Below, piece after piece: positions 1 through 64,000 of a stretch of 64,000 nucleotides of DNA. The DNA comes from Streptomyces sp. B21-083 (GTDB lineage: Bacteria > Actinomycetota > Actinomycetes > Streptomycetales > Streptomycetaceae). The DNA lies in NCBI RefSeq assembly GCF_036898825.1, contig NZ_JARUND010000002.1, forward strand, positions 3,224,001 to 3,288,000, written 5' to 3'. The position numbers and the translations under genes are program-made. The notes under the pieces are model-generated. The model searched no databases. It saw nothing but the letters and a program-made list of their open reading frames with translations, and had not been told where the DNA came from. The first letter of the stretch is position 1, and the number at the start of each line of letters is the position of its first letter.

Positions 1-625
1 TGACGTCAGCCGCGGTCAGGCCAGTGGTGGTGAAGGGGCGTACGAGAGAGGCGATGTCCTCGGGTACGGGGCGCCCGGCCGCCGTCCGCTCGCGGGCGAA
101 GTCGGTGAGCATGCGGGCGAGTTCGGCGTCGGACCGGTCGTCGAGTCCGGCGACGCGGGTGAGCGGGATCTCGCAGAACACGCACTTCAGGACGGCCTGG
201 CGGTACTCGTCCGCAGGGAGGTGAGCCGCCGCGTAGGGGCCGAGGGCGGCCTCGATCAGCGTGGTGTCGTTGCCGCGCAGGGTCTGTCGTACGAGGTCCA
301 GGAACCGGCCGGTCCCGTCCCGGTCGAGCTGGGGCAACGCCCTGAGGACGGCGCGTTGTTCGGCGGGGTCGCCGTAGCGGTGCAGCGCTGCCACCTCGTC
401 GACGAGTGCCTGGCCGTGAAGAGGCAGGGCGGCCAGCAGCAGGGCACGGGCGGCCTCGTCGACGGTCCGGCCGTCGGGCAGCGGGGCACGTCCGCAGTTG
501 CGGCGGACGGCGGGGAAGAGGGCTCGGATGGTGGTGGGGGCGGCGGCGACTTCGGCCAGGGCCGTATCGAGCCAGGCGCGGGCTTCGGGGGTGAGGGCAA
601 CGGGGTCTGAGTCGGAAAGAGGCAT
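1..625 (-). CDS. eboA: EboA domain-containing protein (C-terminus cut by window edge)
   Basis: This reading frame starts at the ATG at 625 and runs off the left end without a stop, giving 208 visible residues. A GGAG ribosome site sits about 8 nt upstream. The protein is soluble and helical, with an N-terminal stretch ARAWLDTALAEVAAAPTTIR followed by FPAVRRNCGR, which I recognise as an EboA-type domain. EboA proteins belong to ebo clusters, which are linked to moving metabolite precursors across the cytoplasmic membrane (scytonemin precursors in Nostoc); the actinobacterial role is unknown. It is the third gene of a leftward operon with a UbiA-like and a TIM-barrel gene, which supports the call. 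The remaining ebo genes (TatD-like eboB, eboD, eboF) would be expected to the left of the window. Confidence 0.75.
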   Translation of the reverse strand, partial: MPLSDSDPVALTPEARAWLDTALAEVAAAPTTIRALFPAVRRNCGRAPLPDGRTVDEAARALLLAALPLHGQALVDEVAALHRYGDPAEQRAVLRALPQLDRDGTGRFLDLVRQTLRGNDTTLIEAALGPYAAAHLPADEYRQAVLKCVFCEIPLTRVAGLDDRSDAELARMLTDFARERTAAGRPVPEDIASLVRPFTTTGLTAADV

Positions 626-773
626 ACGGCTCTCCAGGAAGGGAGTTGGAGAAGCGGGAACAGACGGAGGAGAGGGCGAGAGCGAGGAGAGGGGGGAGAG
701 AAGAGGGAAAGGGGTGCCTGGGTATGTCGGAAAGGTGACACGGAACGCTCGTGAACCGCTGGCGGGTGGCCGC

Positions 774-1622
774 TCAGGAAGGGAGCAGGCTCCGGGCCTC
801 GGCTCGGCGCAGGAACTCCAGGGAGCTGCGGGCGATGTCGGGGGCGTCCAGGGCGCCGCCCTGGATCTCGACGGACACCAGACCGCGGTGGCCTAGGTCG
901 GTCAGCGCCGCCAGGACCGGCGGGAAGTCGATCTCGCCCGCGCCGAACTCCAGATGCCGGTGGACCCCGCGGACCATGTCCTCGATCTGGACGTTCAGCA
1001 GGTGCGGTGCGGCCAGGTCGACGCAGTCGAGCAGCGTCGGCTCCTCCACGCAGTGGGCGTGTCCGAGGTCGAGGGTGACACCCAACAGCTCATGTCCGCC
1101 GAGGAGTTCGCGCAGTCTCAGACACTTGGCGACCGTGTCGACGAACATGTGCGGCTCGGGCTCGAAGGCCAGGGCGACCCCGTATGCCTCCGCTGTCTCC
1201 AGCGCCGCCCCGACGCCGGCGGCCAGCCGCCGCCAGGCCTCCGTCTCCGGTATGCCGTCCGGGGCAGGCCCGCTGCACAACTGGACGGTGGGCGAGCCGA
1301 GTTCGGCGGAGATGCGGACGGCGCGCCGCAGCAGGTCGACACGGCGGTCCGGTTGGCCGGACATCAGCGTCGGCTGGTGCTTGGCCCAGGGGTCGAGGAA
1401 GTAGGGCGCCCCGGTCTCGACGGTGACGGTCAGCCCGAGACGCGCCAACCGCGCACGTACACCGGCGACTTGGCGGCCGAGGTCGTCGGCGTACGGGTCG
1501 AGGTGGTTGTGGTCGAGGGTGAGGGCGACACCGTCGTAGCCCAGGTCGGCGAGGATCCCGAGGACGTCGGAGAGGCGGTGGTGGGTGAACCCGTTGGTGC
1601 CGTAGCCGAATCTCAGGCCCAT
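774..1622 (-). CDS. Sugar phosphate isomerase/epimerase-type TIM-barrel protein of the ebo cluster
   Basis: A 282-residue protein begins MGLRFGYGTNGF at 1622. It has the xylose-isomerase-like TIM-barrel pattern and its metal ligands: a Glu in AFEPEPHMF, Asp and His in LDLGHAH, His in HRHLEFGAGEIDF and Glu in LVSVEIQGG. Members of this superfamily isomerise or epimerise sugars, often with a divalent metal. The real substrate cannot be read from the sequence. It lies 22 bp downstream of the UbiA-like gene and about 150 bp upstream of the EboA gene on the same strand, so it is probably co-transcribed. It may fill the EboE role of ebo clusters, but it seems short for that protein, so I give no symbol. 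Confidence 0.8.
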   Translation of the reverse strand: MGLRFGYGTNGFTHHRLSDVLGILADLGYDGVALTLDHNHLDPYADDLGRQVAGVRARLARLGLTVTVETGAPYFLDPWAKHQPTLMSGQPDRRVDLLRRAVRISAELGSPTVQLCSGPAPDGIPETEAWRRLAAGVGAALETAEAYGVALAFEPEPHMFVDTVAKCLRLRELLGGHELLGVTLDLGHAHCVEEPTLLDCVDLAAPHLLNVQIEDMVRGVHRHLEFGAGEIDFPPVLAALTDLGHRGLVSVEIQGGALDAPDIARSSLEFLRRAEARSLLPS

Positions 1623-1644
1623 GGTGCGCCCTTCGTCGAATGGC

Positions 1645-2661
1645 TCATGTCGGGGACACCCGTCTCGCCAGGCGCTGTGCCACCGGGTGTACGGCACCCA
1701 GGAGCGCGGCGGCGACAGGCGCCCCCGCACGCGCCGTGAGCGCCGCCTGCAGCGGGACCATGGCGAGAATGCCCGCCCCCACCGCACGCCGGACGGAACT
1801 CCCGCGTGGATCGCGTACGGCACGCGCCTGCGCCCAGCCGTACGTCCCCAGGTAGGCGAGAACTCCGGCGGAGGCGACGGCGGTTCGGGCGATCTCCTCG
1901 CGTGGCACGGCTCGCCGGGGCGGCAGGAGCGCCGGGAGTACGGAAGGCAGCACCGTCGACAGTGCCGTGGCCGACGACACGGCGAGCGTCGTGGCGGGCA
2001 GCCGCGCGGGCGCGCCGGAGATCTCGTGGCGGCTGAGGGCGGTGAGCGTGTAGGTGTGCACCCCGGTGAGGAGGGCGGGGACGGCGCCGCGAGCGAGCGC
2101 GACGGCTGTGCCGCCGCCCCGGGCCCCGTGTGCCGGCGGACTGCCGCCACCCGCGACCGCACCCGCCAGCACGTCGAGCGCACGGGCACCCGCCATCGCC
2201 GCCGGACCGGCCGGAGTGGACTTCAACTTCAGGTCGTACGCCCAGATCAGCGCCGTCAGCGGCAGAGCGACGGCGAGTCCGCGTCGGCCGCCCGACACCG
2301 CGGCGAGGCCGAGGCCGGCGCCGGTCAGGCCGGTGGCGACGGTCAGTGCGGTCCGGCGCGGCACACGGCCGGAGGGCACCGGACGGGCGGGCCGCTCGAC
2401 CGAGTCGACGGCGGCGTCGGCGTAGTCGTTGAGGGCCATTCCGGCCCAGTAGAGACAGACGGAGGAGGCCATCGCGCCGACCGTCCGAGGACCGAGAGGG
2501 CGGCCCGCCGCTGTCGCGCCCGCCAGGATGTCACCGGGGACACTGAGGGCGGCCGGGGCTCGGACCAGGCTCAACAGGTCGGAAAATGAAGGCGGTTGGG
2601 ACCTGGTGCTTTGCGGGGGTTGTCGGGAACCGGCGGGGGGGAATGATTTCCGGTCACTCAT
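1645..2661 (-). CDS. eboC: UbiA-like prenyltransferase EboC
   Basis: I chose the ATG at 2661 (MSDRKSFPPAGS), giving 338 residues; an upstream ATG at 2760 would add a Cys-rich stretch that looks non-coding. The protein is a polytopic membrane protein of the UbiA superfamily. The first Asp-rich motif is NDYADAAVD, followed by the usual basic RPARPVPSGRV, and the second loop motif is YDLKLKST. UbiA enzymes use prenyl diphosphates bound through Mg at these Asp motifs. In ebo clusters the UbiA-like protein is thought to act in membrane passage of a precursor rather than quinone synthesis. It is the first gene of the leftward operon seen here. Confidence 0.8.
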   Translation of the reverse strand: MSDRKSFPPAGSRQPPQSTRSQPPSFSDLLSLVRAPAALSVPGDILAGATAAGRPLGPRTVGAMASSVCLYWAGMALNDYADAAVDSVERPARPVPSGRVPRRTALTVATGLTGAGLGLAAVSGGRRGLAVALPLTALIWAYDLKLKSTPAGPAAMAGARALDVLAGAVAGGGSPPAHGARGGGTAVALARGAVPALLTGVHTYTLTALSRHEISGAPARLPATTLAVSSATALSTVLPSVLPALLPPRRAVPREEIARTAVASAGVLAYLGTYGWAQARAVRDPRGSSVRRAVGAGILAMVPLQAALTARAGAPVAAALLGAVHPVAQRLARRVSPT

Positions 2662-3083
2662 GGCCACATCATTGCCGAAATGCGTGAAAGCCAATGGCAT
2701 AAGTGGATGTTGATTCTTGTGACGAACGCGACAACAACACATCGTTGACAGGGACTTCACATTACTGACCCGTCGGCATCCTCACGGACAGGTCGCACGC
2801 GACGCACGCCGACGGGGCCGCCCGGGCTCAAGCAGGCTGCGGGCGCAGGAACTTCACGCCTCGGTGGCAGGGCTGCCACGACCGGCGGAAGACCTGGCCG
2901 GATACATACAGAGAGCGCACAGGGAACACACAACGCGCTATGGACATGCCATGTCATGGACCCTTAAATCTCAGTCAACATCCGCGTCCCCAACGCGCGT
3001 TGGACGTCACCAGTCCCTACCCGGCCTTCCACCACGTCCCGCCGCGCGTCCTCCCACCTGCTCGAACAAGCCCGAGGAGACCG
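2662..3083. other. Divergent intergenic region, ebo operon / M4 protease
   Basis: This 420-bp region separates the leftward ebo operon from the rightward protease gene, so it should hold both promoters. The half near 2690-2760 is AT-richer than the surroundings and contains TTGACA at 2746-2751, but I cannot pair it with a convincing -10. No gene or strong hairpin was seen. The protease ribosome site GAGGAGA is at 3074-3080. Confidence 0.5.
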
Positions 3084-4745
3084 ATGAGTCGGACACAGCG
3101 CACCCCCCACGTTCAGCGCATCCGTGGTTCCCGTCTCGCCGCGGCGGGCACCACGGTCGGCGTCGCGGCCCTGTTGGCCGCCGCGCTCTCCCCCACCGCC
3201 GACGCGGCCGACAGACCGACCAGGGACACCGCGATCAAGAACGCGGTCACGGCACTCGCGGACCAGGCCACCCACCTGGGCCTGACCTCCCTGCAGAACA
3301 CCAAGGTCCGGGACGTCATCGTCGACAAGGACGGCAGCCAGCACGTCCGTTACGACCGCACTTACCGTCAACTCCCCGTCCTAGGCGGCGACTTCGTGGT
3401 CCACCTGACTCCAGGAGGCGCCTACCGCAGCGCGAGCCGCGCCACGACCCGCCCGATATCCCTGGCCACGATCAGCCCCTCGGTGTCGGCTCCGAAGGCC
3501 GCCGACCTCGCGGTGTCGGCGCTGCGTGCGGCGAACCCGGGCGAGACTCTGAACAAGACAACTTCCAAGCCACAGCTGGTGGTTGACGCCCTGCACGGCA
3601 CCCCGAAGCTCGCCTGGCAGACGAACGCGGTCGCGCTGGACTCGGCCGGCAACCCGGTCGCCCGGACCGTCCTGACCAACGCAAGGACCGGTGCCCAGAT
3701 CGACGCCTGGGACAGCATCGAGACGGCGACGGGCGACGGCAAGTCCCTGTACGGCGGCACGGTCCCGCTGGAGACGACGCTCTCCGGATCGACGTACCAG
3801 CTGAAGGACCCGACGCGCGGCAACACGTACACGGGCGACGCCGAGAACGGCACCGACCTGTGCATCTTCGGCATCTGCATCCGCCGCGCCCCCGCCACGC
3901 TCTTCACGGACGCGGACAACCACTGGGGCACAGGCGCGACGGCCGACCGGGCCTCGGCGGCGGTGGACGCGCAGTACGGCACCGACGAGACCTGGGACTA
4001 CTACAAGAACACGTTCGGCCGAAGCGGGATCAAGGGCAACGGGGTCGGCTCGTACAACCGCGTGCACTACGGCAGCAACTACAACAATGCGTTCTGGGAC
4101 GACAGTTGCTTCTGCATGACGTACGGCGACGGCGACGGCACGACGTTCGGCCCACTGGTCTCGCTGGACGTGGCCGGGCACGAGATGACACACGGTGTGA
4201 CGTCGTCGACGGCCAAACTGGCGTACTCGGGCGAGTCGGGCGGCCTCAACGAGGCGACGTCGGACATCTTCGGGACGCTGGTGGAGTTCAACGCGGCCAA
4301 CTCCACTGATCCCGGGGACTACTTGATCGGTGAGAAGGTCGTCAGGTCGGGCTTCGGCAAGACGGCGCTGCGCTACATGGACCAGCCGTCGAAGGACACC
4401 AAGTCGGCCAACTGCTGGAGTTCGGCCGTCGGAAGCCTGGACGTCCACTACTCCTCGGGCGTGGCGAACCACTTCGCGTACCTCCTCGCGGAGGGCAGCG
4501 GCGCCAAGTCACTGAACGGCGTCGACTACAACTCCCCGACGTGCAACGGCTCCACGGTCGCGGGCATCGGCCGGGCCAAGCTGGGCGCGATCTGGTACAA
4601 GGCGCTGACCACGTACATGACGTCCTCCACGAACTACGCGGGCGCGCGCACGGCCACGCTGAACGCGGCGCGGGACCTGTACGGGGCGAGCAGCACGGAG
4701 TACGCCGCGGTGGGCGCGGCATGGAGTGCGGTGTCGGTGGGCTGA
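3084..4745 (+). CDS. Secreted M4 family (thermolysin-type) metallopeptidase
   Basis: The 553-residue protein starts at the ATG at 3084, eight or so nt after GAGGAGA. It has a Sec signal peptide (basic RIRGSRLAAAG, hydrophobic core, cut near ADAAD about residue 42), then an FTP-type propeptide, then the M4 catalytic domain. Zinc and catalytic residues are visible: HEMTH at 366-370, the third zinc ligand Glu390 in GGLNEATSD exactly 24 residues after His366, and the transition-state His455 in LDVHYSSG. These spacings match thermolysin. Such enzymes are exported neutral proteases activated by loss of the propeptide. It ends just after the catalytic domain, unlike the longer paralogue at 61255, which carries extra C-terminal domains. 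Confidence 0.95.
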   Translation: MSRTQRTPHVQRIRGSRLAAAGTTVGVAALLAAALSPTADAADRPTRDTAIKNAVTALADQATHLGLTSLQNTKVRDVIVDKDGSQHVRYDRTYRQLPVLGGDFVVHLTPGGAYRSASRATTRPISLATISPSVSAPKAADLAVSALRAANPGETLNKTTSKPQLVVDALHGTPKLAWQTNAVALDSAGNPVARTVLTNARTGAQIDAWDSIETATGDGKSLYGGTVPLETTLSGSTYQLKDPTRGNTYTGDAENGTDLCIFGICIRRAPATLFTDADNHWGTGATADRASAAVDAQYGTDETWDYYKNTFGRSGIKGNGVGSYNRVHYGSNYNNAFWDDSCFCMTYGDGDGTTFGPLVSLDVAGHEMTHGVTSSTAKLAYSGESGGLNEATSDIFGTLVEFNAANSTDPGDYLIGEKVVRSGFGKTALRYMDQPSKDTKSANCWSSAVGSLDVHYSSGVANHFAYLLAEGSGAKSLNGVDYNSPTCNGSTVAGIGRAKLGAIWYKALTTYMTSSTNYAGARTATLNAARDLYGASSTEYAAVGAAWSAVSVG

Positions 4746-4768
4746 CGGCCGTAGCCCAGCGCGTGTGA

Positions 4769-4807
4769 CGGGTGGCCACCCCGGAAGGACCAGGGGGTGG
4801 CCACCCG
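4769..4807 (+). terminator. Hairpin after the M4 protease gene
   Basis: A perfect 14-bp stem (4769-4782 with 4794-4807) and an 11-nt loop lie 24 bp after the stop codon. Each arm also contains the self-complementary GGTGGCCACC, so alternative pairings exist. It lacks a T tract, as is common in Streptomyces. Confidence 0.7.
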
Positions 4808-4943
4808 GTCGCTGCCGTGTCGCCGACTCACCCACACGGCGACAAGGCGACACGGAATACGTACGGAATACGTATCGTCGGCTCGGACGTTAAGTTGAAC
4901 CTTGCACGAAGGCGTCCGTTACGGCCGAGGAGACGATGCCGGC

Positions 4944-5741
4944 ATGTCCGAATCCGAACAGAGAATCGATACTTCGGTACCGCACTCCGCCCGTATCTGG
5001 AACTACTGGCTGGGCGGCAAGGACAACTACCCCGTCGACGAGGCGGCCGGCAACGCGTACACGGCCGTGTTCCCCGGCATCGTCACGATCGCGCGCAGCA
5101 GCCGAGCCTTCCTGGGCCGGACGATCCGCCACCTCGCCGAGGAGGCGGGCATCCGCCAGTTCCTGGACGTCGGCACCGGCCTGCCGACGGTGGACAACAC
5201 GCACGAGGTGGCCCAGTCGGTCGCCCCCGACGCGCGCATCGTCTACGTGGACCACGACCCGCTGGTCCTGACCCACGCTCGAGCCCTCCTCACATCGACC
5301 CCCGAAGGCGCGACGGACTACGTGGACGCCGACCTGTACGACACGGAACGCATCCTGGCGTCGGCGGCGAAGACCCTCGACCTGACCCGGCCGACCGCCC
5401 TGATCCTGAGCGGCATCCTGGGCCACGTGGCGGACTACGAGGCGGCCCGCGGAATCGTCCGCGCCCTGATGGCGGGCCTCCCGCCGGGCAGCTACCTCTC
5501 CCTGAACGAGGGCTCGCGCGGCACCGACCCCACCTACGAACAGGCGCAGGACGCGTACAACGAGACGGGCGCGGTGCCGTATTTCCTACGGCCCGTGGAG
5601 CAGATCGAGGCGTACTTCGAGGGGCTCGATCTGGTGGAGCCTGGGGTGGTCTCGGTGCCGCTGTGGCGACCCGAGGCGAGCGCGTCCGGGGTGGCGGCGC
5701 TGGCCATCGGCCAGCACGGGGGGTTGGGGCGGAAGCCCTGA
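4944..5741 (+). CDS. SAM-dependent methyltransferase of the pfam04672 (DUF574) family
   Basis: This 265-residue protein starts at the ATG at 4944, preceded by GAGGAGA at 4927-4933. It opens with the family hallmark VPHSARIWNYWLGGKDNY and has the SAM-binding glycine loop FLDVGTGLPT followed by VDNTHEVAQ, then the acidic strand IVYVDHDP. The family is greatly expanded in Streptomyces and has a Rossmann methyltransferase fold, but substrates are generally unknown. A second member lies on the opposite strand at 19554-20384; the two share the N-terminal motif, the SAM loop and the C-terminal GVGRKP/GLGRKP end. It stands alone between terminators, so context adds nothing about its substrate. Confidence 0.9.
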   Translation: MSESEQRIDTSVPHSARIWNYWLGGKDNYPVDEAAGNAYTAVFPGIVTIARSSRAFLGRTIRHLAEEAGIRQFLDVGTGLPTVDNTHEVAQSVAPDARIVYVDHDPLVLTHARALLTSTPEGATDYVDADLYDTERILASAAKTLDLTRPTALILSGILGHVADYEAARGIVRALMAGLPPGSYLSLNEGSRGTDPTYEQAQDAYNETGAVPYFLRPVEQIEAYFEGLDLVEPGVVSVPLWRPEASASGVAALAIGQHGGLGRKP

Positions 5742-5766
5742 CACGAGCCGTTTCCGTTACGGATGT

Positions 5767-5811
5767 TCCGGCGCGCCGAGTACGGCTACGGCTACGGCTC
5801 GGCGCGCCGGA
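5767..5811. terminator. Bidirectional terminator hairpin
   Basis: A 14-bp perfect stem (5767-5780 with 5798-5811) encloses a loop made of three copies of TACGGC. It lies between the convergent methyltransferase and monooxygenase genes and could end transcription from both sides. Confidence 0.7.
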
Positions 5812-5853
5812 GTGGTGAGTGACGGCGACCTGTGACCTGTTGCCCGCCTGGCC

Positions 5854-6180
5854 TCAGTCCTGCTTCGGGGCGGCCTGCTGGACCACTTCGAACGACCAGA
5901 GGGTCGACCCGGACGCGGCGGGCTTGGGCTGCTCCCCGCCGGCGGAGGCGGGGCGGTGCGCCGACTGCGTCGGGCCCGCCATCCAGGCCCGGAAGTCCTC
6001 CTCACTGCGCCACCGCGTGTACACCAGGTAGCTGTCGGTGCCCTCGACCGGCCGAAGCAGCTCGAACCACTCGAACCCGTCCGACCCCTCAACAGCACCG
6101 GCCCGCGACGCGAACCGCTTCTCCAGCGTCTCGCGCTGCTCTTCGGGGACCGTGAGTACGTTGATCTTTACGATGCTCAT
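5854..6180 (-). CDS. Antibiotic biosynthesis monooxygenase (ABM) family protein
   Basis: A 108-residue protein starts MSIVKINVLTVPEEQRETLE at 6180. It shows the ferredoxin-like ABM pattern: a first strand with a conserved VP, an amphipathic helix ending in FASRAGAVEG, then GFEWFELLRPVEGTDSYLVYTRW. ABM proteins include small cofactor-free monooxygenases and haem-degrading enzymes; the substrate cannot be read here. The C-terminus (SAHRPASAGGEQPKP) is longer and Pro-rich compared with many members. Its ATG overlaps the TGA of the upstream ATP-binding gene (ATGA at 6177-6180), so the two are probably translationally coupled, although no functional link is known to me. Confidence 0.85.
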   Translation of the reverse strand: MSIVKINVLTVPEEQRETLEKRFASRAGAVEGSDGFEWFELLRPVEGTDSYLVYTRWRSEEDFRAWMAGPTQSAHRPASAGGEQPKPAASGSTLWSFEVVQQAAPKQD

Positions 6181-6740
6181 GCGCTCCATCTTGCCGCAGG
6201 GGGCTCTGCGGTTCGCTTGGGGGCGGGGGCGGGGACGGGTACGGGGGCGGCGACAGGCGAGGGGGCGAGGACAGGCGCGGGGTGCGGCTCCTGCGGGCTC
6301 GCCGCCTGATTCGCCGCCCGACCTACCTCGCGTACGACGTCCAGCTCGCACCAGACCAGCTTGCCGACGGTCAGTTCGGTCACGCCCCAGCGGTCGGAGA
6401 CGGCACCGACGATCAGCAGTCCCCGGCCGAACATCTCGTCGGACGCGGCTTGGCGCGGGAGCGGCAGTAACTCGCCCCGAGGGTCGGAGACGCCGACGCG
6501 CACGGCACGTTCCGTGAGGGCGAGTTCGACTCGGAAGAGACGGTCACGAAGACACCCGTGCAGTACGGCGTTGCCGCCGAGCTCGGAGACCAACAGGGCG
6601 GTGTCGGGGGCGAGTTCGGGATGTCCCCAGTCGGAGAGGAGGCGGTGGGCTCGGCGACGGGCGAGGGTGACGCTTCTGGGGAAGGGGGTGTAGTCGAGGC
6701 GGTCGTATTCGAGCGGGTCAGGCTCTTGGGGAGCGACCAT
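6177..6740 (-). CDS. ATP-binding protein, RsbW-like anti-sigma factor kinase family
   Basis: The 187-residue protein starts at the ATG at 6740, directly behind a strong GGAGGT site; in-frame codons further upstream have no such support. It has a GHKL ATPase (HATPase_c_2) domain: N-box ELGGNAVLHG, G1 box GVSDPRGE and G2 box GRGLLIVGAVSDRWG. The last ~35 residues are an Ala/Pro tail (PAPVLAPSPVAAPVPVP) of low complexity. Such proteins in Streptomyces are anti-sigma-like regulators often found beside WhiJ-type regulators and DUF397 proteins, exactly as here (6902-7981, divergent). It probably takes part in developmental or stress signalling; the partner is unknown. Confidence 0.85.
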   Translation of the reverse strand: MVAPQEPDPLEYDRLDYTPFPRSVTLARRRAHRLLSDWGHPELAPDTALLVSELGGNAVLHGCLRDRLFRVELALTERAVRVGVSDPRGELLPLPRQAASDEMFGRGLLIVGAVSDRWGVTELTVGKLVWCELDVVREVGRAANQAASPQEPHPAPVLAPSPVAAPVPVPAPAPKRTAEPPAARWSA

Positions 6741-6901
6741 GTCACTTACCTCCACAGCTCTGTGATCGGTACGTGACCGACGGTAGATGGGGGCACACCT
6801 CCGCTGCAACTCAATCCCGGAGGAATTCCCCCGAACGGTTTGCGTGGCTGTCACACGGCGCGTCAGACTGACGCCGCATCAATGCCATGAGGAGCACGAG
6901 C

Positions 6902-7789
6902 GTGACCGCAAACCAACAGGGCTACAGCACGTCAACCGTCCTGGGCCGCCGACTCGGTGGCGAACTCGTCAAGTTGCGCACGACAGCCGGCCTGACCCAG
7001 ACCCACGCCGCGAAGGCGCTCACCGCTTCCACGACGAAGGTCGCCAAGATGGAGGGTGGCTGGGTACCGATACGCGACCCCGACATCCGGGCACTGTGCG
7101 AGCTGTACGCGGTCCACGATCCCGGCACCGTCGGCAGGCTCCTGGAGTTGGCCAGGCTCGACCGTGAGCGCCGCAAGGCCAAGGGCTGGTGGGACGACTA
7201 CGCGATGCTCGGCACCATGCAGGAGTACGTCACACTGGAAAACGCGGCCACGTCCATCAAGGCATGGCAGCCCGCGTTCATCCCGGGCCTGCTGCAAACT
7301 CCCGCCTACGTACGAGCCTTGAGGGCCACCCCCGCCAACGCTGCCTCAGTGGCCCATCGCAATGACCCTGACGAGGAGTTCATCGCCTCGCGACTCGCGC
7401 GACAGCAACGGCTCATCGACGACGCACCCCTGGCTCTGCACGCGGTGCTCTACGAGGCGGTGCTGCGGAACTTTCCCGGTGGAGCCGAGACGGCTCGCGG
7501 GCAACTCGACCACCTGGCGCAGATTGCCGACCGCCAGAACATCACCATCCAGATCTTCCCTTTCCGTAACGGCACACACCAGGGACTGAACGGCTCGTTC
7601 AACATCATCTCCTTCGCCGAGCCCGGGGCCATGGATGTGGCTTACTCCGAGGCCGCGTTCAGGCACACCTGGGTCGAAGGGGGAGAAGGGGCGGCAGGCT
7701 ACGACGACCTGTTCGAACTGATCGCCGCCCGCGCGCTCGACGCGAGAGAATCCCTGTCATTCCTCCGCAATCTCCGTAAGGAACTCTGA
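6902..7789 (+). CDS. WhiJ-like helix-turn-helix regulator (XRE with DUF5753 domain)
   Basis: I use the GTG at 6902 because GAGGAG lies 8 nt upstream; an ATG at 6887 overlaps that site. The 295-residue protein has an N-terminal XRE helix-turn-helix (LGRRLGGELVKLRTTAGLTQ, then AAKALTASTTKVAKMEGG) and a C-terminal DUF5753 region beginning near YVTLENAATSIKAWQPAFIPGLLQTP. This is the Scr1/WhiJ family of streptomycete regulators, which usually act together with a small DUF397 protein and sometimes a GHKL ATPase. Both partners are adjacent: DUF397 three bases downstream and the ATPase gene divergent upstream. The 160-bp gap to the ATPase gene should hold the shared control region. Confidence 0.9.
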   Translation: MTANQQGYSTSTVLGRRLGGELVKLRTTAGLTQTHAAKALTASTTKVAKMEGGWVPIRDPDIRALCELYAVHDPGTVGRLLELARLDRERRKAKGWWDDYAMLGTMQEYVTLENAATSIKAWQPAFIPGLLQTPAYVRALRATPANAASVAHRNDPDEEFIASRLARQQRLIDDAPLALHAVLYEAVLRNFPGGAETARGQLDHLAQIADRQNITIQIFPFRNGTHQGLNGSFNIISFAEPGAMDVAYSEAAFRHTWVEGGEGAAGYDDLFELIAARALDARESLSFLRNLRKEL

Positions 7790-7792
7790 GCC

Positions 7793-7981
7793 GTGCCCGA
7801 CTTCCAGTACCACAAGTCCAGTTACAGCGACGACAAGGAAGAGTGCGTCGAGGTAGCCACCAACATTCCCGGCACCATCGCGATACGTGACTCCAAGAGC
7901 CCGACGAGCCAGCCCCTCCGCCTCCACCCCACCGCCTGGGACACGTTCCGAACCGCCGTCACAGCCGCTCGCCTACGTTAA
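7793..7981 (+). CDS. DUF397 domain-containing small protein
   Basis: A 62-residue protein starts at the GTG at 7793, only three bases after the stop of the WhiJ-like gene, so the two form one transcript. The sequence has the DUF397 signature: FQYHKSSYSDDKEECVEV, then IAIRDSKSP and the C-terminal LHPTAWDTFRTAV. DUF397 proteins partner WhiJ/AbaA-type regulators and may act as their antagonists in development. Its TAA stop overlaps the TAA of the convergent gene at 7978 within a shared TTAA. Confidence 0.92.
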   Translation: MPDFQYHKSSYSDDKEECVEVATNIPGTIAIRDSKSPTSQPLRLHPTAWDTFRTAVTAARLR

Positions 7982-8493
7982 CTGTCCCCGCATGCCTTGG
8001 CTTTGAACTCCGCCACCGGGACGGTGACCGCGGATTCGTCGCCCTGATAGCGGACCGTTCCCGGGGTGAGCCGGTCCCGGTCGGTCAGGGTGAAGGAGAC
8101 GCTGCTCGACGACCACGAGTTGTCCTTGGTCCAGCCGAAGAGGGTGTAAGTGGTCTTGGCGGTGAGCGGTTTGATAGGTGTGGTCGCGGTCCAGCCTGCG
8201 GCAGTCGCATCGAGGGTCCAGGTGGCGAGACCGGCCTTGAGGGGGCGTGCGGCGGTCCATGAACCGACCGTCACCTGCTTGTCGGGGTCATCGCTGTCCA
8301 CGTAGAGAGCCGCGCCATCGATGTGATGTCCGCAGACCATCATGACGCCGACCAGCTGACCGTCGTCGGTCACCGAGAGGCCGGCGACGGCATCAACCGG
8401 AACCGTGCACCCCGAGGTTGCGGCCAGGGCCGCGCAGGCCCCGAAAGCGCCGACGAAGCGCCGGACCAACGGCCACGAAACTGTCGACTGCAC
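7978..8493 (-). CDS. Putative lipoprotein of unknown function
   Basis: I place the start at the GTG at 8493 because it gives a lipoprotein signal: basic VRR, a hydrophobic run and TSGC at about residues 26-29; a purine-rich GGGCAGGGGG precedes it. Upstream in-frame sequence to 8733 looks non-coding. The mature part (about 140 residues) has alternating beta-like segments such as YTLFGWTKDNSWSSSSVSFTL and ends in KAKACGDS, which could form a disulfide with an earlier Cys (VCGHH). I do not recognise a family. The protein is probably surface-anchored. Its stop overlaps the end of the DUF397 gene on the other strand. Confidence 0.7.
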   Translation of the reverse strand: MQSTVSWPLVRRFVGAFGACAALAATSGCTVPVDAVAGLSVTDDGQLVGVMMVCGHHIDGAALYVDSDDPDKQVTVGSWTAARPLKAGLATWTLDATAAGWTATTPIKPLTAKTTYTLFGWTKDNSWSSSSVSFTLTDRDRLTPGTVRYQGDESAVTVPVAEFKAKACGDS

Positions 8494-9026
8494 GGCGCCC
8501 CCTGCCCCGGGGTCACTATTCGTACCCCTGTACGCCAGAGGGTAGGGACGCTCCGGGTCGAGCTGCGGCTCCGCCGCCCACCCGTTGCACCCTCGTTGTG
8601 ACCTTGTAGCCGGAGCGCCCGAAAGAAGCCGCAGAAGTGGTTCCGCCCTCTGGGCTGCCACGAGCTGGGGACTTGGGCCTCCCCCGCGTCGGTACAACTC
8701 GTTTCGAAGCGGTCCTGCAACTTGGACTCCCACTTACAGTTCACCGGCGAGGCAAGGGTGGCCCTGTGACGCCAGATCGCCAGGCACGGGGTGCGACGAC
8801 CGACAGAGTGGTAAAGCTCACGGATCGGATCCGGGGATTCGTTGAACCATGGACGACTCGCCCACGTCCAGATGGTTACGGGCCGTCAATTTCGGTCAGG
8901 GTTGCGGCTGGTCACTGGATGGACGGTAAGAGATCAGCCATTTGGGTATATCACTGCACGCGAGCGGATGATTACGCAATGCTGTGGTGATACGGACCTC
9001 ACCATGCACCGTCCAGGGGGTAGACG
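8494..9026. other. Intergenic region without a recognisable gene
   Basis: This 530-bp stretch between the lipoprotein gene and the small gene at 9027 shows no reading frame with convincing codon use. From about 8880 to 9000 it becomes less GC-rich, and an imperfect dyad (GTATATCAC near 8945, GTGGTGATAC near 8985) precedes the 9027 gene and may be part of its promoter. An AGGGGG ribosome site lies at 9015-9020. Confidence 0.4.
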
Positions 9027-9242
9027 ATGAGTGTGACCTTCAGCGAACACGCGACAACAGATCACGACGACGACGCCGTGATTGTCATGTCCGCCGACGA
9101 CTTCCAGCATGCCGCCCAACGCGCGCTCGACGAGCTCGGACTCACCTACGCCGAGCTCGAAGAGCAGGCCCACGACGGCGACTTCACCTCATCGCAGGCC
9201 CACGCGCTCTGGGTTTCCATCGGCGGCACGGTTGACCTCTGA
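9027..9242 (+). CDS. Small acidic protein, possible antitoxin-like partner of the next gene
   Basis: The 71-residue protein starts at the ATG at 9027 with AGGGGG six bases upstream. After an acidic N-terminus (HDDDAVIVMSADDFQ) it has a helical segment AAQRALDELGLTYAELEEQA and ends HALWVSIGGTVDL. The middle resembles small streptomycete proteins I have seen annotated only as hypothetical. Its last codons overlap the start proposed for the 222-residue gene downstream, an arrangement usual for toxin-antitoxin pairs, but no antitoxin family is clearly recognisable. The functional idea rests on size, acidity and coupling only. Confidence 0.65.
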   Translation: MSVTFSEHATTDHDDDAVIVMSADDFQHAAQRALDELGLTYAELEEQAHDGDFTSSQAHALWVSIGGTVDL

Positions 9243-9900
9243 CCTGCTCAGTCAGGCCAGCAAGTTAGCTCAAGAGCTCACCGACACCCTGAACGGGACA
9301 GTGACCCAGCATGTCCGCATGCGAGCCGCACTCCGCCCACATTCCACAGCGGGCGTCGTGTTCACCGTTGGCCACGGCCTGACAAGACAGAATCCCACTC
9401 AGCCGAAACCGTTTCCGCTGAGCATCAGCCCGAAGAAGCCCCGCGCCTGGATGAATCTCTCATTCCAGGTGCGCATGGACACCGAAAACAAGTTCCTCAC
9501 GGTCCATTCGTCGTACTGCGGGATCTTTACAGACGAGGAATTGAAGACGTGCCTGTGTCACTGGGATTTCGAACGCGAGAAGGATCGCTACCCGAGCGCC
9601 CACGTCCAGGTCTACGGAACCTCACCGGCCCTTGAGTCACTGAACGAGGGCGACGACCGTAAGCGCCCGCTGGAGAAACTACACATCCCGGTGGGCGGGA
9701 AGCGATTTCGTCCTTGCATTGAGGACGTCATCGAGTTCTTGATCACGGAGCGGCTTGCCGAGGGCCGCGACGGCTGGGAAAAGAAGCTGGAAGAGGGCCG
9801 AAATCGATATCGGCGGACTCAACTGCTCGCCGCCATGCGCCGAAACCCTGACGTCGTCGAGGAATACCTACGCGAACGGGAATCCGGCGACGGCGGGTAG
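9232..9900 (+). CDS. Uncharacterised protein coupled to the 9027 gene (toxin-like candidate)
   Basis: The frame is open from well upstream. The proposed TTG at 9232 overlaps the end of the preceding gene; a GTG at 9301 is the next alternative. With the TTG the protein has 222 residues. It is soluble, with AWMNLSFQVRMDTENKFLTVHSSYCG, HWDFEREKDRYPSAHVQVYG, LHIPVGGKRFRPCIEDVIEFL and a charged helical C-terminus. The order of an HWD motif, a His-containing strand, LHIPVG and EDVIEFL resembles small bacterial proteins of the TumE-like (DUF6516) toxin type, but I am not sure of the match. A strong terminator follows at 9925. Confidence 0.6.
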   Translation: MTSDLLSQASKLAQELTDTLNGTVTQHVRMRAALRPHSTAGVVFTVGHGLTRQNPTQPKPFPLSISPKKPRAWMNLSFQVRMDTENKFLTVHSSYCGIFTDEELKTCLCHWDFEREKDRYPSAHVQVYGTSPALESLNEGDDRKRPLEKLHIPVGGKRFRPCIEDVIEFLITERLAEGRDGWEKKLEEGRNRYRRTQLLAAMRRNPDVVEEYLRERESGDGG

Positions 9901-9924
9901 CGCGAGCCGATAGGGATCATTTCG

Positions 9925-9956
9925 ACGAGGCCCCGGTCATCAGATCGGGGCCTCGT
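9925..9956 (+). terminator. Terminator hairpin after the 9232 gene
   Basis: An 11-bp perfect stem (ACGAGGCCCCG with its complement) and a 10-nt loop lie 25 bp after the stop. The following 175 bp to the DUF1877 gene hold nothing I recognise. Confidence 0.75.
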
Positions 9957-10131
9957 GCACGCCTGTCGTTCTCCACCCGGCTGTCCACCGACCCCCGTCT
10001 TCTACAAACGTGGTCAGACGAGGACAGCGCTCCGGTACCGAGTCGGACGCCTCCGGTTGCACACCGAGTCCACTCCGGGTGACTCCTCGACCTCCGCCGC
10101 TCGCTCGTCTCGGGGAACGCCGATCGCAGAA

Positions 10132-10584
10132 TCACCCCTCATAAATCTGCGCCATACACATTCCTTCACGTGACGCGAATCGATATATTTCACACACTTC
10201 AATCACCGTCTGCTCCAAATACTCCAGATAGCCATTCGGGATTTCACCACGAATCACTCCGGAGAGATACCTCGGGGCGTAACTCATCACTTCCTGCACA
10301 CTTACGGAGCCAAGGGCTTCAGCGACCTCCTGCACTTCTCCGACCGAAAGGAGAGCACATACCGTTCCAACCCCGTCGTCACCAAGAAGAGTTTTGCCGA
10401 AGACGACTGCTTCCGCAATTTCTCCTGAATATACATGGCTCAGCAGGTTCTGGATGACATCACCTTCCTCTCCCAGGCCACATGAGTCGACGGAAGATTC
10501 TGAATCAGCACGGAATCGAGATACTATTTGTTGAAATCCGCCGACTGCATCCGTCACGGAAATCGGAACCAGGGAAATATTCAT
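10132..10584 (-). CDS. DUF1877 family protein
   Basis: The 150-residue protein starts MNISLVPISVTDAVGGFQQI at 10584. The C-terminal half matches the DUF1877 (YfbM-like) pattern: LLSVGEVQEVAEALGSVSVQ, then PRYLSGVIRGEIPNGYLEYL and a helix ending ICxxxF-like in VIEVCEIYRFASREGMCMAQIY. The function of the family is unknown. The gene is clearly less GC-rich than its neighbours and uses codons such as ATA, TCA and TTT that are rare in Streptomyces, which points to recent arrival. It lies directly downstream of a frameshifted fragment at 10603-10769. Confidence 0.75.
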   Translation of the reverse strand: MNISLVPISVTDAVGGFQQIVSRFRADSESSVDSCGLGEEGDVIQNLLSHVYSGEIAEAVVFGKTLLGDDGVGTVCALLSVGEVQEVAEALGSVSVQEVMSYAPRYLSGVIRGEIPNGYLEYLEQTVIEVCEIYRFASREGMCMAQIYEG

Positions 10585-10602
10585 TTTCCTTCCACGTCAC
10601 TT

Positions 10603-10769
10603 TTACCTCTCCGAACATGACTTTCCGGCGTCAGACTCCTCCGCCTCCCCCGTTTCCCCAGGCCGGCGATGAAGTCCTCGATCCGGTCGATCCAGGGGAA
10701 GGGGTAGGAGCCCTCGGGCGTGCCTGAGGGCTCCTGGAGAGGTATGTGAATCTCGACGATGGTGTCCAT
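10603..10769 (-). pseudogene. Frameshifted 5' fragment of a small acidic protein gene
   Basis: From the ATG at 10769 the frame reads like a real protein (MDTIVEIHIPLQEPSGTPEG, then YPFPWIDRIEDFIAGL), then turns into basic RGRRRS. The minus-strand frame that starts a base earlier continues acidic, GETGEAEESDAGK, which fits the first part much better, and it stops at 10603. One lost base at about 10660 would explain this. The rest of the gene is absent and the DUF1877 gene follows at once. I read this as a decayed 5' end left by a rearrangement. Confidence 0.5.
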
Positions 10770-10874
10770 GGCCAGCATTGTCGCTGGTCAAGCTGTCGGG
10801 CAAGCGGCGTCGGATGCGGTGGGGTCCCGGAACCTCCCGCCTCCCACCTCCCGCCTCCCACCTCCCCGCCCGCG

Positions 10875-11468
10875 CTATCCCCCGTACGGCCGCGCCTCCC
10901 GACCCTCCCTCAGCGCCCGCCCCCACCACACCACTTGGTCCAGCATCACCTTCGCCGCCGCGTCCGCACCTCCCGCGTTCTTCAGGTGGCCCTCGTCGTC
11001 GAAGGCCGCGCCAGCGTTGTGGAAGGACACCGTGTCCCGGACTGTCGTCGCGTGGAGTTCCGCGAAGACCTGGCGGAGGTGTTCAACCGCGCGGAGGCCT
11101 CCGGAGACTCCGCCGTAGGAGACGAAGGCGACCGGCTTGGCCTGCCATTCCGTGTAGTGCCAGTCGATGAGGTTCTTGAGGCCGGCCGGGTAGGAGTGGT
11201 TGTACTCGGGGGTCAGGACGACGAACGCGTCCGCCGTCGCCAGTTTCGGGGTGATCCCGGCCAGCTGGGCCTTCGCGTCGGCGTCGGTCGCGAATGTCGT
11301 CGGGAGGGCGGTGTCCGCGACGTCCACGACCTCCGCCGTCAGGTCGTCGCGTTCGCTGATCCGGTCCAGTAGCCAGGCGGCCACGACGGGGCCGAAGCGG
11401 CCCTCCCTGTTGCTGCCGACGACGACAGTGACACGTACGGGCTCGACAGATTCAGTCAGTGTCTGCAT
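10875..11468 (-). CDS. NADPH-dependent FMN reductase family protein
   Basis: The 197-residue protein is a flavodoxin-fold reductase. The phosphate-binding loop is VVGSNREGRFGP near residue 17 and the flavin-contacting motif TPEYNHSYPAGLKNLIDWHY is near residues 85-104; SYGGVSGGLRAVEHLR follows. These enzymes reduce FMN or small quinones and azo compounds with NADPH. The start at 11468 (MQTLTESVEPVRVTVVVGS) gives a normal family length. It stands alone. Its 3' side (10829-10872) is a C-rich run with a 14-bp unit repeated twice. Confidence 0.9.
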   Translation of the reverse strand: MQTLTESVEPVRVTVVVGSNREGRFGPVVAAWLLDRISERDDLTAEVVDVADTALPTTFATDADAKAQLAGITPKLATADAFVVLTPEYNHSYPAGLKNLIDWHYTEWQAKPVAFVSYGGVSGGLRAVEHLRQVFAELHATTVRDTVSFHNAGAAFDDEGHLKNAGGADAAAKVMLDQVVWWGRALREGREARPYGG

Positions 11469-11753
11469 GCGTCACAGCCTCGTACCTCAAGCTTTCTTGA
11501 GGTCAAGCCGTCTGCCCCCTCTTTTCGGGTCACCCGTTCACACCCCCCGCCTCCGCCTATCGAGTTCTCTTTCTCGGCGCACCCGCAGTACGGCGATGAC
11601 CTGCCGGAATGGCAATACGGGGCCTCCTCTCGGACGTGCCGCGCCACCCGTTCTCCGTATTTCTGACGGTCCATCAGAGAGCGCGTCCTGGTCTCTGCCA
11701 CTTACCTCGGTACCAGACCACCTCGTTCGCACGCTCTCGGAGGAGCAAGCCCG

Positions 11754-12320
11754 ATGCGACGTACCGCCGCCGCCCGTCCGCTGACCGGTACCGCGCTCGC
11801 CGTCGCCCTCGCCGGACCGGCAGTGGTCGTCGCCGTCGCTCTCACCTCGCCCGCCTACGCGAACAGCGGCGGGACGCTGGAGGTGTACCCGGCGACCGTC
11901 ACCCCCGGCACCCGGGTCACCGTCAACACGACCGCCTGCGGGAGCGGCGGCACCGCCGCCGGGGACGCCAGTGCTGTGGGTGCGGGGGCTTTCGTTCTCG
12001 CGCCCGGTACGCACAAGGAAGTCGCCGTCGGACAGTTCCGGGTGCCGCCGGGCGCGCAGCCGGGGACGTACGAGATCGTCGCCCGGTGCGATGGGAACGC
12101 GGATGCGCGGCAGGTCACCGGCGATCTCGTGGTCACACTGACCTCGACCCGGCCGCCCGTGCAGCCCCCTGTGCAGCCCAGGGGGAGTGTGAAGACGGGG
12201 GTCGGTGGCGCGCTCGGTCCCGACCCCGTGCAGACCACGGCCGGTGTGGCGGCTCTCGCCGTCGCCGCCGTGGGCGGTACCTGGCTCCTGCATCGCCGGG
12301 CGAGAGGCGACAGGTTCTGA
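11754..12320 (+). CDS. Secreted, C-terminally membrane-anchored protein encoded next to a sortase
   Basis: The 188-residue protein starts at 11754 after a GGAGGAGC-like site. It has a signal peptide with a long hydrophobic core (ALAVALAGPAVVVAVALTSPAYA, cut near residue 36), an extracellular beta-rich part of about 100 residues, a Pro-rich linker (RPPVQPPVQPRG) and a C-terminal membrane helix followed by RRARGDRF. This is the layout of a cell-wall or membrane anchored surface protein, but no LPXTG or LAXTG motif precedes the helix. A class F sortase gene follows 167 bp downstream, and the two may work together. I know no function for this family. Confidence 0.75.
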   Translation: MRRTAAARPLTGTALAVALAGPAVVVAVALTSPAYANSGGTLEVYPATVTPGTRVTVNTTACGSGGTAAGDASAVGAGAFVLAPGTHKEVAVGQFRVPPGAQPGTYEIVARCDGNADARQVTGDLVVTLTSTRPPVQPPVQPRGSVKTGVGGALGPDPVQTTAGVAALAVAAVGGTWLLHRRARGDRF

Positions 12321-12364
12321 CGGACATCCTCCGCCGTCCGTCGGCCGGTACCGCGTGTCCCCCT

Positions 12365-12401
12365 CCCCTCCGGGCCCGACGCCCCTCGCGGCCCGGAGGG
12401 G
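12365..12401 (+). terminator. Hairpin between surface protein and sortase genes
   Basis: A 12-bp stem (12365-12376 with 12390-12401) and a 13-nt loop lie 45 bp after the stop of the surface protein gene. It could limit read-through into the sortase gene. Confidence 0.65.
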
Positions 12402-12487
12402 GGCCAGGGTGAAACATCGGGGATGAAGCAGGGATGTAGCAGGCAATCGGTCAGGGTGCGGCAGGGGTCGTCCAGGAGGGGGTTCAC

Positions 12488-13171
12488 GTGCGCAGACTCA
12501 CCAACATCCTCATAGCCGCCCTGAGCGTCGCCGCTCTCTGCTCCGGCGCCTGGCTGGTCCGCAGCGGCGGCGCGACGCACGCCCCGCCGCAGCCCTCCGC
12601 CGCCCAGGCCCGTACGGAGCAGACGGGGCCGGGGTCCACCGACCCGGGATCCGCCGTACCGGGGTCGGCGGTACCAGGGTCCGCCGTACCGAAGCCCGCC
12701 ACCCCCGCGCTTCCGCCCTCCCCGCCCCTCCGTATCCGCATCCCCGCCATCGGCGTGAACGCCCCGCTGATGGGCCTCGGTCTCACCGCCACCGGCAGTC
12801 TGGACGTACCGCCCGCCGAGCGTGAGGACCTGGCCGGCTGGTACGAGGACGGCACCCTCCCCGGTGAGACGGGCACCGCGATCGTCGCCGGCCATGTCGA
12901 CAACGCCGACGGGCCTTCCGTCTTCTACCGTCTCGGCGCCCTGAAGAAAGGGAACGGCGTCGGGGTCGAGCGGAGTGACGGGAGCACCGCCCTCTTCACC
13001 GTCGACGCCGTCGAGGTGTACGACAAGGACCACTTCCCGGACCAGAAGGTGTACGGCGCCGCGCCCCGGCCCGAGCTGCGCGTCATCACCTGCGGCGGCG
13101 GATACTCACCCCGGACGGGCTACCAGGGGAACGTCGTCGTCTTCGCCCACCTGACCGGCGGCAAACGCTGA
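12488..13171 (+). CDS. Class F sortase
   Basis: The 227-residue protein starts at the GTG at 12488 with AGGAGG nearby upstream. It has one N-terminal membrane helix (NILIAALSVAALCSGAWLV), a Pro/Gly/Ser linker with three copies of PGSAV, then the sortase domain. The catalytic residues are visible: His136 in VAGHVDNA, Cys202 in VITCGGG and Arg209 in SPRTGYQG. Sortases cleave a sorting motif and join the protein to the cell wall; class F enzymes are common in actinobacteria and their substrates are poorly known. The secreted protein encoded just upstream is the obvious candidate partner, though it lacks a standard sorting motif. Confidence 0.9.
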   Translation: MRRLTNILIAALSVAALCSGAWLVRSGGATHAPPQPSAAQARTEQTGPGSTDPGSAVPGSAVPGSAVPKPATPALPPSPPLRIRIPAIGVNAPLMGLGLTATGSLDVPPAEREDLAGWYEDGTLPGETGTAIVAGHVDNADGPSVFYRLGALKKGNGVGVERSDGSTALFTVDAVEVYDKDHFPDQKVYGAAPRPELRVITCGGGYSPRTGYQGNVVVFAHLTGGKR

Positions 13172-13199
13172 GCCCTCCCCCGCGCCCCCTCTCAAGCGC

Positions 13200-13985
13200 T
13201 CACGCGACCCACTGCTGGTACGCCAGATTCGCCACCAGTGTGAACACCACCACCAGCAGCACCCCCCGTACGAACCCGCTCCCCTTCTTCAGTGCCGTCC
13301 GCGCCCCCACCATCCCGCCGACCAGGTTGAACGCGGCCAGCAGCGCGCCCAGCTCCCAGTACACCGTGCCCTGCCAGGCGAAGATCGCGAGGGCGCCCGC
13401 GTTGGTGCAGCAGTTGACGATCTTGGCCGTCGCGGAGGCCGTCACCAGGTCGAGGTGGAGCAGCGCGGTGAGCGCGAGGACGAGGAACGTGCCCGTGCCG
13501 GGGCCGATGAGGCCGTCGTAGAAGCCGATGCCCAGGCCCGCGAGTCCGATCGCGGCGAGGACGCGGCGCGCGGAGACCGGAGTGGTCGCCGGGGCCGTAC
13601 CGAAAGCCGGCCTGAAGATCACGAAGGCGCCGACGCCGACCAGGACGACCATGATGACCGGCTTCAGGATGTCCGTGCTCATGCCGGCCGCGACGAACGC
13701 CCCGGCCGTCGAGCCGGCGACCGCCGCAAGCCCGATGCGTACCGCCAGCCGTACGTCCACCGGCGCCTTGCGTGTATACGTCACGGCCGCGCCCGTGGTG
13801 CCGACGATCGCCATGGCCTTGTTGGTGCCGAGCGCGTACTGCGCGGCCGAGGACGTGTCCGGGAGCCCCAGCAGCAGTACGGGCATCATGAGCAGACCGC
13901 CGCCGCCCACGACGGCGTCGATCCAGCCGGCGGCGAGGGCGGCGGCGCAGAGGGCGGCGATCATGGGCAGGGATATGTCGGGCAC
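13200..13985 (-). CDS. TauE/SafE family sulfite exporter-like membrane protein
   Basis: The 261-residue protein has eight or so hydrophobic segments and the two-repeat TauE/SafE architecture. The family loops are visible: IDAVVGGGGLLMMP in the first half and GFYDGLIGPGTGTFLVL in the second, with QYALGTNKAMAI between. Members export sulfite, sulfoacetate or related small organic anions. The gene is convergent with the sortase gene and divergent from the nitrite reductase operon, 186 bp away. Substrate cannot be assigned from sequence. Confidence 0.9.
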   Translation of the reverse strand: MPDISLPMIAALCAAALAAGWIDAVVGGGGLLMMPVLLLGLPDTSSAAQYALGTNKAMAIVGTTGAAVTYTRKAPVDVRLAVRIGLAAVAGSTAGAFVAAGMSTDILKPVIMVVLVGVGAFVIFRPAFGTAPATTPVSARRVLAAIGLAGLGIGFYDGLIGPGTGTFLVLALTALLHLDLVTASATAKIVNCCTNAGALAIFAWQGTVYWELGALLAAFNLVGGMVGARTALKKGSGFVRGVLLVVVFTLVANLAYQQWVA

Positions 13986-14171
13986 GATCGCGATTTTAGG
14001 TCGCGGCCGTACCGTTCATGCGCCTGGCTGTACCGTTTGTGCACCTCACAGCCGCCCGGCTCGCGCCTCCCGAACCCTCACACCCCCTCCCGGCCTCCGC
14101 TGAGGGAAGCGTGCCCCCCGGGAAACAGACGTGATGCGATCGGGTAACACCGGCAACGCACTCTGCAGTAC

Positions 14172-15446
14172 ATGACCTCGAATGCGCGTGTGGTGGTGAT
14201 CGGCGCCGGGCTCGCGGGCGTACGACTCGCCCGGCGACTCGGCGAGCTCGGCCTGTCCGCCTCGGACGTCGTGCTCGTCGGTGAGGAGGAGCACCGCCCG
14301 TACAACAGGGTGCTGCTCGCCGAGGTTCTCGCCGGGCGGTACGCCCCCGAGGTGATCGCCCTGCCGTCGCCGGACCGGCTGGTCCGGGCCCGGGCCGAGC
14401 GGATCGACCGGACCGAGCGGATCGTGCACTGCTCCGACGGTTCCTCGATCGCGTACGAAACGCTGGTGCTGGCGACGGGGTCCAACCCCGTACTCCCGCC
14501 CCTGCGTGGGCTGTTCACCCCGGATCACGAACTCCCGGAAGGCGTCCACGCGTTCCGCACCATGGACGACTGCCTCGGCCTGTCCAAGGCGGTACGTCCG
14601 GGGGTGAAGGCCGTCGTCATCGGCGGCGGGCTGCTCGGTGTGTCCGCCGCCCGCGCCCTCGCCGTACGCGGGGCTCAGGTCGTTCTCGCTCAGCAGGCCG
14701 AGCGCCTGATGGAACGTCAACTCGACCCTGGTGCTTCGGCGTTGGTGCTTCGGCACCTCAACGAGCTGGGTGTCGAGGTGCACACCGAGTGCCGGGTGCG
14801 GGATGTGCGCTGCGTGGGTGGCAGGGTCCGGTCGGTCGAGCTGGCCGACCACTACGCCCTCGACGCGGACCTTGTCGTCCTGGCCTGCGGTGTCCACCCG
14901 AAGGTGGGGCTCGCGCGCGACGCGGGGCTCGCCGTACACAAGGGCATCCTCGTCGACGACGAACTGCGCACCTCCGACCCGCACATCAGGGCCCTCGGAG
15001 ACTGCTCCCAGCACCAGGGAACGATCTACGGTCTGGCCACCCCCGCCCTCGAACAGGCCGATGTCCTGGCCGAGTTGATCGCGGGCGACGCGGCCGAGGC
15101 AGGGCACACGGGCGGCTTGGGTGACACCGGCGCCCGTTACACCGGCACCCGCGCCCTCACCCGTCTCACGCTCACCGACTTCACCGCCGACACCGGCAAC
15201 CCCTTCGATCTCGCCGCGTTCGGCGAGCCGACCCCCCGCCCTGGCGACGACGTCATCCAGCTCGCCGACGCCACCCGGGGCACGTATCGCAAGGTCGTCG
15301 TCCGTGACGACCGGCTGGTCGGCGGGGTGCTCGTCGGCGAACTCGGCACCGTCGGCGCCCTCGCGCGCGCCTGGGAGGGAGCAGAGCCGCTCCCCTCTGA
15401 CGGCGGCCCGTTGCTCCACCTGCTCACCAACGATGGAGGCTCCTAA
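14172..15446 (+). CDS. NAD(P)/FAD-dependent oxidoreductase of the nitrite reductase operon
   Basis: The 424-residue protein has an N-terminal FAD Rossmann motif (VVVIGAGLAGVRLARRL), the ATGSNP signature, a central NAD(P) Rossmann motif (AVVIGGGLLGVSAARAL) and the second FAD contact (ALGDCSQH). It resembles the N-terminal flavin module of NirB and of rubredoxin or ferredoxin reductases. It is the first gene of an operon with nirB and nirD; its TAA overlaps the nirB ATG by one base. It may pass electrons from NAD(P)H to the nitrite reductase or act as a related reductase. No clear ribosome site precedes the ATG. Confidence 0.88.
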   Translation: MTSNARVVVIGAGLAGVRLARRLGELGLSASDVVLVGEEEHRPYNRVLLAEVLAGRYAPEVIALPSPDRLVRARAERIDRTERIVHCSDGSSIAYETLVLATGSNPVLPPLRGLFTPDHELPEGVHAFRTMDDCLGLSKAVRPGVKAVVIGGGLLGVSAARALAVRGAQVVLAQQAERLMERQLDPGASALVLRHLNELGVEVHTECRVRDVRCVGGRVRSVELADHYALDADLVVLACGVHPKVGLARDAGLAVHKGILVDDELRTSDPHIRALGDCSQHQGTIYGLATPALEQADVLAELIAGDAAEAGHTGGLGDTGARYTGTRALTRLTLTDFTADTGNPFDLAAFGEPTPRPGDDVIQLADATRGTYRKVVVRDDRLVGGVLVGELGTVGALARAWEGAEPLPSDGGPLLHLLTNDGGS

Positions 15447-18064
15447 TGACCGCCACTGATGGGGCCACCCCCACGATCGTCCTCGTCGGCCACGGCATGG
15501 TCGGCCAGCGCTTCCTCGAAGCGCTCGCCGATCGCGGCCTGACCGCCGCGCACCGCGTGGTCGTGCTGTGCGAGGAGCCACGTCCGGCGTACGACCGTGT
15601 CGCGCTGACCTCGTACTTCTCGGGCAAGACGCCCGAGGACCTCTCGATGACGGACATGGCGTTCATCGAGAAGGAGGGCATCGAGCTGCACATCGGTGAC
15701 CCCGCGGAGACCATCGACCGCGAGGCGAAGCGGGTGACCGCCCGCTCGGGTCTGGTCGTCGACTACGACGTCCTCGTCCTCGCCACCGGCTCCTACCCGT
15801 TCGTCCCGCCGGTCCCCAACAAGGACGCCGAGGGCTGCTTCGTCTACCGCACCATCGAGGACCTTCTCGCCATCGAGGAGTACGCGAGCACCCGTACGAC
15901 GGGTGCCGTGGTCGGTGGTGGACTGCTCGGACTTGAGGCGGCCGGTGCGCTCAAGGGCCTCGGACTCACCTCCCACATCGTCGAGTTCGCGCCGCGCCTG
16001 ATGCCGGTGCAGGTCGACGACGGAGGCGGCGCGGCCCTGCTGCGCACCATCGAGGACATGGGCCTGTCCGTCCACACGGGCGTGGGCACGCAGGAGATCG
16101 TCGTCGGCGAGGACGGCGCGGTCACCGGCATGAAGCTGTCCGACGGTTCCGAACTCGCCACCGACCTGGTGGTGTTCAGCGCCGGTGTCCGGCCGAGGGA
16201 CCAACTCGCCCGCGACTGTGGCCTTTCCGTCGGTGAGCGCGGCGGCATCGCGGTCGACGAGCAGTGCCGTACGGTCAACGACCCGCACGTCTTCGCGATC
16301 GGCGAGTGCGCGCTGGCCTCCGACGGCCGGGTGTACGGCCTGGTCGCCCCCGGTTACGAGCAGGCGGAGACCGCCGCCGCCGCCATCGCCGCGGACGAGG
16401 CCGAGGAGTTGCTGACCTTCACGGGCGCCGACCTCTCCACCAAGCTGAAGCTGCTCGGCGTCGACGTCGCGTCCTTCGGCGACGCGCACGGCGCCACCGA
16501 GGACAGCCTCGACGTCGTCTACTCCGACTCCCGCTCGGGTCTGTACAAGAAGCTCGTCATCGGCCGCGACGGCACGCTGCTCGGCGGCATCCTCGTCGGC
16601 GACGCGGAGGCCTACGGCACACTGCGCGCGTTCACCGGTACGGTCCCGCCGGTCTCCCCCGAGTCCCTGGTGCTCCCGGCCGGCGCCGGCGGCCCGGTCC
16701 AGCTCGGCCCGACCGCGTTGCCGGACGACGCGATCATCTGCTCCTGCAACAACGTCCGCAAGGGCACGATCCGCGGCGCGGTCACCGAGCACAACTGCAC
16801 CACCGTGCCCGAGGTCAAGAAGTGCACCAAGGCCGGTACGACGTGCGGGAGTTGCGTCAAGGTTCTCGGTCAGCTCGTCACCGCCGAGCTGGAGGCGAGC
16901 GGTGTCGTCGTCGACAAGGGCCTCTGCGGCTGCTTCTCGCAGACCCGCGAGGAGCTGTACGAGATCGTCCTCGCCCTGCGCATCAACACCTACCAGGACC
17001 TGCTGGACCGCTACGGCCGCGACAACGCCAAGGGCGGTGACGGCTGCGACGTCTGCAAGCCGGCCGTCGGCTCGATCATCGCCTCCCTCGCCCCGACCAT
17101 CGGCGCGAGCGGCTACGTCCTCGACGGCGAGCAGGCGGCGCTGCAGGAGACCAACGACCACTTCCTCGCCAACCTGCAGAAGAACGGCTCGTACTCGGTC
17201 GTCCCCCGCATTCCTGGCGGTGAGATCACCCCCGAGGGCCTGATCGTCATCGGGGAGATCGCCCGCGACTTCGGTCTCTACACGAAGATCACCGGTGGTC
17301 AGCGGATCGACATGTTCGGTGCGCGTGTCGAGCAACTCCCGCTGATCTGGACCCGGTTGGTGGACGCCGGCTTCGAGTCCGGTCACGCCTACGGCAAGTC
17401 GCTGCGTACGGTGAAGTCCTGTGTGGGCCAGACCTGGTGCCGCTACGGCGTCCAGGACTCGGTCCGGATGGCGATCGACCTGGAGCTGCGCTACCGGGGG
17501 CTCAGGTCGCCGCACAAGCTGAAGTCGGCGGTGTCCGGCTGCGCCCGCGAATGCGCCGAGGCCCAGTCCAAGGACTTCGGCATCATCGCCACCTCGGGCG
17601 GCTGGAACCTCTACGTCGGCGGCAACGGCGGCGCGACCCCGCGCCACGCGGACCTGCTGGCCCAGGACCTGAACGACGCCGAACTGATCAGGCTGATCGA
17701 CCGGTTCCTGATGTTCTACATCCGCACGGCGGACCGTCTGGAGCGTACGTCGACCTGGCTGGAGCGGATCCCCGGCGGCCTGGACCACGTACGGGACGTG
17801 GTCGTGGAGGACTCCCTCGGCATCTGCGAGGAGTTGGAGTCGCTGATGACCTCACACGTCGCCCACTACCGCGACGAGTGGGCCGACACCATCAACGACC
17901 CCGAGAAGCTCTCCCGGTTCGTGTCCTTCGTGAACGCGCCGGACACCCCCGACCCGGTCGTCGGCTTCGTCCCCGAGCGCGACCAGATCAAGCCCGACCT
18001 GCCGCTGCTGTCCATCGGCCTGCGCCCCGCCGATGACGTCCTGGAAGGAAGTGCCCAGCGATGA
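15446..18064 (+). CDS. nirB: Assimilatory nitrite reductase large subunit NirB
   Basis: The 872-residue protein has the full NirB layout. It starts with an FAD/NAD(P)H reductase module (VLVGHGMVGQRFLEAL; AVVGGGLLGLEAAGAL). A BFD-like [2Fe-2S] domain follows with CSCNN, then KCTKAGTTCGSC near residues 430-475. The C-terminal siroheme/[4Fe-4S] domains carry Cys659-x5-Cys665 and Cys699-x3-Cys703 in SGCARECAEAQ. The enzyme reduces nitrite to ammonium with NAD(P)H in nitrogen assimilation. It is coupled to the small subunit gene nirD through an ATGA overlap and to the oxidoreductase gene upstream. In S. coelicolor this pathway is controlled by GlnR. Confidence 0.97.
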   Translation: MTATDGATPTIVLVGHGMVGQRFLEALADRGLTAAHRVVVLCEEPRPAYDRVALTSYFSGKTPEDLSMTDMAFIEKEGIELHIGDPAETIDREAKRVTARSGLVVDYDVLVLATGSYPFVPPVPNKDAEGCFVYRTIEDLLAIEEYASTRTTGAVVGGGLLGLEAAGALKGLGLTSHIVEFAPRLMPVQVDDGGGAALLRTIEDMGLSVHTGVGTQEIVVGEDGAVTGMKLSDGSELATDLVVFSAGVRPRDQLARDCGLSVGERGGIAVDEQCRTVNDPHVFAIGECALASDGRVYGLVAPGYEQAETAAAAIAADEAEELLTFTGADLSTKLKLLGVDVASFGDAHGATEDSLDVVYSDSRSGLYKKLVIGRDGTLLGGILVGDAEAYGTLRAFTGTVPPVSPESLVLPAGAGGPVQLGPTALPDDAIICSCNNVRKGTIRGAVTEHNCTTVPEVKKCTKAGTTCGSCVKVLGQLVTAELEASGVVVDKGLCGCFSQTREELYEIVLALRINTYQDLLDRYGRDNAKGGDGCDVCKPAVGSIIASLAPTIGASGYVLDGEQAALQETNDHFLANLQKNGSYSVVPRIPGGEITPEGLIVIGEIARDFGLYTKITGGQRIDMFGARVEQLPLIWTRLVDAGFESGHAYGKSLRTVKSCVGQTWCRYGVQDSVRMAIDLELRYRGLRSPHKLKSAVSGCARECAEAQSKDFGIIATSGGWNLYVGGNGGATPRHADLLAQDLNDAELIRLIDRFLMFYIRTADRLERTSTWLERIPGGLDHVRDVVVEDSLGICEELESLMTSHVAHYRDEWADTINDPEKLSRFVSFVNAPDTPDPVVGFVPERDQIKPDLPLLSIGLRPADDVLEGSAQR

Positions 18065-18432
18065 CCCTGGCACCCGAGACGACCGACCTGAAGATCCAGC
18101 TGCGCATCGCCAACGGCGGGAGCAGTGACGACAGTTGGTTCACGGTCTGTGACCTGAACGTGCTGCTGCCCGGCCGCGGTGTGGCGGCCCTGCTGCCGGA
18201 CGGCCGGCAGGCCGCCGTCTTCCGCGACCGCGCCGGCAACCTGTACGCCATCGACAACCGCGACCCGTTCGGCGGCGCGGCGGTCCTCTCCCGAGGACTG
18301 ACGGGCACCCACCAGGGCCGCCCGTACGTCGCCTCCCCGCTCCTGAAGCAGCGCTTCGACCTGGAGTCGGGCCGCTGCCTGGACGACGAGGCGGTGGCTG
18401 TGACGGCGTACGAGGTGCGCGCCGCCGCCTGA
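18061..18432 (+). CDS. nirD: Nitrite reductase small subunit NirD
   Basis: The 123-residue protein has the Rieske-like fold of NirD without the full Rieske Cys/His ligands: FTVCDLNVLLPGRGVAALL, then AVFRDRAGNLYAIDNRDPF and SPLLKQRFDLESGRCLDDE. NirD joins NirB to form the active assimilatory nitrite reductase. The ATG at 18061 overlaps the nirB TGA, so the two are translationally coupled and probably made in fixed ratio. The operon ends at the hairpin at 18453. Confidence 0.95.
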   Translation: MTLAPETTDLKIQLRIANGGSSDDSWFTVCDLNVLLPGRGVAALLPDGRQAAVFRDRAGNLYAIDNRDPFGGAAVLSRGLTGTHQGRPYVASPLLKQRFDLESGRCLDDEAVAVTAYEVRAAA

Positions 18433-18452
18433 CGCACCCAAGCGATGAACAT

Positions 18453-18490
18453 GAGCGGCGCCCCGGCCACCGTCGTCCGGGGCGCCGCTC
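18453..18490. terminator. Bidirectional terminator between nirD and the SDR gene
   Basis: A 14-bp perfect stem (18453-18466 with 18477-18490) and a 10-nt loop lie between the convergent genes. It touches the last codons of the SDR gene at 18495. Confidence 0.75.
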
Positions 18491-18494
18491 TCGT

Positions 18495-19421
18495 TCACGA
18501 CTTGAGGCCCTCGTACGTCACCCCGGTGAGCTGCTCGGAGGCGGCCCAAAGCCGGTCGCCCACTTGGTCGTTGAGCGTCCAGGAAGCCCGCCACGACTTG
18601 GCGGGCGCGCCGCGCCAGCCCAGGATCCTGGGTCCGATGAACGCGTCGGGCCGTACGTCCGGCGCCGTGGCCGCGTAGAGGGTGGGCAGGGCGCCCGCCT
18701 CGGCGGACTGGGCGAAGACGCGGTTGCCGATCTCCATGAGACGCTCGGCGCCCCTGCGGCCCTGCATCTTCGGCGCGGCGGTCTGCAGGTTGGTGGCGGC
18801 GTACCCGGGGTGCGCGGCGGCGGCCACGACACCGGAGCCGATGGCGGCCAGCCTGCGCGCCAGCTCGTGCGTGAAGAGCAGGTTGGCCGTCTTGGAACGC
18901 CCGTACGCGGTCCAACGCCGGTAGTTCCGCTCACTGTTGAGGTCGTCGATGTCGATGTTGCCGAGGGCGTGGGCCCCGCTGGAGAGGTTCACGATCCGGG
19001 CGCCGGGCGTGCCGAGCAGCGTCGGGAACAGGAGCCCGGTGAGCGCGAAGTGCCCGAGGTGGTTGACCCCGAACTGCGTCTCGAACCCGTCCGCCGTCGT
19101 CCCGTACGGCAACGCCATCACGCCCGCGTTGTTGACGAGGAGGTCGATCCGCTCGTAGGGCAGCTCGTCCGCGAACTCCCTTACGGAGTCCAGGTTCCCG
19201 AGGTCCAGCGGCCAGAACTCGGCGATGGCGTCCGGCACTTCGGCCAGCAGCCGCCCGACCGCCTCGTTCCCCCGCGCCTCGCTCCGGCAGGCGAGCACCA
19301 CCCGCGCCCCCTTGCGCGCCAACTCCCGCGCGGTGACGTACCCGAGACCACTGTTGGCACCGGTGACGACGGCGATACGGCCGCTCTGGTCGGGGATGTC
19401 CTGCGCGTTCCAGCCCGGCAT
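18495..19421 (-). CDS. Short-chain dehydrogenase/reductase (SDR), retinol-dehydrogenase-like
   Basis: I choose the ATG at 19421 (MPGWNAQDIPDQSGR), which follows a GGAGGT site; the longer frame upstream lacks one. The 308-residue protein has the classical SDR cofactor motif TGANSGLGYVTARELARKG, the NNAGVM motif near residue 95 and the catalytic YGRSK, with Ser in LSSGAHALGN before it. Arg in ACRSEARG just after the second strand suggests preference for NADP(H). Such enzymes oxidise or reduce small alcohols or ketones; the substrate is unknown. It is convergent with nirD. Confidence 0.92.
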   Translation of the reverse strand: MPGWNAQDIPDQSGRIAVVTGANSGLGYVTARELARKGARVVLACRSEARGNEAVGRLLAEVPDAIAEFWPLDLGNLDSVREFADELPYERIDLLVNNAGVMALPYGTTADGFETQFGVNHLGHFALTGLLFPTLLGTPGARIVNLSSGAHALGNIDIDDLNSERNYRRWTAYGRSKTANLLFTHELARRLAAIGSGVVAAAAHPGYAATNLQTAAPKMQGRRGAERLMEIGNRVFAQSAEAGALPTLYAATAPDVRPDAFIGPRILGWRGAPAKSWRASWTLNDQVGDRLWAASEQLTGVTYEGLKS

Positions 19422-19553
19422 GTTCGGGTTACCTCCATCGGTGACGAGTCGGGCGGCTCGGACGAATCCAGGCATGTGTCCGGATCCGGATCCGCGTCCA
19501 GACCGCGCCGGATCAGCCGCCATGGCCAGTTCTACGCCCTGTGGCGCCGTGTG

Positions 19554-20384
19554 TCAGGGCTTGCGGCCCACTCCGCAGTAGGCGTCGACGGCTGTGGTGG
19601 GGCCGGCCGGGCCCCGGAGGTCGGGGCGCCACTCCGGCACCTGGACCACACCCGGGTCCACCAGGTCGAGGCCGTCGAAGAAGGCGGCGATCTCCCCGAT
19701 GCTCCGTACGTAGTACGGGACGGCGCCGCTCGCGTTGTAGGCGTCCGACGCGGCGATCATGCCCTCGCTGGTGGCGGTGCTGTCGCTGACCACCAGATGA
19801 CTGCCGGACGGCAGGCCCGCCATCAGCCGGCTCACCAGGTCGCGTGCCTGGTCGTGGTCGGCGACATGGCCGAGCGTGTTGAGGATCATCAGGGCGACCG
19901 GCCGGGAGAGGTCGAGGGTGTCGGCCGCCGCTGCGAGGATGGTCTCGGGGGCGTACAGGTCGGCGTTGAGATAGACGGTCCGGCCCTCGGGGGTGCTGCC
20001 GAGCAGGGCGTCCGCGTGGGCCAGCACGATGGGGTCGTTGTCGACGTACACGATCCGGGCGTCCGGGGCGGCACGCTGCGCGACCTCGTGGGTGTTGTCG
20101 GCGGTCGGGAGCCCGGTGCCGACGTCCAGGAACTGGCGTACGCCCTGCTCGTCGGCCAGGTAGCGGACGGCTCGTCCTAAGAAGTTCCGGCTCGTGACGG
20201 CCACGTCGACGAGGCCGGGGAAGATCTCCTTGATGTGGTCCCCGATCTCCCGGTCGACCTCGTAGTTGTCCTTGCCGCCGACGAAGTAGTTCCAGAAGCG
20301 GGCCGAGTGCGGCTTGGTGGTGTCGATGTGCGCCCGCGCCCGGGCGCCGGTACCGACCGAGGGGGTGGGGTCGTCGTGCGACAC
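19554..20384 (-). CDS. SAM-dependent methyltransferase, pfam04672 (DUF574) family, second copy
   Basis: I choose the GTG at 20384 because CAGGAGA lies about 8 nt upstream; the ATG at 20417 has no such site. The 276-residue protein carries KPHSARFWNYFVGGKDNY, the SAM loop FLDVGTGLPTADNTHEVAQ and the acidic strand IVYVDNDP, and ends CGVGRKP. It is a clear paralogue of the 4944 gene. Such proteins have a Rossmann methyltransferase fold with unknown substrates. The 210 bp upstream are AT-richer (near 20450-20480) and should hold its promoter. Confidence 0.9.
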   Translation of the reverse strand: MSHDDPTPSVGTGARARAHIDTTKPHSARFWNYFVGGKDNYEVDREIGDHIKEIFPGLVDVAVTSRNFLGRAVRYLADEQGVRQFLDVGTGLPTADNTHEVAQRAAPDARIVYVDNDPIVLAHADALLGSTPEGRTVYLNADLYAPETILAAAADTLDLSRPVALMILNTLGHVADHDQARDLVSRLMAGLPSGSHLVVSDSTATSEGMIAASDAYNASGAVPYYVRSIGEIAAFFDGLDLVDPGVVQVPEWRPDLRGPAGPTTAVDAYCGVGRKP

Positions 20385-20593
20385 GGCGGAGTCTCCTGAG
20401 TGTTCGATGCTGATCATTTGCGCACCAACGTAGGTGAACTCGCCGCCCACAAAGGAAAGTTGAGAAGATCTACGATCAGGCAGCAGAGGATTCCGGCCAT
20501 CCGAACGGTCACCGGGCGACCGCTGCGCGTACATGACAATTTCATCCTGTCGCCCTAGGGTCCCTGACGTCACCGCACGTCACGCCACCGTTC

Positions 20594-20990
20594 CTAGAGA
20601 CTGAGCGGAAGTGAGTCCTGTTGCCAAAACTCATGCTCAGTCGAACGCCCCGGACGGTGTTGGGCGTTCTGGTTGCCCGCGTTCGCTCCGCGTCCGGGCG
20701 GCACGGATCGTGTCCGTGGTCCGGGGATGCGGGGGCGGGTTCCCTCACGTCCAGGGACTCCTGGTCCGGCCTGGACGGTCCGATGGCCCCACCGCATCAC
20801 TCCGGTGTGGTGGGGGCGGTGTCGTCCGTCGCCGGATCGGGTGTCCCTGGGCGCGCCTTCCGATCGCCACGGCAGCAGCATCATGGCGAGTGGTCTTGAC
20901 GGTGATTGTGGTGAGGGGTTCCTGCCAGTGCTGGGCACCCCACCGGCTGGTGTAGGCCGGGTCAACGGCGATGACCGCGATACCCGTCCG
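20594..20990 (-). pseudogene. Remnant of a TnpB-related (IS200/IS605-type) protein gene, C-terminal part
   Basis: Two minus-strand frames together read as the C-terminal end of a TnpB-related protein. The first contains AVIAVDPAYTSRWGAQHWQ (about 20935-20990), which has the DPAYTS motif around the last RuvC Asp, followed by KTTRHDAAAVAIGRRAQGH. The second carries on from about 20800 as GHRTVQAGPGVPGREG and ends GANAGNQNAQH...DSLPLSL with a TAG at 20594. A frameshift separates them and the N-terminal two thirds are missing, so it cannot be active. Its 5' break directly abuts a PhoX-like fragment on the other strand. Confidence 0.65.
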
Positions 20991-20991
20991 G

Positions 20992-21261
20992 TCCCCGCTG
21001 ACCGGCGTCGACAACATCACCGGCACCTCGTCGGGCGACCTGTTCGTGGCGGAGGACGGCGGCAACATGGAGATCTGCCTGATCACCCCGGACGACGTGG
21101 TCACCCCCTTCCTCCGGATCGACGGCCAGTCGGCCTCGGAGATCACGGGCCCGGCGTTCTCCCCGAACGGCAGCCGCCTGTACTTCTCCAGCCAGCGCGG
21201 CACGAGCGGTAGCTCCTCGGGCGGGATCACGTACGAGGTGACGGGCCCCTTCCCCGCGTAA
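20992..21261 (+). pseudogene. C-terminal fragment of a PhoX-like (DUF839) phosphatase gene
   Basis: The last 89 codons read SPLTGVDNITGTSSGDLFV, then AEDGGNMEICLITPDD, FLRIDGQSASEITGPAFSPNGSRL and end ITYEVTGPFPA. This is the C-terminal end of PhoX/DUF839 proteins, which are secreted phosphatases or relatives. The rest of the gene, including the signal peptide and metal site, is absent; sequence upstream of 20990 belongs to the TnpB-related remnant on the opposite strand. The frame has an ATG at 20971 but no ribosome site, so expression is unlikely. A non-PhoX beta-propeller origin is possible. Confidence 0.6.
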
Positions 21262-21322
21262 CCCTCGTCATACGTTCGTACTGCGCACCGGCGTTGTCAG
21301 TGGTGCGCAGTACGTTGCGGTC

Positions 21323-21910
21323 ATGGGCGTTTACCTGGTCGATGTCGATGCGGAGGGGTGGTTCGGTGAGGGCGAGGAGGGACGGGCGGAGACAGCGGCA
21401 GGCCTGAACGCGGAACTGGCACGGCGTGGGCTGCCCCCGTACGACTCCGTGCCCGAGGCAGCGGGCTTCGTGCGCGGTTCGGGCCAGTCCTTCGAGGAGA
21501 AACTGGTCCCGTCCATGGACGGCTTCATGGCGCTGTGCGAGGCGCACCTCTCCGAGGCGGAGACGGACACGCTCTGCGGCTGGACGGTCCTGGTGCCGGT
21601 GTCCCTGGACGAGGAGATCAAGTTGCCGGTGGAGTCCTCGTACTCCGACGACACCGTGATCGCGGGTGCGCCTCAGGTCCTGGCGATCGCCGAGAAACTG
21701 GCGACGGCGGTCGCACTGCCGCCCGAGGTCCCGGAGATGTGCGACAACCTGGACCTGACGATGTGGTTCCTGGACGGCGAGGCGGAGAAGGTGGCGGCGA
21801 CCGCGCCGGGCCCGTGGAGCGAGGACCTGGACGCGACCTTCTACGTCGCCCTCTACCTGCGCGCGGCACAGCACTCGCTCAGACGGGGGTGCCCGCTGCT
21901 CTACTCCTGA
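21323..21910 (+). CDS. Uncharacterised acidic protein
   Basis: The 195-residue protein starts MGVYLVDVDAEGWFGEGEEG at 21323. It is soluble and acidic, with a Cys-containing middle part (MALCEAHLSEAETDTLCGWTVLVPVSLDE) and a C-terminal helix LYLRAAQHSLRRGCPLLYS. The codon pattern is typical of the host, so it is probably a real chromosomal gene. I have seen similar streptomycete proteins described only as hypothetical. No domain, membrane segment or catalytic motif is recognisable, and neighbours give no hint. Confidence 0.75.
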   Translation: MGVYLVDVDAEGWFGEGEEGRAETAAGLNAELARRGLPPYDSVPEAAGFVRGSGQSFEEKLVPSMDGFMALCEAHLSEAETDTLCGWTVLVPVSLDEEIKLPVESSYSDDTVIAGAPQVLAIAEKLATAVALPPEVPEMCDNLDLTMWFLDGEAEKVAATAPGPWSEDLDATFYVALYLRAAQHSLRRGCPLLYS

Positions 21911-22137
21911 GGGGCCGCCTCCGGTGCGGGGGGTGCCGTTCCCGTCGGTGATCAGATGGTGCCCCAAAGCCGGCCCGGCCCCGGTCGACCGGTGACGGTC
22001 CCGTGTGGGTCCCCCTTTTGGGCCCCTGGGATGTCGCATGAGCAGGTCCGAAGGATGTCGGTCGGCGCCTGGCGCCGGCCGCGAATTGCTCTGTTTCGAG
22101 GGTGCTCGCCTGGCCGCGACCGGTAGCGTCGGGGTTC

Positions 22138-23241
22138 ATGAGCAACGAGACCCTGCTGCTGGTGCGCAGGCTGCGCCACGGCCACTGGGTGGCTCTGGAC
22201 GTGCTGGTCGCGCTCCTGCTCGCCGTCGCCTTCGCGTCCGCGGCCAAGCTGAGTAACGACCTGCCGCAAGCCGTCGTCGCCCTGGCCGCGCTGCCCGTCG
22301 CGACCCGGCGCGGTCGGCCTCTGCCGTCTTTGGCGGTCTCGCTGGCCCCGGCGGTCACCGCGCTGCTCCTGGGCGTGGAGTCCGCCTGTCTTCCGGTCGC
22401 CGTCGTGCTCTACTCGGTCGGCGCGCAGGAGCCGCGCAGGCGGGCCGTCATCGGCCTCACCGCCGCCCTGGCCTGCGTGGTCGCCGCGCTGCTGGCCGCC
22501 GTCTGGCCGTTCTGGACGCAGGCGCTGGGCAGCGCCGGGTTCGGTCTGGCCCTGATGGGCCTGTCCTGGACGGCGGGGCTGGCCGTCCGCGAGCAGCAGC
22601 TGCACGCGGCCCGTGCGGCGGAACGGGCCGTGGTCGAGGAGCGGCTGCGCATCGCCAGGGACCTGCACGACGTCGTCGCCCACAGCATGAGCCTGATCAC
22701 GATGAAGGCGGGTGTCGCCGGGATCGTCGCCGAGACCCGGCCGGATGAGGCGCGCGAGGCGCTGCGGCTCATCGAGACCACCGGCAGGGAGTCGATGGTG
22801 GAGATGCGCGCCATGCTCGGCATGCTGCGCTCGGAGACCGGTGACCTGACCCCGGCGCCGCGGCTGCGCGACCTGCACGCGCTGGCCGCGAACGCGGGCA
22901 TCGAGGTGGACCTCCGTGTCGACACCGGCGACCTGCCCGAGGGGGTGGGCCTCGCGGTGTACCGGATCGTTCAGGAGGCGCTGACCAACGTGGTCAAACA
23001 CGCGGGAACCGGCTGCCGGGTGCGGGTCGCCGTACCCGAGCCAGGAGTGGTGGAGGTCGAGGTGTCCGACGGCGGCCGGGCAGCCCCGCGCGGCGGCAGC
23101 GGGCACGGGTACGGGTACGGACTGCTCGGCATGCGCGAACGCTGCCTGGCCTATGGCGGGCAGCTGACCGCGGGCCCCCGCCCCGAGGGCGGCTTCCGCG
23201 TGGTGGCGCGCCTGCCCTACGCGGGCAAGGAGACGCCGTGA
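22138..23241 (+). CDS. Orphan sensor histidine kinase (NarL-partner type, HisKA_3)
   Basis: The 367-residue protein starts at the ATG at 22138 (MSNETLLLVRRLRHGHW). Four or five membrane segments fill residues 20-150. The phospho-acceptor is His177 in ARDLHDVVAHSMSL, and the ATPase domain has EALTNVVKHAG and GYGLLGMRERC. Such kinases sense envelope or membrane signals and phosphorylate a NarL/LuxR-type regulator encoded directly downstream. Here no regulator follows. The sequence after the stop contains a dispersed repeat (23391-23545) and a transposase tail, so the partner seems to have been lost. The kinase itself looks intact. Confidence 0.9.
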   Translation: MSNETLLLVRRLRHGHWVALDVLVALLLAVAFASAAKLSNDLPQAVVALAALPVATRRGRPLPSLAVSLAPAVTALLLGVESACLPVAVVLYSVGAQEPRRRAVIGLTAALACVVAALLAAVWPFWTQALGSAGFGLALMGLSWTAGLAVREQQLHAARAAERAVVEERLRIARDLHDVVAHSMSLITMKAGVAGIVAETRPDEAREALRLIETTGRESMVEMRAMLGMLRSETGDLTPAPRLRDLHALAANAGIEVDLRVDTGDLPEGVGLAVYRIVQEALTNVVKHAGTGCRVRVAVPEPGVVEVEVSDGGRAAPRGGSGHGYGYGLLGMRERCLAYGGQLTAGPRPEGGFRVVARLPYAGKETP

Positions 23242-23390
23242 CGGGAGTGTGGAGCGCCGGGACCGGAGTGTCAACACGCGCGCACAAGGGTCCACATGGG
23301 CGCGCCCCGCACCCTGCGACGGGGAGCGCGAACGAGCCCATCCCCGCGTTGCGCATGACGCCGACGCGTACCCGGCCCACCCGAACGCGG

Positions 23391-23545
23391 CGAGAAGGCG
23401 GCACCCCCCGCACAGGGGCGCCGCCTTCTCTCGTGCACCGGAGCCACCATCAGGTCGCTGAGGGTCGGGGTGACCGACGACAGCTCCGGGTCAACAGGCC
23501 TGCGGCCTGGGGATGTTCGCGCGGCTGCCGGTGGCCGCTCCCGGT
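23391..23545. repeat. Dispersed repeat element, copy A
   Basis: About 155 bp here match 32724-32880 with only about a dozen differences and small gaps. The element starts with an 11-bp hairpin (GAGAAGGCGGC with its complement around a C/G-rich loop), then a conserved part containing GGTCGCTGAGGGTCGGGGTG, a second hairpin CAGGCC-TGC-GGCCTG at about 23496-23510 and a third GC-rich arm. Paired positions of the first stem change together between the copies. Both copies lie at the 3' ends of convergent genes, so a terminator or structured-RNA role is likely. It is not a coding repeat as far as I can see. Confidence 0.8.
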
Positions 23546-23597
23546 CTTCCTCAGCACCGCAACCGTCGCTGTGCTCGTCATCTGGCTACGTTCATGA
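23541..23597 (+). pseudogene. 3' tail of an IS5-type transposase gene
   Basis: The last 18 codons before the TGA at 23595 read PVFLSTATVAVLVIWLRS. This is the typical C-terminus of IS5-family transposases (VFLGTATAAALVIWLR-like). Nothing upstream of 23541 belongs to the transposase, because the dispersed repeat begins there. It is a short relic and shows that an insertion element once stood between the kinase and the GNAT gene. Confidence 0.55.
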
Positions 23598-23614
23598 TCG
23601 GTCGACCGACGGGC

Positions 23615-24199
23615 TCAATCCCCTCGGATTCGGGCGTGCAGATGCATGTCGTGCCGGCCGTCGTCATGCATGGCCGCACTGCGCTGGGTTCCTTCGAGCA
23701 GGTAGCCGGACTTGGTGGCAACCCCGCAGGAGGCGTGGTTGCGCGTCGAATGCTCCAGGTACAGGCGGTGAAAGCCGATCTCATCCAGCGCCCAGGTTGA
23801 GAGTGCCGCCATCGCCGAGGTCGCGACACCGCGGCCGCGGACAGTCGGGAGAACCCAGTAACTGACGTGGGCGACACCGTCGTTGAAATCGAATCCGCGC
23901 AGCGCGATCCGGCCGAGGACCGCACCATCCTCGCGGGCGACAGCCCAGTGACCGCCCTTCTCGCTTCCCCAGTCCTGGTGATAGGCATCGAACCACTCCA
24001 GGACGCGAGTCTCCGTCGGAGGGCGGCGCGTGTGCCAGCGGCAGATCTCATCGTCCTGGTAGGCGGAGAAAAACACCGGAGCGTCAGCCGGTTCCCAGGG
24101 TCGCAGCAACTGACCTTGAGCGGCGGGCAGAACGGGCTGAGGGGAGCCCGAGAGTAGACCGAAGGGAACTGCGGGCGGCGTCGACAATTCGCGAGTCAC
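23615..24199 (-). CDS. GNAT family N-acetyltransferase, RimJ/RimL type
   Basis: The protein has the acetyl-CoA binding motif VLPTVRGRGVATSAMAALSTW, preceded by strand GVAHVSYW and followed by LDEIGFHRLYLEHSTRNHAS and GVATKSGYLLEGTQR, which is the RimJ/RimL layout. I use the GTG at 24199 (VTRELSTPPAVPFGLL), giving 194 residues; ATGs at 24247 and 24271 are in frame, and none has a clear ribosome site. Such enzymes acetylate ribosomal protein N-termini, antibiotics or amines. The target is unknown. It ends 18 bp from the transposase tail on the other strand. Confidence 0.87.
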   Translation of the reverse strand: MTRELSTPPAVPFGLLSGSPQPVLPAAQGQLLRPWEPADAPVFFSAYQDDEICRWHTRRPPTETRVLEWFDAYHQDWGSEKGGHWAVAREDGAVLGRIALRGFDFNDGVAHVSYWVLPTVRGRGVATSAMAALSTWALDEIGFHRLYLEHSTRNHASCGVATKSGYLLEGTQRSAAMHDDGRHDMHLHARIRGD

Positions 24200-24289
24200 G
24201 AGCCATGATCGCCCGACAGCGACGATACGAGTCAAGGCCAGCCTCATCCCCACCAGACGAACCGTAGACATTGATCGCCGGGGCAGCTC

Positions 24290-25183
24290 CTAACCCTTGG
24301 CAGGGGCACCGGGGACGTTGATCTGCTCGGGACTCTCTTCACGGTGCGCGGCCCATCTCCGGGCAGCGGCGGTCAGCGCGGCCCGGTGAGGCAGTGGGCG
24401 TGTGCGCTCCCAGTCCTCCCAGGCGCAGTAGAGGGTGCGTGCGAAGAAGGTAACGGCAGCGGGGTCGGCTTTGCCGTACGCGGGAACCTGCCGGGCGATC
24501 GTCTCGGCCTGGACCGGTGTATGGCCGGCGGAGATGAGCCGAGGGATCGTCAGCGCGGTGTCAGCCCATGCCGGGGCAGGGCAGGAAAGGGCCCAGTCCA
24601 GCAGCAGCAGTTCGCCGACGGAGGTCACCAGCATGTTGTGCGGGGACAGGTCGGTGTGGGCGAGCGCGCGGCCCTGCAGTCCGGGTGGCACGTCCTCGGG
24701 CAGAAATGCGGCCCACCGTGTGTGCAGCGGCTTCTTGCGCAGCGCCTCGGGCCAAGGGGCCTCGGACAGGACAGTGAGGGTGTGCATGAGGCGGGCGAGA
24801 TCGTCGGACCCCGGGGTCAGGTCCGGGTGCCGGCCATCGACGTACTCGTACCCGTACAGGAGCCATTCACCGGCGTCGACCTCCCACAACAGGTGGGGTG
24901 CGAGCGGCGCGTTTCGGGTGACCTGCGCCTCGTGGCGATACACCCACGCCTGCGGGTCGTCGTGTCGGGTGCCCTTGACGAACGTTCGATCCGCTCCGGT
25001 ACGGACGATGCAGGCGAGCCGGGACATGACGCCGTGGGGCGCGGTCTCGGCTGCTTCAACGGGGCCGGTGTACCGCTCGACGGCGGTATGCGTCGCTGCC
25101 GGTAGGTCGTGCCATGCGATGCGGTCCACCCTCGTACTCCAGAGTCGGTCGGACAAAAGAGGGCCGGCCCCCAGCCCGGTCAC
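24290..25183 (-). CDS. Aminoglycoside phosphotransferase-family (APH/choline kinase fold) protein
   Basis: With the GTG at 25183 the protein has 297 residues. The catalytic loop HTDLSPHNMLV (Brenner-type HxDxxxxN) and the metal-binding Asp in LLLLDWALSCPAPAWADTAL are intact, and LLYGYEYVDGRHPDL resembles the hinge of the APH fold. These kinases phosphorylate small molecules such as aminoglycosides, choline or homoserine. Nothing shows resistance here. The open frame upstream to 25465 overlaps the GRDP-like gene and is not coding. The start is uncertain because no good ribosome site is visible. Confidence 0.82.
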   Translation of the reverse strand: MTGLGAGPLLSDRLWSTRVDRIAWHDLPAATHTAVERYTGPVEAAETAPHGVMSRLACIVRTGADRTFVKGTRHDDPQAWVYRHEAQVTRNAPLAPHLLWEVDAGEWLLYGYEYVDGRHPDLTPGSDDLARLMHTLTVLSEAPWPEALRKKPLHTRWAAFLPEDVPPGLQGRALAHTDLSPHNMLVTSVGELLLLDWALSCPAPAWADTALTIPRLISAGHTPVQAETIARQVPAYGKADPAAVTFFARTLYCAWEDWERTRPLPHRAALTAAARRWAAHREESPEQINVPGAPAKG

Positions 25184-25217
25184 AGCGTGGCACAGGCCGA
25201 AGGCCGACAGGGGATTG

Positions 25218-25679
25218 TCAGGGATGGTTGGGGCTGTCCGAGCAGTTCGCGTGGCACTGCGAGCAGTCGGCGAGGTCCAACTCGGGCCAGAACTCCATGT
25301 CGATCTCGTACCCGGCGAGAGTGATCGCGTCGACGGTACGGGCGCGCAACGCCTTGCCCCCGCCGTGCTCTTCCTTGTCGAGGAATCCGGGCTGGTGGTG
25401 CAGGAACCGGCCGAACCTCTGCTCGCAGAACTGCTGATACGCCTTGGTGTGAAGCAGGAAGGCATGCCAGAAGTCGTCGACGAGCGGCGAGGGGCTGAGC
25501 GGCCTGCCCGCGTAGTCGCACGCAGCGAGGAAGGCGAGCATCTGGCCGACGCCCCGGTCCGTCTTCCCTTCGGTGAGCTGCGGGAACCTGACGCGCATGT
25601 TGGATACGAGGGTTGCCCGCATGTCCGCGCTGAGCAGGGCGCGAGCGTCGGTTGCGGGGCGTTTCTGCGTTGTGGTCAC
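25218..25679 (-). CDS. Glycine-rich-domain-protein-like (GRDP-like) small protein
   Basis: The GTG at 25679 follows GGAGGT by eight bases, giving 153 residues (VTTTQKRPATDARALLSADM). The core motif is VDDFWHAFLLHTKAYQQFCEQRFGRFLHHQPG, which I recognise from bacterial proteins labelled glycine-rich domain-containing protein-like. The C-terminus has CSQCHANCSDSPNHP, which with the conserved His residues may bind a metal. Function is unknown. It lies 35 bp upstream of the phosphotransferase gene on the same strand, so they are probably one transcript. Confidence 0.75.
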   Translation of the reverse strand: MTTTQKRPATDARALLSADMRATLVSNMRVRFPQLTEGKTDRGVGQMLAFLAACDYAGRPLSPSPLVDDFWHAFLLHTKAYQQFCEQRFGRFLHHQPGFLDKEEHGGGKALRARTVDAITLAGYEIDMEFWPELDLADCSQCHANCSDSPNHP

Positions 25680-25857
25680 GTGCTTACCTCCATGGCTGGT
25701 GGACGGATGTCGGCACTTGCTGACCGCCCCGCCCGCTTCCGGCCTCGCGGCTGCTTCGCGGGCGGGGTGGGTCCTTTGGCCGGTTACGCTCGACCGTTGA
25801 CGGGTCGGCCCGGGGTCTAGGTCACCTCGGGACGGCCCGTCCTTCGTGTGATGAGGT

Positions 25858-26334
25858 TCAGAACCGGCGACGCACGTAAGTGGTGCCCCACACAACCGAG
25901 CCGCGCTCGAAGCTGTCGCGCAGGTGGGCGTCGGTTTCGGCCTGGTCGGCGGTGAGGGCGAGGGGCGCGAACACGAGGCAGACGCGGCACGCGGCGCCTC
26001 TTTCGACCAGTGTCAGCCAGTCCGGTGAGGGCGGGGGGACTGTCATCACATACTCGGCATGGCCGTAGTCCAACGCGGCGATTCCGTGACGGACCAGGAG
26101 ACGCCCACCGATCACCGGGGGTTCCTCGTGACCGGGACCGAGGCGCAGTGCGGCGGCGAGCCTTCGCATTCCGTCCTCGATACTTTCGACCGTCTCGCTG
26201 TCCCGGCGGGGGCCGGGGTGCGTGATGAGCATTCGGGCGAGGGCGTACGCAGGTGTGCGGCGGATCCCGGTCGCGGCGGCGACGCCGATGACGAATCCGG
26301 GGCCGGGGGGACTGCTGGTGCTCGGCATGGTCAT
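25858..26334 (-). CDS. Uncharacterised protein coupled to an ATP-binding regulator gene
   Basis: The ATG at 26334 overlaps the TGA of the upstream ATP-binding gene (ATGA), giving 158 residues. The sequence has an N-terminal Pro/Ser stretch, then GIRRTPAYALARMLITHPG, a middle part EYVMTVPPPSPDWLTLVERG with Cys residues in AACRVCLVFAP, and ends VVWGTTYVRRRF. I recognise no domain. Coupling suggests that it works with the GHKL ATPase, within a group that also includes the divergent regulator at 26946. Confidence 0.7.
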   Translation of the reverse strand: MTMPSTSSPPGPGFVIGVAAATGIRRTPAYALARMLITHPGPRRDSETVESIEDGMRRLAAALRLGPGHEEPPVIGGRLLVRHGIAALDYGHAEYVMTVPPPSPDWLTLVERGAACRVCLVFAPLALTADQAETDAHLRDSFERGSVVWGTTYVRRRF

Positions 26335-26774
26335 GATGCCGTCACTTCCCCGAAGACGACCTTGCCGAATGCAATGTCGATAACGCCCCAACGCTCGGGA
26401 CACAGGGCGTCCAGGATGATCAAGCCCCGTCCCCTGTCGCGCTCCTGGGATTCCGGCCGAACGCGAGGATGACGTCGCACAGGATCGTGCACCTCCACCC
26501 GCGTACAGGCGTCGTCGGCGTCGAGCACAAGTCGGATCTGGTCCCCGGGCTCTGTGCCGTACCGGATTGAGTTGGTCACCAGCTCGCACGCCACAAGAAC
26601 GACGTTCTCGACATAGTCCTGGGACGCGTCCGGTGCGTGGTGTCTCATGTACTCGCGCACGAACTCGCGTGCCTCTCTTGCTGATTCTGCCCGGCCGGGC
26701 AGTAACAGGATCGGCGCGGGGCTGGTGGGCAGGGCGCAGCGCACAGGCGTCGCACCCCTTCGGCGTTCGATCAT
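26331..26774 (-). CDS. ATP-binding protein, RsbW-like (GHKL) family
   Basis: The 147-residue protein starts at 26774, about six bases after AGGGGGA. The N-box is ELVTNSIRYG, the G1 region VEVHDPVRRHPRV and the G2 box RGRGLIILDALCPERWG. This is the single-domain anti-sigma-like ATPase so common in Streptomyces. It is coupled to the 158-residue gene downstream and divergent from a helix-turn-helix/TPR-like regulator, forming a second regulatory module like that at 6177-7981 but without DUF397. Partner and signal are unknown. Confidence 0.87.
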   Translation of the reverse strand: MIERRRGATPVRCALPTSPAPILLLPGRAESAREAREFVREYMRHHAPDASQDYVENVVLVACELVTNSIRYGTEPGDQIRLVLDADDACTRVEVHDPVRRHPRVRPESQERDRGRGLIILDALCPERWGVIDIAFGKVVFGEVTAS

Positions 26775-26945
26775 GCGTGTCCCCCTACGTGCGAGTCGTA
26801 GCGGTTGGTCGCTCTGCTGCGCTTCGCGTCGCGGACGGTTTGGTTCTGACGTCCAGACAACACGCGTGACGGAAACCGGGGTACCGTCAGAAGGAGTGTC
26901 GAAGGGTGTCGCTTCCGCTACCGCCCGTCACAGAAGGTTGTGAGG

Positions 26946-28304
26946 ATGAAGACTCCGAACGACAAGCTCGCCCACTGGCTGGACCGGTCGAGGATGAGCC
27001 GCGGGGAGCTGGCGCGCCGGGTGAAGTCCAAGGCGCTTCAGTGGAGTCAGCCACATATTTCGCCGGATACGACTCGTATCCGGTTCTGGCTGCAGGGCGA
27101 GACACCACGGACGCCCATCCCTGACGTGCTCGCCGCCGTGTTCTCCGACCACTTCGGTTTCCGGGTCACCACATACGATCTCGGGCTCGGGGAGACGGGT
27201 TCACCCGACGCCGCGCTCGTGTACAACTCCTCCTACGCGGCTACGGTGGAAGTCGTCGCAGACCTGGGGAGAGCTGACGTGGACCGACGGAAGTTCCTTG
27301 CCGCCGCACCGTTCGCCGCTGTGGCCGGGGTGGGTCCCTCGCGGGACTGGCTGCTCAACACACTTGATCAAAAGGCGAATTCAGCGCCGGGGCCGCGCGT
27401 GCGCCTTGAAGACGTGACCGCGGTGAAGAACATGTTCACGACGTTCCAGCGTATGGACATCTTCCAAGGCGGAGGCTCGGGCCGTCTGGTCCTGGCCGAC
27501 TACATGAACGAGCACGTCTATCCCCTGCTTCGACGTGCCCATAGCGAGGACGTACGACGGGCGTTGTGCGAGGCTGCCGCCGAACAGACGTACCTGCTCG
27601 GCTGGATGGCCTACGACAATGGCGAACACAGCATCGCGCAGCGGTACTTGATCCAGTCCCTGCGCCTCGCCCAGGAGTCTCATAACGCACCGCTCGGCGC
27701 ACATGTCCTCGCGGGCATGGCCGACCAGGCGACGCTGCTCGGCGACCCCGCCGAAGGCCGACGCCTCGCGCAAGCGGGACGCCAAGGGCTGCCGAAGACG
27801 ACCTCGCCGGCCTGCCTGGCGGACCTGTGGTGCCTGGAGGCACGGGCCCTCGCACGGCTCGGCGAGAAGTCGGCGGCAGCGCACGCGGTGGCCCAGTCCG
27901 AGAAGGCATACGAACAAGTCCGCCCGGCAAGCGAACCGGACTGGGCGGAGTTCATCGACCCCGCGTACCTGCACGGCGAACACGCGAACACCTTTCGGGA
28001 CCTGGGCGACGCGGATGCGGCCGAGGCACACGCGCGCCTGTCCATCGGCCACGCCACGAAGCAGAAGCGAGCCCGCCGAGGAGCGATGTCACAGGCCGCG
28101 CTCGCTGTCTCCCACCTCCAGCGGAACGACCTCGAGGCGGCGTACGCGGCCGGCGTCCGGACGGTCAAGTTGTCGCAGCGGGTGAAGTCGTCGCGGTGCG
28201 TCGAGGCCGTAAAGGATCTACAGACGCGTATGCAGCCGTTCGGTCGGCATCGACTTGTGGCGGATTTCAACGAACGGGCGCGCGAACTGGTGGCTGCGGC
28301 TTAG
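26946..28304 (+). CDS. Large helix-turn-helix regulator with TPR-like C-terminal part
   Basis: I use the ATG at 26946, nine bases after AGAAGG; a GTG at 26940 is too close to it. The 452-residue protein starts with a DNA-binding-like segment (KLAHWLDRSRMSRGELARRVK, then WLQGETPRTPIPDVLAAVFS). A short DRRKFLAAAPFAAVAGVG stretch near residue 113 looks like a twin-arginine signal but is internal, as in other regulators of this type. The remainder is made of helical repeats (LLGWMAYDNGEHSIAQRYLI; LCEAAAEQTYLLGWMAY; AEAHARLSIGHATKQK) like TPR units. It probably senses a ligand or partner and acts on the divergent ATPase genes. Confidence 0.8.
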   Translation: MKTPNDKLAHWLDRSRMSRGELARRVKSKALQWSQPHISPDTTRIRFWLQGETPRTPIPDVLAAVFSDHFGFRVTTYDLGLGETGSPDAALVYNSSYAATVEVVADLGRADVDRRKFLAAAPFAAVAGVGPSRDWLLNTLDQKANSAPGPRVRLEDVTAVKNMFTTFQRMDIFQGGGSGRLVLADYMNEHVYPLLRRAHSEDVRRALCEAAAEQTYLLGWMAYDNGEHSIAQRYLIQSLRLAQESHNAPLGAHVLAGMADQATLLGDPAEGRRLAQAGRQGLPKTTSPACLADLWCLEARALARLGEKSAAAHAVAQSEKAYEQVRPASEPDWAEFIDPAYLHGEHANTFRDLGDADAAEAHARLSIGHATKQKRARRGAMSQAALAVSHLQRNDLEAAYAAGVRTVKLSQRVKSSRCVEAVKDLQTRMQPFGRHRLVADFNERARELVAAA

Positions 28305-28308
28305 AAGT

Positions 28309-28325
28309 GCACAGAAGAACAACAT
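28309..28325 (+). repeat. Short direct repeat, left side of the low-GC island
   Basis: The sequence GCACAGAAGAACAACATG closely matches GCGCAGAAGAACAAAACATG at 30857-30876, in the same orientation. The 11 bases CAGAAGAACAA are identical. The two copies flank the low-GC gene and may mark the ends of a transferred unit. The 130 bp between here and the end of that gene hold nothing else recognisable. Confidence 0.45.
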
Positions 28326-28457
28326 GCCGGCTTCGGTTCTGGAACCCGCCGTTGTGGTATGCGCTGCCCGGTTCATACGTCACGGGGATATGCACCGTGC
28401 CGGCTTGTGGGGACATTGACGCTTGAAACCGAAACAAAGGCGCCCAGCCTTCGTCAG

Positions 28458-30713
28458 CTACCACGACACACCACGCGCAATACGCAAGAATTCAGCTGCA
28501 TCAACATGCAGGTCGAGTTGCGTCTGAGGAGGAAGGGATGAACGCCCAAACCTGCCCCCTTTATGCAGACTACTGGTATCTACAATCGCCTCCATTGAGC
28601 GCGTACCACTTCGGTATTTGGAAACCCTAAGAAACGCTTCCACGACACCCCCGTCGATATCTTTTTGTTTCCTCCCATTTAGATCAACATGTTTAATTCC
28701 CGCCCGTCGCAGGAAGGAGTGAAGCAAAAGGGCACGCCGCAGGACTAGGTACGGGTCCATTTCGACCCCTTCTTCAGCATTAGGGCCTACCACATCGACA
28801 TAGCCTTGGAGGCGGCTTATGAAATCGATCCCCTTGGAGTTTTTGTAGGACACGCTTGAAGCTTTCCGCGAGAAGTCATCGTAGCGGCTACTGGTTCCTC
28901 CAGCGAAGACGAATATAGACCGACCAACGGGATGCACTATCTGGCCCTCTTGGAATTTTCCGTCCTGCATTGGTGCCAAGAAGTATCGAAGCCATCCCAA
29001 ATCTTGAGCCTGGAATGGACTGTCAAACTCGTCCCAAAAGACCAGAGGGACATCGCCTTCTAGAGCCCGGTCACGAACCCTATGCAGAGCCGATACGAGA
29101 TCGCCGACTGACTGGAATTGTGACATGTTGAACTCTAGCGGCTCCCTTGACGTGGCTTTAAGCGATTCCATGATCTGCTTAACAGCGAACGACTTGCCAT
29201 CGCCGGGCGAACCGAATACTGCAATCGATCTGGGCTTAATCTTCTCCCTGTGCTCTAGATAGTCAATGAGAAGACTTTGAATGGAGCGAAGGGCTTCCAT
29301 CTCGCGGCGATCAACTATCAGTAGCTCCCCGAATTTCCCCAGCGGCACGTTAGCCATAACATCCGGGCCTTGGGGACCTTGAAGTGCGATGGTTCTCGCA
29401 GTCGCGTACAGGTCCTCGCCACCCAAAGATTCCTGAAGGATTGACCAACCCACATTTTTTTGAGACCCGTCGCGCGAGGGCTCAGGTATCCGGGACTTAC
29501 CAACGCGCGGTGGGATGCAAATTTCATTCAAACAGTCGACCGGGAATTCAATGAGTGAAGAGTTATCCCCCTCCCTCTTGAAGCCCTGGTTGTATACCTG
29601 ATGCATTGCAGAGAGACCCAATTCAATTCCTCCAGAAAGGACTTCATGAAATCTCTCGGCCGCAAGGGTTGGTGCAAGACCTCTCGGGGTCGCCCGGAAC
29701 TCAATCAACTTACGCGCAATAGCCGCGGTCAACGTTTGACTGTAGCCAAACATTTTTCCATCGCTATGTTCTCTCTCCCAGGTTCCCTCGGTGTAGTCGG
29801 TATCAAAATACAGAGTATAGGGTGGCGTCGCAGAGCGGTCGACCAATAGAACGCCCGAGGGTCCGAGAGAAACAATCAGCCTTCGACACTTGGCAAGGTC
29901 GTGAACTCTCTCATTCCTCTCAAGCTCGTTCAATATATCCTGAGCAGAGCGTTCCCACGACAGGCCACGACTCACCTCAGCTCCTGCGTCACGAAGGCTC
30001 TGAGCAGTAGTTATTACTATCAATCTATCAGCCATCGTAATCGATTCACTGATCGCCCCTTCCGATGGAGTCAGCTGGGAGTAAATTGCATTCCAGAGTT
30101 GGCCTTCCCGTCTGGCTTCCCCTCTTAGTCGCAGGTTGAGGAGTAGCCAAGGAGGATCTTCCCAGGCATCTTGATTGTCGTGGCCAAATTGGACACCAGG
30201 AACGCGAGGCCAATTTCCGCCTATTTCCCCGAACCCGAGACCAGGGTCATTAAGAATAACCATTCTGGGGACTTCGTCATTCGAGAGGTTTGGGCTCGAA
30301 AATTCATCCAGTTTCTCCTGAGCATGAAAGCCTACAAATTGCCTAATCCGCCATCGACGTTTACTCCTGGCATCTTCGGTCTCATCCTCATCCTCAGGAT
30401 GACGAGGAAAGAGATCGAGAAGGTTGAAGGAGTGATGGACCTTCCTGTTGCTTACTGCAGGGCAGCCGCGTAGCGGCTCCAGTCCGCGAACGTCGGCGAT
30501 TTTCCCCTCATCAATGCGACAGGCCCGTTTGACAAGAGACGTGAGGAGAATTGTTCCACCCCAGTGCCAAAGCATGCTGGACCTGACGGTCAGGCGTTCT
30601 TCGGATTGCGGAAAATGGCCCGGCGGAAGGCCTATAGCCCAGTCAACGGTCGCATCCCCATCCACTATTATGATGGGAAGGTTAGGGGTTGTGGCTGGCG
30701 CATCGCCGGTCAT
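28458..30713 (-). CDS. PfkB-like module fused to AAA+ ATPase, foreign low-GC gene
   Basis: With the ATG at 30713 (AGGTG five or six bases upstream; GTG at 30722 possible) the protein has 751 residues. Residues 1-330 resemble a degenerate PfkB/ribokinase fold: IIIVDGDATVDWAIGLPPG, a GG at GGTILLTSL, WLLLNLR and RLIVSLGPSGVLLVD. The usual catalytic GAGD is replaced by GYSQ in KMFGYSQTLTAAIARKL, so kinase activity is doubtful. Residues about 460-751 form an AAA+ domain: Walker A GSPGDGKS at 501-508, Walker B VPLVFWDEFD with Asp561 and Glu562, and a sensor-1-like FAGGTSS. GC content and codon use are far from the host. It stands alone between direct repeats beside an IS5-type relic, as expected of a single-gene defence or stress-response system, but function is unknown. 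Confidence 0.85.
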   Translation of the reverse strand: MTGDAPATTPNLPIIIVDGDATVDWAIGLPPGHFPQSEERLTVRSSMLWHWGGTILLTSLVKRACRIDEGKIADVRGLEPLRGCPAVSNRKVHHSFNLLDLFPRHPEDEDETEDARSKRRWRIRQFVGFHAQEKLDEFSSPNLSNDEVPRMVILNDPGLGFGEIGGNWPRVPGVQFGHDNQDAWEDPPWLLLNLRLRGEARREGQLWNAIYSQLTPSEGAISESITMADRLIVITTAQSLRDAGAEVSRGLSWERSAQDILNELERNERVHDLAKCRRLIVSLGPSGVLLVDRSATPPYTLYFDTDYTEGTWEREHSDGKMFGYSQTLTAAIARKLIEFRATPRGLAPTLAAERFHEVLSGGIELGLSAMHQVYNQGFKREGDNSSLIEFPVDCLNEICIPPRVGKSRIPEPSRDGSQKNVGWSILQESLGGEDLYATARTIALQGPQGPDVMANVPLGKFGELLIVDRREMEALRSIQSLLIDYLEHREKIKPRSIAVFGSPGDGKSFAVKQIMESLKATSREPLEFNMSQFQSVGDLVSALHRVRDRALEGDVPLVFWDEFDSPFQAQDLGWLRYFLAPMQDGKFQEGQIVHPVGRSIFVFAGGTSSRYDDFSRKASSVSYKNSKGIDFISRLQGYVDVVGPNAEEGVEMDPYLVLRRALLLHSFLRRAGIKHVDLNGRKQKDIDGGVVEAFLRVSKYRSGTRSMEAIVDTSSLHKGGRFGRSSLPPQTQLDLHVDAAEFLRIARGVSW

Positions 30714-30856
30714 TTCAATCACCTGAGATGCAGAGAGACGCTAGGTCCACTCCCAGACTATCGGGTCCACAGGATCATGCCACCCGAGGCAGACCAGAGA
30801 TCTTTAACGGCTGAGGTTACGGCGGTGGGAGGTCACGTCCGGTCTTGGCGATAAGC

Positions 30857-30876
30857 GCGCAGAAGAACAAAACATG
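30857..30876 (+). repeat. Short direct repeat, right side of the low-GC island
   Basis: Partner of 28309-28325 (CAGAAGAACAA shared). It coincides with the point where the IS5-type transposase relic breaks off (reading inward, GGTCAT is followed by non-transposase sequence), which supports a junction here. Confidence 0.45.
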
Positions 30877-31066
30877 ACCAGGGCTGCCGCTTTGCGGTGT
30901 GGAGGAAGACGTAGCCGCGCTTGTGGTAACGGGCTACCGCCGCGCGGGACTGCTTCCGGCGATTGATCGCTCGCATGGCGGATGCCGCGTCGGCGAAGGT
31001 ACTCGCGGTACAACTCGTTGCTGTATGCCTTGTCGGGCGCCAGGCTGTCAGGTTGCTTGGCGTGGT
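30870..31066 (-). pseudogene. Degenerate IS5-family transposase fragment
   Basis: Minus-strand frames read SLAPDKAYSNELYREYLRRRG (near 31000-31060), a DDE transposase segment with the DKAYS motif. After a gap, another frame reads MRAINRRKQSRAAVARYHKR and GYVFLHTA, the segment around the last catalytic Glu region and the C-terminus. The part between them has been deleted and the frames differ, so it is dead. The C-terminal tail ends at the direct repeat at 30857. A related tail survives at 23541. Confidence 0.7.
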
Positions 31067-31105
31067 CACCCGAGGCCGAACCATAGGCCGCGGAGTCGGC
31101 CGTAC

Positions 31106-31136
31106 TTGACCTTGTCGCAGCGGCAGGGTTTCTACT
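31106..31136 (+). promoter_or_regulatory. MerR-type promoter and operator, probably leaderless
   Basis: TTGACC (31106-31111) and TCTACT (31131-31136) are separated by 19 bp, the long spacing typical of MerR-controlled promoters. The spacer holds a dyad, CCTTGTCGC-A-GCGGCAGGG, with 7 of 9 positions pairing. Transcription would start about seven bases after the -10, at the ATG at 31143, so the message should be leaderless. No ribosome site precedes the ATG, which agrees. Confidence 0.65.
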
Positions 31137-31142
31137 GGCGGC

Positions 31143-31883
31143 ATGCGCATCGGAGAGATCGCCACGCTCGTCGGAGTCACTTCGCGGACGGTGCGGCATT
31201 ACCACCACATCGGTCTCCTGCCTGAGCCGCAGCGGCGAGCCAACGGATACCGCACCTACAGCCTTCGAGACGCCGTTCTGCTGGCCCGGATCCGGCGGCT
31301 GACCGAGCTCGGGCTCGCCCTGGACGAGGTGCGGGATGTCCTCGCGGGCGACGCTGGGCGCGAACTGGCCGAGGTGCTGGGCGAGTTGGACGCCGACCTC
31401 GCCCGTCAGGAGCACGAGATCCAGCAGCGCCGCAGGGTGCTGGCAGGTCTTCTGGAGGGCCCGCTCACGCCGGACGCGCCGCTCTCCCCCGCGCTCGTAG
31501 AGCTCCTGAAGGCCGCGCCTGTCACCGCGTCGTCCGCCGCCGCCAAGGATCGCGAACACCTGACTCTGCTGGACGCGACAGTCGGCGGAAACGCGGTGTA
31601 CGCAGCTCTGCGGCCGCTGGCTGAGGACCCCGCGATGCTCCTGCTGTACGAACGGCTGGACGACCTGAACGGAGCCACTGCGGACGATCCGCGGATCGAG
31701 GCGCTGGCCGAGGACCTGGCCGCCGCCGTGCCGGACGAGGTGCTCGCGGCGATTCCGGACGGGGGCCCGGTGGTGACGGGCTTCGGACAGGCGCTGCTCG
31801 CCGACTACCCGCCCGCCCAGGCCGAAGTGGTGCACCGAGTGATGCGGAAGCTGACCACTCGGATGAATCAGAGGCCGTCATGA
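31143..31883 (+). CDS. MerR family transcriptional regulator
   Basis: The 246-residue protein starts MRIGEIATLVGVTSRTVRHY with the winged-helix motif of MerR proteins (LPEPQRRANGYRTYSLRDAVLLARIRRL) and a coiled-coil dimerisation helix up to about residue 105. The remaining 140 residues form an effector domain rich in Ala, Asp and Leu without Cys ligands, so it is not a metal sensor and more likely responds to a small hydrophobic compound. It probably controls its own promoter (31106-31136). The ATGA overlap with the membrane protein gene at 31880 makes a two-gene operon. Confidence 0.92.
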   Translation: MRIGEIATLVGVTSRTVRHYHHIGLLPEPQRRANGYRTYSLRDAVLLARIRRLTELGLALDEVRDVLAGDAGRELAEVLGELDADLARQEHEIQQRRRVLAGLLEGPLTPDAPLSPALVELLKAAPVTASSAAAKDREHLTLLDATVGGNAVYAALRPLAEDPAMLLLYERLDDLNGATADDPRIEALAEDLAAAVPDEVLAAIPDGGPVVTGFGQALLADYPPAQAEVVHRVMRKLTTRMNQRPS

Positions 31884-32704
31884 GTACGCGGATCGCGCGG
31901 GCGGCAGTGTGGGTGATGCTTCCCGCGGAGGTGGCCCTCCTGGTGTGTCTGGTGGCAGGCGTACGGGTACCCGGACCGATCGTCGTGGGAGCCGAAGCGC
32001 TGGTAGTGACCGTATTCGCGCTGGAGTTCGTGCTTCTGTGGCGGCTTTATGCCGCCGGGCGACGGGTCGGCGTCGGCCGACGGGAATCCGCGCGGGGGGC
32101 GTTGCGCACCCTGGTCCCGGTAGTCGCGCGTCGACTCGTCGCGCACGAGATTCAGGCCCTGCACAGCCTCGGGCTGTGGGTGCTGCGCCGACGCCACCAG
32201 GTCCCCGACGGTGCGCTGACCGTCTCGTACACCGGACCCCAGACGGCCATGATGTACGGGCTGCTCTTTGTCGCCGCCATCGAAACAGTTCTGCTGGCAG
32301 TGGTGATCCCGTGGCCGCTCGTCCACGCGATCCTGCTCGTCGTGGACGTGTACGGAGTCGTACTGGTTCTCGCCCTGCACGCGTCCTGTGTGGTCCGGCC
32401 TCACGTCGTGGGACACGACGGCTCGCTGCGTGTACGGTACGGCGCGCTGTTCGACCTGCTGGTCCCGGCCGCCGCCATCGCCGCCGTCAGGGTCGAGCGG
32501 CGTTACCCTGACGGCGGCCTGGTGCGACTGGGTGCGGACGGGGTGCTCGATCTCGCGGTGGGCAGCCAGACGACAGTGACGGTAGAGCTCACTGAACCGG
32601 TGGAGTTCGTGCGGCCGCTCGGTACGCGGGGCTCCGCCCGGACACTCCGGTTTCACGCCGATGACCCGCGTGGAACGGTCGCCGCGCTTACGCGTGCTCG
32701 CTGA
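31880..32704 (+). CDS. Membrane protein of unknown function co-transcribed with a MerR regulator
   Basis: The 274-residue protein starts at the ATG overlapping the merR stop. Two membrane helices lie near residues 8-55 (VWVMLPAEVALLVCLVAGV; VVTVFALEFVLLWRLY), then a soluble stretch, then two more near residues 125-175 (MMYGLLFVAAIETVLLAVVI; AILLVVDVYGVVLVLAL). The C-terminus is a cytoplasmic beta-rich domain with DGSLRVRYGALFDLLVPAAA, like a PH-type fold of membrane proteins. I know no function. Control by the adjacent MerR protein suggests a role in responding to a membrane-active compound. Confidence 0.8.
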   Translation: MSTRIARAAVWVMLPAEVALLVCLVAGVRVPGPIVVGAEALVVTVFALEFVLLWRLYAAGRRVGVGRRESARGALRTLVPVVARRLVAHEIQALHSLGLWVLRRRHQVPDGALTVSYTGPQTAMMYGLLFVAAIETVLLAVVIPWPLVHAILLVVDVYGVVLVLALHASCVVRPHVVGHDGSLRVRYGALFDLLVPAAAIAAVRVERRYPDGGLVRLGADGVLDLAVGSQTTVTVELTEPVEFVRPLGTRGSARTLRFHADDPRGTVAALTRAR

Positions 32705-32723
32705 GACCCCTCGCCGACTCGGG

Positions 32724-32880
32724 CGAAAGGGCGGCACCCCCCGCACAGGGGTGCCGCCCTCTCTCGTGCACCGGAGTCACCATCAGGTCGCTGAGGGTCG
32801 GGGTGACCGACGACAGCTCCGGGGATCAACAGGCCTACGGCCTGGGGATGTTCACGCGGCTACCGGTGGTCGCTGCCCGT
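32724..32880. repeat. Dispersed repeat element, copy B
   Basis: This copy matches 23391-23545. Its first hairpin has a 10-bp stem (AGGGCGGCAC with GTGCCGCCCT); compared with copy A, the AA/TT-type pairs are changed to GG/CC-type pairs on both arms, so the stem is kept. The CAGGCC-TAC-GGCCTG hairpin is also conserved, with its loop changed. The 3' end of the element contains the last codons and stop of ppdK, so the element was present when that gene end was formed, or was copied together with it. Confidence 0.8.
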
Positions 32881-35607
32881 CGAGGACGAGGCCGCCCGGC
32901 CCGCCTCCAGCCTCGCCACCGGGATGCGGAACGGTGAGCAGCTGACGTAGTCCAGGCCGACCTCGTGGAAGAAGTGCACCGACTCGGGGTCGCCGCCGTG
33001 CTCGCCGCAGACGCCGAGTTTGAGGTCGGGGCGGGTCGCGCGGCCCGCCTCGACCGCCAGCTTGACCAGGGCGCCGACGCCGTCCCGGTCGATCGTCTCG
33101 AACGGGGAGACGCCGAAGATGCCCTTCTCCAGGTAGGCCGTGAAGAACGAGGCCTCCACGTCGTCCCGGCTGAAGCCCCACACCGTCTGGGTGAGGTCGT
33201 TCGTGCCGAAGGAGAAGAACTCCGCCGCCTCCGCGATCTGACCGGCGGTGAGGGCGGCGCGCGGCAGCTCGATCATCGTGCCGATCGACAGCTTGAGTGA
33301 CACGCCGGTCGCCGCCTCGACCTCCGCGACGACCTGGTCGGCCTCCTCGCGGACGATCTCCAGCTCCTGGACCGTACCGACGAGCGGGATCATGATCTCG
33401 GCGCGCGGGTCGCACTTGGCGTTCTTGCGCTCCGCCGCGGCCTCCGCGATGGCGCGGACCTGCATCGTGAACAGACCGGGGATGACCAGACCGAGACGTA
33501 CGCCGCGCAGGCCCAGCATCGGGTTCTGCTCGTGCAGGCGGTGTACGGCCTGGAGCAGCCGGAGTTCGTTCTCGTGCGGCTCCTGGCGGGACTCCGCCAG
33601 GGCGACGCGGACCGACAGCTCGGTGATGTCGGGCAGGAACTCGTGCAGCGGCGGGTCGAGGAGACGGACCGTCACCGGCAGGCCGTCCATCGCCGAGAAC
33701 AGCTCGACGAAGTCCTGCTTCTGGAGCGGGAGGAGCGCCTTGAGGGACTCCTCGCGCTCGGTGTCCGTGTCGGCCAGGATCAGCCGCTCGACCAGCTCAC
33801 GGCGGTCGCCGAGGAACATGTGCTCCGTACGGCACAGCCCGATGCCCTGAGCGCCGAAGCGGCGTGCGCGCAGCGCGTCCTCGGCGTTGTCCGCGTTGGC
33901 GCGGACCCGGAGGCGGCGCTTGCGGTCGGCGAACGCCATGATCCGGTGGACGGCCTCGACCAGCTCGTCGGCGTCGTTGGCGCCGGCGTGCATCCGGCCC
34001 TCGAAGTACTCCACGACGGGGGACGGCACGACCGGGACCTCGCCCAGGTACACCTTGCCGCTCGAACCGTCGATGGAGATCAGGTCGCCCTCCTCCACCA
34101 CCCGTCCGCCCGGCACCGTCATCCGGCGCCGCTTCGTGTCGACCTCAAGCTCCTCCGCGCCGCACACACACGTCTTGCCCATGCCGCGTGCCACGACGGC
34201 GGCGTGGGACGTCTTACCGCCCCGCGAGGTCAGGATGCCCTCGGCGGCGATCATGCCGTCGAGGTCGTCGGGGTTGGTCTCCCGGCGGACCAGGATGACC
34301 TTCTCCCCCGAACGGGACCACTTCACCGCGGTGTACGAGTCGAAGACCGCCTTGCCGACCGCCGCGCCCGGCGAGGCGGCGATGCCACGGCCGACGGGGG
34401 CGACCTTCGCCTCCTCGTCGAACTTCGGGAACATCAGCTGGGCGAGCTGGGCGCCGGTGACGCGCTGGAGCGCCTCGGCCTCGTCGATGAGCCCCTGGTC
34501 GACGAGCTGTGTGGCGATCCGGAAGGCGGCGCCCGCCGTGCGCTTGCCGACGCGCGTCTGGAGCATCCACAACTGGCCGCGCTCGATGGTGAACTCGATG
34601 TCGCAGAGATCCTTGTAGTGGTTCTCCAGGGTCGCCATGATCTGCATCAGCTGGTCGTACGACTTCTTGTCGATCTGCTCCAGCTCGGCGAGCGGGACCG
34701 TGTTGCGGATGCCCGCCACGACGTCCTCGCCCTGCGCGTTCTGCAGGTAGTCGCCGTACACGCCCTGGTGGCCGCTGGCCGGGTCGCGGGTGAACGCGAC
34801 GCCGGTGCCCGAGTCGGGGCCCAGGTTGCCGAAGACCATCGAGCAGACGTTGACGGCCGTGCCGAGGTCGCCGGGGATGCGTTCCTGGCGGCGGTAGAGC
34901 TTCGCGCGGTCGGTGTTCCAGGAGTCGAAGACCGCGTGGATCGCGAGATCCATCTGCTCGCGCGGATTCTGCGGGAAGTCGCGGCCCGCCTCGGTCTTGA
35001 CGATCTTCTTGAACTTGGTGACCAGCTTCTTGAGGTCCGCGGCCTCCAACTCCGTGTCGACCGTGACCTTCTTGGCCGTCTTCGCCGCGTCCAGCGCGTC
35101 CTCGAACAGCTCGCCGTCGACGCCGAGGACCGTCTTGCCGAACATCTGGATGAGGCGGCGGTACGAGTCCCACGCGAAGCGCTCGTCGCCGGCCTGCTTG
35201 GCGAGGCCCTGGACCGACTTGTCGGAGAGGCCGATGTTCAGCACCGTGTCCATCATGCCGGGCATGGAGAACTTCGCCCCGGAGCGGACGGACACGAGGA
35301 GGGGGTCGTCGGCCTGGCCGAGCTTCTTGCCCATCGCCGCTTCGAGGGCCGCGAGGTGCGAGCTCACCTCGTCACGAAGTGCCGCCGGCTCGTCGCCGCT
35401 GTCGAGGTACGTCTTGCACGCCTCGGTGGTGATCGTGAAGCCCGGAGGCACCGGGAGGCCCAGGTTGGTCATCTCGGCGAGGTTGGCTCCCTTGCCGCCG
35501 AGAAGGTCCTTGAGGTCCCTGTTGCCCTCGGTGAAGTCGTAGACGAACTTCACGTCCTCAACGCTGTTGCCCGGCGAAGCTACGTGGGGATCTTTGTTTT
35601 CCGACAC
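32860..35607 (-). CDS. ppdK: Pyruvate, phosphate dikinase
   Basis: I choose the GTG at 35607 because AAGGAG lies nine bases upstream; a TTG at 35616 touches that site. The 915-residue protein contains the N-terminal ATP-grasp domain (LLGGKGANLAEMTNLGLPVPPGF and SVRSGAKFSMPGMMDTVLN), the phosphohistidine domain with His468 in RGGKTSHAAVVARGMG, and the C-terminal PEP/pyruvate TIM barrel ending GVCGEHGGDPESVHFFHEVG with the catalytic Cys. The enzyme interconverts pyruvate, ATP and phosphate with PEP, AMP and pyrophosphate and links glycolysis to gluconeogenesis. The very C-terminus (AASSSTGSDHR) lies inside repeat copy B and may be a replaced end. Confidence 0.97.
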   Translation of the reverse strand: MSENKDPHVASPGNSVEDVKFVYDFTEGNRDLKDLLGGKGANLAEMTNLGLPVPPGFTITTEACKTYLDSGDEPAALRDEVSSHLAALEAAMGKKLGQADDPLLVSVRSGAKFSMPGMMDTVLNIGLSDKSVQGLAKQAGDERFAWDSYRRLIQMFGKTVLGVDGELFEDALDAAKTAKKVTVDTELEAADLKKLVTKFKKIVKTEAGRDFPQNPREQMDLAIHAVFDSWNTDRAKLYRRQERIPGDLGTAVNVCSMVFGNLGPDSGTGVAFTRDPASGHQGVYGDYLQNAQGEDVVAGIRNTVPLAELEQIDKKSYDQLMQIMATLENHYKDLCDIEFTIERGQLWMLQTRVGKRTAGAAFRIATQLVDQGLIDEAEALQRVTGAQLAQLMFPKFDEEAKVAPVGRGIAASPGAAVGKAVFDSYTAVKWSRSGEKVILVRRETNPDDLDGMIAAEGILTSRGGKTSHAAVVARGMGKTCVCGAEELEVDTKRRRMTVPGGRVVEEGDLISIDGSSGKVYLGEVPVVPSPVVEYFEGRMHAGANDADELVEAVHRIMAFADRKRRLRVRANADNAEDALRARRFGAQGIGLCRTEHMFLGDRRELVERLILADTDTEREESLKALLPLQKQDFVELFSAMDGLPVTVRLLDPPLHEFLPDITELSVRVALAESRQEPHENELRLLQAVHRLHEQNPMLGLRGVRLGLVIPGLFTMQVRAIAEAAAERKNAKCDPRAEIMIPLVGTVQELEIVREEADQVVAEVEAATGVSLKLSIGTMIELPRAALTAGQIAEAAEFFSFGTNDLTQTVWGFSRDDVEASFFTAYLEKGIFGVSPFETIDRDGVGALVKLAVEAGRATRPDLKLGVCGEHGGDPESVHFFHEVGLDYVSCSPFRIPVARLEAGRAASSSTGSDHR

Positions 35608-36019
35608 GGGTCCCAACTCCTTGAGGACGCGGTGCTGCCCTGACGGCCAGGAACATACCCAGATCGAAGGCGTCTGGGTACGTCCACTTGCGCGTCATGT
35701 GCCTGTAACCAGCCGTCCGCCACCAGATCCAAAGTCAAAGCTTGGCAAGCTGCCGGAGTGGCGTGTTTTCACCTCTTGAAGGCAACCATGACTTCACGTC
35801 CATTTTGTCGCTCACCTGAGCGGCCTGCAACACGTCTGAGTTCTATCGATGAACGATCAAGAGGTGGCACTGAGTGCCACCCTTTGAGAAGTGCAACCGC
35901 CTTCGATTCGCTCATCTGAGCGCAACCCCTATCAAGGGTGGCGAGAATCACGCACTCACGGGCACCGGGATTTCAGCATGCGGACGCCGACAACAGGGGG
36001 AAACACCCGCGTCACAGGC
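35608..36019. other. Intergenic region between ppdK and the ROK regulator gene
   Basis: This 410-bp region is upstream of ppdK and downstream of the ROK gene. It holds an 8-bp hairpin with a three-base loop (GGTGGCAC-TGA-GTGCCACC, 35863-35881) flanked by a short T run, which could end ROK transcription. The stretch 35700-35960 is AT-richer and should contain the ppdK promoter, but I cannot name the boxes. I see no convincing gene. Confidence 0.5.
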
Positions 36020-37243
36020 TCACACCCCGAGTGCCGACAGCCGTTCCTCCACCCGCTCCGGCGCGTACAAGTATTCGACGACCATCGCACCGGCCCCCAC
36101 CAGCCCCGCCCGCTCCCCCAGCCTCGACGTCACCACGTCCAGATGAGCGGTCGAGCGCGGCAGCGCCCGCTGGTACAGCAGTTCCCGTACGCCGGTCAGG
36201 AACGGCGTGCCGGCCAGGTCGCCCGCGATCATCAGCACGCCCGGGTTGAGCAGCGTCACCACCGTCGCCAGTACGTCCCCTACACTCCGGCCCGCCTCCC
36301 GCGCGAGCGCGACCGCCTCCGGGTGCCCGGCCGCGAGCAGGTCCCGTACGTCCGAGCCGGACGCCGCCGGCACCCCGGCCTCGGCGAGGCGGCGGGCGAC
36401 GGCGCCCCCGCTCGCGACGGCGGCGAGACAGCCGTACGACCCGCACCGGCACAGTGCCTCGGCGCCCTGCGGGACGCGGATGTGCCCGATGTCCCCGGCG
36501 CCGCCGTCGGTGCCCCGGAAGACCGAGCCGCCGACCACCACACCCGCGCCGATGCCCGTCGAGACCTTCACCAGGACGAAGGCCGAGCAGTCGGGGTGTC
36601 CGGTGCGCTGTTCGCCGTACGCCATGAGGTTGGCGTCGTTGTCGACCAGCACCGGGACCCGCACCGCGGTCGGCTCGCCCGTGTGTTCGGCGAAGACGCG
36701 GGCCAGGCGGGTTCTGATGTCGTAGCCGTCCCAGCCGGGCATGATCGGCGGCTGGACGACGCGGCCGGTGTCCGTGTCGACCGGACCCGGGACCGCGAGG
36801 CCGATGCCGCAGACCTCGGACGGGCGGTGGCCGGCCTTCGTCAGGAGTTCCGCGAACCAGCGGCCGAGTTCGCCGAGTACGACGTCGGGGCCGTCGTCCA
36901 CCGCCAGCGTGCCCGAGTGTTCCGCGAGAAGTTCACCCGTGAGAGTGAGAACGGCGGCGCGGGCATGACGGGTGTCGAGGTCGGCGGCGAGGACGACGGC
37001 GTGCGCGTCGTCGAACTCCAGGGTGATCGACGGGCGCCCGCCGAGCGGCGAGTCGACCGGGCCCGAGGCCCCCTCGCGCAGCCAGCCCGCGCGGAACAGC
37101 CGGTCCAGGCGGTGGCCGACCGTCGCGCGTGAGAGACCCGTCACCTGTTGCAGGGCGCCACGGGTCGTGGCGCGTCCACTGCGTACCAGTTCGAGCAGAT
37201 CACCGGCGCTCGCCTGAGCGCGACCACTCGTACGACCGCTCAT
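36020..37243 (-). CDS. ROK family transcriptional regulator (sugar-responsive repressor)
   Basis: The ATG at 37243 follows AAGGGGG by about seven bases, giving 407 residues. An N-terminal winged helix (RATTRGALQQVTGLSRATVG) is joined to a ROK domain with the phosphate-binding motif GLAVPGPVD, a sugar-contacting DNDANLMAYGE and the zinc site CRCGSYGCLAAVASG. The protein probably represses the divergent glycoside hydrolase and debranching operon at 37363 and is released by a sugar or sugar phosphate. The 120-bp gap between the two start sites carries an AT-rich dyad that may be its operator. Confidence 0.92.
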   Translation of the reverse strand: MSGRTSGRAQASAGDLLELVRSGRATTRGALQQVTGLSRATVGHRLDRLFRAGWLREGASGPVDSPLGGRPSITLEFDDAHAVVLAADLDTRHARAAVLTLTGELLAEHSGTLAVDDGPDVVLGELGRWFAELLTKAGHRPSEVCGIGLAVPGPVDTDTGRVVQPPIMPGWDGYDIRTRLARVFAEHTGEPTAVRVPVLVDNDANLMAYGEQRTGHPDCSAFVLVKVSTGIGAGVVVGGSVFRGTDGGAGDIGHIRVPQGAEALCRCGSYGCLAAVASGGAVARRLAEAGVPAASGSDVRDLLAAGHPEAVALAREAGRSVGDVLATVVTLLNPGVLMIAGDLAGTPFLTGVRELLYQRALPRSTAHLDVVTSRLGERAGLVGAGAMVVEYLYAPERVEERLSALGV

Positions 37244-37283
37244 GCGCACCCCCTTGTGTTTCTCAAGCTTGCATTACATATTG

Positions 37284-37310
37284 AGTTATGCGTGTTAAAT
37301 AGACGTAACT
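37284..37310. promoter_or_regulatory. Imperfect dyad in the ROK/glycoside hydrolase divergent promoter
   Basis: AGTTATGCGT and ACGTAACT-type arms (AGTTA...TAACT) frame a central GTTAAATAG, with 7 of 10 positions pairing. It sits in the AT-richest part of the gap between the divergent genes, which fits a ROK operator, but this is inference from place and symmetry only. Confidence 0.45.
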
Positions 37311-37362
37311 CTACGGTGGCCCGACCGAACCGGTCGGGCCGAACGTCTTCGGGGAGCCCCGA

Positions 37363-38838
37363 GTGGATCGCACTGCCCAGCTGACCTCCCGCGCCCACGC
37401 CCAGGCGCACTCCGTCGTATACGAACCGGACGCGACGACACATTCCCAGCACGCCCCGCACGCGCCTCGCGCCCCGCACTCTCGCCGCACCCTCCACGCC
37501 AGGGCGGCCGAGGTGCTGGAGGCCAACTGGACCGGCACATCGACGGTCCCCTCGCGCGGTCTGTATCCGCACCAGTGGTCCTGGGACTCCGCGTTCATCG
37601 CGATCGGACTGCGTCATCTGTCGCCCCTGCGCGCCCAGACGGAGCTGGAGACGCTGCTGTCCGCCCAGTGGGGCGACGGCCGGATCCCGCACATCGTGTT
37701 CAACCCTTCCGTCCCGCTCGACGCGTACTTCCCGAGCCCCGACTTCTGGCGCTCCTCGACCGCGGGGCGCGCTGCGGGCGCCCCGCGCACCGTACAGACG
37801 TCCGGCATCGTGCAGCCACCGGTGCACGCGCTGGCCGTCTGGCTGGTGCACCAGGCGGACCCCGGCCTGTCCCGCTCCCGGGGCTTCCTCGCCCGCGCCT
37901 ACCCACGGCTCGCCGCCTGGCACCGCTATCTGCTGCACCGCCGCGACCTGGGCGGGGGCGGCCTCGCGTCGGTCGTGCACCCCTGGGAACAGGGTATGGA
38001 CAACAGCCCCTGCTGGGACGCCCCGCTCAGCCGCGTCACCCCGGCCCCGGCCCGCTCCTTCCGCCGCGCGGACCTCGACCACGGAGCCGCCGAGGACCGG
38101 CCGACCGACCTGGACTACGGGCGGTACGTACGGCTGGCCACGGACTACCGCGACAACGACTACGCGGACGGCACCGGCGGGTTCGCCGTCGAGGACCCCT
38201 CCTTCAACGCGCTGCTGATCGCGTCGGAGCACGCCCTGGCCCGTATCGCCCAGGAGTTGGGCGCGACGGCGACGGCCAGGAACGCCCGCGCGGAGCGCCT
38301 GACGGCGGCGCTGGTGGAGCGGCTGTGGGACCCGGCGGAGGGGATGTTCTTCTGCCGCGACGTCGGCGCGGGCGCCCTCGTCCCCGAGCGGAGCGTCTCC
38401 GGGCTCATTCCCCTCCTCCTGCCCACGCTGCCCCGGGACATCGCCGCCACCCTCGTCAGTACCGCGCGCGGACCGCACTTCGAGGTCGGCGGCGCCGCCC
38501 GCCTCGTACCGTCCTACGACCTGCTCGGCGAGGCCTTCGACCCGCACCGCTACTGGCGCGGGCCGGCCTGGTTCAACACGGGGTGGCTGGTGGAGCGCGG
38601 GCTGCGGCAGCACGGCGAGCGGGCGCACGCCGACGCGCTGCGCACGGCCCTGCTGGAGACCGCCGACGCGACCGACTTCGCGGAGTACGTGGACCCGTAC
38701 ACCGGCGAGGCCTGCGGGGCGCTCGGCTTCGGCTGGACCGCCGCGCTCACCCTCGACCTGCTCCACCGACAGCCCTTCGAGGACAGCGAGATCAGCAAGG
38801 TGTTCGGCATGAGTGACCAGGGAGGGGAGCGGCGATGA
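37363..38838 (+). CDS. MGH1-like glycoside hydrolase (alpha/alpha six-barrel)
   Basis: The 491-residue protein starts at the GTG at 37363. After a His/Ala/Arg-rich N-terminus it shows the (alpha/alpha)6 glycosidase pattern: GLYPHQWSWDSAFIAIGLRH with the conserved WDS, MDNSPCWDAPL, GRYVRLATDYRDNDY and YWRGPAWFNTGWLVERGL, then GEACGALGFGWTAAL. These motifs match mannosylglycerate or glucosylglycerate hydrolase-like and GH63-type enzymes. It has no signal peptide, so it should act inside the cell on a compatible solute or short glucan. Its stop overlaps the start of the debranching-type gene (ATGA). Confidence 0.85.
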   Translation: MDRTAQLTSRAHAQAHSVVYEPDATTHSQHAPHAPRAPHSRRTLHARAAEVLEANWTGTSTVPSRGLYPHQWSWDSAFIAIGLRHLSPLRAQTELETLLSAQWGDGRIPHIVFNPSVPLDAYFPSPDFWRSSTAGRAAGAPRTVQTSGIVQPPVHALAVWLVHQADPGLSRSRGFLARAYPRLAAWHRYLLHRRDLGGGGLASVVHPWEQGMDNSPCWDAPLSRVTPAPARSFRRADLDHGAAEDRPTDLDYGRYVRLATDYRDNDYADGTGGFAVEDPSFNALLIASEHALARIAQELGATATARNARAERLTAALVERLWDPAEGMFFCRDVGAGALVPERSVSGLIPLLLPTLPRDIAATLVSTARGPHFEVGGAARLVPSYDLLGEAFDPHRYWRGPAWFNTGWLVERGLRQHGERAHADALRTALLETADATDFAEYVDPYTGEACGALGFGWTAALTLDLLHRQPFEDSEISKVFGMSDQGGERR

Positions 38839-40772
38839 CGGACCGGCATCATCTGCTCGTGCACGGCGGAACGTTCGCGGCCGTGGGTGACGGCGGGGAC
38901 ATCAGCGGGGTACGCGGGGGCAGCCAGCCCGACGGGTTGTTCGTGCGCGACGCACGGCACTTGAGCCGCTGGCAGCTCACCGTCGACGGCGCCCTGCCCG
39001 AGACGCTCAGCCCGGTCGCCGACGGGGACACCGCACGCTGCGTCCTTGTCCCGCGCGGGGGCCGTCAGGAACCGCCCGCCTACACACTCTTCCGTGAACA
39101 GGCCCTCGGCGACGGCGCGTTCGTCGAGTCGCTGCGGGTGACCAGCAACCGTCCGGTGCCGGTGACGGTCCGGATCGCGGTCACCGCCGACGCCGACTTC
39201 ACCGACCAGTTCGAGCTGCGCTCCGACCACCGTACGTACGTCAAGTCCGGCGCCGTCCGGGGGCGTGAAGTCCTCGACGACGGCGTCGAGTTCAGCTACC
39301 GGCGCGGTGAGTGGCGGTCCTCCACGACGGTCACCGCCGAGCCCGCCCCCGACGGCGTCGAGGAGACCGGCACCGGCGCCCGGCGCCTCGTCTGGACCCT
39401 GGACCTCGAACCGCACGGCTCGGCGGAACTGACGCTGCGCGTCGCCGCCCGTCCGCACGGCGCGGCCAAGGAGCCGCTGGTCCCCGCCTCACCCGCCGCC
39501 GCCAACGATCAACTCCTCGCGCTGGAAGGGGAGTTCGTCGAGGGCGTGGCCTTCCCCACCGGCTGGCCCGAGCTGGCGGCTGCCTGCGCACGCGGCCTCT
39601 GCGACCTCGCGTCGCTCCAGGTCCCCGCGACGGGACCGGACGGCGAGGAACTGCGCGTACCGGCCGCCGGCGCGCCCTGGTTCCTCACCCTCCTCGGCCG
39701 CGACGCCCTCCTCACCTCCCTCTTCGCGCTCCCCTACCGCCCCCAGCTCGCCGCCGCCACCCTCCCGGCACTCGCCGCGACCCAGGCGACCGAGGTGGGC
39801 CCCGACTCCGTGGCCCAGCCGGGCAAGATCGTGCACGAGGTACGGCACGGCGAGCTGGCGCACTTCGGGCAGGTGCCGTACGGGCGTTACTACGGCTCGG
39901 TCGACGCGACTCCGCTGTTCCTGGTGCTCCTCGGCGCGTACGTCGAGCAGACCGGCGACACGGCTCTGGCCCGCCGGCTCGAAGCCAACGCCCGTGCGGC
40001 GATCGGCTGGATGCTGGACCACGGCGGACTGACCTCCCGTGGCTATCTGGTCTACCGGGCCGACCAGGGCGGCCTGGCCAACCAGAACTGGAAGGACTCC
40101 CCCGGCGCCATCTGCTCGGCCGACGGCACCCGCGCGAGCGGCCCGGTGATGGCGGCGGGGGCGCAGGGCTACGCGTACGACGCCCTGCGCCGTACCGCCC
40201 AACTCGCCCGCACGGTATGGGACGACCAGGTGTACGCCGCTCTCCTCGAACAGGCGGCGGCCGACCTCCGGGACCGTTTCCAGCGGGACTTCTGGATGCC
40301 GGAGCACTCCTTCCCGGCCCTCGCGCTCGACGGCGAGGGCAACCAGGTCGACGCGCTGGCCTCCGACGCGGGACACCTTCTCTGGTCGGGGCTGCTCGAC
40401 AAGGAGTACGGCGAGAAGGTCGGCCGGCGCCTGCTCGAACCGGACTTCTTCTCCGGCTGGGGCGTACGGACACTGGCGTCGGGCCAGCCCGCCTATCACC
40501 CCCTCTCCTACCACCGGGGCTCGGTCTGGCCCCACGACAACGCCCTGATCACCCTGGGCCTGGCCCGGTACGGCCTGCACGACGAGGCCCGGACGGTCGC
40601 CCACGCCCTTGTCGACGCGGCGACCGCCACCGGCCACCGTCTCCCCGAGGTTCTCGCCGGCTACGGCCGCGACACCCACGGCGAGCCGGTGCCGTACCCG
40701 CACGCGTGCGTACGGGAGTCCCGGTCGGCGGCGGCCCCGTTGGCGCTGCTCACGGCGGTCGGGGGCGCCTGA
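38835..40772 (+). CDS. Glycogen debranching-type amylo-alpha-1,6-glucosidase family protein
   Basis: The 645-residue protein has an N-terminal beta domain of the glycogen debranching N-terminal type (LFVRDARHLSRWQLTVDGAL; SNRPVPVTVRIAVTADADFT) and a C-terminal (alpha/alpha)6 domain (WFLTLLGRDALLTSLFALPY; GRYYGSVDATPLFLVLLGAY; YHRGSVWPHDNALITLGLAR). The family includes GH133-like glucosidases and proteins of unknown specificity. It is coupled to the MGH1-like gene and together they face the ROK regulator, so the operon probably handles an alpha-linked glucan or glucosyl solute. It lacks a signal peptide. Confidence 0.87.
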   Translation: MTDRHHLLVHGGTFAAVGDGGDISGVRGGSQPDGLFVRDARHLSRWQLTVDGALPETLSPVADGDTARCVLVPRGGRQEPPAYTLFREQALGDGAFVESLRVTSNRPVPVTVRIAVTADADFTDQFELRSDHRTYVKSGAVRGREVLDDGVEFSYRRGEWRSSTTVTAEPAPDGVEETGTGARRLVWTLDLEPHGSAELTLRVAARPHGAAKEPLVPASPAAANDQLLALEGEFVEGVAFPTGWPELAAACARGLCDLASLQVPATGPDGEELRVPAAGAPWFLTLLGRDALLTSLFALPYRPQLAAATLPALAATQATEVGPDSVAQPGKIVHEVRHGELAHFGQVPYGRYYGSVDATPLFLVLLGAYVEQTGDTALARRLEANARAAIGWMLDHGGLTSRGYLVYRADQGGLANQNWKDSPGAICSADGTRASGPVMAAGAQGYAYDALRRTAQLARTVWDDQVYAALLEQAAADLRDRFQRDFWMPEHSFPALALDGEGNQVDALASDAGHLLWSGLLDKEYGEKVGRRLLEPDFFSGWGVRTLASGQPAYHPLSYHRGSVWPHDNALITLGLARYGLHDEARTVAHALVDAATATGHRLPEVLAGYGRDTHGEPVPYPHACVRESRSAAAPLALLTAVGGA

Positions 40773-40954
40773 CCGGACGTACGACGAGGCGTGTGACCGG
40801 CAGCTTGGCGAGGCGTTTGCCGGGTGTTTGCCGGGTGCTTGGACGCGAAGGCTGAACGGAGGCCGAGGGCCCGCCGTACGGGATGGCGGCGGACCTCGGC
40901 TCCCGAGCCGGGTCCGCCGCTCCCTGCACGGCTTCACACGGAAGGACCTCCGGG

Positions 40955-43222
40955 GTGCCTCAGTTCACTCGCACCAACCCATCGACGGACGCCACCCCCG
41001 AGGGATCTTCCGAGACGCCGGCAGAGGTGTCGGCAGCGTTGCCTCCGACCGGGACACCGTCTCCGGAGGCTGCTGACACCGACACCGAGAGTCAGGCCGT
41101 CTCGGTTGCTGAAGCAACGGCCGCAGCCGACACGGCGGACTCGGACGTGAAGCCGTCGGCGGACGCCGAACCGACAGCGAAGGCCGAGGCTGAACCGGCG
41201 GCGGAAGCCGAGGGTGAACCGGTGGCGGAAGCCGAGGCTGAACCGGCGACGGAGGCGGCGGCCGAACCGGCGGTCGGGGAACCGGCCGCAGAAGCGACCG
41301 GTAACCCGGCGGCCGAGACAGAGCCCGAACCGGCGACCGAAGCCTCGACCGCGTCGGCATCCGCATCCGCATCCGCCGCAAGGCTCACCGAGCCCACCGA
41401 CGAGCCGACCCCGGCCACGGCCACCGAAGCACCCGTCAAGCCCGCCGAGGCAACCAAGGCACCCAACAGCAAGCCCGCCACGGCCGCCGAGGCCACCGAG
41501 GCCGCCGAGGCCGCCGAGGCCGCCGAGGCCGCCGAGGCCGCCGAGGCCGCCGAGGCCCAGGATGCGGCTCCCAAGGCCGGCTGGCGTGCCCGGCGTCCCG
41601 TCGCCGCTCGTAACCTCAGCTGGGCGGTGACCGCTCTCTCCGTGCTCCTCGTGCTCGTCTCGCTGCAGATGCCGAACACCTTCGGCAACCTGCGGATCTC
41701 GGAGTTCCTCCGGCTCCCGGCGGAGGCGATCGTCGCGGCCGTCGTGCTGCTCGCGATGCCGCGCCGGCCGCGTGTGATCACGGCAGCGGCCGTCGGCGCC
41801 TTCCTCGGTGTGGTCACCGTGGTGAACCTGCTGGACATGGGGTTCGTCGAGTTCCTCGGCCGGCACTTCAACGTGCTGCTCGACTGGGCGCTGCTGAGCG
41901 ACGCGCAGTCGTACCTCACCGACTCCTTCGGCACCGCCGGTTCGCTCGCCGCCACCCTCGCGGTGATCGTGCTCGTGCTGTTCCTGCTCGTCGGGACGGC
42001 CTTCGCGACCGTGCGGCTCAGCAACGTGCTCGCCCGCCACAACACCGTCGCCACCAAGGCGACGCTCATCGCCGGCACCGTCTGGATCACCTGTATGTCC
42101 CTCGGCCTGACGGTCGGCGGGGTACCGATCGCGTCGGACCACACCGCCGGAGTCGTCAAGGTGCACGCGCGGCGGGTGAGCGACACGCTGCACGACGAGG
42201 CGGCGTTCAAGGAGCTGGCGAAGAACGACCCGTTCGCGAAGACGCCCGGTGACCAGCTGGTGCCTGACCTGCGCGGCAAAGATGTCATCTTCACGTTCAT
42301 CGAGAGCTACGGCCGCAGCGCGATCGAGGACCCGATCATGTCGCCCGGCGTGGACAAGACGCTCGCCGACCAGACCCAGGCCCTGACGAACGCCGGGTTC
42401 GCCGCGAAGAGCGGCTGGCTGACCTCGGCGACGTACGGCGGCAACAGCTGGCTCGGCCACTCCACGTTCCTGTCGGGCCTGTGGATCAACAACCAGCAGC
42501 GCTACCGCACCCTCGTCAACAGCGACCGCCTCACCCTGCCCGAGGTGTTCCGGCGCACCAGCGACTGGCGGACGGTCGGGGTGATGCCCGGGGTGCAGAA
42601 GGGCTGGCCCGAGGCGAAGTTCTACGGCCTGGAGAAGAACTACGCGTCCAAGGATCTCGGCTACAAGGGACCGAAGTTCAGCTGGTCGACCATGCCGGAC
42701 CAGTACACGCTGGAGGCCTACCAGCGCCTGGAGCACGGCAGGAAGCAGGCCAAGCCGCTGATGTCGGAGATCATCCTGACGTCGAGCCACCAGCCCTGGG
42801 CGCCGCTTCCGAAGACGGTCCCGCAGGACCAGCTCGGCGACGGCACGGTCTTCAACGCCATCCAGAAGGCGGGCAAGGACCCCAAGGACGTCCTCTACAA
42901 CGGCCCCGAGGCCAAGGCGGAGTACGGCAAGTCGATCCAGTACTCGGTCACCAGCCTCATCGACTGGCTGACCCGGTACGGCACCGACGACACCGTCCTC
43001 GTCTTCCTCGGCGACCACCAGCCCATGTCCCGGGTGAGCGGCACCAACGCCAGCCGTGACGTGCCGGTGTCGGTCGTGGCCAAGGACCCGAAGATCCTCG
43101 ACAAGATCGCCGACTGGAACTGGACGGACGGCCTGCGCCCCGCACACGACGCCCCGGTCTGGAAGATGAGCGCCTTCCGCGACAAGTTCCTCACGGCGTA
43201 CGGCTCGACACCGCACCCGTAA
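40955..43222 (+). CDS. LTA synthase-like membrane sulfatase/phosphotransferase
   Basis: The GTG at 40955 follows GAAGGAC by eight bases, giving 755 residues. Residues 1-210 are a low-complexity Ala/Glu/Thr/Pro cytoplasmic region with a perfect 9-bp repeat. Then come about five membrane helices and the extracellular sulfatase/alkaline phosphatase-fold domain: KDVIFTFIESYGRS near the metal site, WLTSATYGGNSWLGHSTFLSG with the likely nucleophile region, EIILTSSHQPW and VLVFLGDHQPMSRV. The layout resembles phosphoglycerol transferases that build or modify lipoteichoic-type or other anionic wall polymers. The acceptor is unknown. Confidence 0.87.
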   Translation: MPQFTRTNPSTDATPEGSSETPAEVSAALPPTGTPSPEAADTDTESQAVSVAEATAAADTADSDVKPSADAEPTAKAEAEPAAEAEGEPVAEAEAEPATEAAAEPAVGEPAAEATGNPAAETEPEPATEASTASASASASAARLTEPTDEPTPATATEAPVKPAEATKAPNSKPATAAEATEAAEAAEAAEAAEAAEAAEAQDAAPKAGWRARRPVAARNLSWAVTALSVLLVLVSLQMPNTFGNLRISEFLRLPAEAIVAAVVLLAMPRRPRVITAAAVGAFLGVVTVVNLLDMGFVEFLGRHFNVLLDWALLSDAQSYLTDSFGTAGSLAATLAVIVLVLFLLVGTAFATVRLSNVLARHNTVATKATLIAGTVWITCMSLGLTVGGVPIASDHTAGVVKVHARRVSDTLHDEAAFKELAKNDPFAKTPGDQLVPDLRGKDVIFTFIESYGRSAIEDPIMSPGVDKTLADQTQALTNAGFAAKSGWLTSATYGGNSWLGHSTFLSGLWINNQQRYRTLVNSDRLTLPEVFRRTSDWRTVGVMPGVQKGWPEAKFYGLEKNYASKDLGYKGPKFSWSTMPDQYTLEAYQRLEHGRKQAKPLMSEIILTSSHQPWAPLPKTVPQDQLGDGTVFNAIQKAGKDPKDVLYNGPEAKAEYGKSIQYSVTSLIDWLTRYGTDDTVLVFLGDHQPMSRVSGTNASRDVPVSVVAKDPKILDKIADWNWTDGLRPAHDAPVWKMSAFRDKFLTAYGSTPHP
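41483..41558 (+). repeat. In-frame 9-bp tandem repeat inside the sulfatase gene
   Basis: GCCGCCGAG is repeated about eight times (one unit with ACC), coding for Ala-Ala-Glu units. A degenerate Glu-Pro-Ala repeat precedes it from about 41160. Such tracts change length easily, so the cytoplasmic tail may vary between strains. Confidence 0.85.
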
Positions 43223-43232
43223 GCGCCGCGAA

Positions 43233-43262
43233 GGGGCGCGGGGAACTGCGCGACCAGCCACG
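43233..43262. repeat. Common streptomycete intergenic hairpin repeat
   Basis: GGGGCGCGGGGAACTGCGCG followed by ACCAGCCACG. The same element occurs in the other orientation at 48711, 48793 and 59611-59738. It is a well-known recurring motif of Streptomyces genomes near gene ends; here it lies between the convergent sulfatase and dusB genes. Confidence 0.75.
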
Positions 43263-43298
43263 ACGGCCCCGCAGCCGACGACGCCACCGAGGGGAACC

Positions 43299-44477
43299 TC
43301 ACCCCCCGGACGTGTCCACCTCCGCATCCTCACTCACGCCCGCGCAGTCGTACGGGTCCTTCAGCCACCCCTCCGGCAGCACCACCCGGTTGTTGCCGGA
43401 CGTACGGCCACGGGGCCCGTCGGCGCCCAGGGGCCAGGGCTGGTCGAGGTCCAACTCGTCGAGGCCGGAGCGGAGTTGCTCCAGGGACGAGGTGATGGCA
43501 AGTTGCTTGCGCATCTCGGAGCCGACCGCGAAGCCCTTCAGGTACCAGGCGACATGCTTACGGAAGTCGATGACCCCGCGCGCCTCGTCCCCGATCCACT
43601 CACCGAGCAGCGTGGCGTGCCGGACCATGATGTCGGCGACCTCACGGAGGGACGGGCGGGCGATGGCGTCCGTACGCCCCTCGAAGGCGGCCACGAGGTC
43701 CGCGAACAGCCACGGTCGGCCGAGGCAGCCGCGTCCGACCACCACTCCGTCGCAGCCGGTCTCCCGGACCATCCGCAGCGCGTCCTCGGCCGACCAGATG
43801 TCGCCGTTACCGAGGACGGGGATCTCGGGGACGTGCTCCTTGAGACGGGCGATCGCGTCCCAGTCCGCCGTGCCGCCGTAGTGCTGGGCGGCGGTGCGGC
43901 CGTGCAGCGCGATGGCCGTCACGCCCTCCTCCACCGCGATGCGGCCGGCGTCGAGGTAGGTGATGTGGTCGTCGTCGATGCCCTTGCGCATCTTCATCGT
44001 GACGGGCAGGTCCCCGGCGCCGGACACCGCCTCGCGCAGGATCCCGCGCAGCAGGTTCCGCTTGTACGGGAGGGCCGAGCCGCCGCCCTTCCTCGTCACC
44101 TTCGGGACGGGGCACCCGAAGTTGAGGTCGATGTGGTCGGCGAGGCCCTCCTCCGCGATCATGCGGACGGCCTTGCCGACGGTCGCGGGGTCGACGCCGT
44201 ACAGCTGGATCGAGCGCGGCTTCTCCGTCGCGTCGAAGCGGATCAGCTGCATGGTCTTCTCGTTGCGTTCGACCAGCGCCCGGGTCGTGATCATCTCGCT
44301 GACGAACAGGCCTTTACCTCCGCTGAACTCCCTGCACAGGGTGCGGAAGGGCGCGTTCGTGATCCCGGCCATGGGGGCGAGGACGACGGGCGGTCGCACA
44401 GCGTGCGGGCCGATCCGGAGGAGGCTTGCGGGGGCCGTGACGGGCGGGATGACGGGCGCGGTGACGGGCGTGGACAT
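43299..44477 (-). CDS. dusB: tRNA-dihydrouridine synthase (DusB type)
   Basis: I use the ATG at 44477 (MSTPVTAPVIPPVTAPASLL), giving 392 residues; a GTG or ATG upstream is possible. The flavoenzyme signature is clear: LAPMAGITNAPFRTLCREFS for FMN binding, HIDLNFGCPVPKVTRKGGGS with the catalytic Cys, MKMRKG, ALHGRTAAQHYGG and VVVGRGCLGRPWLF. The enzyme reduces uridines in the D-loop of tRNA using FMN and NADPH. It is divergent from the MFS gene at 44543 with only about 65 bp between starts, so their promoters must overlap. Confidence 0.94.
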   Translation of the reverse strand: MSTPVTAPVIPPVTAPASLLRIGPHAVRPPVVLAPMAGITNAPFRTLCREFSGGKGLFVSEMITTRALVERNEKTMQLIRFDATEKPRSIQLYGVDPATVGKAVRMIAEEGLADHIDLNFGCPVPKVTRKGGGSALPYKRNLLRGILREAVSGAGDLPVTMKMRKGIDDDHITYLDAGRIAVEEGVTAIALHGRTAAQHYGGTADWDAIARLKEHVPEIPVLGNGDIWSAEDALRMVRETGCDGVVVGRGCLGRPWLFADLVAAFEGRTDAIARPSLREVADIMVRHATLLGEWIGDEARGVIDFRKHVAWYLKGFAVGSEMRKQLAITSSLEQLRSGLDELDLDQPWPLGADGPRGRTSGNNRVVLPEGWLKDPYDCAGVSEDAEVDTSGG

Positions 44478-44542
44478 CCCGCCATTCTCGCGCACCGAAC
44501 GGAGTACAGCCAAAGTCGTTAGTTAGGCGTACTATGGACCGC

Positions 44543-46063
44543 ATGTCCGAGCTGAGTCCCCGCCGCCGCATGCTCGTGCTCGCGATCTGCTGCATGAGCC
44601 TGCTGATCGTGAGCCTCGACGTCACCGTGCTCAATGTCGCGCTGCCCTCCATGGAGAAGGACCTGGGCGCGAGCGTGGCCGGTATGCAATGGGCGCTCGA
44701 CGCGTACACGCTCGTGCTGGCCTCGCTGCTCATGCTGGCGGGCTCGACCGCCGACCGGATCGGCCGCCGCCGGGTCTTCCTGACGGGGCTGGTGCTGTTC
44801 ACGCTCGGCTCGGTGCTCTGTTCGCTCGCTCCGAACCTCGACTCGCTCATCGTGTTCCGCATGATCCAGGCGGTCGGCGGTTCGATGCTCAACCCGGTCG
44901 CCATGTCGATCATCACCAACACCTTCACCGACCCGCGCGAGCGGGCCCGGGCGATCGGCGTGTGGGGCGCGGTGGTCGGCATATCCATGGCCGCCGGTCC
45001 GATCATCGGCGGCCTGCTCGTGGACTCCGTCGGCTGGCGCTCGATCTTCTGGATCAACCTGCCGGTGGGCCTCGCCGCGCTCCTGCTCACCCTGCGGTAC
45101 GTCCCGGAGTCCCGGGCGCCGAAGGCCCGCCGTCCCGACCCGGTCGGCCAGGTCCTGGTCATCGCGCTGCTCGGGTCCCTGACGTACGCGATCATCGAGG
45201 CGCCCAGCTCACCGGTCTCGCACACGCTCGCCTTCGGGACGGTCGCCCTGGCCGCGCTGCTCGGGCTGCTGTACTACGAGCCCCGGCGCGCCGAACCCCT
45301 CATCGACCTGCGGTTCTTCCGGTCGGTGCCGTTCAGCGGGGCGACCGTGGTCGCGGTCAGCGCGTTCGCGGCGCTGAGCGGGTTCCTGTTCCTGTCGACG
45401 CTGTACCTGCAGAACGTGCGCGGGCTGTCGGCGCTGCACGCGGGTCTGTGGATGCTGCCGATGGCGGTGATGTGCTTCGTCTGCGCGCCGATCTCGGGGC
45501 GCCTGGTCGGCAGCCGGGGCCCGCGCGTCCCGCTCCTCACGGCCGGGGTCGCCATCACCGCGAGTGGGGTCCTCTTCGCCGGGTTCGATGCGGAGTCGTC
45601 GAACGTGACGCTGGTCATGGGGTACTTCCTGTTCGGCCTCGGCTTCGGTTTCGTCAACGCGCCCATCACCAACACGGCCGTCTCGGGCATGCCCCGAGCC
45701 CAGGCCGGGGTGGCCGCAGCGGTCGCCTCCACCAGCCGCCAGACCGGCGGCACGCTGGGGGTCGCGGTGATCGGCGCGGTGCTGGCGTCGGGCATCGGGT
45801 CGGGCCCGTACAGGGAGGTGTTCGTCGCCGCGTCGCGGCCCGGCTGGTGGATCATCGCGGGCTGCGGGCTGGCCGTACTGATCCTGGGTGCCGTCACGAC
45901 CGGCGGCTGGGCCCGGAAGACGGCGGAGCGGGCCGCCGGGCGCCTGGAGGACGGAGCGGACGGGGACGGCGGGAGTGTGGGTGGTTCGCGCGCCGATGGT
46001 GGCGCCGACGGGGGCGGGGAGACGGGCGTGCGAGGTGTGGCGGGGGCGCGTACGGCGAAGTGA
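44543..46063 (+). CDS. MFS transporter, DHA2 (14-helix) drug efflux type
   Basis: The protein starts at the ATG at 44543 (506 residues) or at 44534 (509). It has 14 hydrophobic segments and the DHA2 signatures: motif D1-like LDVTVLNVALPSM, motif A GSTADRIGRRRVFL and motif C GISMAAGPIIGGLLVDSVGW. Such pumps export drugs or metabolites using the proton gradient. The C-terminal 45 residues are a Gly/Asp-rich tail. A TACTAT at 44530-44535 placed seven bases before 44543 would give a leaderless message, and TTAGTTAGGCG just before it might be an operator for an unlinked regulator. Confidence 0.9.
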   Translation: MSELSPRRRMLVLAICCMSLLIVSLDVTVLNVALPSMEKDLGASVAGMQWALDAYTLVLASLLMLAGSTADRIGRRRVFLTGLVLFTLGSVLCSLAPNLDSLIVFRMIQAVGGSMLNPVAMSIITNTFTDPRERARAIGVWGAVVGISMAAGPIIGGLLVDSVGWRSIFWINLPVGLAALLLTLRYVPESRAPKARRPDPVGQVLVIALLGSLTYAIIEAPSSPVSHTLAFGTVALAALLGLLYYEPRRAEPLIDLRFFRSVPFSGATVVAVSAFAALSGFLFLSTLYLQNVRGLSALHAGLWMLPMAVMCFVCAPISGRLVGSRGPRVPLLTAGVAITASGVLFAGFDAESSNVTLVMGYFLFGLGFGFVNAPITNTAVSGMPRAQAGVAAAVASTSRQTGGTLGVAVIGAVLASGIGSGPYREVFVAASRPGWWIIAGCGLAVLILGAVTTGGWARKTAERAAGRLEDGADGDGGSVGGSRADGGADGGGETGVRGVAGARTAK

Positions 46064-46126
46064 GCCGGTGGTGTGGGTAGCCGGGTCGCGGCCGACTGTC
46101 GGATTCCCCGTGCTGGGGGCGAGTTT

Positions 46127-46144
46127 CCGACCGAATCCGGTCGG
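46127..46144. terminator. Small hairpin between convergent MFS and regulator genes
   Basis: CCGACC and GGTCGG form a 6-bp stem with a 6-nt loop between the ends of the two convergent genes. It is weak by itself, and the rest of this 110-bp gap holds nothing else recognisable. Confidence 0.4.
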
Positions 46145-46173
46145 CTACCGCCCCTTCCCGACCGGCACCCCGG

Positions 46174-47094
46174 CTACTCCCTCCTGGCCTCCCCCCAATC
46201 CCCGCTCAAGGCCATCGCGTACAGCTTCTCCAGGCGCTCGCGTGTCTCCTCGTCCGTCGGGACGAGTGTCACCAGGCGGGTGCCCAGTTCCGGGGCGAGC
46301 CAGAGGTCGGTGTGGTCGACGGTGAGCAGACCGACGTACGGATTGCGGAACTGCTTAGTCTTGCCTCGGGCGGCGACCACCTCGTACCGCTCCCAGATCG
46401 CACAGAACTCCGGGGACCGGGTGCGCAGCCGCTTGAGCATCAACTTCCAGGCGGGATCGCCGAGATGGGCGGCCTGCTGGACCCGGAGCTTGGCCGCCAT
46501 GACCCGCATCGTCTCTTCGAGCAGGACGACCGACGAGCGCCACTCCTCGTTCGTGTAGACGAGGAGCATGAGGTTGCGGTCCTCGGGCGGTACGGCGTCC
46601 AGGTCGCCCATGAGACGGCTGTACGTGCGGTTGTACGCCTGGATGTCGTACCGGCTGTTCTGGATGCAGGCCGGGATGGGGTCGAGGGCGCGCAGCAGTT
46701 CGCGGATGGCGGGGGTGATCGTCGGGCAGCTCGCGGCGGGGGTGGGGTCGACGGCTCCGGCCAGCTGGAAGAGGTGGGCGCGTTCGCTCGGGTCGAGCAG
46801 GAGGGTGCGGGCGAGGGCGTCGAGCACCTGTTCGGAGACCTGGATGGCGCGGGCCTGTTCGAGCCAGGTGTACCAGGTGACGCCCACGGCGGAGAGCTGG
46901 GCGACCTCCTCCCGGCGCAGCCCCGGCGTTCGGCGCCGTCGGCCTCGCGGCAGCCCGACCTGCTCGGGGGTGATGCGCTCGCGGCGGCTGCGGAGGAAGA
47001 CGGCGAGCTCGTGGCGCCGGCTTTCCGATCCGCGCCCGCCGGGCCGCTGCGGCTCCCGTTGCTGAGCGGTGGTTTCCTGGGCGATGGTGGTCAC
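46174..47094 (-). CDS. Helix-turn-helix regulator with MmyB-like ligand domain
   Basis: The 306-residue protein starts at the GTG at 47094. It has the XRE-type helix-turn-helix typical of this family (RRTPGLRREEVAQLSAVGVTWYTWLEQAR) followed by the MmyB-like C-terminal domain (IQNSRYDIQAYNRTYSRLMG; WRSSVVLLEETMRVMAAKLR; GLLTVDHTDLWLAPELGTRL). Members are common in actinobacteria, bind hydrophobic ligands such as fatty acids in the C-terminal domain and often control a divergent transporter or reductase. Here the divergent gene is an MFS pump and an inverted repeat lies between them. Confidence 0.92.
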   Translation of the reverse strand: MTTIAQETTAQQREPQRPGGRGSESRRHELAVFLRSRRERITPEQVGLPRGRRRRTPGLRREEVAQLSAVGVTWYTWLEQARAIQVSEQVLDALARTLLLDPSERAHLFQLAGAVDPTPAASCPTITPAIRELLRALDPIPACIQNSRYDIQAYNRTYSRLMGDLDAVPPEDRNLMLLVYTNEEWRSSVVLLEETMRVMAAKLRVQQAAHLGDPAWKLMLKRLRTRSPEFCAIWERYEVVAARGKTKQFRNPYVGLLTVDHTDLWLAPELGTRLVTLVPTDEETRERLEKLYAMALSGDWGEARRE

Positions 47095-47151
47095 AGTCCC
47101 ACTCTCTCTCCGCTTTCCCTCAGTCCCGACCCTGTTTCCGGGTACTCCTAC

Positions 47152-47175
47152 TACCAGGATAAAGACACTCTGGTA
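47152..47175. promoter_or_regulatory. Perfect inverted repeat in front of the MFS pump gene (likely operator)
   Basis: TACCAG and CTGGTA form perfect arms around a 12-bp AT-rich spacer (GATAAAGACACT). The spacer contains a possible -10 region for the pump gene, whose GTG lies 32 bp downstream. Repressor binding here would block the pump promoter. The position beside the MmyB-type regulator gene makes it the probable operator. Confidence 0.6.
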
Positions 47176-47206
47176 CCCCCCTCAGAGACGGCGCAGGCTG
47201 GTCGAC

Positions 47207-48640
47207 GTGACCAACACAAGCACCCCACCCACCGCCACCGTCCGCTCTCCCGCCGGCCCACCCGTACTCGGCGGGCTCGGACTGTTCACCGTGCTGCTCG
47301 GGGCGGCGCTCCCGCTCATCGACTTCTTCATCGTCAACGTCGCCCTGCCCACCATCGGCCGGGATCTCTCGGCGAGCGAGGCCGTCCTCGAACTGGTCGT
47401 CGCCGGGTACGGGGTCTCGTACGCCGTCCTGCTCGTCCTCGGCGGGCGGCTCGGCGACCTCTTCGGCCGGCGTCGGCTCTTCCTGGGCGGTATGGCGGCC
47501 TTCGCCGTCACCTCGTTGGCCTGCGGTCTGGCGCCGACCGCGTGGACCCTGGTGGCGGCCCGCATCGCCCAGGGCGCGGCGTCGGCGGCGATGCTGCCGC
47601 AGGTGCTCGCGACGATCCAGTCGGCGACGGCGGGCCCGCGCCGCGCGAGGGCGATGGGCCTGTACGGCGCGACGGCGGGCCTGTCGATGATCGCGGGCCA
47701 GATCCTCGGCGGCGTACTGGTGGCCGCCGACATCGCGGGCACGGGCTGGCGCTCGGTGTTCCTGGTGAACGTGCCGGTGGTGGTGCTCGGCCTGATCCTG
47801 GCCGCCCGGACGGTCCCGGAGACCCGCTCGCAGCACCCGGAGCCGGTGGATGTCCCCGGCACGCTCCTCCTGGGCGTCGCCCTGATCACGCTGCTGGCCC
47901 CGCTCACCGAGGGGCGGGCGGCGGGCTGGCCGCTGTGGACGTGGCTGTCGCTGGCCGCGTTCCCGTTCGCGGCGGCGGCGTTCTGGGCGATCGAGCGCGG
48001 CGCGGACCGCAAGGGGCGCACTCCGCTCGTACCGCCGACTCTCTTCGCGCTGACGTCGCTGCGGCGGGGGCTGGTGATGATCGTGCCGTTCTCGATCGGC
48101 TTCAGCGGGTTCATGTTCGTGATCGCGGTGGCCCTGCAGCGGGGTGCGGGCCTCGGGCCCGTGCAGGCGGGGATGGCGCTGGCCCCGATGGCCGTGGCGT
48201 TCTTCGCCGTCTCGCTCGCCGGGCCGCGTCTGGTCGCTCGGTACGGCACGCGGGTCGTGACCGTGGGCGGCCTGATCCAGGGGGTGGGGGTGACGCTCAT
48301 CGCCGTCGTGGTGTGGCGTTCCTGGCCGGACCTCGGTCTGGTGCAGTTGCTGCCGGGAGCGGCGGTCGCGGGGGCGGGGCAGGCGCTGCAGCTCCCCGTG
48401 CTCTTCCGGATCATCCTCTCGGAGATCGAGCCGGGACGGGCGGGGGTCGGTGGGGGTGTCATGGTCACCACGCAGCAGTCCGCGCTGGCGCTGGGGGTGG
48501 CGACGCTGGGCACGCTGTTTCTTTCGCTGACGCCGGGGATGGGGATGCGGGGTGCGCTGGTGACGACGTTGGTGGTGCAGGTGGGGGGTATCGCGTTGAC
48601 GACGTTGCTCAGTCTGCGGTTGCCGCGGAGGGTTGGGTAG
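47207..48640 (+). CDS. MFS transporter, DHA2 (14-helix) drug efflux type
   Basis: The GTG at 47207 (VTNTSTPPTATV) gives 477 residues; a longer frame from 47069 runs through the operator and is unlikely. The protein has about 14 membrane segments with LIDFFIVNVALPTIGRDLSA, motif A GGRLGDLFGRRRLFLGG and motif C GLSMIAGQILGGVLVAADI. It is a proton-driven exporter of unknown substrate. Its divergent neighbour is the MmyB-type regulator, and they most likely form a sensor-pump pair. Confidence 0.92.
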   Translation: MTNTSTPPTATVRSPAGPPVLGGLGLFTVLLGAALPLIDFFIVNVALPTIGRDLSASEAVLELVVAGYGVSYAVLLVLGGRLGDLFGRRRLFLGGMAAFAVTSLACGLAPTAWTLVAARIAQGAASAAMLPQVLATIQSATAGPRRARAMGLYGATAGLSMIAGQILGGVLVAADIAGTGWRSVFLVNVPVVVLGLILAARTVPETRSQHPEPVDVPGTLLLGVALITLLAPLTEGRAAGWPLWTWLSLAAFPFAAAAFWAIERGADRKGRTPLVPPTLFALTSLRRGLVMIVPFSIGFSGFMFVIAVALQRGAGLGPVQAGMALAPMAVAFFAVSLAGPRLVARYGTRVVTVGGLIQGVGVTLIAVVVWRSWPDLGLVQLLPGAAVAGAGQALQLPVLFRIILSEIEPGRAGVGGGVMVTTQQSALALGVATLGTLFLSLTPGMGMRGALVTTLVVQVGGIALTTLLSLRLPRRVG

Positions 48641-48710
48641 GCGTCTGGCCTCCGGCCCGGTGTATCAAGAGCTCGAGGGGGGACGGTTCGCTTGTGGGTG
48701 CGGGTGCGCT

Positions 48711-48740
48711 GTGGCTTGTCGCGCAGTTCCCCGCGCCCCT
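48711..48740. repeat. Streptomycete intergenic hairpin repeat, copy 2
   Basis: GTGGCTTGTCGCGCAGTTCC followed by CCGCGCCCCT, the complement of the 43233 element, lying after the MFS gene. Confidence 0.75.
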
Positions 48741-48792
48741 GAAGGCGCCCCAGAGGTCGGGGCTGACAGTTCGCTTGCGAGTGCGCGTCCGT

Positions 48793-48823
48793 CGTGGCTT
48801 GTCGCGCAGTTCCCCGCGCCCCT
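48793..48823. repeat. Streptomycete intergenic hairpin repeat, copy 3
   Basis: A second copy 82 bp after the first, running into the long hairpin at 48822. Between the two copies the phrase GACAGTTCGCTTG resembles GGACGGTTCGCTTG upstream of copy 2, so the two units look like an old tandem duplication. Confidence 0.7.
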
Positions 48824-48859
48824 GGGCGGGAGCGCCCCTTCGGGGCTGCTCCCGCCCAG
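48822..48859. terminator. Strong bidirectional terminator with nested hairpin
   Basis: A 12-bp stem (48822-48833 with 48848-48859) carries an inner hairpin GCCCC-TTC-GGGGC. It lies between the convergent MFS and ABC permease genes and ends 35 bp before the permease stop. Confidence 0.8.
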
Positions 48860-48894
48860 CCCAGGGCCCCGCCCCCGCCCGGGGGTCCCGGCCC

Positions 48895-51288
48895 TTACTC
48901 CGTTCGTAGGGCCGTGGCCGTGCGGACTTTTGTTGCCCAGGTTGCTGGGAGGAGGGCGCCCAGGAGGGCGATGGTGGTGCCGGCTAGGCACAGGAGGGTC
49001 AGTTCCCAGGGGGTGTAGACGTCGAGGACGGACGGGGGGAGTTCGGTGCCTGCGGCGTGGCCCATTACCGGGAGGACGAAACCGTGCAGGGCGAAGCCGG
49101 CGGGTACGCCCAGCAGGGCGCCGAGTAGGCCGATGCCGGCCACCGAGGCGAGGACGAGGCTCACCGTCTGGCGGGGTGACATGCCGAGCGCCTTGCAGAC
49201 GCCGAGGTCGTGGACGCGTTCCCGGGTGTCGAGGACGACGGAGTTGAGGACGCCGAGGCCGGCCACCGAGACCAGCATGAGAGTGAGCAGTGCCGCCATC
49301 GACTCCAGGACGATGACGAGGCTGCCGTGTCCTGAGGGGGCGTTGGCCATGGCGTCGCCGCCCAACGGCCGCACCACGGCGGCGAGTTTCGTGGCGTACT
49401 CGGTGGGAGAGACGCCCGGCTTCACCTCGACGAGGAACATCCGGGGCTGGGCCGCCGGGAAGTCGGCGAGGTCACCGTGGATCCCCGTGCCGCCGTTCGA
49501 CGTGTCGAAGGCCTCGCCGACGATCCGCAGGGTGCGGGTGTCCCCCTCGTAGGTCACCCGCACCGTGTCACCGAGTTCGGTGCCGGTCCGTTCCAGGTAG
49601 CCCGAGCCGACCACCACCTGCCCCGCGCCGTCGAGCCAGTGCCCGGAGACCATCTCGTAGCTCCCGGGGCGGGAGTCTCCCTGGTAGAGGGCCATGCGTA
49701 CCGAGCCGGTGACCCCGGCCACGGAGGCGTCGTCCCGGGTCATGGCGTAGTACGAGGCGGTCCCTTCCTGCGCCTCGACGGCGGCGCGTAGGCGTGCCGG
49801 ATCGGCGGCCGGGGCCTCGGTTTCGCCTGGGCCCGTCGCCGGTCCGCCGCCGCCGAACACCGTGACCGCCGCCCGCCCCTCCGGGTCGGCCGCGGCGCCG
49901 ACGGCGGTCAGGGACGCGGTCAGCCCCACCGCGAAGGTCGCCGCGATGGTGCCGAAGGCCACCGCGAGCAGCATCGCGGCCGTACGGACGGGGTGCGCGA
50001 AGGGGCTCGCGAGGCCGTACGTCACCGCCCGGGGCAGCGGCAGTCGTCCCGCCGCCCGGTGTGCCCACTGGCCGCGCCCCGGGCGCGGGGCCCGGCCCAC
50101 CGCGATGGCCTCGACCGTACTGAGCCGCCCGGCGCGCAGTGCGGGCACCAGCGCGGCCGTCCCGACGACCAGCAGCGCGGCGGCCGGTACCACGACGTCC
50201 ACCCACCACGTCACGCTCAGCGTGGCCGTGCCGTACGCCTGCTCGGTGTCGTCGAGGAGGGGTACGGCGAGCAGGTTGCCGAGGACGGCCCCCAGCCCGA
50301 TACCGACCGCGGCCGGGATCAACGCCTGGGCCACATAGGCGCGTACGACCTCGCGCGGGGTGAAGCCGATGGCCTTGAGGATGCCGATCCTGCGCAGACT
50401 CGATCCGACGGCGCCGCTGGTCACACTGCCGACGATGATCACCGACATCACGATGCCGAGGACGCCGAAGGCGATGAGGAAGGGGATGGTCGGCGCCGCG
50501 CCCTGGTCGGCGTCGCGCTTGGTCTCCAGATAGGACAGGCTGCCCAGCAGCGCGCCCGACGGTACGGCCGCGGCGAGCTGTTTCCGGTCGGCGGTGAGCT
50601 GTCGCTCCGTCCTGGCGGAGTCGAAGCGGTAGAGCATCTGGCTGGTGAGGGGCGTCTTGGCCGACGCCAGTGCCCTGGCCTGGGCGGGAGTCGCCCACGC
50701 GTCGGCGGTTCTGCTGACCGACAGGGCGAAGCCGACGATCGTCAGGGCGGGGCTGGCCGCGTCGTCCGAGGTGCGGAGGGTGGAGCCGAGCTGCAGGTCG
50801 GGGCCGGAGAACGACGAGTTGAGCACGATCTCGCCCGGTTTCGCCGCCCAGCGGCCGGACTTGAGGTCCAGATCGTCCACGTCGGCCCGGGGACCGGACC
50901 GTCCGACGAGTGTCAGCGTCGGCAGGTGGCCGCCCCTCGCGTCCACCGGCCGGATCGACGTCGCCGGGTACGGTCCCGCGCTCGCGGTGACGCCCGGCTG
51001 CTCCCCGGTGGCCGCCAGTTGCTCCGTACTCGCCCTGGCCGGATCGAACTGGACGGTCAGCTGCGCGCCGCGCTGCTGCGCGAACGCGTGGTCGAAGGGC
51101 GCGTTCGCGGCGACGATCAGCGACCCTGCGACCACCGACGAGGCCACGGCCATCATCGTGGCCACGCCGATCACCACGGTCTGCACCCGCCGCCGCCCCA
51201 CCCCGGACCGTACGACCCGGCCGAGCGCGCCACCTCTCCCGACTCTTCCGCCTTTTCCGGCGTTTCCGGCTTTTCCGAAGCCCTTCAA
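48895..51288 (-). CDS. ABC transporter permease of the FtsX/MacB-like family
   Basis: I propose the TTG at 51288, which overlaps the TGA of the ATPase gene (TTGA), giving 797 residues. The protein has an N-terminal helix, a large extracytoplasmic domain, a three-helix FtsX core (IPFLIAFGVLGIVMSVIIVG with SLRRIGILKAIGFTPREVV), a second extracytoplasmic domain and a second FtsX core (LTLMLVSVAGLGVLNSVVLD with VHDLGVCKALGMSPRQTV). This duplicated layout is typical of type VII ABC systems that act on envelope substrates or peptide antibiotics rather than cytoplasmic ones. The two-component system divergent from it suggests induction by envelope stress. Confidence 0.9.
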   Translation of the reverse strand: MKGFGKAGNAGKGGRVGRGGALGRVVRSGVGRRRVQTVVIGVATMMAVASSVVAGSLIVAANAPFDHAFAQQRGAQLTVQFDPARASTEQLAATGEQPGVTASAGPYPATSIRPVDARGGHLPTLTLVGRSGPRADVDDLDLKSGRWAAKPGEIVLNSSFSGPDLQLGSTLRTSDDAASPALTIVGFALSVSRTADAWATPAQARALASAKTPLTSQMLYRFDSARTERQLTADRKQLAAAVPSGALLGSLSYLETKRDADQGAAPTIPFLIAFGVLGIVMSVIIVGSVTSGAVGSSLRRIGILKAIGFTPREVVRAYVAQALIPAAVGIGLGAVLGNLLAVPLLDDTEQAYGTATLSVTWWVDVVVPAAALLVVGTAALVPALRAGRLSTVEAIAVGRAPRPGRGQWAHRAAGRLPLPRAVTYGLASPFAHPVRTAAMLLAVAFGTIAATFAVGLTASLTAVGAAADPEGRAAVTVFGGGGPATGPGETEAPAADPARLRAAVEAQEGTASYYAMTRDDASVAGVTGSVRMALYQGDSRPGSYEMVSGHWLDGAGQVVVGSGYLERTGTELGDTVRVTYEGDTRTLRIVGEAFDTSNGGTGIHGDLADFPAAQPRMFLVEVKPGVSPTEYATKLAAVVRPLGGDAMANAPSGHGSLVIVLESMAALLTLMLVSVAGLGVLNSVVLDTRERVHDLGVCKALGMSPRQTVSLVLASVAGIGLLGALLGVPAGFALHGFVLPVMGHAAGTELPPSVLDVYTPWELTLLCLAGTTIALLGALLPATWATKVRTATALRTE

Positions 51289-51977
51289 CGGGTCGCCTCC
51301 GCCCGGGTGTCGAGGGCGAGGTGACCGTCGACCAGGTGGATCGTCCGGCTCGCGCACGCCTCGGCGAGCGCCAGGTCGTGTGTGACCAGCACGATGGTCT
51401 GCCCACCCCGGTGCAGCTCCACCAGCAGCTCCCGTACGTCCTCTCCCGAGGCGGTGTCGAGGGCACCGGTCGGCTCGTCGGCGAGCAGCAGGGCGGGCCG
51501 GTTGACCAGCGCGCGGGCGACCGCGACGCGTTGGCGTTCACCGCCGGAGAGGCGCCCCGGATAGGCACGGGCGTGCTTCTGGATGCCGAGCACCTCCATG
51601 AGCTCCCCGGCGCGGGCGGCCGTCTCGCGCCGTGCGGTTCCGGTCAGTTGGGCGGGGAGCTGGATGTTGTCGATGACGGTGAGGTCGTCGAGCAGGTTGA
51701 AGAACTGGAAGACCATGCCGATCTGTTCGCGGCGGAACCGGGCCAGCGCGTGTTCGTTCAGGTCGCCGAGCTGTCGGCCGGCCACGGACACGGTGCCCTC
51801 GGTCGCCCGGTCCAGGCCGGCGACGAGGTTCAGCAGGGTGGACTTGCCGCTGCCGGAGGGGCCGGTCACGGCGAGGGCCTCGCCCTGTTCGACGGAGAGG
51901 GTGAGCGGCCCGAGCGCGGGCCTGCCCGCGCTGTCGTAGCGCTTGGCCACGTCCTCCAGTTGGATCACCTGGGTCAT
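51285..51977 (-). CDS. ABC transporter ATP-binding protein (MacB/LolD type)
   Basis: The 230-residue protein has Walker A TGPSGSGKSTLLNL, the Q-loop MVFQFFNLLDDLT, the ABC signature LSGGERQRVAVARAL, Walker B ALLLADEPTGALD and the switch His in LVTHD. These are the motifs of LolD/MacB-type ATPases. It pairs with the FtsX-like permease encoded by the overlapping downstream gene. The 225-bp gap to the histidine kinase gene at 52202 should hold both promoters and the response regulator site. Confidence 0.95.
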   Translation of the reverse strand: MTQVIQLEDVAKRYDSAGRPALGPLTLSVEQGEALAVTGPSGSGKSTLLNLVAGLDRATEGTVSVAGRQLGDLNEHALARFRREQIGMVFQFFNLLDDLTVIDNIQLPAQLTGTARRETAARAGELMEVLGIQKHARAYPGRLSGGERQRVAVARALVNRPALLLADEPTGALDTASGEDVRELLVELHRGGQTIVLVTHDLALAEACASRTIHLVDGHLALDTRAEATR

Positions 51978-52201
51978 GAACTCGCCTGTCCCTACGGTCG
52001 GTTCGAGCGGGAAGTTGCCGGTCCTGGCGAACGTAGGGCCGGGCGTGGGTGTGGCGCGTCGGCCGCGACACCGACGTCCTGCCCTCCCGGCGGAGGATTC
52101 GGCGGTGGGGTCATCCCAGCGAAGTACGCCTTAGGGACGGCTTGTTGGGCCGTTCGGCGCGGAGAGACCCAGGTCGGGCGGTCCGGCCGCACAATGTGCC
52201 G

Positions 52202-53641
52202 ATGGAGACGGAGTACCGGCGCACGCGCCACTGGCGTCAGCAACTGCGGGACGCGCTGCGGCCGGAGCCGAAACCCGCTCCGCTGTCGCGGCGGGCGGTG
52301 CGCACGGACCTGGCGCTGGCGGTCGTACTGACCGTCGTCGCGCTGATCGTCGCGGTGCGCTATCCCGGCGACGGCCCGGTGCGCTTCTTCCCGTCGACCG
52401 AGTACGGGGGCGCCAGGGTGAGCACGCACGTGCCGGGGGCCGAGGTCGTGCCCCCTGCCCCGCCCGCCCTGCCTGTCCCGTCCGTCCCGCCCACACCCCG
52501 TCCGTCGCTGGTGGCGGGCGAGGGCTCCGTCGCGCCCTGGCCGCTGGTGGTCCTGTCGGCGCTGCCGCTGCTGGCCAGGCGCCGGTATCCGCTGGCGGTG
52601 TTCGGGGTGGTGCTGGGCGCCGCCGTGCTCATCGGCGACGAGGCCTCCTGGATCACCGTGCTGACCTGCGTCATCGGTGCCTACAGCGCTGTCGCGCACA
52701 GCCGTTTCCGGGCGGGGGCCATGGCCGCGATGGGCGTTGGCGCATTCCTGGCCGGTCTCGCGTTCCAGCGGGCGGAGCCCTTGCTTCCCGGCTGGTCGAG
52801 CCCCGGGGTCGTGCTGCTGGTCGCCGGGGTGCTGGCCGGTCTGGTCCGTTTCTGGCGGCGGCGGCTGGCGGCCGACCGGGACCGGTTCGCGCGGTTGCAG
52901 CGGACGCAGGAGGAGGCCATGCGGCGGGCGGTCGCGGAGGAGCGGGCCCGGATCGCCGCCGAGCTGCACGACGTGGTGACCCACAATGTGAGCGTGATGG
53001 TGATCCAGGCCGGGGCGGCCCGCAAGGTGATGGACGCGGCGCCCGAGCGGTCCAAGGAGGCGTTGCTCGCGGTGGAGGCCGGGGGCCGGGCCGCGATGGC
53101 CGAACTCCGGCATGTGATGGGCCTGTTGGCCGCCCCGGACACCGGCACCGGCACCGGCCCCCAGGAGACCCCCGCCGACGGCCTGGAGCCGCAGCCCGGC
53201 CTGGACCGGCTCGACGCCCTCACCGAGCGGGTGCGCGGCGCCGGGACACCGGTCGTCGTCGCGGTGTCGCTGCCGCCCGACCCGTTGCCGCCCGGGGTGG
53301 ACCTGACGGCGTACCGCGTGGTGCAGGAGGCGCTGACCAACACGATCAGGCACGCGCCCGGCGCCGAGGCCTCCGTCCTGATCGGCTGGACGGACGACCG
53401 CCTCCAGATCGAGGTCGGCAACACCCGCGCCACCACTCCCAACTCCCCGTCGCCGCAAGGCGACAGCGGTGGCACAGACGGCAGAGACGGCAGAGACGGC
53501 AGAGATGACGGGACCGGCAACGGCCGGGGTCTGATCGGGCTGCGTGAACGGCTCGCGGTGTACGGCGGAACGCTCACCGCCGGCCCGACCCTCGCCGGTG
53601 GCTACCGCGTCGAGGCCGACGTCCCGTGGCGGACCCCGTGA
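52202..53641 (+). CDS. Sensor histidine kinase of a NarL-type two-component system
   Basis: The 479-residue protein starts at the ATG at 52202. It has one helix near residue 45, a Pro-rich extracellular stretch (PPAPPALPVPSVPP), four further membrane segments, then the kinase core with phospho-acceptor His256 in AAELHDVVTHNVSV and the ATPase motifs EALTNTIRHAPG and GRGLIGLRERL. A short Gly-Arg-Asp repeat (three copies of the 9-bp unit GGCAGAGAC) lies inside the ATPase domain at about 53478-53505. It probably senses the compound handled by the divergent ABC transporter and phosphorylates the regulator encoded next. Confidence 0.93.
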   Translation: METEYRRTRHWRQQLRDALRPEPKPAPLSRRAVRTDLALAVVLTVVALIVAVRYPGDGPVRFFPSTEYGGARVSTHVPGAEVVPPAPPALPVPSVPPTPRPSLVAGEGSVAPWPLVVLSALPLLARRRYPLAVFGVVLGAAVLIGDEASWITVLTCVIGAYSAVAHSRFRAGAMAAMGVGAFLAGLAFQRAEPLLPGWSSPGVVLLVAGVLAGLVRFWRRRLAADRDRFARLQRTQEEAMRRAVAEERARIAAELHDVVTHNVSVMVIQAGAARKVMDAAPERSKEALLAVEAGGRAAMAELRHVMGLLAAPDTGTGTGPQETPADGLEPQPGLDRLDALTERVRGAGTPVVVAVSLPPDPLPPGVDLTAYRVVQEALTNTIRHAPGAEASVLIGWTDDRLQIEVGNTRATTPNSPSPQGDSGGTDGRDGRDGRDDGTGNGRGLIGLRERLAVYGGTLTAGPTLAGGYRVEADVPWRTP

Positions 53642-54369
53642 ACCAGAATCAGCAACACGACCCACACCATCGGCACCGTCCGCAGCACCCACCGCTGCGT
53701 GCCGTCATCGCCGACGACCAGGCGCTGGTCCGTACGGGCTTCGGGATGATCCTGGCCGCCGACGGCATCGAGGTGACGGCCGAGGCTGCGGACGGGGCCG
53801 AAGCCGTGGCCGCCGTACGGCGCACCCGGCCCGACGTCGTCCTCATGGACATCCGGATGCCGGGCATGGACGGCATCGAGGCCACCCGGCGGATCCTCGC
53901 CGACGACGCCCCGGAGGCCGGGGGCACCCGAGTCGTCATCCTCACCACCTACGACCTCGACCACTACGTGTACGAAGCCCTCACCGCCGGCGCCTGTGGC
54001 TTCCTCCTCAAGGACGTCACCCCGGAGCATCTGGTGGCCTCCGTACGCCTGGTGCAGGCCGGCGACGCCCTGCTCGCCCCCTCGATCACCCGCCGCCTGA
54101 TCGAACGCTTCGCCCAGCGCCAGGAACCCTCGCGGGCCCCCGCCCGGCACGCCGACCTGTCGGGCCTGACACCCCGTGAGCTGGAGGTGCTGCGGCTGAT
54201 GGCGACGGGACTGAGCAACGCCGAGCTGGCGGAACGGCTGTTCCTGAGCCCGACCACCGTCAAGACACACGTCGGCCGCATCCTGTCGAAGCTGGAGCTG
54301 CGCGACCGGGTCCAGGCGGTCGTACTCGCCTACGAGACGGGCCTGATCGCCCCCGGCGCCGACCCCTGA
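53638..54369 (+). CDS. NarL/LuxR family response regulator
   Basis: I use the GTG at 53638, overlapping the kinase TGA (GTGA), giving 243 residues; a GTG at 53626 is also in frame. After a His/Gln/Pro-rich leader of about 25 residues the receiver domain has the acidic pair in IADDQALVRTGF, the phosphorylation site Asp71 in VVLMDIRMPG, Thr in LTTYD and Lys in LLKD. The C-terminal LuxR-type helix-turn-helix is LTPRELEVLRLMATGLSNAE followed by SPTTVKTHVGRIL. It likely activates the divergent ABC transporter operon. Confidence 0.95.
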   Translation: MNQNQQHDPHHRHRPQHPPLRAVIADDQALVRTGFGMILAADGIEVTAEAADGAEAVAAVRRTRPDVVLMDIRMPGMDGIEATRRILADDAPEAGGTRVVILTTYDLDHYVYEALTAGACGFLLKDVTPEHLVASVRLVQAGDALLAPSITRRLIERFAQRQEPSRAPARHADLSGLTPRELEVLRLMATGLSNAELAERLFLSPTTVKTHVGRILSKLELRDRVQAVVLAYETGLIAPGADP

Positions 54370-54375
54370 GGACCC

Positions 54376-54406
54376 GGCGGCTGTCTCAACTCTTCACACA
54401 GCCGCC
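54376..54406 (+). terminator. Terminator after the response regulator gene
   Basis: A 9-bp perfect stem (GGCGGCTGT with ACAGCCGCC) and a 13-nt loop begin seven bases after the stop codon. Confidence 0.7.
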
Positions 54407-54479
54407 CCCTGTTGATGTTGCTCTTGCTGCAAACTCCTTGCTGCACGCATCCCCTGGACAGCGGAGAGGTCATGAGGTC

Positions 54480-54686
54480 ATGTTGCAGATCAACACGAGC
54501 AAGGTGAGCCGCTGGGACCAGCACGGCCGCGAGCACGTGGTTCATGTCCAGCGCACCGGCGCACACCGCGTCATGAGCTGCGACACGTGCGGCTGGCGGA
54601 AGAAGGTGCAGTTCCTGCCCTGGCTGAAGGCGGAGGAACACCTCGCCGAGGAGCACCAGGCGACGGTGGACCCGACGGCGGGGTAA
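54480..54686 (+). CDS. Small conserved protein with one CxxC motif
   Basis: The 68-residue protein starts MLQINTSKVSRWDQHGREHV at 54480. It contains one CDTCGW motif and C-terminal His residues in KAEEHLAEEHQA; CxxC plus HxxxxxH could bind zinc, as in small zinc-ribbon proteins. GAGAGG precedes the start. Codon use is typical of the host, so I think it is a real gene, but I know no function. Confidence 0.7.
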   Translation: MLQINTSKVSRWDQHGREHVVHVQRTGAHRVMSCDTCGWRKKVQFLPWLKAEEHLAEEHQATVDPTAG

Positions 54687-54689
54687 CCA

Positions 54690-54790
54690 TTTTAGCCCGT
54701 CTGGGGGTCCCCCCTCTGGGGGAGTTTGAGGACGAGGCCGTTCAGGCCGAAACGGGGGCCTGGGGGCAGCGCCCCCAGACCCCCGCCCGG
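54690..54790. repeat. GC-rich intergenic element with terminator hairpin
   Basis: The stretch contains TTTTAGCCCGTCTGG, GAGTTTGAGGACGAGGCCG, TTCAGGCCGA and a hairpin CTGGGGGC-AGC-GCCCCCAG at 54760-54778. I know this phrase as a frequent intergenic element of Streptomyces genomes. It separates the convergent small gene and glyS and probably terminates both. Confidence 0.65.
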
Positions 54791-54800
54791 TCAGCAGGAC

Positions 54801-56183
54801 CTAGCAGCCGACGAGACGCTGGGCAAGGTACCCCTCGATCTGGTCCAGCGACACGCGCTCCTGCTTCATCGTGTCCCGCTCGCGAACCGTCACCGCATTG
54901 TCGTCGAGCGTGTCGAAGTCGACCGTCACGCAGAACGGCGTACCGATCTCGTCCTGGCGCCGGTAACGGCGGCCGATGGCGCCCGCGTCGTCGAACTCGA
55001 TGTTCCAGTTCTGGCGCAGGGCCGTGGCCAGCCCCTTGGCCTTCGGGGACAGCTCGGGGTTGCGGGACAGCGGAAGGACCGCGACCTTGACCGGCGCCAG
55101 GCGCGGGTCGAGGCGCAGCACCGTGCGCTTCTCCATCTTGCCCTTGGCGTTGGGCGCCTCGTCCTCGATGTACGCGTCGAGGAGGAACGCCAGCATCGCG
55201 CGGCCGACACCGGCCGCGGGCTCGATGACGTACGGCGTCCAGCGCTCGCCTGCCTCCTGGTCGAAGAAGGAGAGGTCCTGGCCGGAGGCCTTGGAGTGGG
55301 CGTTGAGGTCGTAGTCGGTGCGGTTGGCGACGCCCTCCAGCTCACCCCACTCGTTGCCGCCGAACTGGAAGCGGTACTCGATGTCGGCGGTGCGCTTGGA
55401 GTAGTGCGAGAGCTTCTCGGCCGGGTGGTCGTACCAGCGCATGTTCTCCTCGCGGAGACCGAGGCCGGTGTACCAGTTCCAGCGCTCCGCCATCCAGTAC
55501 TCCTGCCACTTCTCGTCCTCGCCCGGCTTGACGAAGAACTCCATCTCCATCTGCTCGAACTCGCGGGTCCGGAAGATGAAGTTGCCGGGCGTGATCTCGT
55601 TGCGGAACGACTTGCCCATCTGGGCGATGCCGAACGGCGGCTTGCGGCGCGAAGTGGTCTGCACCTGGGAGAAGTTGGTGAAAATACCCTGGGCGGTCTC
55701 GGGGCGCAGGTAGGCGACCGAACCGGAGTCCTGGGTCGGGCCGAGGTGCGTCGACAGCAGACCGGAGAACTGCTTGGGCTCGGTGAACTGGCCCTTGTTA
55801 CCGCAGTTGGGGCAGTTGATGTCAGCGAGGCCGTTGGCGGGCGCACGGCCGTGCTTGGCCTCGTAGCCCTCCTCCAGGTGGTCGGCGCGGTAGCGCTTGT
55901 GACAGGAGGTGCACTCGGTGAGCGGGTCGGAGAAGGTCGCGACGTGACCGGAGGCCACCCAGACCTCGGAGGCCAGGATGACGGAGGAGTCGATGCCGAC
56001 GACGTCCTCGCGCGACGTCACCATGTAGCGCCACCACTGACGCTTGAGGTTCTCCTTGAGCTCGACACCCAGCGGCCCGTAGTCCCAGGCGGCGCGCTGG
56101 CCACCGTAGATCTCACTGCACGGGAATACGAAGCCACGGCGCTTGCTCAGGCTGACGATGGTGTCGATCTTGTCGGCGGCCAC
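54801..56183 (-). CDS. glyS: Glycine--tRNA ligase
   Basis: The 460-residue protein starts at the GTG at 56183. It is a class II aminoacyl-tRNA synthetase of the dimeric archaeal/actinobacterial type: [18 protein letters not shown], motif 2 [13 protein letters not shown] and [16 protein letters not shown], motif 3 region [20 protein letters not shown], and an anticodon-binding domain at the C-terminus. Two Cys pairs, CTSCHKRY and CPNCGN, form the zinc insertion. It charges tRNA-Gly and is essential. The gene stands alone, divergent from znuA. Confidence 0.97.
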
Positions 56184-56376
56184 GGTGCTCTCTTCATTAC
56201 GACGATTACGACGACAGGCGATGAAGCGGACGCGTTCCGGACGAGCGGAAGCGGATGCGCTTCAGAGCGAATGACTCAGGTTACCGGCGGGGCCCGCCCC
56301 CCAATCAAATCGGTTCCCGTCACGGGCCTTGCCCGCACCCGATCCGTGTCCGATCCGTGTCCCAAAAGCCCGCTTG

Positions 56377-56414
56377 TTGACAATCGTTTCCAGAATCATT
56401 GAAAATGACTGTCA
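56377..56414 (+). promoter_or_regulatory. znuA promoter with two Zur-box-like sites
   Basis: Two 15-bp palindromes resemble the Zur consensus TGAAAATCATTTTCA: TGACAATCGTTTCCA at 56378-56392 and TGAAAATGACTGTCA at 56400-56414, each with 12 of 15 matches. A -35 TTGACA lies at 56377-56382 and a -10-like GAAAAT at 56401-56406. Transcription would start at about the ATG at 56414, giving a leaderless message. Zur with zinc bound to these sites would cover both promoter boxes and the start. Confidence 0.75.
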
Positions 56415-57379
56415 TGAACGTACGACGACTCATATCGGGCACCGCGATCGCGGCGGCCACCGCGCTCGGCCTCGGCGCCCTGTCCGCCTGTTCCTCGGAT
56501 TCGAGCGCCGCCGGGAACAGCGGCGGCAAGCTCGACGTCGTGGCGTCGTTCTATCCGATGCAGTACCTCGCCGAGCAGATAGGCGGCGGCCATGTCTCCG
56601 TCAGCACGCTGACCGAGCCCGGCCAGGAGCCGCACGACCTGGAGATCAGCGCCAAGCAGACCGTGGACCTGCAGAAGGCCGACGCGGTCCTGTACCTCAA
56701 GGGCCTCCAGCCCGCCGTCGACAAGGCGGTGTCGCAGTCCGAGGCGAAGACGAAGATCGACGCGGCGGCCCTCACCACCCTTGAGAAGCACGACGGCACC
56801 GGGCACAGCCACGAGGGTGAGGAAGCACACTCCGGGGCATCCGACGAGGAGTCCGCCGGCCTCGACCCGCACGTCTGGCTCGATCCGGTGAAGTACGCCG
56901 AGATCGCCGACGGTGTGAGCGCCGCCTTCCAGAAGGCCGATCCGGCCAACGCGGCGGAATACAAGAAGAACACCGAGACGTTGACCGCGAAGCTGACCTC
57001 GCTCAACACCTCGTTCGAGACCGGCCTGAAGAACACGGCGACCAAGGTGTTCTTCACCAACCACGCGGCCTTCGGCTACCTCGCCGAGCGCTACGGCCTG
57101 ACCCAGGAGGCCATCACCGGTGTGGACCCGGACAGCGAGCCGAGTGCCGCACGGATGAAGGAACTCCAGCAGGAGGCGAAGGCGGACGGAGTGACCACCG
57201 TCTTCTACGAGACACTGGTCTCCGACAAGACCGCGAAGACCCTCGCCGAGGACGCGAACCTCACGACGGACGTCCTCGATCCGCTGGAGGGCATCACCAA
57301 GAAGTCCCGGGGCACCGACTACATCGCGGTCATGCAAGCCAACCTCAAAGCGCTGCGGACGGCTCTGGGCGCCAAGTGA
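56414..57379 (+). CDS. znuA: Zinc ABC transporter substrate-binding lipoprotein ZnuA
   Basis: I choose the ATG at 56414 because the promoter points there; ATG 56405 and TTG 56399 lie in the -10/Zur region. The 321-residue protein has a lipoprotein signal with lipobox LSAC near residue 27. The cluster A-1 fold follows: VVASFYPMQYLAEQIGG, zinc ligands His in EPHDLEIS, a His-rich loop (HDGTGHSHEGEEAHSG), His in LDPHVWLDPV and in FFTNHAAFGYLAERYGL. It captures zinc outside the membrane and passes it to ZnuB. Confidence 0.95.
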   Translation: MNVRRLISGTAIAAATALGLGALSACSSDSSAAGNSGGKLDVVASFYPMQYLAEQIGGGHVSVSTLTEPGQEPHDLEISAKQTVDLQKADAVLYLKGLQPAVDKAVSQSEAKTKIDAAALTTLEKHDGTGHSHEGEEAHSGASDEESAGLDPHVWLDPVKYAEIADGVSAAFQKADPANAAEYKKNTETLTAKLTSLNTSFETGLKNTATKVFFTNHAAFGYLAERYGLTQEAITGVDPDSEPSAARMKELQQEAKADGVTTVFYETLVSDKTAKTLAEDANLTTDVLDPLEGITKKSRGTDYIAVMQANLKALRTALGAK

Positions 57380-57435
57380 GCGGTAGATGAGCAGTGGCTG
57401 AGCGGCAACTGATGATCGTTACGGAGGATGCAGGC

Positions 57436-58203
57436 ATGGGCGAGCCCGTCATTTCGCTGCGCGGTGTACGCGCCGAGCTGGGCTCGCGCCCGGTCCTGCG
57501 CGGCATCGACCTCACCGTGGGCCGCGGTGAGGTCGTCGCGCTGCTCGGCGCCAACGGCTCGGGCAAGTCGACCGCGATCCGTACAGTCATCGGCCAAGTC
57601 CCGGTCAGCGAGGGCGAGATCGAGCTGTTCGGCGTTCCCCGCCATCGCTTCACGGACTGGCGGCGCGTGGGCTACGTACCGCAGCGGACGACCGCGGCCG
57701 GTGGGGTGCCGGCGACGATCACGGAGATCGTCGCGTCCGGCCGCCTCTCCCGCGCCCGCTTCGGCGTGCTGCGCAAGGCCGACCACGAGGCCATACGGCG
57801 GGCCATCGGCCTCGTGGGGCTCGCGGACCGCGCCAAGGACTCGGTGAACGCGCTGTCGGGCGGCCAGCACCAGCGCGTACTGATCGCCCGTGCCCTCGCC
57901 TCCGAACCCGAGCTGCTGATCATGGACGAGCCGATGGCGGGCGTCGACCTGGCGAGTCAGGAAGTGCTGGCGCGGACGCTGCGGGAGCAGGTCGCGGCCG
58001 GTGCGACGGTGCTGCTCGTGCTGCATGAACTCGGGCCGCTGGAACCGCTGATCGACCGGGCCGTCGTCCTGCGCGACGGCTGTGTCATGCACGACGGGCC
58101 GCCCCCGCAGGCGGTCGGACAGCACGCCCTGCCCGGCCACGACCACGTACACCCGCACGCGGCTCACGACGCCGAACCGATCCGGACGGGACTGCTGAGC
58201 TGA
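57436..58203 (+). CDS. znuC: Zinc ABC transporter ATP-binding protein ZnuC
   Basis: The ATG at 57436 follows GGAGG by eight bases, giving 255 residues; the longer frame from 57394 covers that site. Walker A is GANGSGKSTAIR, the Q-loop lies in VGYVPQRTT, the signature is LSGGQHQRVLIARAL and Walker B is LLIMDEPMAGVD. The C-terminal tail contains a run of His residues (GHDHVHPHAAHD) suited to zinc binding. It powers zinc import with ZnuB and is the second gene of the zinc operon. Confidence 0.94.
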   Translation: MGEPVISLRGVRAELGSRPVLRGIDLTVGRGEVVALLGANGSGKSTAIRTVIGQVPVSEGEIELFGVPRHRFTDWRRVGYVPQRTTAAGGVPATITEIVASGRLSRARFGVLRKADHEAIRRAIGLVGLADRAKDSVNALSGGQHQRVLIARALASEPELLIMDEPMAGVDLASQEVLARTLREQVAAGATVLLVLHELGPLEPLIDRAVVLRDGCVMHDGPPPQAVGQHALPGHDHVHPHAAHDAEPIRTGLLS

Positions 58204-59105
58204 TGGACTTCCTCGACTACGCCTTCATGCAGCGGGCCCTGCTGGCCGCGGTGCTCGTCGGCATCACGGCCCCCGCGATCGGCATCTACCTGGTCCAGCG
58301 GCGCCAGGCGCTGATGGGCGACGGTATCGGCCATGTCGCGATGACGGGCGTCGGGCTCGGTTTCCTGCTGAACACCTCACCGGTGTGGATGGCGACGGGC
58401 GTCTCCGTCGTCGGCGCGGTGATGATGGAACTCATCCGCTGGTACGGCAGGACGCGCGGCGACATCGCCCTCGCGATGCTGTTCTACGGCGGGATGGCCG
58501 GCGGCGTGATGTTCATCAACCTCGCGCCGACGGGCTCGAACGCCAACCTCACCTCGTATCTGTTCGGCTCGCTCTCGACGGTCAGCGAGTCCGACGTGAC
58601 CGCGATCTGTGTGCTCGCGGCCTTCGTGGTGCTGGTCACCATCGGTCTGCGCCGGCAGCTCTTCGCGGTCAGCCAGGACGAGGAGTTCGCCCGGGTGACG
58701 GGCCTGCCGGTCAGGGCCCTCAACCTCCTCACCGCCATCACGGCGGCGATCACGGTGACGGTCGCGATGCGTGTGGTCGGGTTGCTGCTGGTCAGCGCCC
58801 TGATGGTGGTGCCGGTGGCGGCGGCCCAGCAGCTCAGCCGGAGCTTCGCGGCGACGTTCGCCATCGCGGTGGCGATCGGGGTCTCCGTGACGATCGGCGG
58901 GACGGTGACGTCGTACTACCAGGATGTGCCGCCCGGTGCGACGATCGTCCTGCTGACCATCGGCGCGTTCATCGCGCTGACCGCGCTGGCGACGCCACTG
59001 GCTCGTCGCCGGGCCCGTGCCGCGACCGCCGCGCAGGCGGCCGGGGACCCGGCGGAGTGTGTGATTCCGGCCAGCAGGGAAGCCGCCGGCAAGGCGGGCG
59101 TCTGA
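58203..59105 (+). CDS. znuB: Zinc ABC transporter permease ZnuB
   Basis: The ATG at 58203 shares one base with the znuC stop. The 300-residue protein has eight or nine membrane helices of the ABC-3 family, with QRRQALMGDGIGHVAMTGVG near the N-terminus, and FAVSQDEEFARVTGLPVRALN as the coupling region. It forms the membrane channel for zinc import. Its genes and the zur gene after it are on one strand, so the regulator may be partly co-transcribed. Confidence 0.94.
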   Translation: MDFLDYAFMQRALLAAVLVGITAPAIGIYLVQRRQALMGDGIGHVAMTGVGLGFLLNTSPVWMATGVSVVGAVMMELIRWYGRTRGDIALAMLFYGGMAGGVMFINLAPTGSNANLTSYLFGSLSTVSESDVTAICVLAAFVVLVTIGLRRQLFAVSQDEEFARVTGLPVRALNLLTAITAAITVTVAMRVVGLLLVSALMVVPVAAAQQLSRSFAATFAIAVAIGVSVTIGGTVTSYYQDVPPGATIVLLTIGAFIALTALATPLARRRARAATAAQAAGDPAECVIPASREAAGKAGV

Positions 59106-59164
59106 CCGCGCACGGTCCGGGCTGGCACAATGGCCCGGCAAGCGCAGACGTGAGGAGAACAACG

Positions 59165-59584
59165 GTGACGACGGCCGGCCCGCCCGTTAAGGGACGATCC
59201 ACCCGCCAGCGTGCCGCTGTGGCGGCGGCGCTGGACGAGGTCGACGAGTTCCGCAGTGCCCAGGAACTCCACGACATGCTCAAGCACAAGGGCGACTCGG
59301 TCGGTCTGACGACCGTCTACCGCACGCTGCAGTCCCTGGCGGACGCGGGTGAGGTGGATGTCCTGCGGACGTCGGACGGCGAGTCGGTGTACCGGCGCTG
59401 CTCGACCGGCGACCATCACCATCACCTGGTGTGCCGTGTGTGCGGCAAGGCGGTGGAGGTGGAGGGTCCCGCGGTGGAGAAGTGGGCGGAGGCGATTGCC
59501 TCGGAGCACGGGTTTGTGAACGTGGCTCATACGGTGGAGATCTTCGGTACCTGTGCGGAGTGCTCTGCGGTTGGGCGGGGGTAG
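59165..59584 (+). CDS. zur: Zinc uptake regulator Zur (Fur family)
   Basis: The GTG at 59165 follows GAGGAG, giving 139 residues. The winged helix is TRQRAAVAAALDEVDEFRSA with VGLTTVYRTLQSL, then the metal-binding domain with HHHHLVCRVCGK and the second Cys pair in CAECSAV, which form structural and regulatory zinc sites. Zinc-loaded Zur represses zinc uptake genes, here most directly znuA through the sites at 56378-56414. The family also includes Fur and PerR, but genome position makes Zur by far the best call. Confidence 0.95.
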   Translation: MTTAGPPVKGRSTRQRAAVAAALDEVDEFRSAQELHDMLKHKGDSVGLTTVYRTLQSLADAGEVDVLRTSDGESVYRRCSTGDHHHHLVCRVCGKAVEVEGPAVEKWAEAIASEHGFVNVAHTVEIFGTCAECSAVGRG

Positions 59585-59610
59585 GTTCCGTTCGGTTTTG
59601 TCCGCGGGCT

Positions 59611-59738
59611 CGTTGTGGCTTGTCGCGCAGTTCCCCGCGCCCCTTGATGTGCGGGTGCGTTGTGGCTTGTCGCGCCGTTCCTCGCGCCCCTTGATGTGCG
59701 GGTGCGTTGTGGCTTGTCGCGCCGTTCCCCGCGCCCCT
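59611..59738. repeat. Tandem array of a 47-bp unit built on the streptomycete hairpin repeat
   Basis: Units begin at 59611, 59658 and 59705, exactly 47 bp apart. Each contains CGTTGTGGCTTGTCGCGC, CGCGCCCC and a linker TTGATGTGCGGGTG (the last unit is incomplete). The second and third units share GCCGTTCC where the first has GCAGTTCC. This is a local duplication of the element also seen at 43233, 48711 and 48793. Confidence 0.8.
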
Positions 59739-59774
59739 GACTACGCCCGTCAGCACGTCCGGTACCTTCGCTCG

Positions 59775-61010
59775 GTGGGCGATCTCAGGGAACAAGATGA
59801 TCAGCTGAACTCTGTCTCCCTGGGGCGGGGGTTTCGGTGGTTGTGGGCTGCTTATGCCACCAGTCTGGCCGGGACCTGGCTCGCGTTCGACTCGTTTCCG
59901 TTGATCGCGGTTCTGGTGCTGCATGTGGGGCCCGCGCAGGTGTCGTTGCTGGCCGCCGCCGGGCTGGCCGTCGGGGCGGTGGTGGCTGTGCCGCTCGGGC
60001 CCTGGGTGGAGTTCCGGCGTAAGCGGCCGGTGATGGTCGCGATGGATCTCGTCCGGTTCGGGGCGCTCCTCACCGTCCCCCTCGCCTACGCGCTCGGCGT
60101 GCTCTCCTTCGGTCAGCTCGTGGTGGTGGCCGTCGTGGTCGCCGCCGCCGACATCACCTTCACCGCAGCCAGCGGGGCCTGCCTCAAGGCGCTGCTCCCG
60201 CCGTCCCAACTCCTCGTCGCCAACGGCCGGTTCGAGTCGACGATGTGGACGGCGAGCGTGCTCGGGCCGCCGCTGGGCGGGGCTGCCATCGCGCTGCTCG
60301 GACCGGTGACCACGGTGGTCGCGAACGCGGTGAGCTTTCTGCTGTCGGCGGCCGGGATCCGGGCTATGGGGGGACAACCAGAACCTCGCCCGGAACGGGG
60401 GCCTCGGACCCGGGTACGCGCCGGTGACCTGGTCGACGGGTGGCGGTTCATCCTGGCCGATCCGGCGCTACGGCCCCTGTTCCTCAACACCGTGCTGGTC
60501 AGCGGGCTGATCATGGCGACGGCTCCACTGGTCGCCGTCCTCATGCTCGGGCGGTTCGGTTTCGCGCCCTGGCAGTACGCCCTCGCCTTCGCGGTGCCCT
60601 GCACCGGCGGCCTCATCGGTTCGCGCCTGTCCCGGCCGCTCGTGGCGCGGTACGGCCGGCGCCGGATCATGCGCACCTTCGGGACGCTGCGGGTGTGCTG
60701 GCCGGTCGGGATGGTGTTCCTGCACGGCGGCACGTCAGGGCTCGTCCTGGTGATGGTCGTGCAACTCGGGCTGATCACGAGCATGGGCGTGTTCAACCCG
60801 GTGTACGCCACCTACCGGCTCCAGCACACTCCGGCCGACCGGGTCGCCCGCACCCTCTCCGCCTGGTCGGTGTCCAGCAAGCTGACCATCGCGGCGCTGA
60901 CCGCGCTGTGGGGACTGCTGGCGGCACTCACCACACCCCTGACCGCCGTCGGCGCCGCGGGCGTCCTGATCCTCGCGACTCCGCTGCTGCTTCCCCGTAT
61001 CGAGGACTGA
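59775..61010 (+). CDS. MFS transporter (DHA3/enterobactin-exporter-like)
   Basis: The GTG at 59775 gives 411 residues; the frame upstream runs through the tandem repeat and is unlikely to be translated. The protein has about 12 membrane helices and resembles the DHA3 type of major facilitators: WLWAAYATSLAGTWLAFDSF, GPWVEFRRKRPVMVAMDLVR (motif A), a long central loop with MGGQPEPRPERGPRTRV, and SRLSRPLVARYGRRRIMR. It probably exports a drug or siderophore-like compound. No regulator is adjacent. Confidence 0.87.
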   Translation: MGDLREQDDQLNSVSLGRGFRWLWAAYATSLAGTWLAFDSFPLIAVLVLHVGPAQVSLLAAAGLAVGAVVAVPLGPWVEFRRKRPVMVAMDLVRFGALLTVPLAYALGVLSFGQLVVVAVVVAAADITFTAASGACLKALLPPSQLLVANGRFESTMWTASVLGPPLGGAAIALLGPVTTVVANAVSFLLSAAGIRAMGGQPEPRPERGPRTRVRAGDLVDGWRFILADPALRPLFLNTVLVSGLIMATAPLVAVLMLGRFGFAPWQYALAFAVPCTGGLIGSRLSRPLVARYGRRRIMRTFGTLRVCWPVGMVFLHGGTSGLVLVMVVQLGLITSMGVFNPVYATYRLQHTPADRVARTLSAWSVSSKLTIAALTALWGLLAALTTPLTAVGAAGVLILATPLLLPRIED

Positions 61011-61021
61011 TCGAGGACTGA

Positions 61022-61056
61022 GGGCCCCTGAGGGGTACCGACGGGTAGCGGGGCCC
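61022..61056 (+). terminator. Hairpin after the MFS gene
   Basis: GGGCCCC and GGGGCCC form a 7-bp stem with a 21-nt loop, beginning 11 bases after the stop. The rest of the gap to 61254 has one AT-rich run (TTATTTTTTACTGACATGC, about 61087) that may be part of the promoter of the next gene. Confidence 0.55.
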
Positions 61057-61254
61057 CGTCGTCCGCACAGGGATAACCCTCGACCTCTTATTTTTTACTG
61101 ACATGCACTCCTCAAAGCTGCCACTCTTCCGGCAGCCATCCCCCACGTCTCATGCACATCACACACTGCTCAGCTCATCCCGGGCGGCACACCCCCGTTC
61201 GCCCGGTTCTGTTTCCGGCCGCAGAAGGCGCGGCCGTCGCAGGAGGAGTCTCGA

Positions 61255-63681
61255 GTGAGACGAAAGTCCAGCAACACCCCCCACAGATCCGGCCGCACCA
61301 ACAAGGCCACCGCGGCCGGCGCCCTGCTCGCCACCGCCACTCTCCTGGCCGTGGGCGTGCAGACGGTCCCCGCCGCCGCCAAGCCCGCGGCCCCGGCACC
61401 GAGTCCGCTGCGCGCCGGCGCACTCCAGGCGAAGCTCACCCCCGCCCAGCGCGCGGCGCTGATCAGGACCGCGGCGCAGACGACGACGCGGACCGCCGGC
61501 ACCCTGGGCCTCGGCGCCAAGGAGAAGCTGGTCGTCAAGGACGTCAGCAAGGACGCCGACGGCACCCTGCACACCCGCTACGAGCGCACGTACGCCGGAC
61601 TGCCGGTCCTCGGCGGCGACCTCGTCGTGCACACCCCGCCCGCCTCGAAGGCCACGGGCACGGTGAGCAGCACGTTCAACTCGCGGCGGACCATCTCGGT
61701 CGCGTCCACGACCCCCACGTTCGCCAAGTCGGCCGCCGAGACGAAGGCGCTCGGCGCGGCCAAGGCGCTGGACGCGGAGAAGGCCACCACCGACAGCGCC
61801 CGCAAGGTGATCTGGGCGGGCAACGGTACGCCGAAGCTGGCCTGGGAGACGGTGATCGGCGGACTCCAGGACGACGGCACACCGAGCCAGCTGCACGTCA
61901 TCACGGACGCTCGGACCGGCGCGAAGCTGTACCAGTTCCAGGCCATCAAGACCGGCACCGGCAACAGCCAGTACAGCGGCACGGTCACCATCGGGACGAC
62001 GCTGTCCGGTTCGACGTACCAGCTGAACGACACGACACGCGGCACCCACAAGACGTACAGCCTGGGCAACGGCACCTCGGGCACCGGCACCCTGATGACC
62101 GACGCCGACGACACGTGGGGCACCGGGGCCGGGTCCAACACGCAGACGGCGGGCGTGGACGCGCACTACGGCGCCCAGGAGACGTGGGACTTCTACAAGA
62201 ACACGTTCGGGCGCAGCGGCATCAGGAACGACGGTGTGGCCGCCTACTCGCGCGTGCACTACAGCACGGCGTACGTGAACGCGTTCTGGGACGACTCCTG
62301 CTTCTGCATGACGTACGGCGACGGCACGAGCAGCACCCACGCGCTCACCTCGCTGGACGTGGCCGGGCACGAGATGTCGCACGGCGTCACGTCCAACACC
62401 GCGGGCCTCAACTACACCGGTGAGTCGGGCGGGTTGAACGAAGCGACCTCCGACATCTTCGGCACGGGTGTGGAGTTCTACGCGAACAACTCCTCCGACG
62501 TCGGTGACTACCTCATCGGCGAGAAGATCGACATCAACGGCGATGGTACGCCGCTGCGTTACATGGACAAGCCGAGCAAGGACGGTGGCTCGGCGGACAG
62601 TTGGTACTCGGGCGTCGGCAACCTGGACGTGCACTACTCGTCCGGCCCGGCGAACCACATGTTCTACCTGCTGTCGGAAGGCAGCGGCTCCAAGACCATC
62701 AACGGCGTGACGTACAACAGCTCGACGTCCGACGGTGTCGCCGTCGCGGGCATCGGCCGGGCCGCCGCGCTGCAGATCTGGTACAAGGCGCTGACGACGT
62801 ACATGACGTCCAGCACCACGTACGCCCAGGCGCGCACCGCCGCGCTGAACGCCGCCGCGGCGCTCTACGGCAGCAGCTCCACCCAGTACGCGGGTGTGGG
62901 CAACGCCTTCGCGGGCATCAACGTCGGCAGCCACATCACCGTGCCGACCAACGGCGTCTCGGTCACCAACCCGGGCAGCCAGTCGTCGACGGTCGGTACG
63001 GCGGTCAGCCTGGCGATCACGGCCAGCAGCACCAACAGCGGCTCGCTGACCTACGCGGCGACCGGTCTGCCGACCGGACTGTCGATCAGCGGCTCGACGG
63101 GCGCCATCTCCGGCACCCCGACCACCGCGGGCACCTACAGCTCGACGGTCACGGTGACCGACAGCACGGGCGCCACCGGTACGGCGTCCTTCACCTGGAC
63201 GGTCAGCACGAGCGGCAGCGGAACCTGCACCTCGGCGCAGCTGCTGGGCAACGCGGGCTTCGAGTCGGGCAACACCACCTGGGCCGGCTCCAGCGGCGTC
63301 ATCACCAACTCCAGCAGCCAGGCGGCCCGCACCGGCTCCTACAAGGCCTGGCTCGACGGCTACGGCTCCACCCACACCGACACGCTGTCCCAGTCGGTGA
63401 CGATCCCGAGCGGCTGCACGGGCACGAAGCTCACGTTCTACGTCCACATCGACACGGCTGAGACCACCACCAGCTCGCAGTACGACAAGCTGACGGTCAC
63501 CGCCGGTTCGACGACCCTGGCGACCTACTCCAACCTGAACGCGGCGACCGGCTACGTCCTCAAGACGATCAGCCTCTCGGCCTACGCGGGTACGACGGTC
63601 GCCCTGAAGTTCACGGGCGTGGAGGACTCCTCCCTCCAGACGAGCTTCGTGATCGACGACACGGCGGTCACGACCAGCTGA
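61255..63681 (+). CDS. Secreted M4 metallopeptidase with C-terminal Ig-like and carbohydrate-binding-like domains
   Basis: The GTG at 61255 follows AGGAGGAG, giving 808 residues. It has a signal peptide (ATAAGALLATATLLAVGVQT, cut near residue 43), an FTP/PepSY propeptide and an M4 catalytic domain with HEMSH at 372-376, Glu396 in GGLNEATSD 24 residues after His372, and LDVHYSSGPANHMFYLL. After it come a putative Ig domain (AVSLAITASSTNSGSLTYAA; GLPTGLSISGSTGAISGTPT) and a jelly-roll-like domain (LLGNAGFESGNTTWAGSSG to the end) that may bind polysaccharide or target the enzyme. It is closely related in its catalytic part to the 3084 protease. Confidence 0.95.
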   Translation: MRRKSSNTPHRSGRTNKATAAGALLATATLLAVGVQTVPAAAKPAAPAPSPLRAGALQAKLTPAQRAALIRTAAQTTTRTAGTLGLGAKEKLVVKDVSKDADGTLHTRYERTYAGLPVLGGDLVVHTPPASKATGTVSSTFNSRRTISVASTTPTFAKSAAETKALGAAKALDAEKATTDSARKVIWAGNGTPKLAWETVIGGLQDDGTPSQLHVITDARTGAKLYQFQAIKTGTGNSQYSGTVTIGTTLSGSTYQLNDTTRGTHKTYSLGNGTSGTGTLMTDADDTWGTGAGSNTQTAGVDAHYGAQETWDFYKNTFGRSGIRNDGVAAYSRVHYSTAYVNAFWDDSCFCMTYGDGTSSTHALTSLDVAGHEMSHGVTSNTAGLNYTGESGGLNEATSDIFGTGVEFYANNSSDVGDYLIGEKIDINGDGTPLRYMDKPSKDGGSADSWYSGVGNLDVHYSSGPANHMFYLLSEGSGSKTINGVTYNSSTSDGVAVAGIGRAAALQIWYKALTTYMTSSTTYAQARTAALNAAAALYGSSSTQYAGVGNAFAGINVGSHITVPTNGVSVTNPGSQSSTVGTAVSLAITASSTNSGSLTYAATGLPTGLSISGSTGAISGTPTTAGTYSSTVTVTDSTGATGTASFTWTVSTSGSGTCTSAQLLGNAGFESGNTTWAGSSGVITNSSSQAARTGSYKAWLDGYGSTHTDTLSQSVTIPSGCTGTKLTFYVHIDTAETTTSSQYDKLTVTAGSTTLATYSNLNAATGYVLKTISLSAYAGTTVALKFTGVEDSSLQTSFVIDDTAVTTS

Positions 63682-63711
63682 TCACCGCCCACTGACCAAC
63701 CCCCCACGGGT

Positions 63712-63757
63712 ACGGCTGCGGCACCCGGCGCCTTCCAGCGCCGGGTGCCGCAGCCGT
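63712..63757. terminator. Very long bidirectional terminator hairpin
   Basis: A perfect 20-bp stem (63712-63731 with 63738-63757) and a 6-nt loop lie between the convergent protease and uppS genes. This is the longest perfect hairpin I found in the window. Confidence 0.85.
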
Positions 63758-63788
63758 TCCACAGGAGGAGTCAGAAGGACCAAGGGGC

Positions 63789-64000
63789 TCAGACCTCCAG
63801 GTTGCCCTTCATGTCCCGCTGCATTTCCAGCAGTTGCTCATTCGGGACCGCGCCGCCGAACCGCCGGTCGCGGGAGGCGAATTCGACGCAGGCGCGCCAC
63901 AGGTCGCGGCGGTCGAAGTCCGGCCAGAGAACGTCCTGGAACACCATCTCGGCGTAACTCGACTGCCAGATCAGGTAGTTGGAGGTGCGCTGTTCTCCAC
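63789..64000 (-). CDS. uppS: Isoprenyl transferase / undecaprenyl diphosphate synthase, C-terminal end
   Basis: The last 70 codons of a leftward gene are visible, ending at the TGA at 63789-63791. They read [40 protein letters not shown] and end [20 protein letters not shown]...[15 protein letters not shown] is the C-terminal signature of cis-prenyltransferases of the UppS family, with Arg residues that bind isopentenyl diphosphate. The enzyme makes the C55 lipid carrier for wall synthesis. The start and catalytic Asp lie beyond the right edge. Confidence 0.93.

Follow-up and report, generated by a model that had tools for sequence, protein, structure and literature searches.

A gene that stands alone in the genome of Streptomyces sp. 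B21-083 and joins a kinase-like domain to an AAA+ ATPase raises the question of what such a protein may sense and whether it takes part in conflicts with phages. The gene lies in a window of 64,000 nucleotides, by which we mean the whole stretch of DNA that was analysed.

The gene and its base composition

The gene is a minus-strand open reading frame free of internal stops, which encodes 751 aa when begun at the ATG at 30713 (Table 1), and the only match to it in the host genome (10.5 Mb) is the window copy. The original prediction of a single gene with a kinase-like N-terminus followed by an AAA+ domain was borne out, both folds having been placed within one uninterrupted frame. The GC content is 0.528 against a background mean of 0.698 (sd 0.027, minimum 0.598; z -6.3), determined on 1144 overlapping stretches of the same length none of which touched the gene, so that the gene is indeed far less GC-rich than its host, as had been predicted. 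Its GC3 is 0.53, and every other ORF called mechanically in the region of 15 to 45 kb has a GC3 of at least 0.64.

Table 1. Features of the pseudokinase–AAA+ gene and of its surroundings in the window
Feature	Position	Strand	Remarks
Left neighbour, 454 aa	26940..28304	+	Resembles a helix-turn-helix regulator
Imperfect 18-nt direct repeat, left copy	28305..28322	+	Family D2, 89% identity
Whole gene, pseudokinase–AAA+ protein	28458..30722	-	754 codons from GTG 30722; 751 from ATG 30713
C-terminal AAA+ domain, about residues 460-746	28476..29336	-	Pfam PF00004 and Foldseek ClpB/ClpC
Walker B VFWDEFD, residues 558-564	29022..29042	-	Asp561 and Glu562 kept in 83/83
Walker A GSPGDGKS, residues 501-508	29190..29213	-	Lys507 kept in 83/83
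N-terminal ribokinase/PfkB-fold domain, about residues 14-390	29544..30674	-	AlphaFold2 and Foldseek
GYSQ, residues 323-326, in the place of the catalytic GAGD loop	29736..29747	-	Presumed from alignment position and motif order
60-bp remnant	30796-30855	-	Shares 88% identity with the 3' end of the L141 transposase locus, at another site of the genome
Imperfect 18-nt direct repeat, right copy	30853..30870	+	Family D2
Decayed transposase fragment directly upstream of the gene	30893-31058	-	tblastn vs L140 transposase-like ORF
Right neighbour, MerR-type regulator	31143..31883	+

Family membership and distribution

A tblastn search of 84,980 species genomes (E <= 1e-3) indicated that 318 stretches encode a relative. 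The family set used throughout comprises 83 members, namely the best 80 of the 318, all of which pass phmmer at 1e-10, together with the window copy, G226 and G406; the other 238 stretches were kept outside the set and may include other AAA+ proteins. Members were found in Chloroflexota, Chlorobiota, Acidobacteriota, Planctomycetota, Actinomycetota, Armatimonadota and other phyla, and a quick tree, in which four long branches were flagged, sorted them only partly by phylum. The one archaeal member (L012) groups in this tree with an Anaerolineae copy (L049). Within the genus the distribution is patchy, the gene being present in 2 of 392 genomes including the host, that is, in 1 of 391 others. 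A draw of 396 genomes from the phylum gave four matches, and the members among these are the host (G000) and G406. The two other matches, L004 (E 4e-5) and L005 (E 2e-4), were set aside because they look like proteasome-type AAA ATPases.

Matches were obtained in 2 of 72,556 plasmid records, at 32-34% identity, and tblastn at E 1e-5 gave none in the phage records (n=50,697); a pattern scan of viral contigs confirmed at least one locus. No model describing the whole pseudokinase–AAA+ protein was found in NCBIfam, PADLOC or PHROGs, the last searched at E 0.001. Against PADLOC-DB 2.0.0 the hits of the window protein were confined to SspF and HerA (E 0.016-0.043) and covered a short segment at the P-loop, and the relative L009 matched no PADLOC model. 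Among the titles and opening lines of abstracts listed by a literature search, the PfkB–AAA+–RyR architecture did not appear. The pseudokinase–AAA+ family is widespread and has no name in the libraries searched.

The N-terminal domain, a predicted ribokinase-fold pseudokinase

The AlphaFold2 model of the full protein, built with 68 aligned family sequences, had a pLDDT of 90.1 and a pTM of 0.92. Foldseek comparison of this model with the PDB placed ribokinases at the top (6ilr; A. thaliana ribokinase, E 1.3e-8), mixed with ClpB and ClpC. A model of the N-domain only (400 residues, 19 sequences, pLDDT 84.5) matched A. thaliana ribokinase at E 3.6e-10 and 181 chains at E <= 0.001; the best 50 of its 400 matches all belong by name to the ribokinase family and include ribokinase, HldA, ketohexokinase, fructokinase and PFK-2 as well as nucleoside, adenosine, pseudouridine and other sugar kinases. 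The N-terminal half thus found structural counterparts in the PfkB family and the remainder in AAA+ proteins, in line with the original prediction. As the TM-scores to PDB kinases were 0.40-0.56 (by target length) and the rmsd 7-11 A, the N-domain is a distant and embellished version of ribokinase.

The likeness is faint at the sequence level. The Pfam scan of the window protein gave no PfkB (PF00294) match up to E 1, and hhalign of the N-domain with eight PfkB proteins of the host returned a probability of 1.7% and a single short, weak match, the VSLGPSG segment, which lies in the expected register. The kinase identity of the domain is accordingly read from its predicted fold, the sequence-level link to PfkB being weak. 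The motifs reported earlier, VDGDATVDW, the GG at residues 52-53 and VSLGPSGVLLVD, were all recovered in the frame. In ribokinase the GD and GG motifs contact the sugar. In the alignment of the 83 members, 77 of the 78 with letters at residues 19-20 retain the G, and as many the D; G52 is conserved in 77/77, S252 and W253 in 81/81 and E254 in 80/81.

All eight host PfkB proteins carry GAGD. The column of the GAGD aspartate, where the window protein has GYSQ, contains no Asp in any of the 83 members (the best 80 of 318 relatives plus 3), so the loss of the catalytic aspartate extends to the entire set; in the outlier L081 an Asp stands two columns before it. The family therefore shares with ribokinase/PfkB proteins the fold of residues 14-390, the N-terminal GD..D and GG motifs and the VSLGPSG strand-loop, but its members differ in the loss of the catalytic Asp and in the fusion to AAA+, and the window protein also in its lack of a Pfam match and its weak profile match. 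PfkB-like proteins without kinase activity act as sugar sensors in other settings.

The C-terminal domain is an AAA+ ATPase

The Pfam match to PF00004 (E 2.2e-4) scored 22.1 bits, the cut-off being 21.2. Walker A and B are intact, as predicted from the letters, and their key residues are kept throughout the family (Table 1). R634 is invariant among the 83 members and R705 is present in 82/82; from their positions these may be the arginine finger and sensor 2. Since the Walker and arginine residues are kept and the GAGD Asp is absent, the ATPase looks able to work and the kinase does not. Walker A and B, the conserved arginines and Foldseek matches to ClpB, ClpC and ClpA are held in common with Clp-like AAA+ ATPases (PF00004); unlike these, the window protein has a single AAA+ module behind a pseudokinase, and a Clp-type N-domain is absent from the model.

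RyR domains in the relatives

A family-specific RyR profile located RyR domains at the C-terminus of 69 of the 83 members (the best 80 of 318 relatives plus 3), of which 49 have a tandem pair and 20 a single domain. Pfam RyR (PF02026) matched six of seven members scanned (5.7e-9 to 5e-24), and against the PDB the family profile reached ryanodine receptor chains at 5e-23. Of the 69 members that bear RyR, 64 have the motif EHxxW downstream of residue 400; it shows the spacing of H75/W78 of RyDEP and may correspond to the cADPR pocket of RyR-domain proteins. Two of the five RyR-bearing members that lack it end at contig ends; as a control, one of the 14 RyR-less members (L008) has the motif somewhere. 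Among these 14, L045, L048 and L075 reach contig ends and were left out of the true RyR losses, and in L082 the RyR part may be encoded by the following ORF. A copy on a Methylobacterium plasmid is annotated as 'RyR domain-containing protein'. Pfam detected no RyR domain in the window protein and none was found anywhere in the host genome, so RyR, the strongest clue to function, is not directly applicable to the window copy.

According to a 2026 preprint (PMC13232231), the Thoeris signals 2'/3'cADPR are bound or cleaved by proteins with RyR domains, and phage RyR proteins cleave or sequester cADPR in anti-defence, RyDEP homologs having been studied as anti-Thoeris proteins of phages. The RyR domain and EHxxW, at the frequencies given above, are shared with phage RyDEP and RyR Repeat12 (PF02026) as far as these are described there; the difference from RyDEP is that RyR is here attached to a pseudokinase–AAA+ protein and is missing from the window copy.

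The Streptomyces clade and its mobile carriers

The window copy belongs to a clade of eight members (SH-aLRT 99), the others being G226, five named Streptomyces and 'Actinobacteria bacterium OV320' (L006). RyR was kept in two of the eight (L016 and L059). The six others, the window copy included, are RyR-less, which indicates that the short form itself is conserved.

Clear element genes lie within 10 kb of four of the eight clade members. The L002/G226 locus is prophage-like, with terminase (2.7e-106), portal (7.3e-15) and ParB-like genes; L008 is situated in another prophage-like locus between an endolysin and a DNA primase/polymerase; and RepSA of the pSAM2 type is found near L006 (1.7e-150) and L016 (3.2e-150), together with FtsK-like genes. 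Weaker signs are an FtsK-like gene about 8 kb from L059 and an integrase 1.3 kb from L068, and around L064 no element genes were noticed by eye. A further Streptomyces copy, adjoined by two tyrosine recombinase genes, is carried by a linear plasmid. Prophages, pSAM2-like elements or plasmids thus carry several members, most of all those from Streptomyces. Besides the window copy, six members of the clade have long flanks, and their GC content is 0.52-0.55 compared with 0.67-0.72 around them, whereas across the 71 family members whose flanks exceed 3 kb the GC difference averages -0.005 and GC is lower in 34; low GC is therefore a mark of the clade and not of the whole family.

Neighbouring genes of the relatives

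A SLOG-like gene (GVTGHR...GGTGEIV) was detected in 29 of the 83 loci (the best 80 of 318 relatives plus 3), in two of them fused to the member, and was absent from 54, some of which lie on short contigs. Of 28 unfused SLOG-like ORFs, 27 lie within 300 bp of the member, where an even distribution along the 998 kb of flank would put about 1.3; the profile used was built from 22 of the ORFs counted. One single-gene copy that was scanned had no Pfam match, and the best hit of the profile in the PDB (E 0.15) was no credible relative. The SLOG label is drawn from the likeness of the motifs and from one sub-threshold Pfam YAcAr match of the fused L073 (E 0.0055), and we use the term SLOG-like for this reason. 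SLOG-type signal systems are reportedly treated by Burroughs et al. in NAR in 2015.

In 19 of the 83 loci a TrkA–RyR-like neighbour aligned over at least 250 aa; a representative matched TrkA_N (3.4e-18) and RyR (2.5e-13) in Pfam, and the consensus shows hydrophobic N-terminal segments by eye. Large NTPase/WD40 proteins, grouped as one BLAST cluster, are present in 30 loci. With a profile, DUF4062 was found within 5 kb of 13 of the 83, and the one such ORF scanned carries DUF4062 and NACHT; a large ORF of this kind in L050 has a TIR-type match too. Two ORFs near the G406 member gave TIR-type and ThsB-type matches, and 1.4 kb from the Methylobacterium plasmid copy, beyond a transposase and a helix-turn-helix gene, there is a 2082-aa SIR2 protein with a ThsA-type match. 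PADLOC-DB at E 0.001 gave no match for single representatives of the pseudokinase–AAA+–RyR, SLOG-like and RyR–TrkA set. The homologues were collected to see, as originally suggested, whether they neighbour defence genes or keep to housekeeping contexts; expressed as raw occurrence counts, conflict genes or mobile elements lie near some of them, and the prophage, plasmid and conflict-gene surroundings show that they do not keep to housekeeping contexts.

Proposed role

The mobile carriers and the SLOG-like, TIR, SIR2, DUF4062–NACHT and RyR-channel neighbours support a conflict or defence role. The gene thus probably encodes a pseudokinase–AAA+ ATPase belonging to nucleotide-signal conflict systems of the phage-defence type, in a form that is reduced in the window. 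The phage-defence role first suggested for the gene accordingly gained the support of relatives on mobile elements and beside conflict genes, and the antiphage activity itself stays conjectural. Reading the single-gene form as a reduced one goes beyond the original prediction.

From the dead sugar-kinase fold, the live-looking ATPase, the conflict neighbours and the mobile carriers we infer the following steps. A nucleoside, a sugar or a ligand resembling ADP-ribose would be bound by the dead kinase domain but left unphosphorylated, and in the full-length relatives the RyR domains would read or clear a cyclic-ADP-ribose-type signal. Ligand binding would switch the AAA+ ring, which would remodel a target, for example a partner effector or a phage complex. 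The signal might be made or sensed by the SLOG-like protein, with the channel-like RyR–TrkA protein as one possible effector. The window copy would then be a reduced single-gene form that travels as mobile-element cargo and senses through its pseudokinase domain alone, its ligand, ATPase substrate and antiphage activity all being putative. The earlier proposal of a sensor-driven remodeller fits, because 69 of 83 members carry RyR, a family shown to bind cADPR signals (PMC13232231), and is conjectural as to the pseudokinase ligand and the ATPase target.

Comparison with Thoeris and related TIR/SIR2/SLOG systems showed SLOG-like genes near 29 of 83 members and a ThsB-like TIR and a ThsA-like SIR2 gene near one member each; by contrast, an AAA+ pseudokinase is not a part of Thoeris, and no Thoeris pair was found among the ten ORFs scanned around the window gene. 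The NTP-dependent conflict systems of an eLife 2020 article (PMC7159879) likewise couple NTPases to SLOG/TIR-fold nucleotide signalling, but RyR, ribokinase, PfkB and DUF4062 are not mentioned in the portion of its text available. Sub-threshold Pfam bpMoxR matches were obtained in three members. Nucleotide-signal conflict systems would thus be the known kind, in which the pseudokinase–AAA+(–RyR) architecture may form a class of its own. Only tentatively do we propose a new class of immune receptor, in which a dead ribokinase fold senses an ADP-ribose or nucleoside signal and drives an AAA+ remodeller, with RyR, SLOG-like and RyR-gated potassium-channel-like partners in complete loci, as a bacterial counterpart of the gating of ryanodine receptors by nucleotide signals.

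If the proposed role is right, the nucleotide-signal immunity of bacteria would gain a branch that relies on a dead sugar kinase and an AAA+ motor for both sensing and action, the full form uniting RyR domains, a SLOG-like protein and a channel-like protein. It would also supply a defined gene set (pseudokinase–AAA+–RyR, SLOG-like and RyR–TrkA channel-like), and the kinship of the RyR domains of animal calcium channels with cADPR-type immune receptors, a link raised in PMC13232231, would become testable.

Alternatively, the gene may be counter-defence cargo, by which a mobile element disarms the nucleotide-signal immunity of its host through signal binding or AAA+ disassembly of complexes. In favour of this, two of the relatives from Streptomyces sit within prophage-like loci and some relatives have TIR or SIR2 genes nearby; prophage-borne relatives could be of this nature because phage RyR proteins cleave or sequester cADPR against defence (PMC13232231). 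We nevertheless regard counter-defence as unlikely, as many relatives adjoin SLOG-like, DUF4062/NACHT and channel-like genes in the layout of a defence system, the 50,697 phage records gave no tblastn match at E 1e-5, with at least one locus in viral contigs, and both Streptomyces prophage copies are devoid of RyR.

A part in nucleotide-signal defence is also preferred over one in housekeeping or metabolic regulation, in which the AAA+ protein would sense sugars, have nothing to do with phages and have been gained by transfer. The PfkB-like sugar sensors mentioned above offer a precedent, and the long-branch member L083 adjoins inositol monophosphatase-family and nucleotidyltransferase genes, which point to sugar/nucleotide metabolism. 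This explanation is improbable given the rarity of the gene in the genus (2/392 genomes, host included), the low GC of all seven clade members measured, and the mobile-element carriers and conflict-gene neighbours.

The site in the window

Pfam detected nothing of a defence type in the ten ORFs scanned from 23.2 to 32.7 kb, and the Thoeris pair (TIR ThsB and ThsA effector) is absent among them; with a genome free of RyR, the gene thus stands alone, as had been predicted. The left neighbour, for which Pfam gave no match at 0.01, was matched over most of its length (84, 72 and 68%) in 3 of 40 other genomes, and in the remaining ones in short stretches or not at all. On the right side, DNA similarity to five relatives taken from the best matches starts at 31105/31106, just before the MerR gene. 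Seven loci were compared for an empty site and none shows both flanks. The imperfect direct repeat of family D2 could, as a weak candidate, mark the borders of an insertion.

The mobile-looking place of the original prediction agrees with the decayed transposase fragments upstream of the gene (Table 1). The fragment at 30893-31058 has 76% and 70% identity to the L140 ORF (E 1e-14, tblastn) and is of a type which we take to be IS5-like; Pfam scans of two ORF frames over the transposase remnant gave no match. That the gene is a decayed, non-functional remnant of an RyR-containing system, stranded by transposase fragments, is very improbable. In its favour, these fragments are decayed, the genome lacks RyR and the ten ORFs scanned around the gene include no partner; against it, the frame is open over 2.26 kb with all AAA+ motifs intact, and the RyR-less form is common to six of eight clade members, copies in prophage-like loci and near pSAM2-like genes included.

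The host genome contains three SLOG-like places elsewhere, unlinked to the gene. The L141 locus was named IS630-like from the reading of its ORF.

Neighbouring genes and relatives of the family

A protein of about 600 aa recurs beside members of the pseudokinase–AAA+ family, for example in loci L018, L037 and L065. In the L018 copy, Pfam identifies both TrkA (NAD-binding) and RyR domains. The N-terminal segments are hydrophobic and channel-like as judged by eye. It is a bacterial channel-like protein carrying the ryanodine-receptor module.

On a Methylobacterium plasmid, a SIR2-family protein is separated by 1.4 kb, including a transposase gene, from a RyR-bearing family member. In the actinobacterium G406 the family member is followed by an ORF that looks Clp-like and two TIR-type ORFs, with a RyR match 13 kb further on.

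Coordinates of features, local to each locus
Feature	Locus	Position	Remark
TrkA–RyR channel-like neighbour	L018	7672-9504	domains by Pfam
Similar cluster member	L037	5509-7332	
Similar cluster member	L065	13267-15099	
SIR2-family protein, 2082 aa	L116	356-6604	ThsA-type match
Clp-like-looking ORF and two TIR-type ORFs	L087	8518-14201	downstream of G406 family member
SLOG-like gene and convergent gene	L131	1354-1974 (+) and 1984-2979 (-)	from G000:C2 near 3024379
AAA+ part of a relative	L115	6001-6924	viral contig, IMG/VR

The host genome also carries a SLOG-like gene, unlinked to the window gene, which converges with a gene whose product appears by eye to be a two-helix membrane protein; these are possibly another signal–effector pair. 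One IMG/VR viral contig (117 kb) encodes the AAA+ part of a relative. The C-terminus (VFLSTATVAVLVIWLRS) of the window ORF 23238-23597, for which a Pfam scan returned zero matches, resembles another transposase tail.
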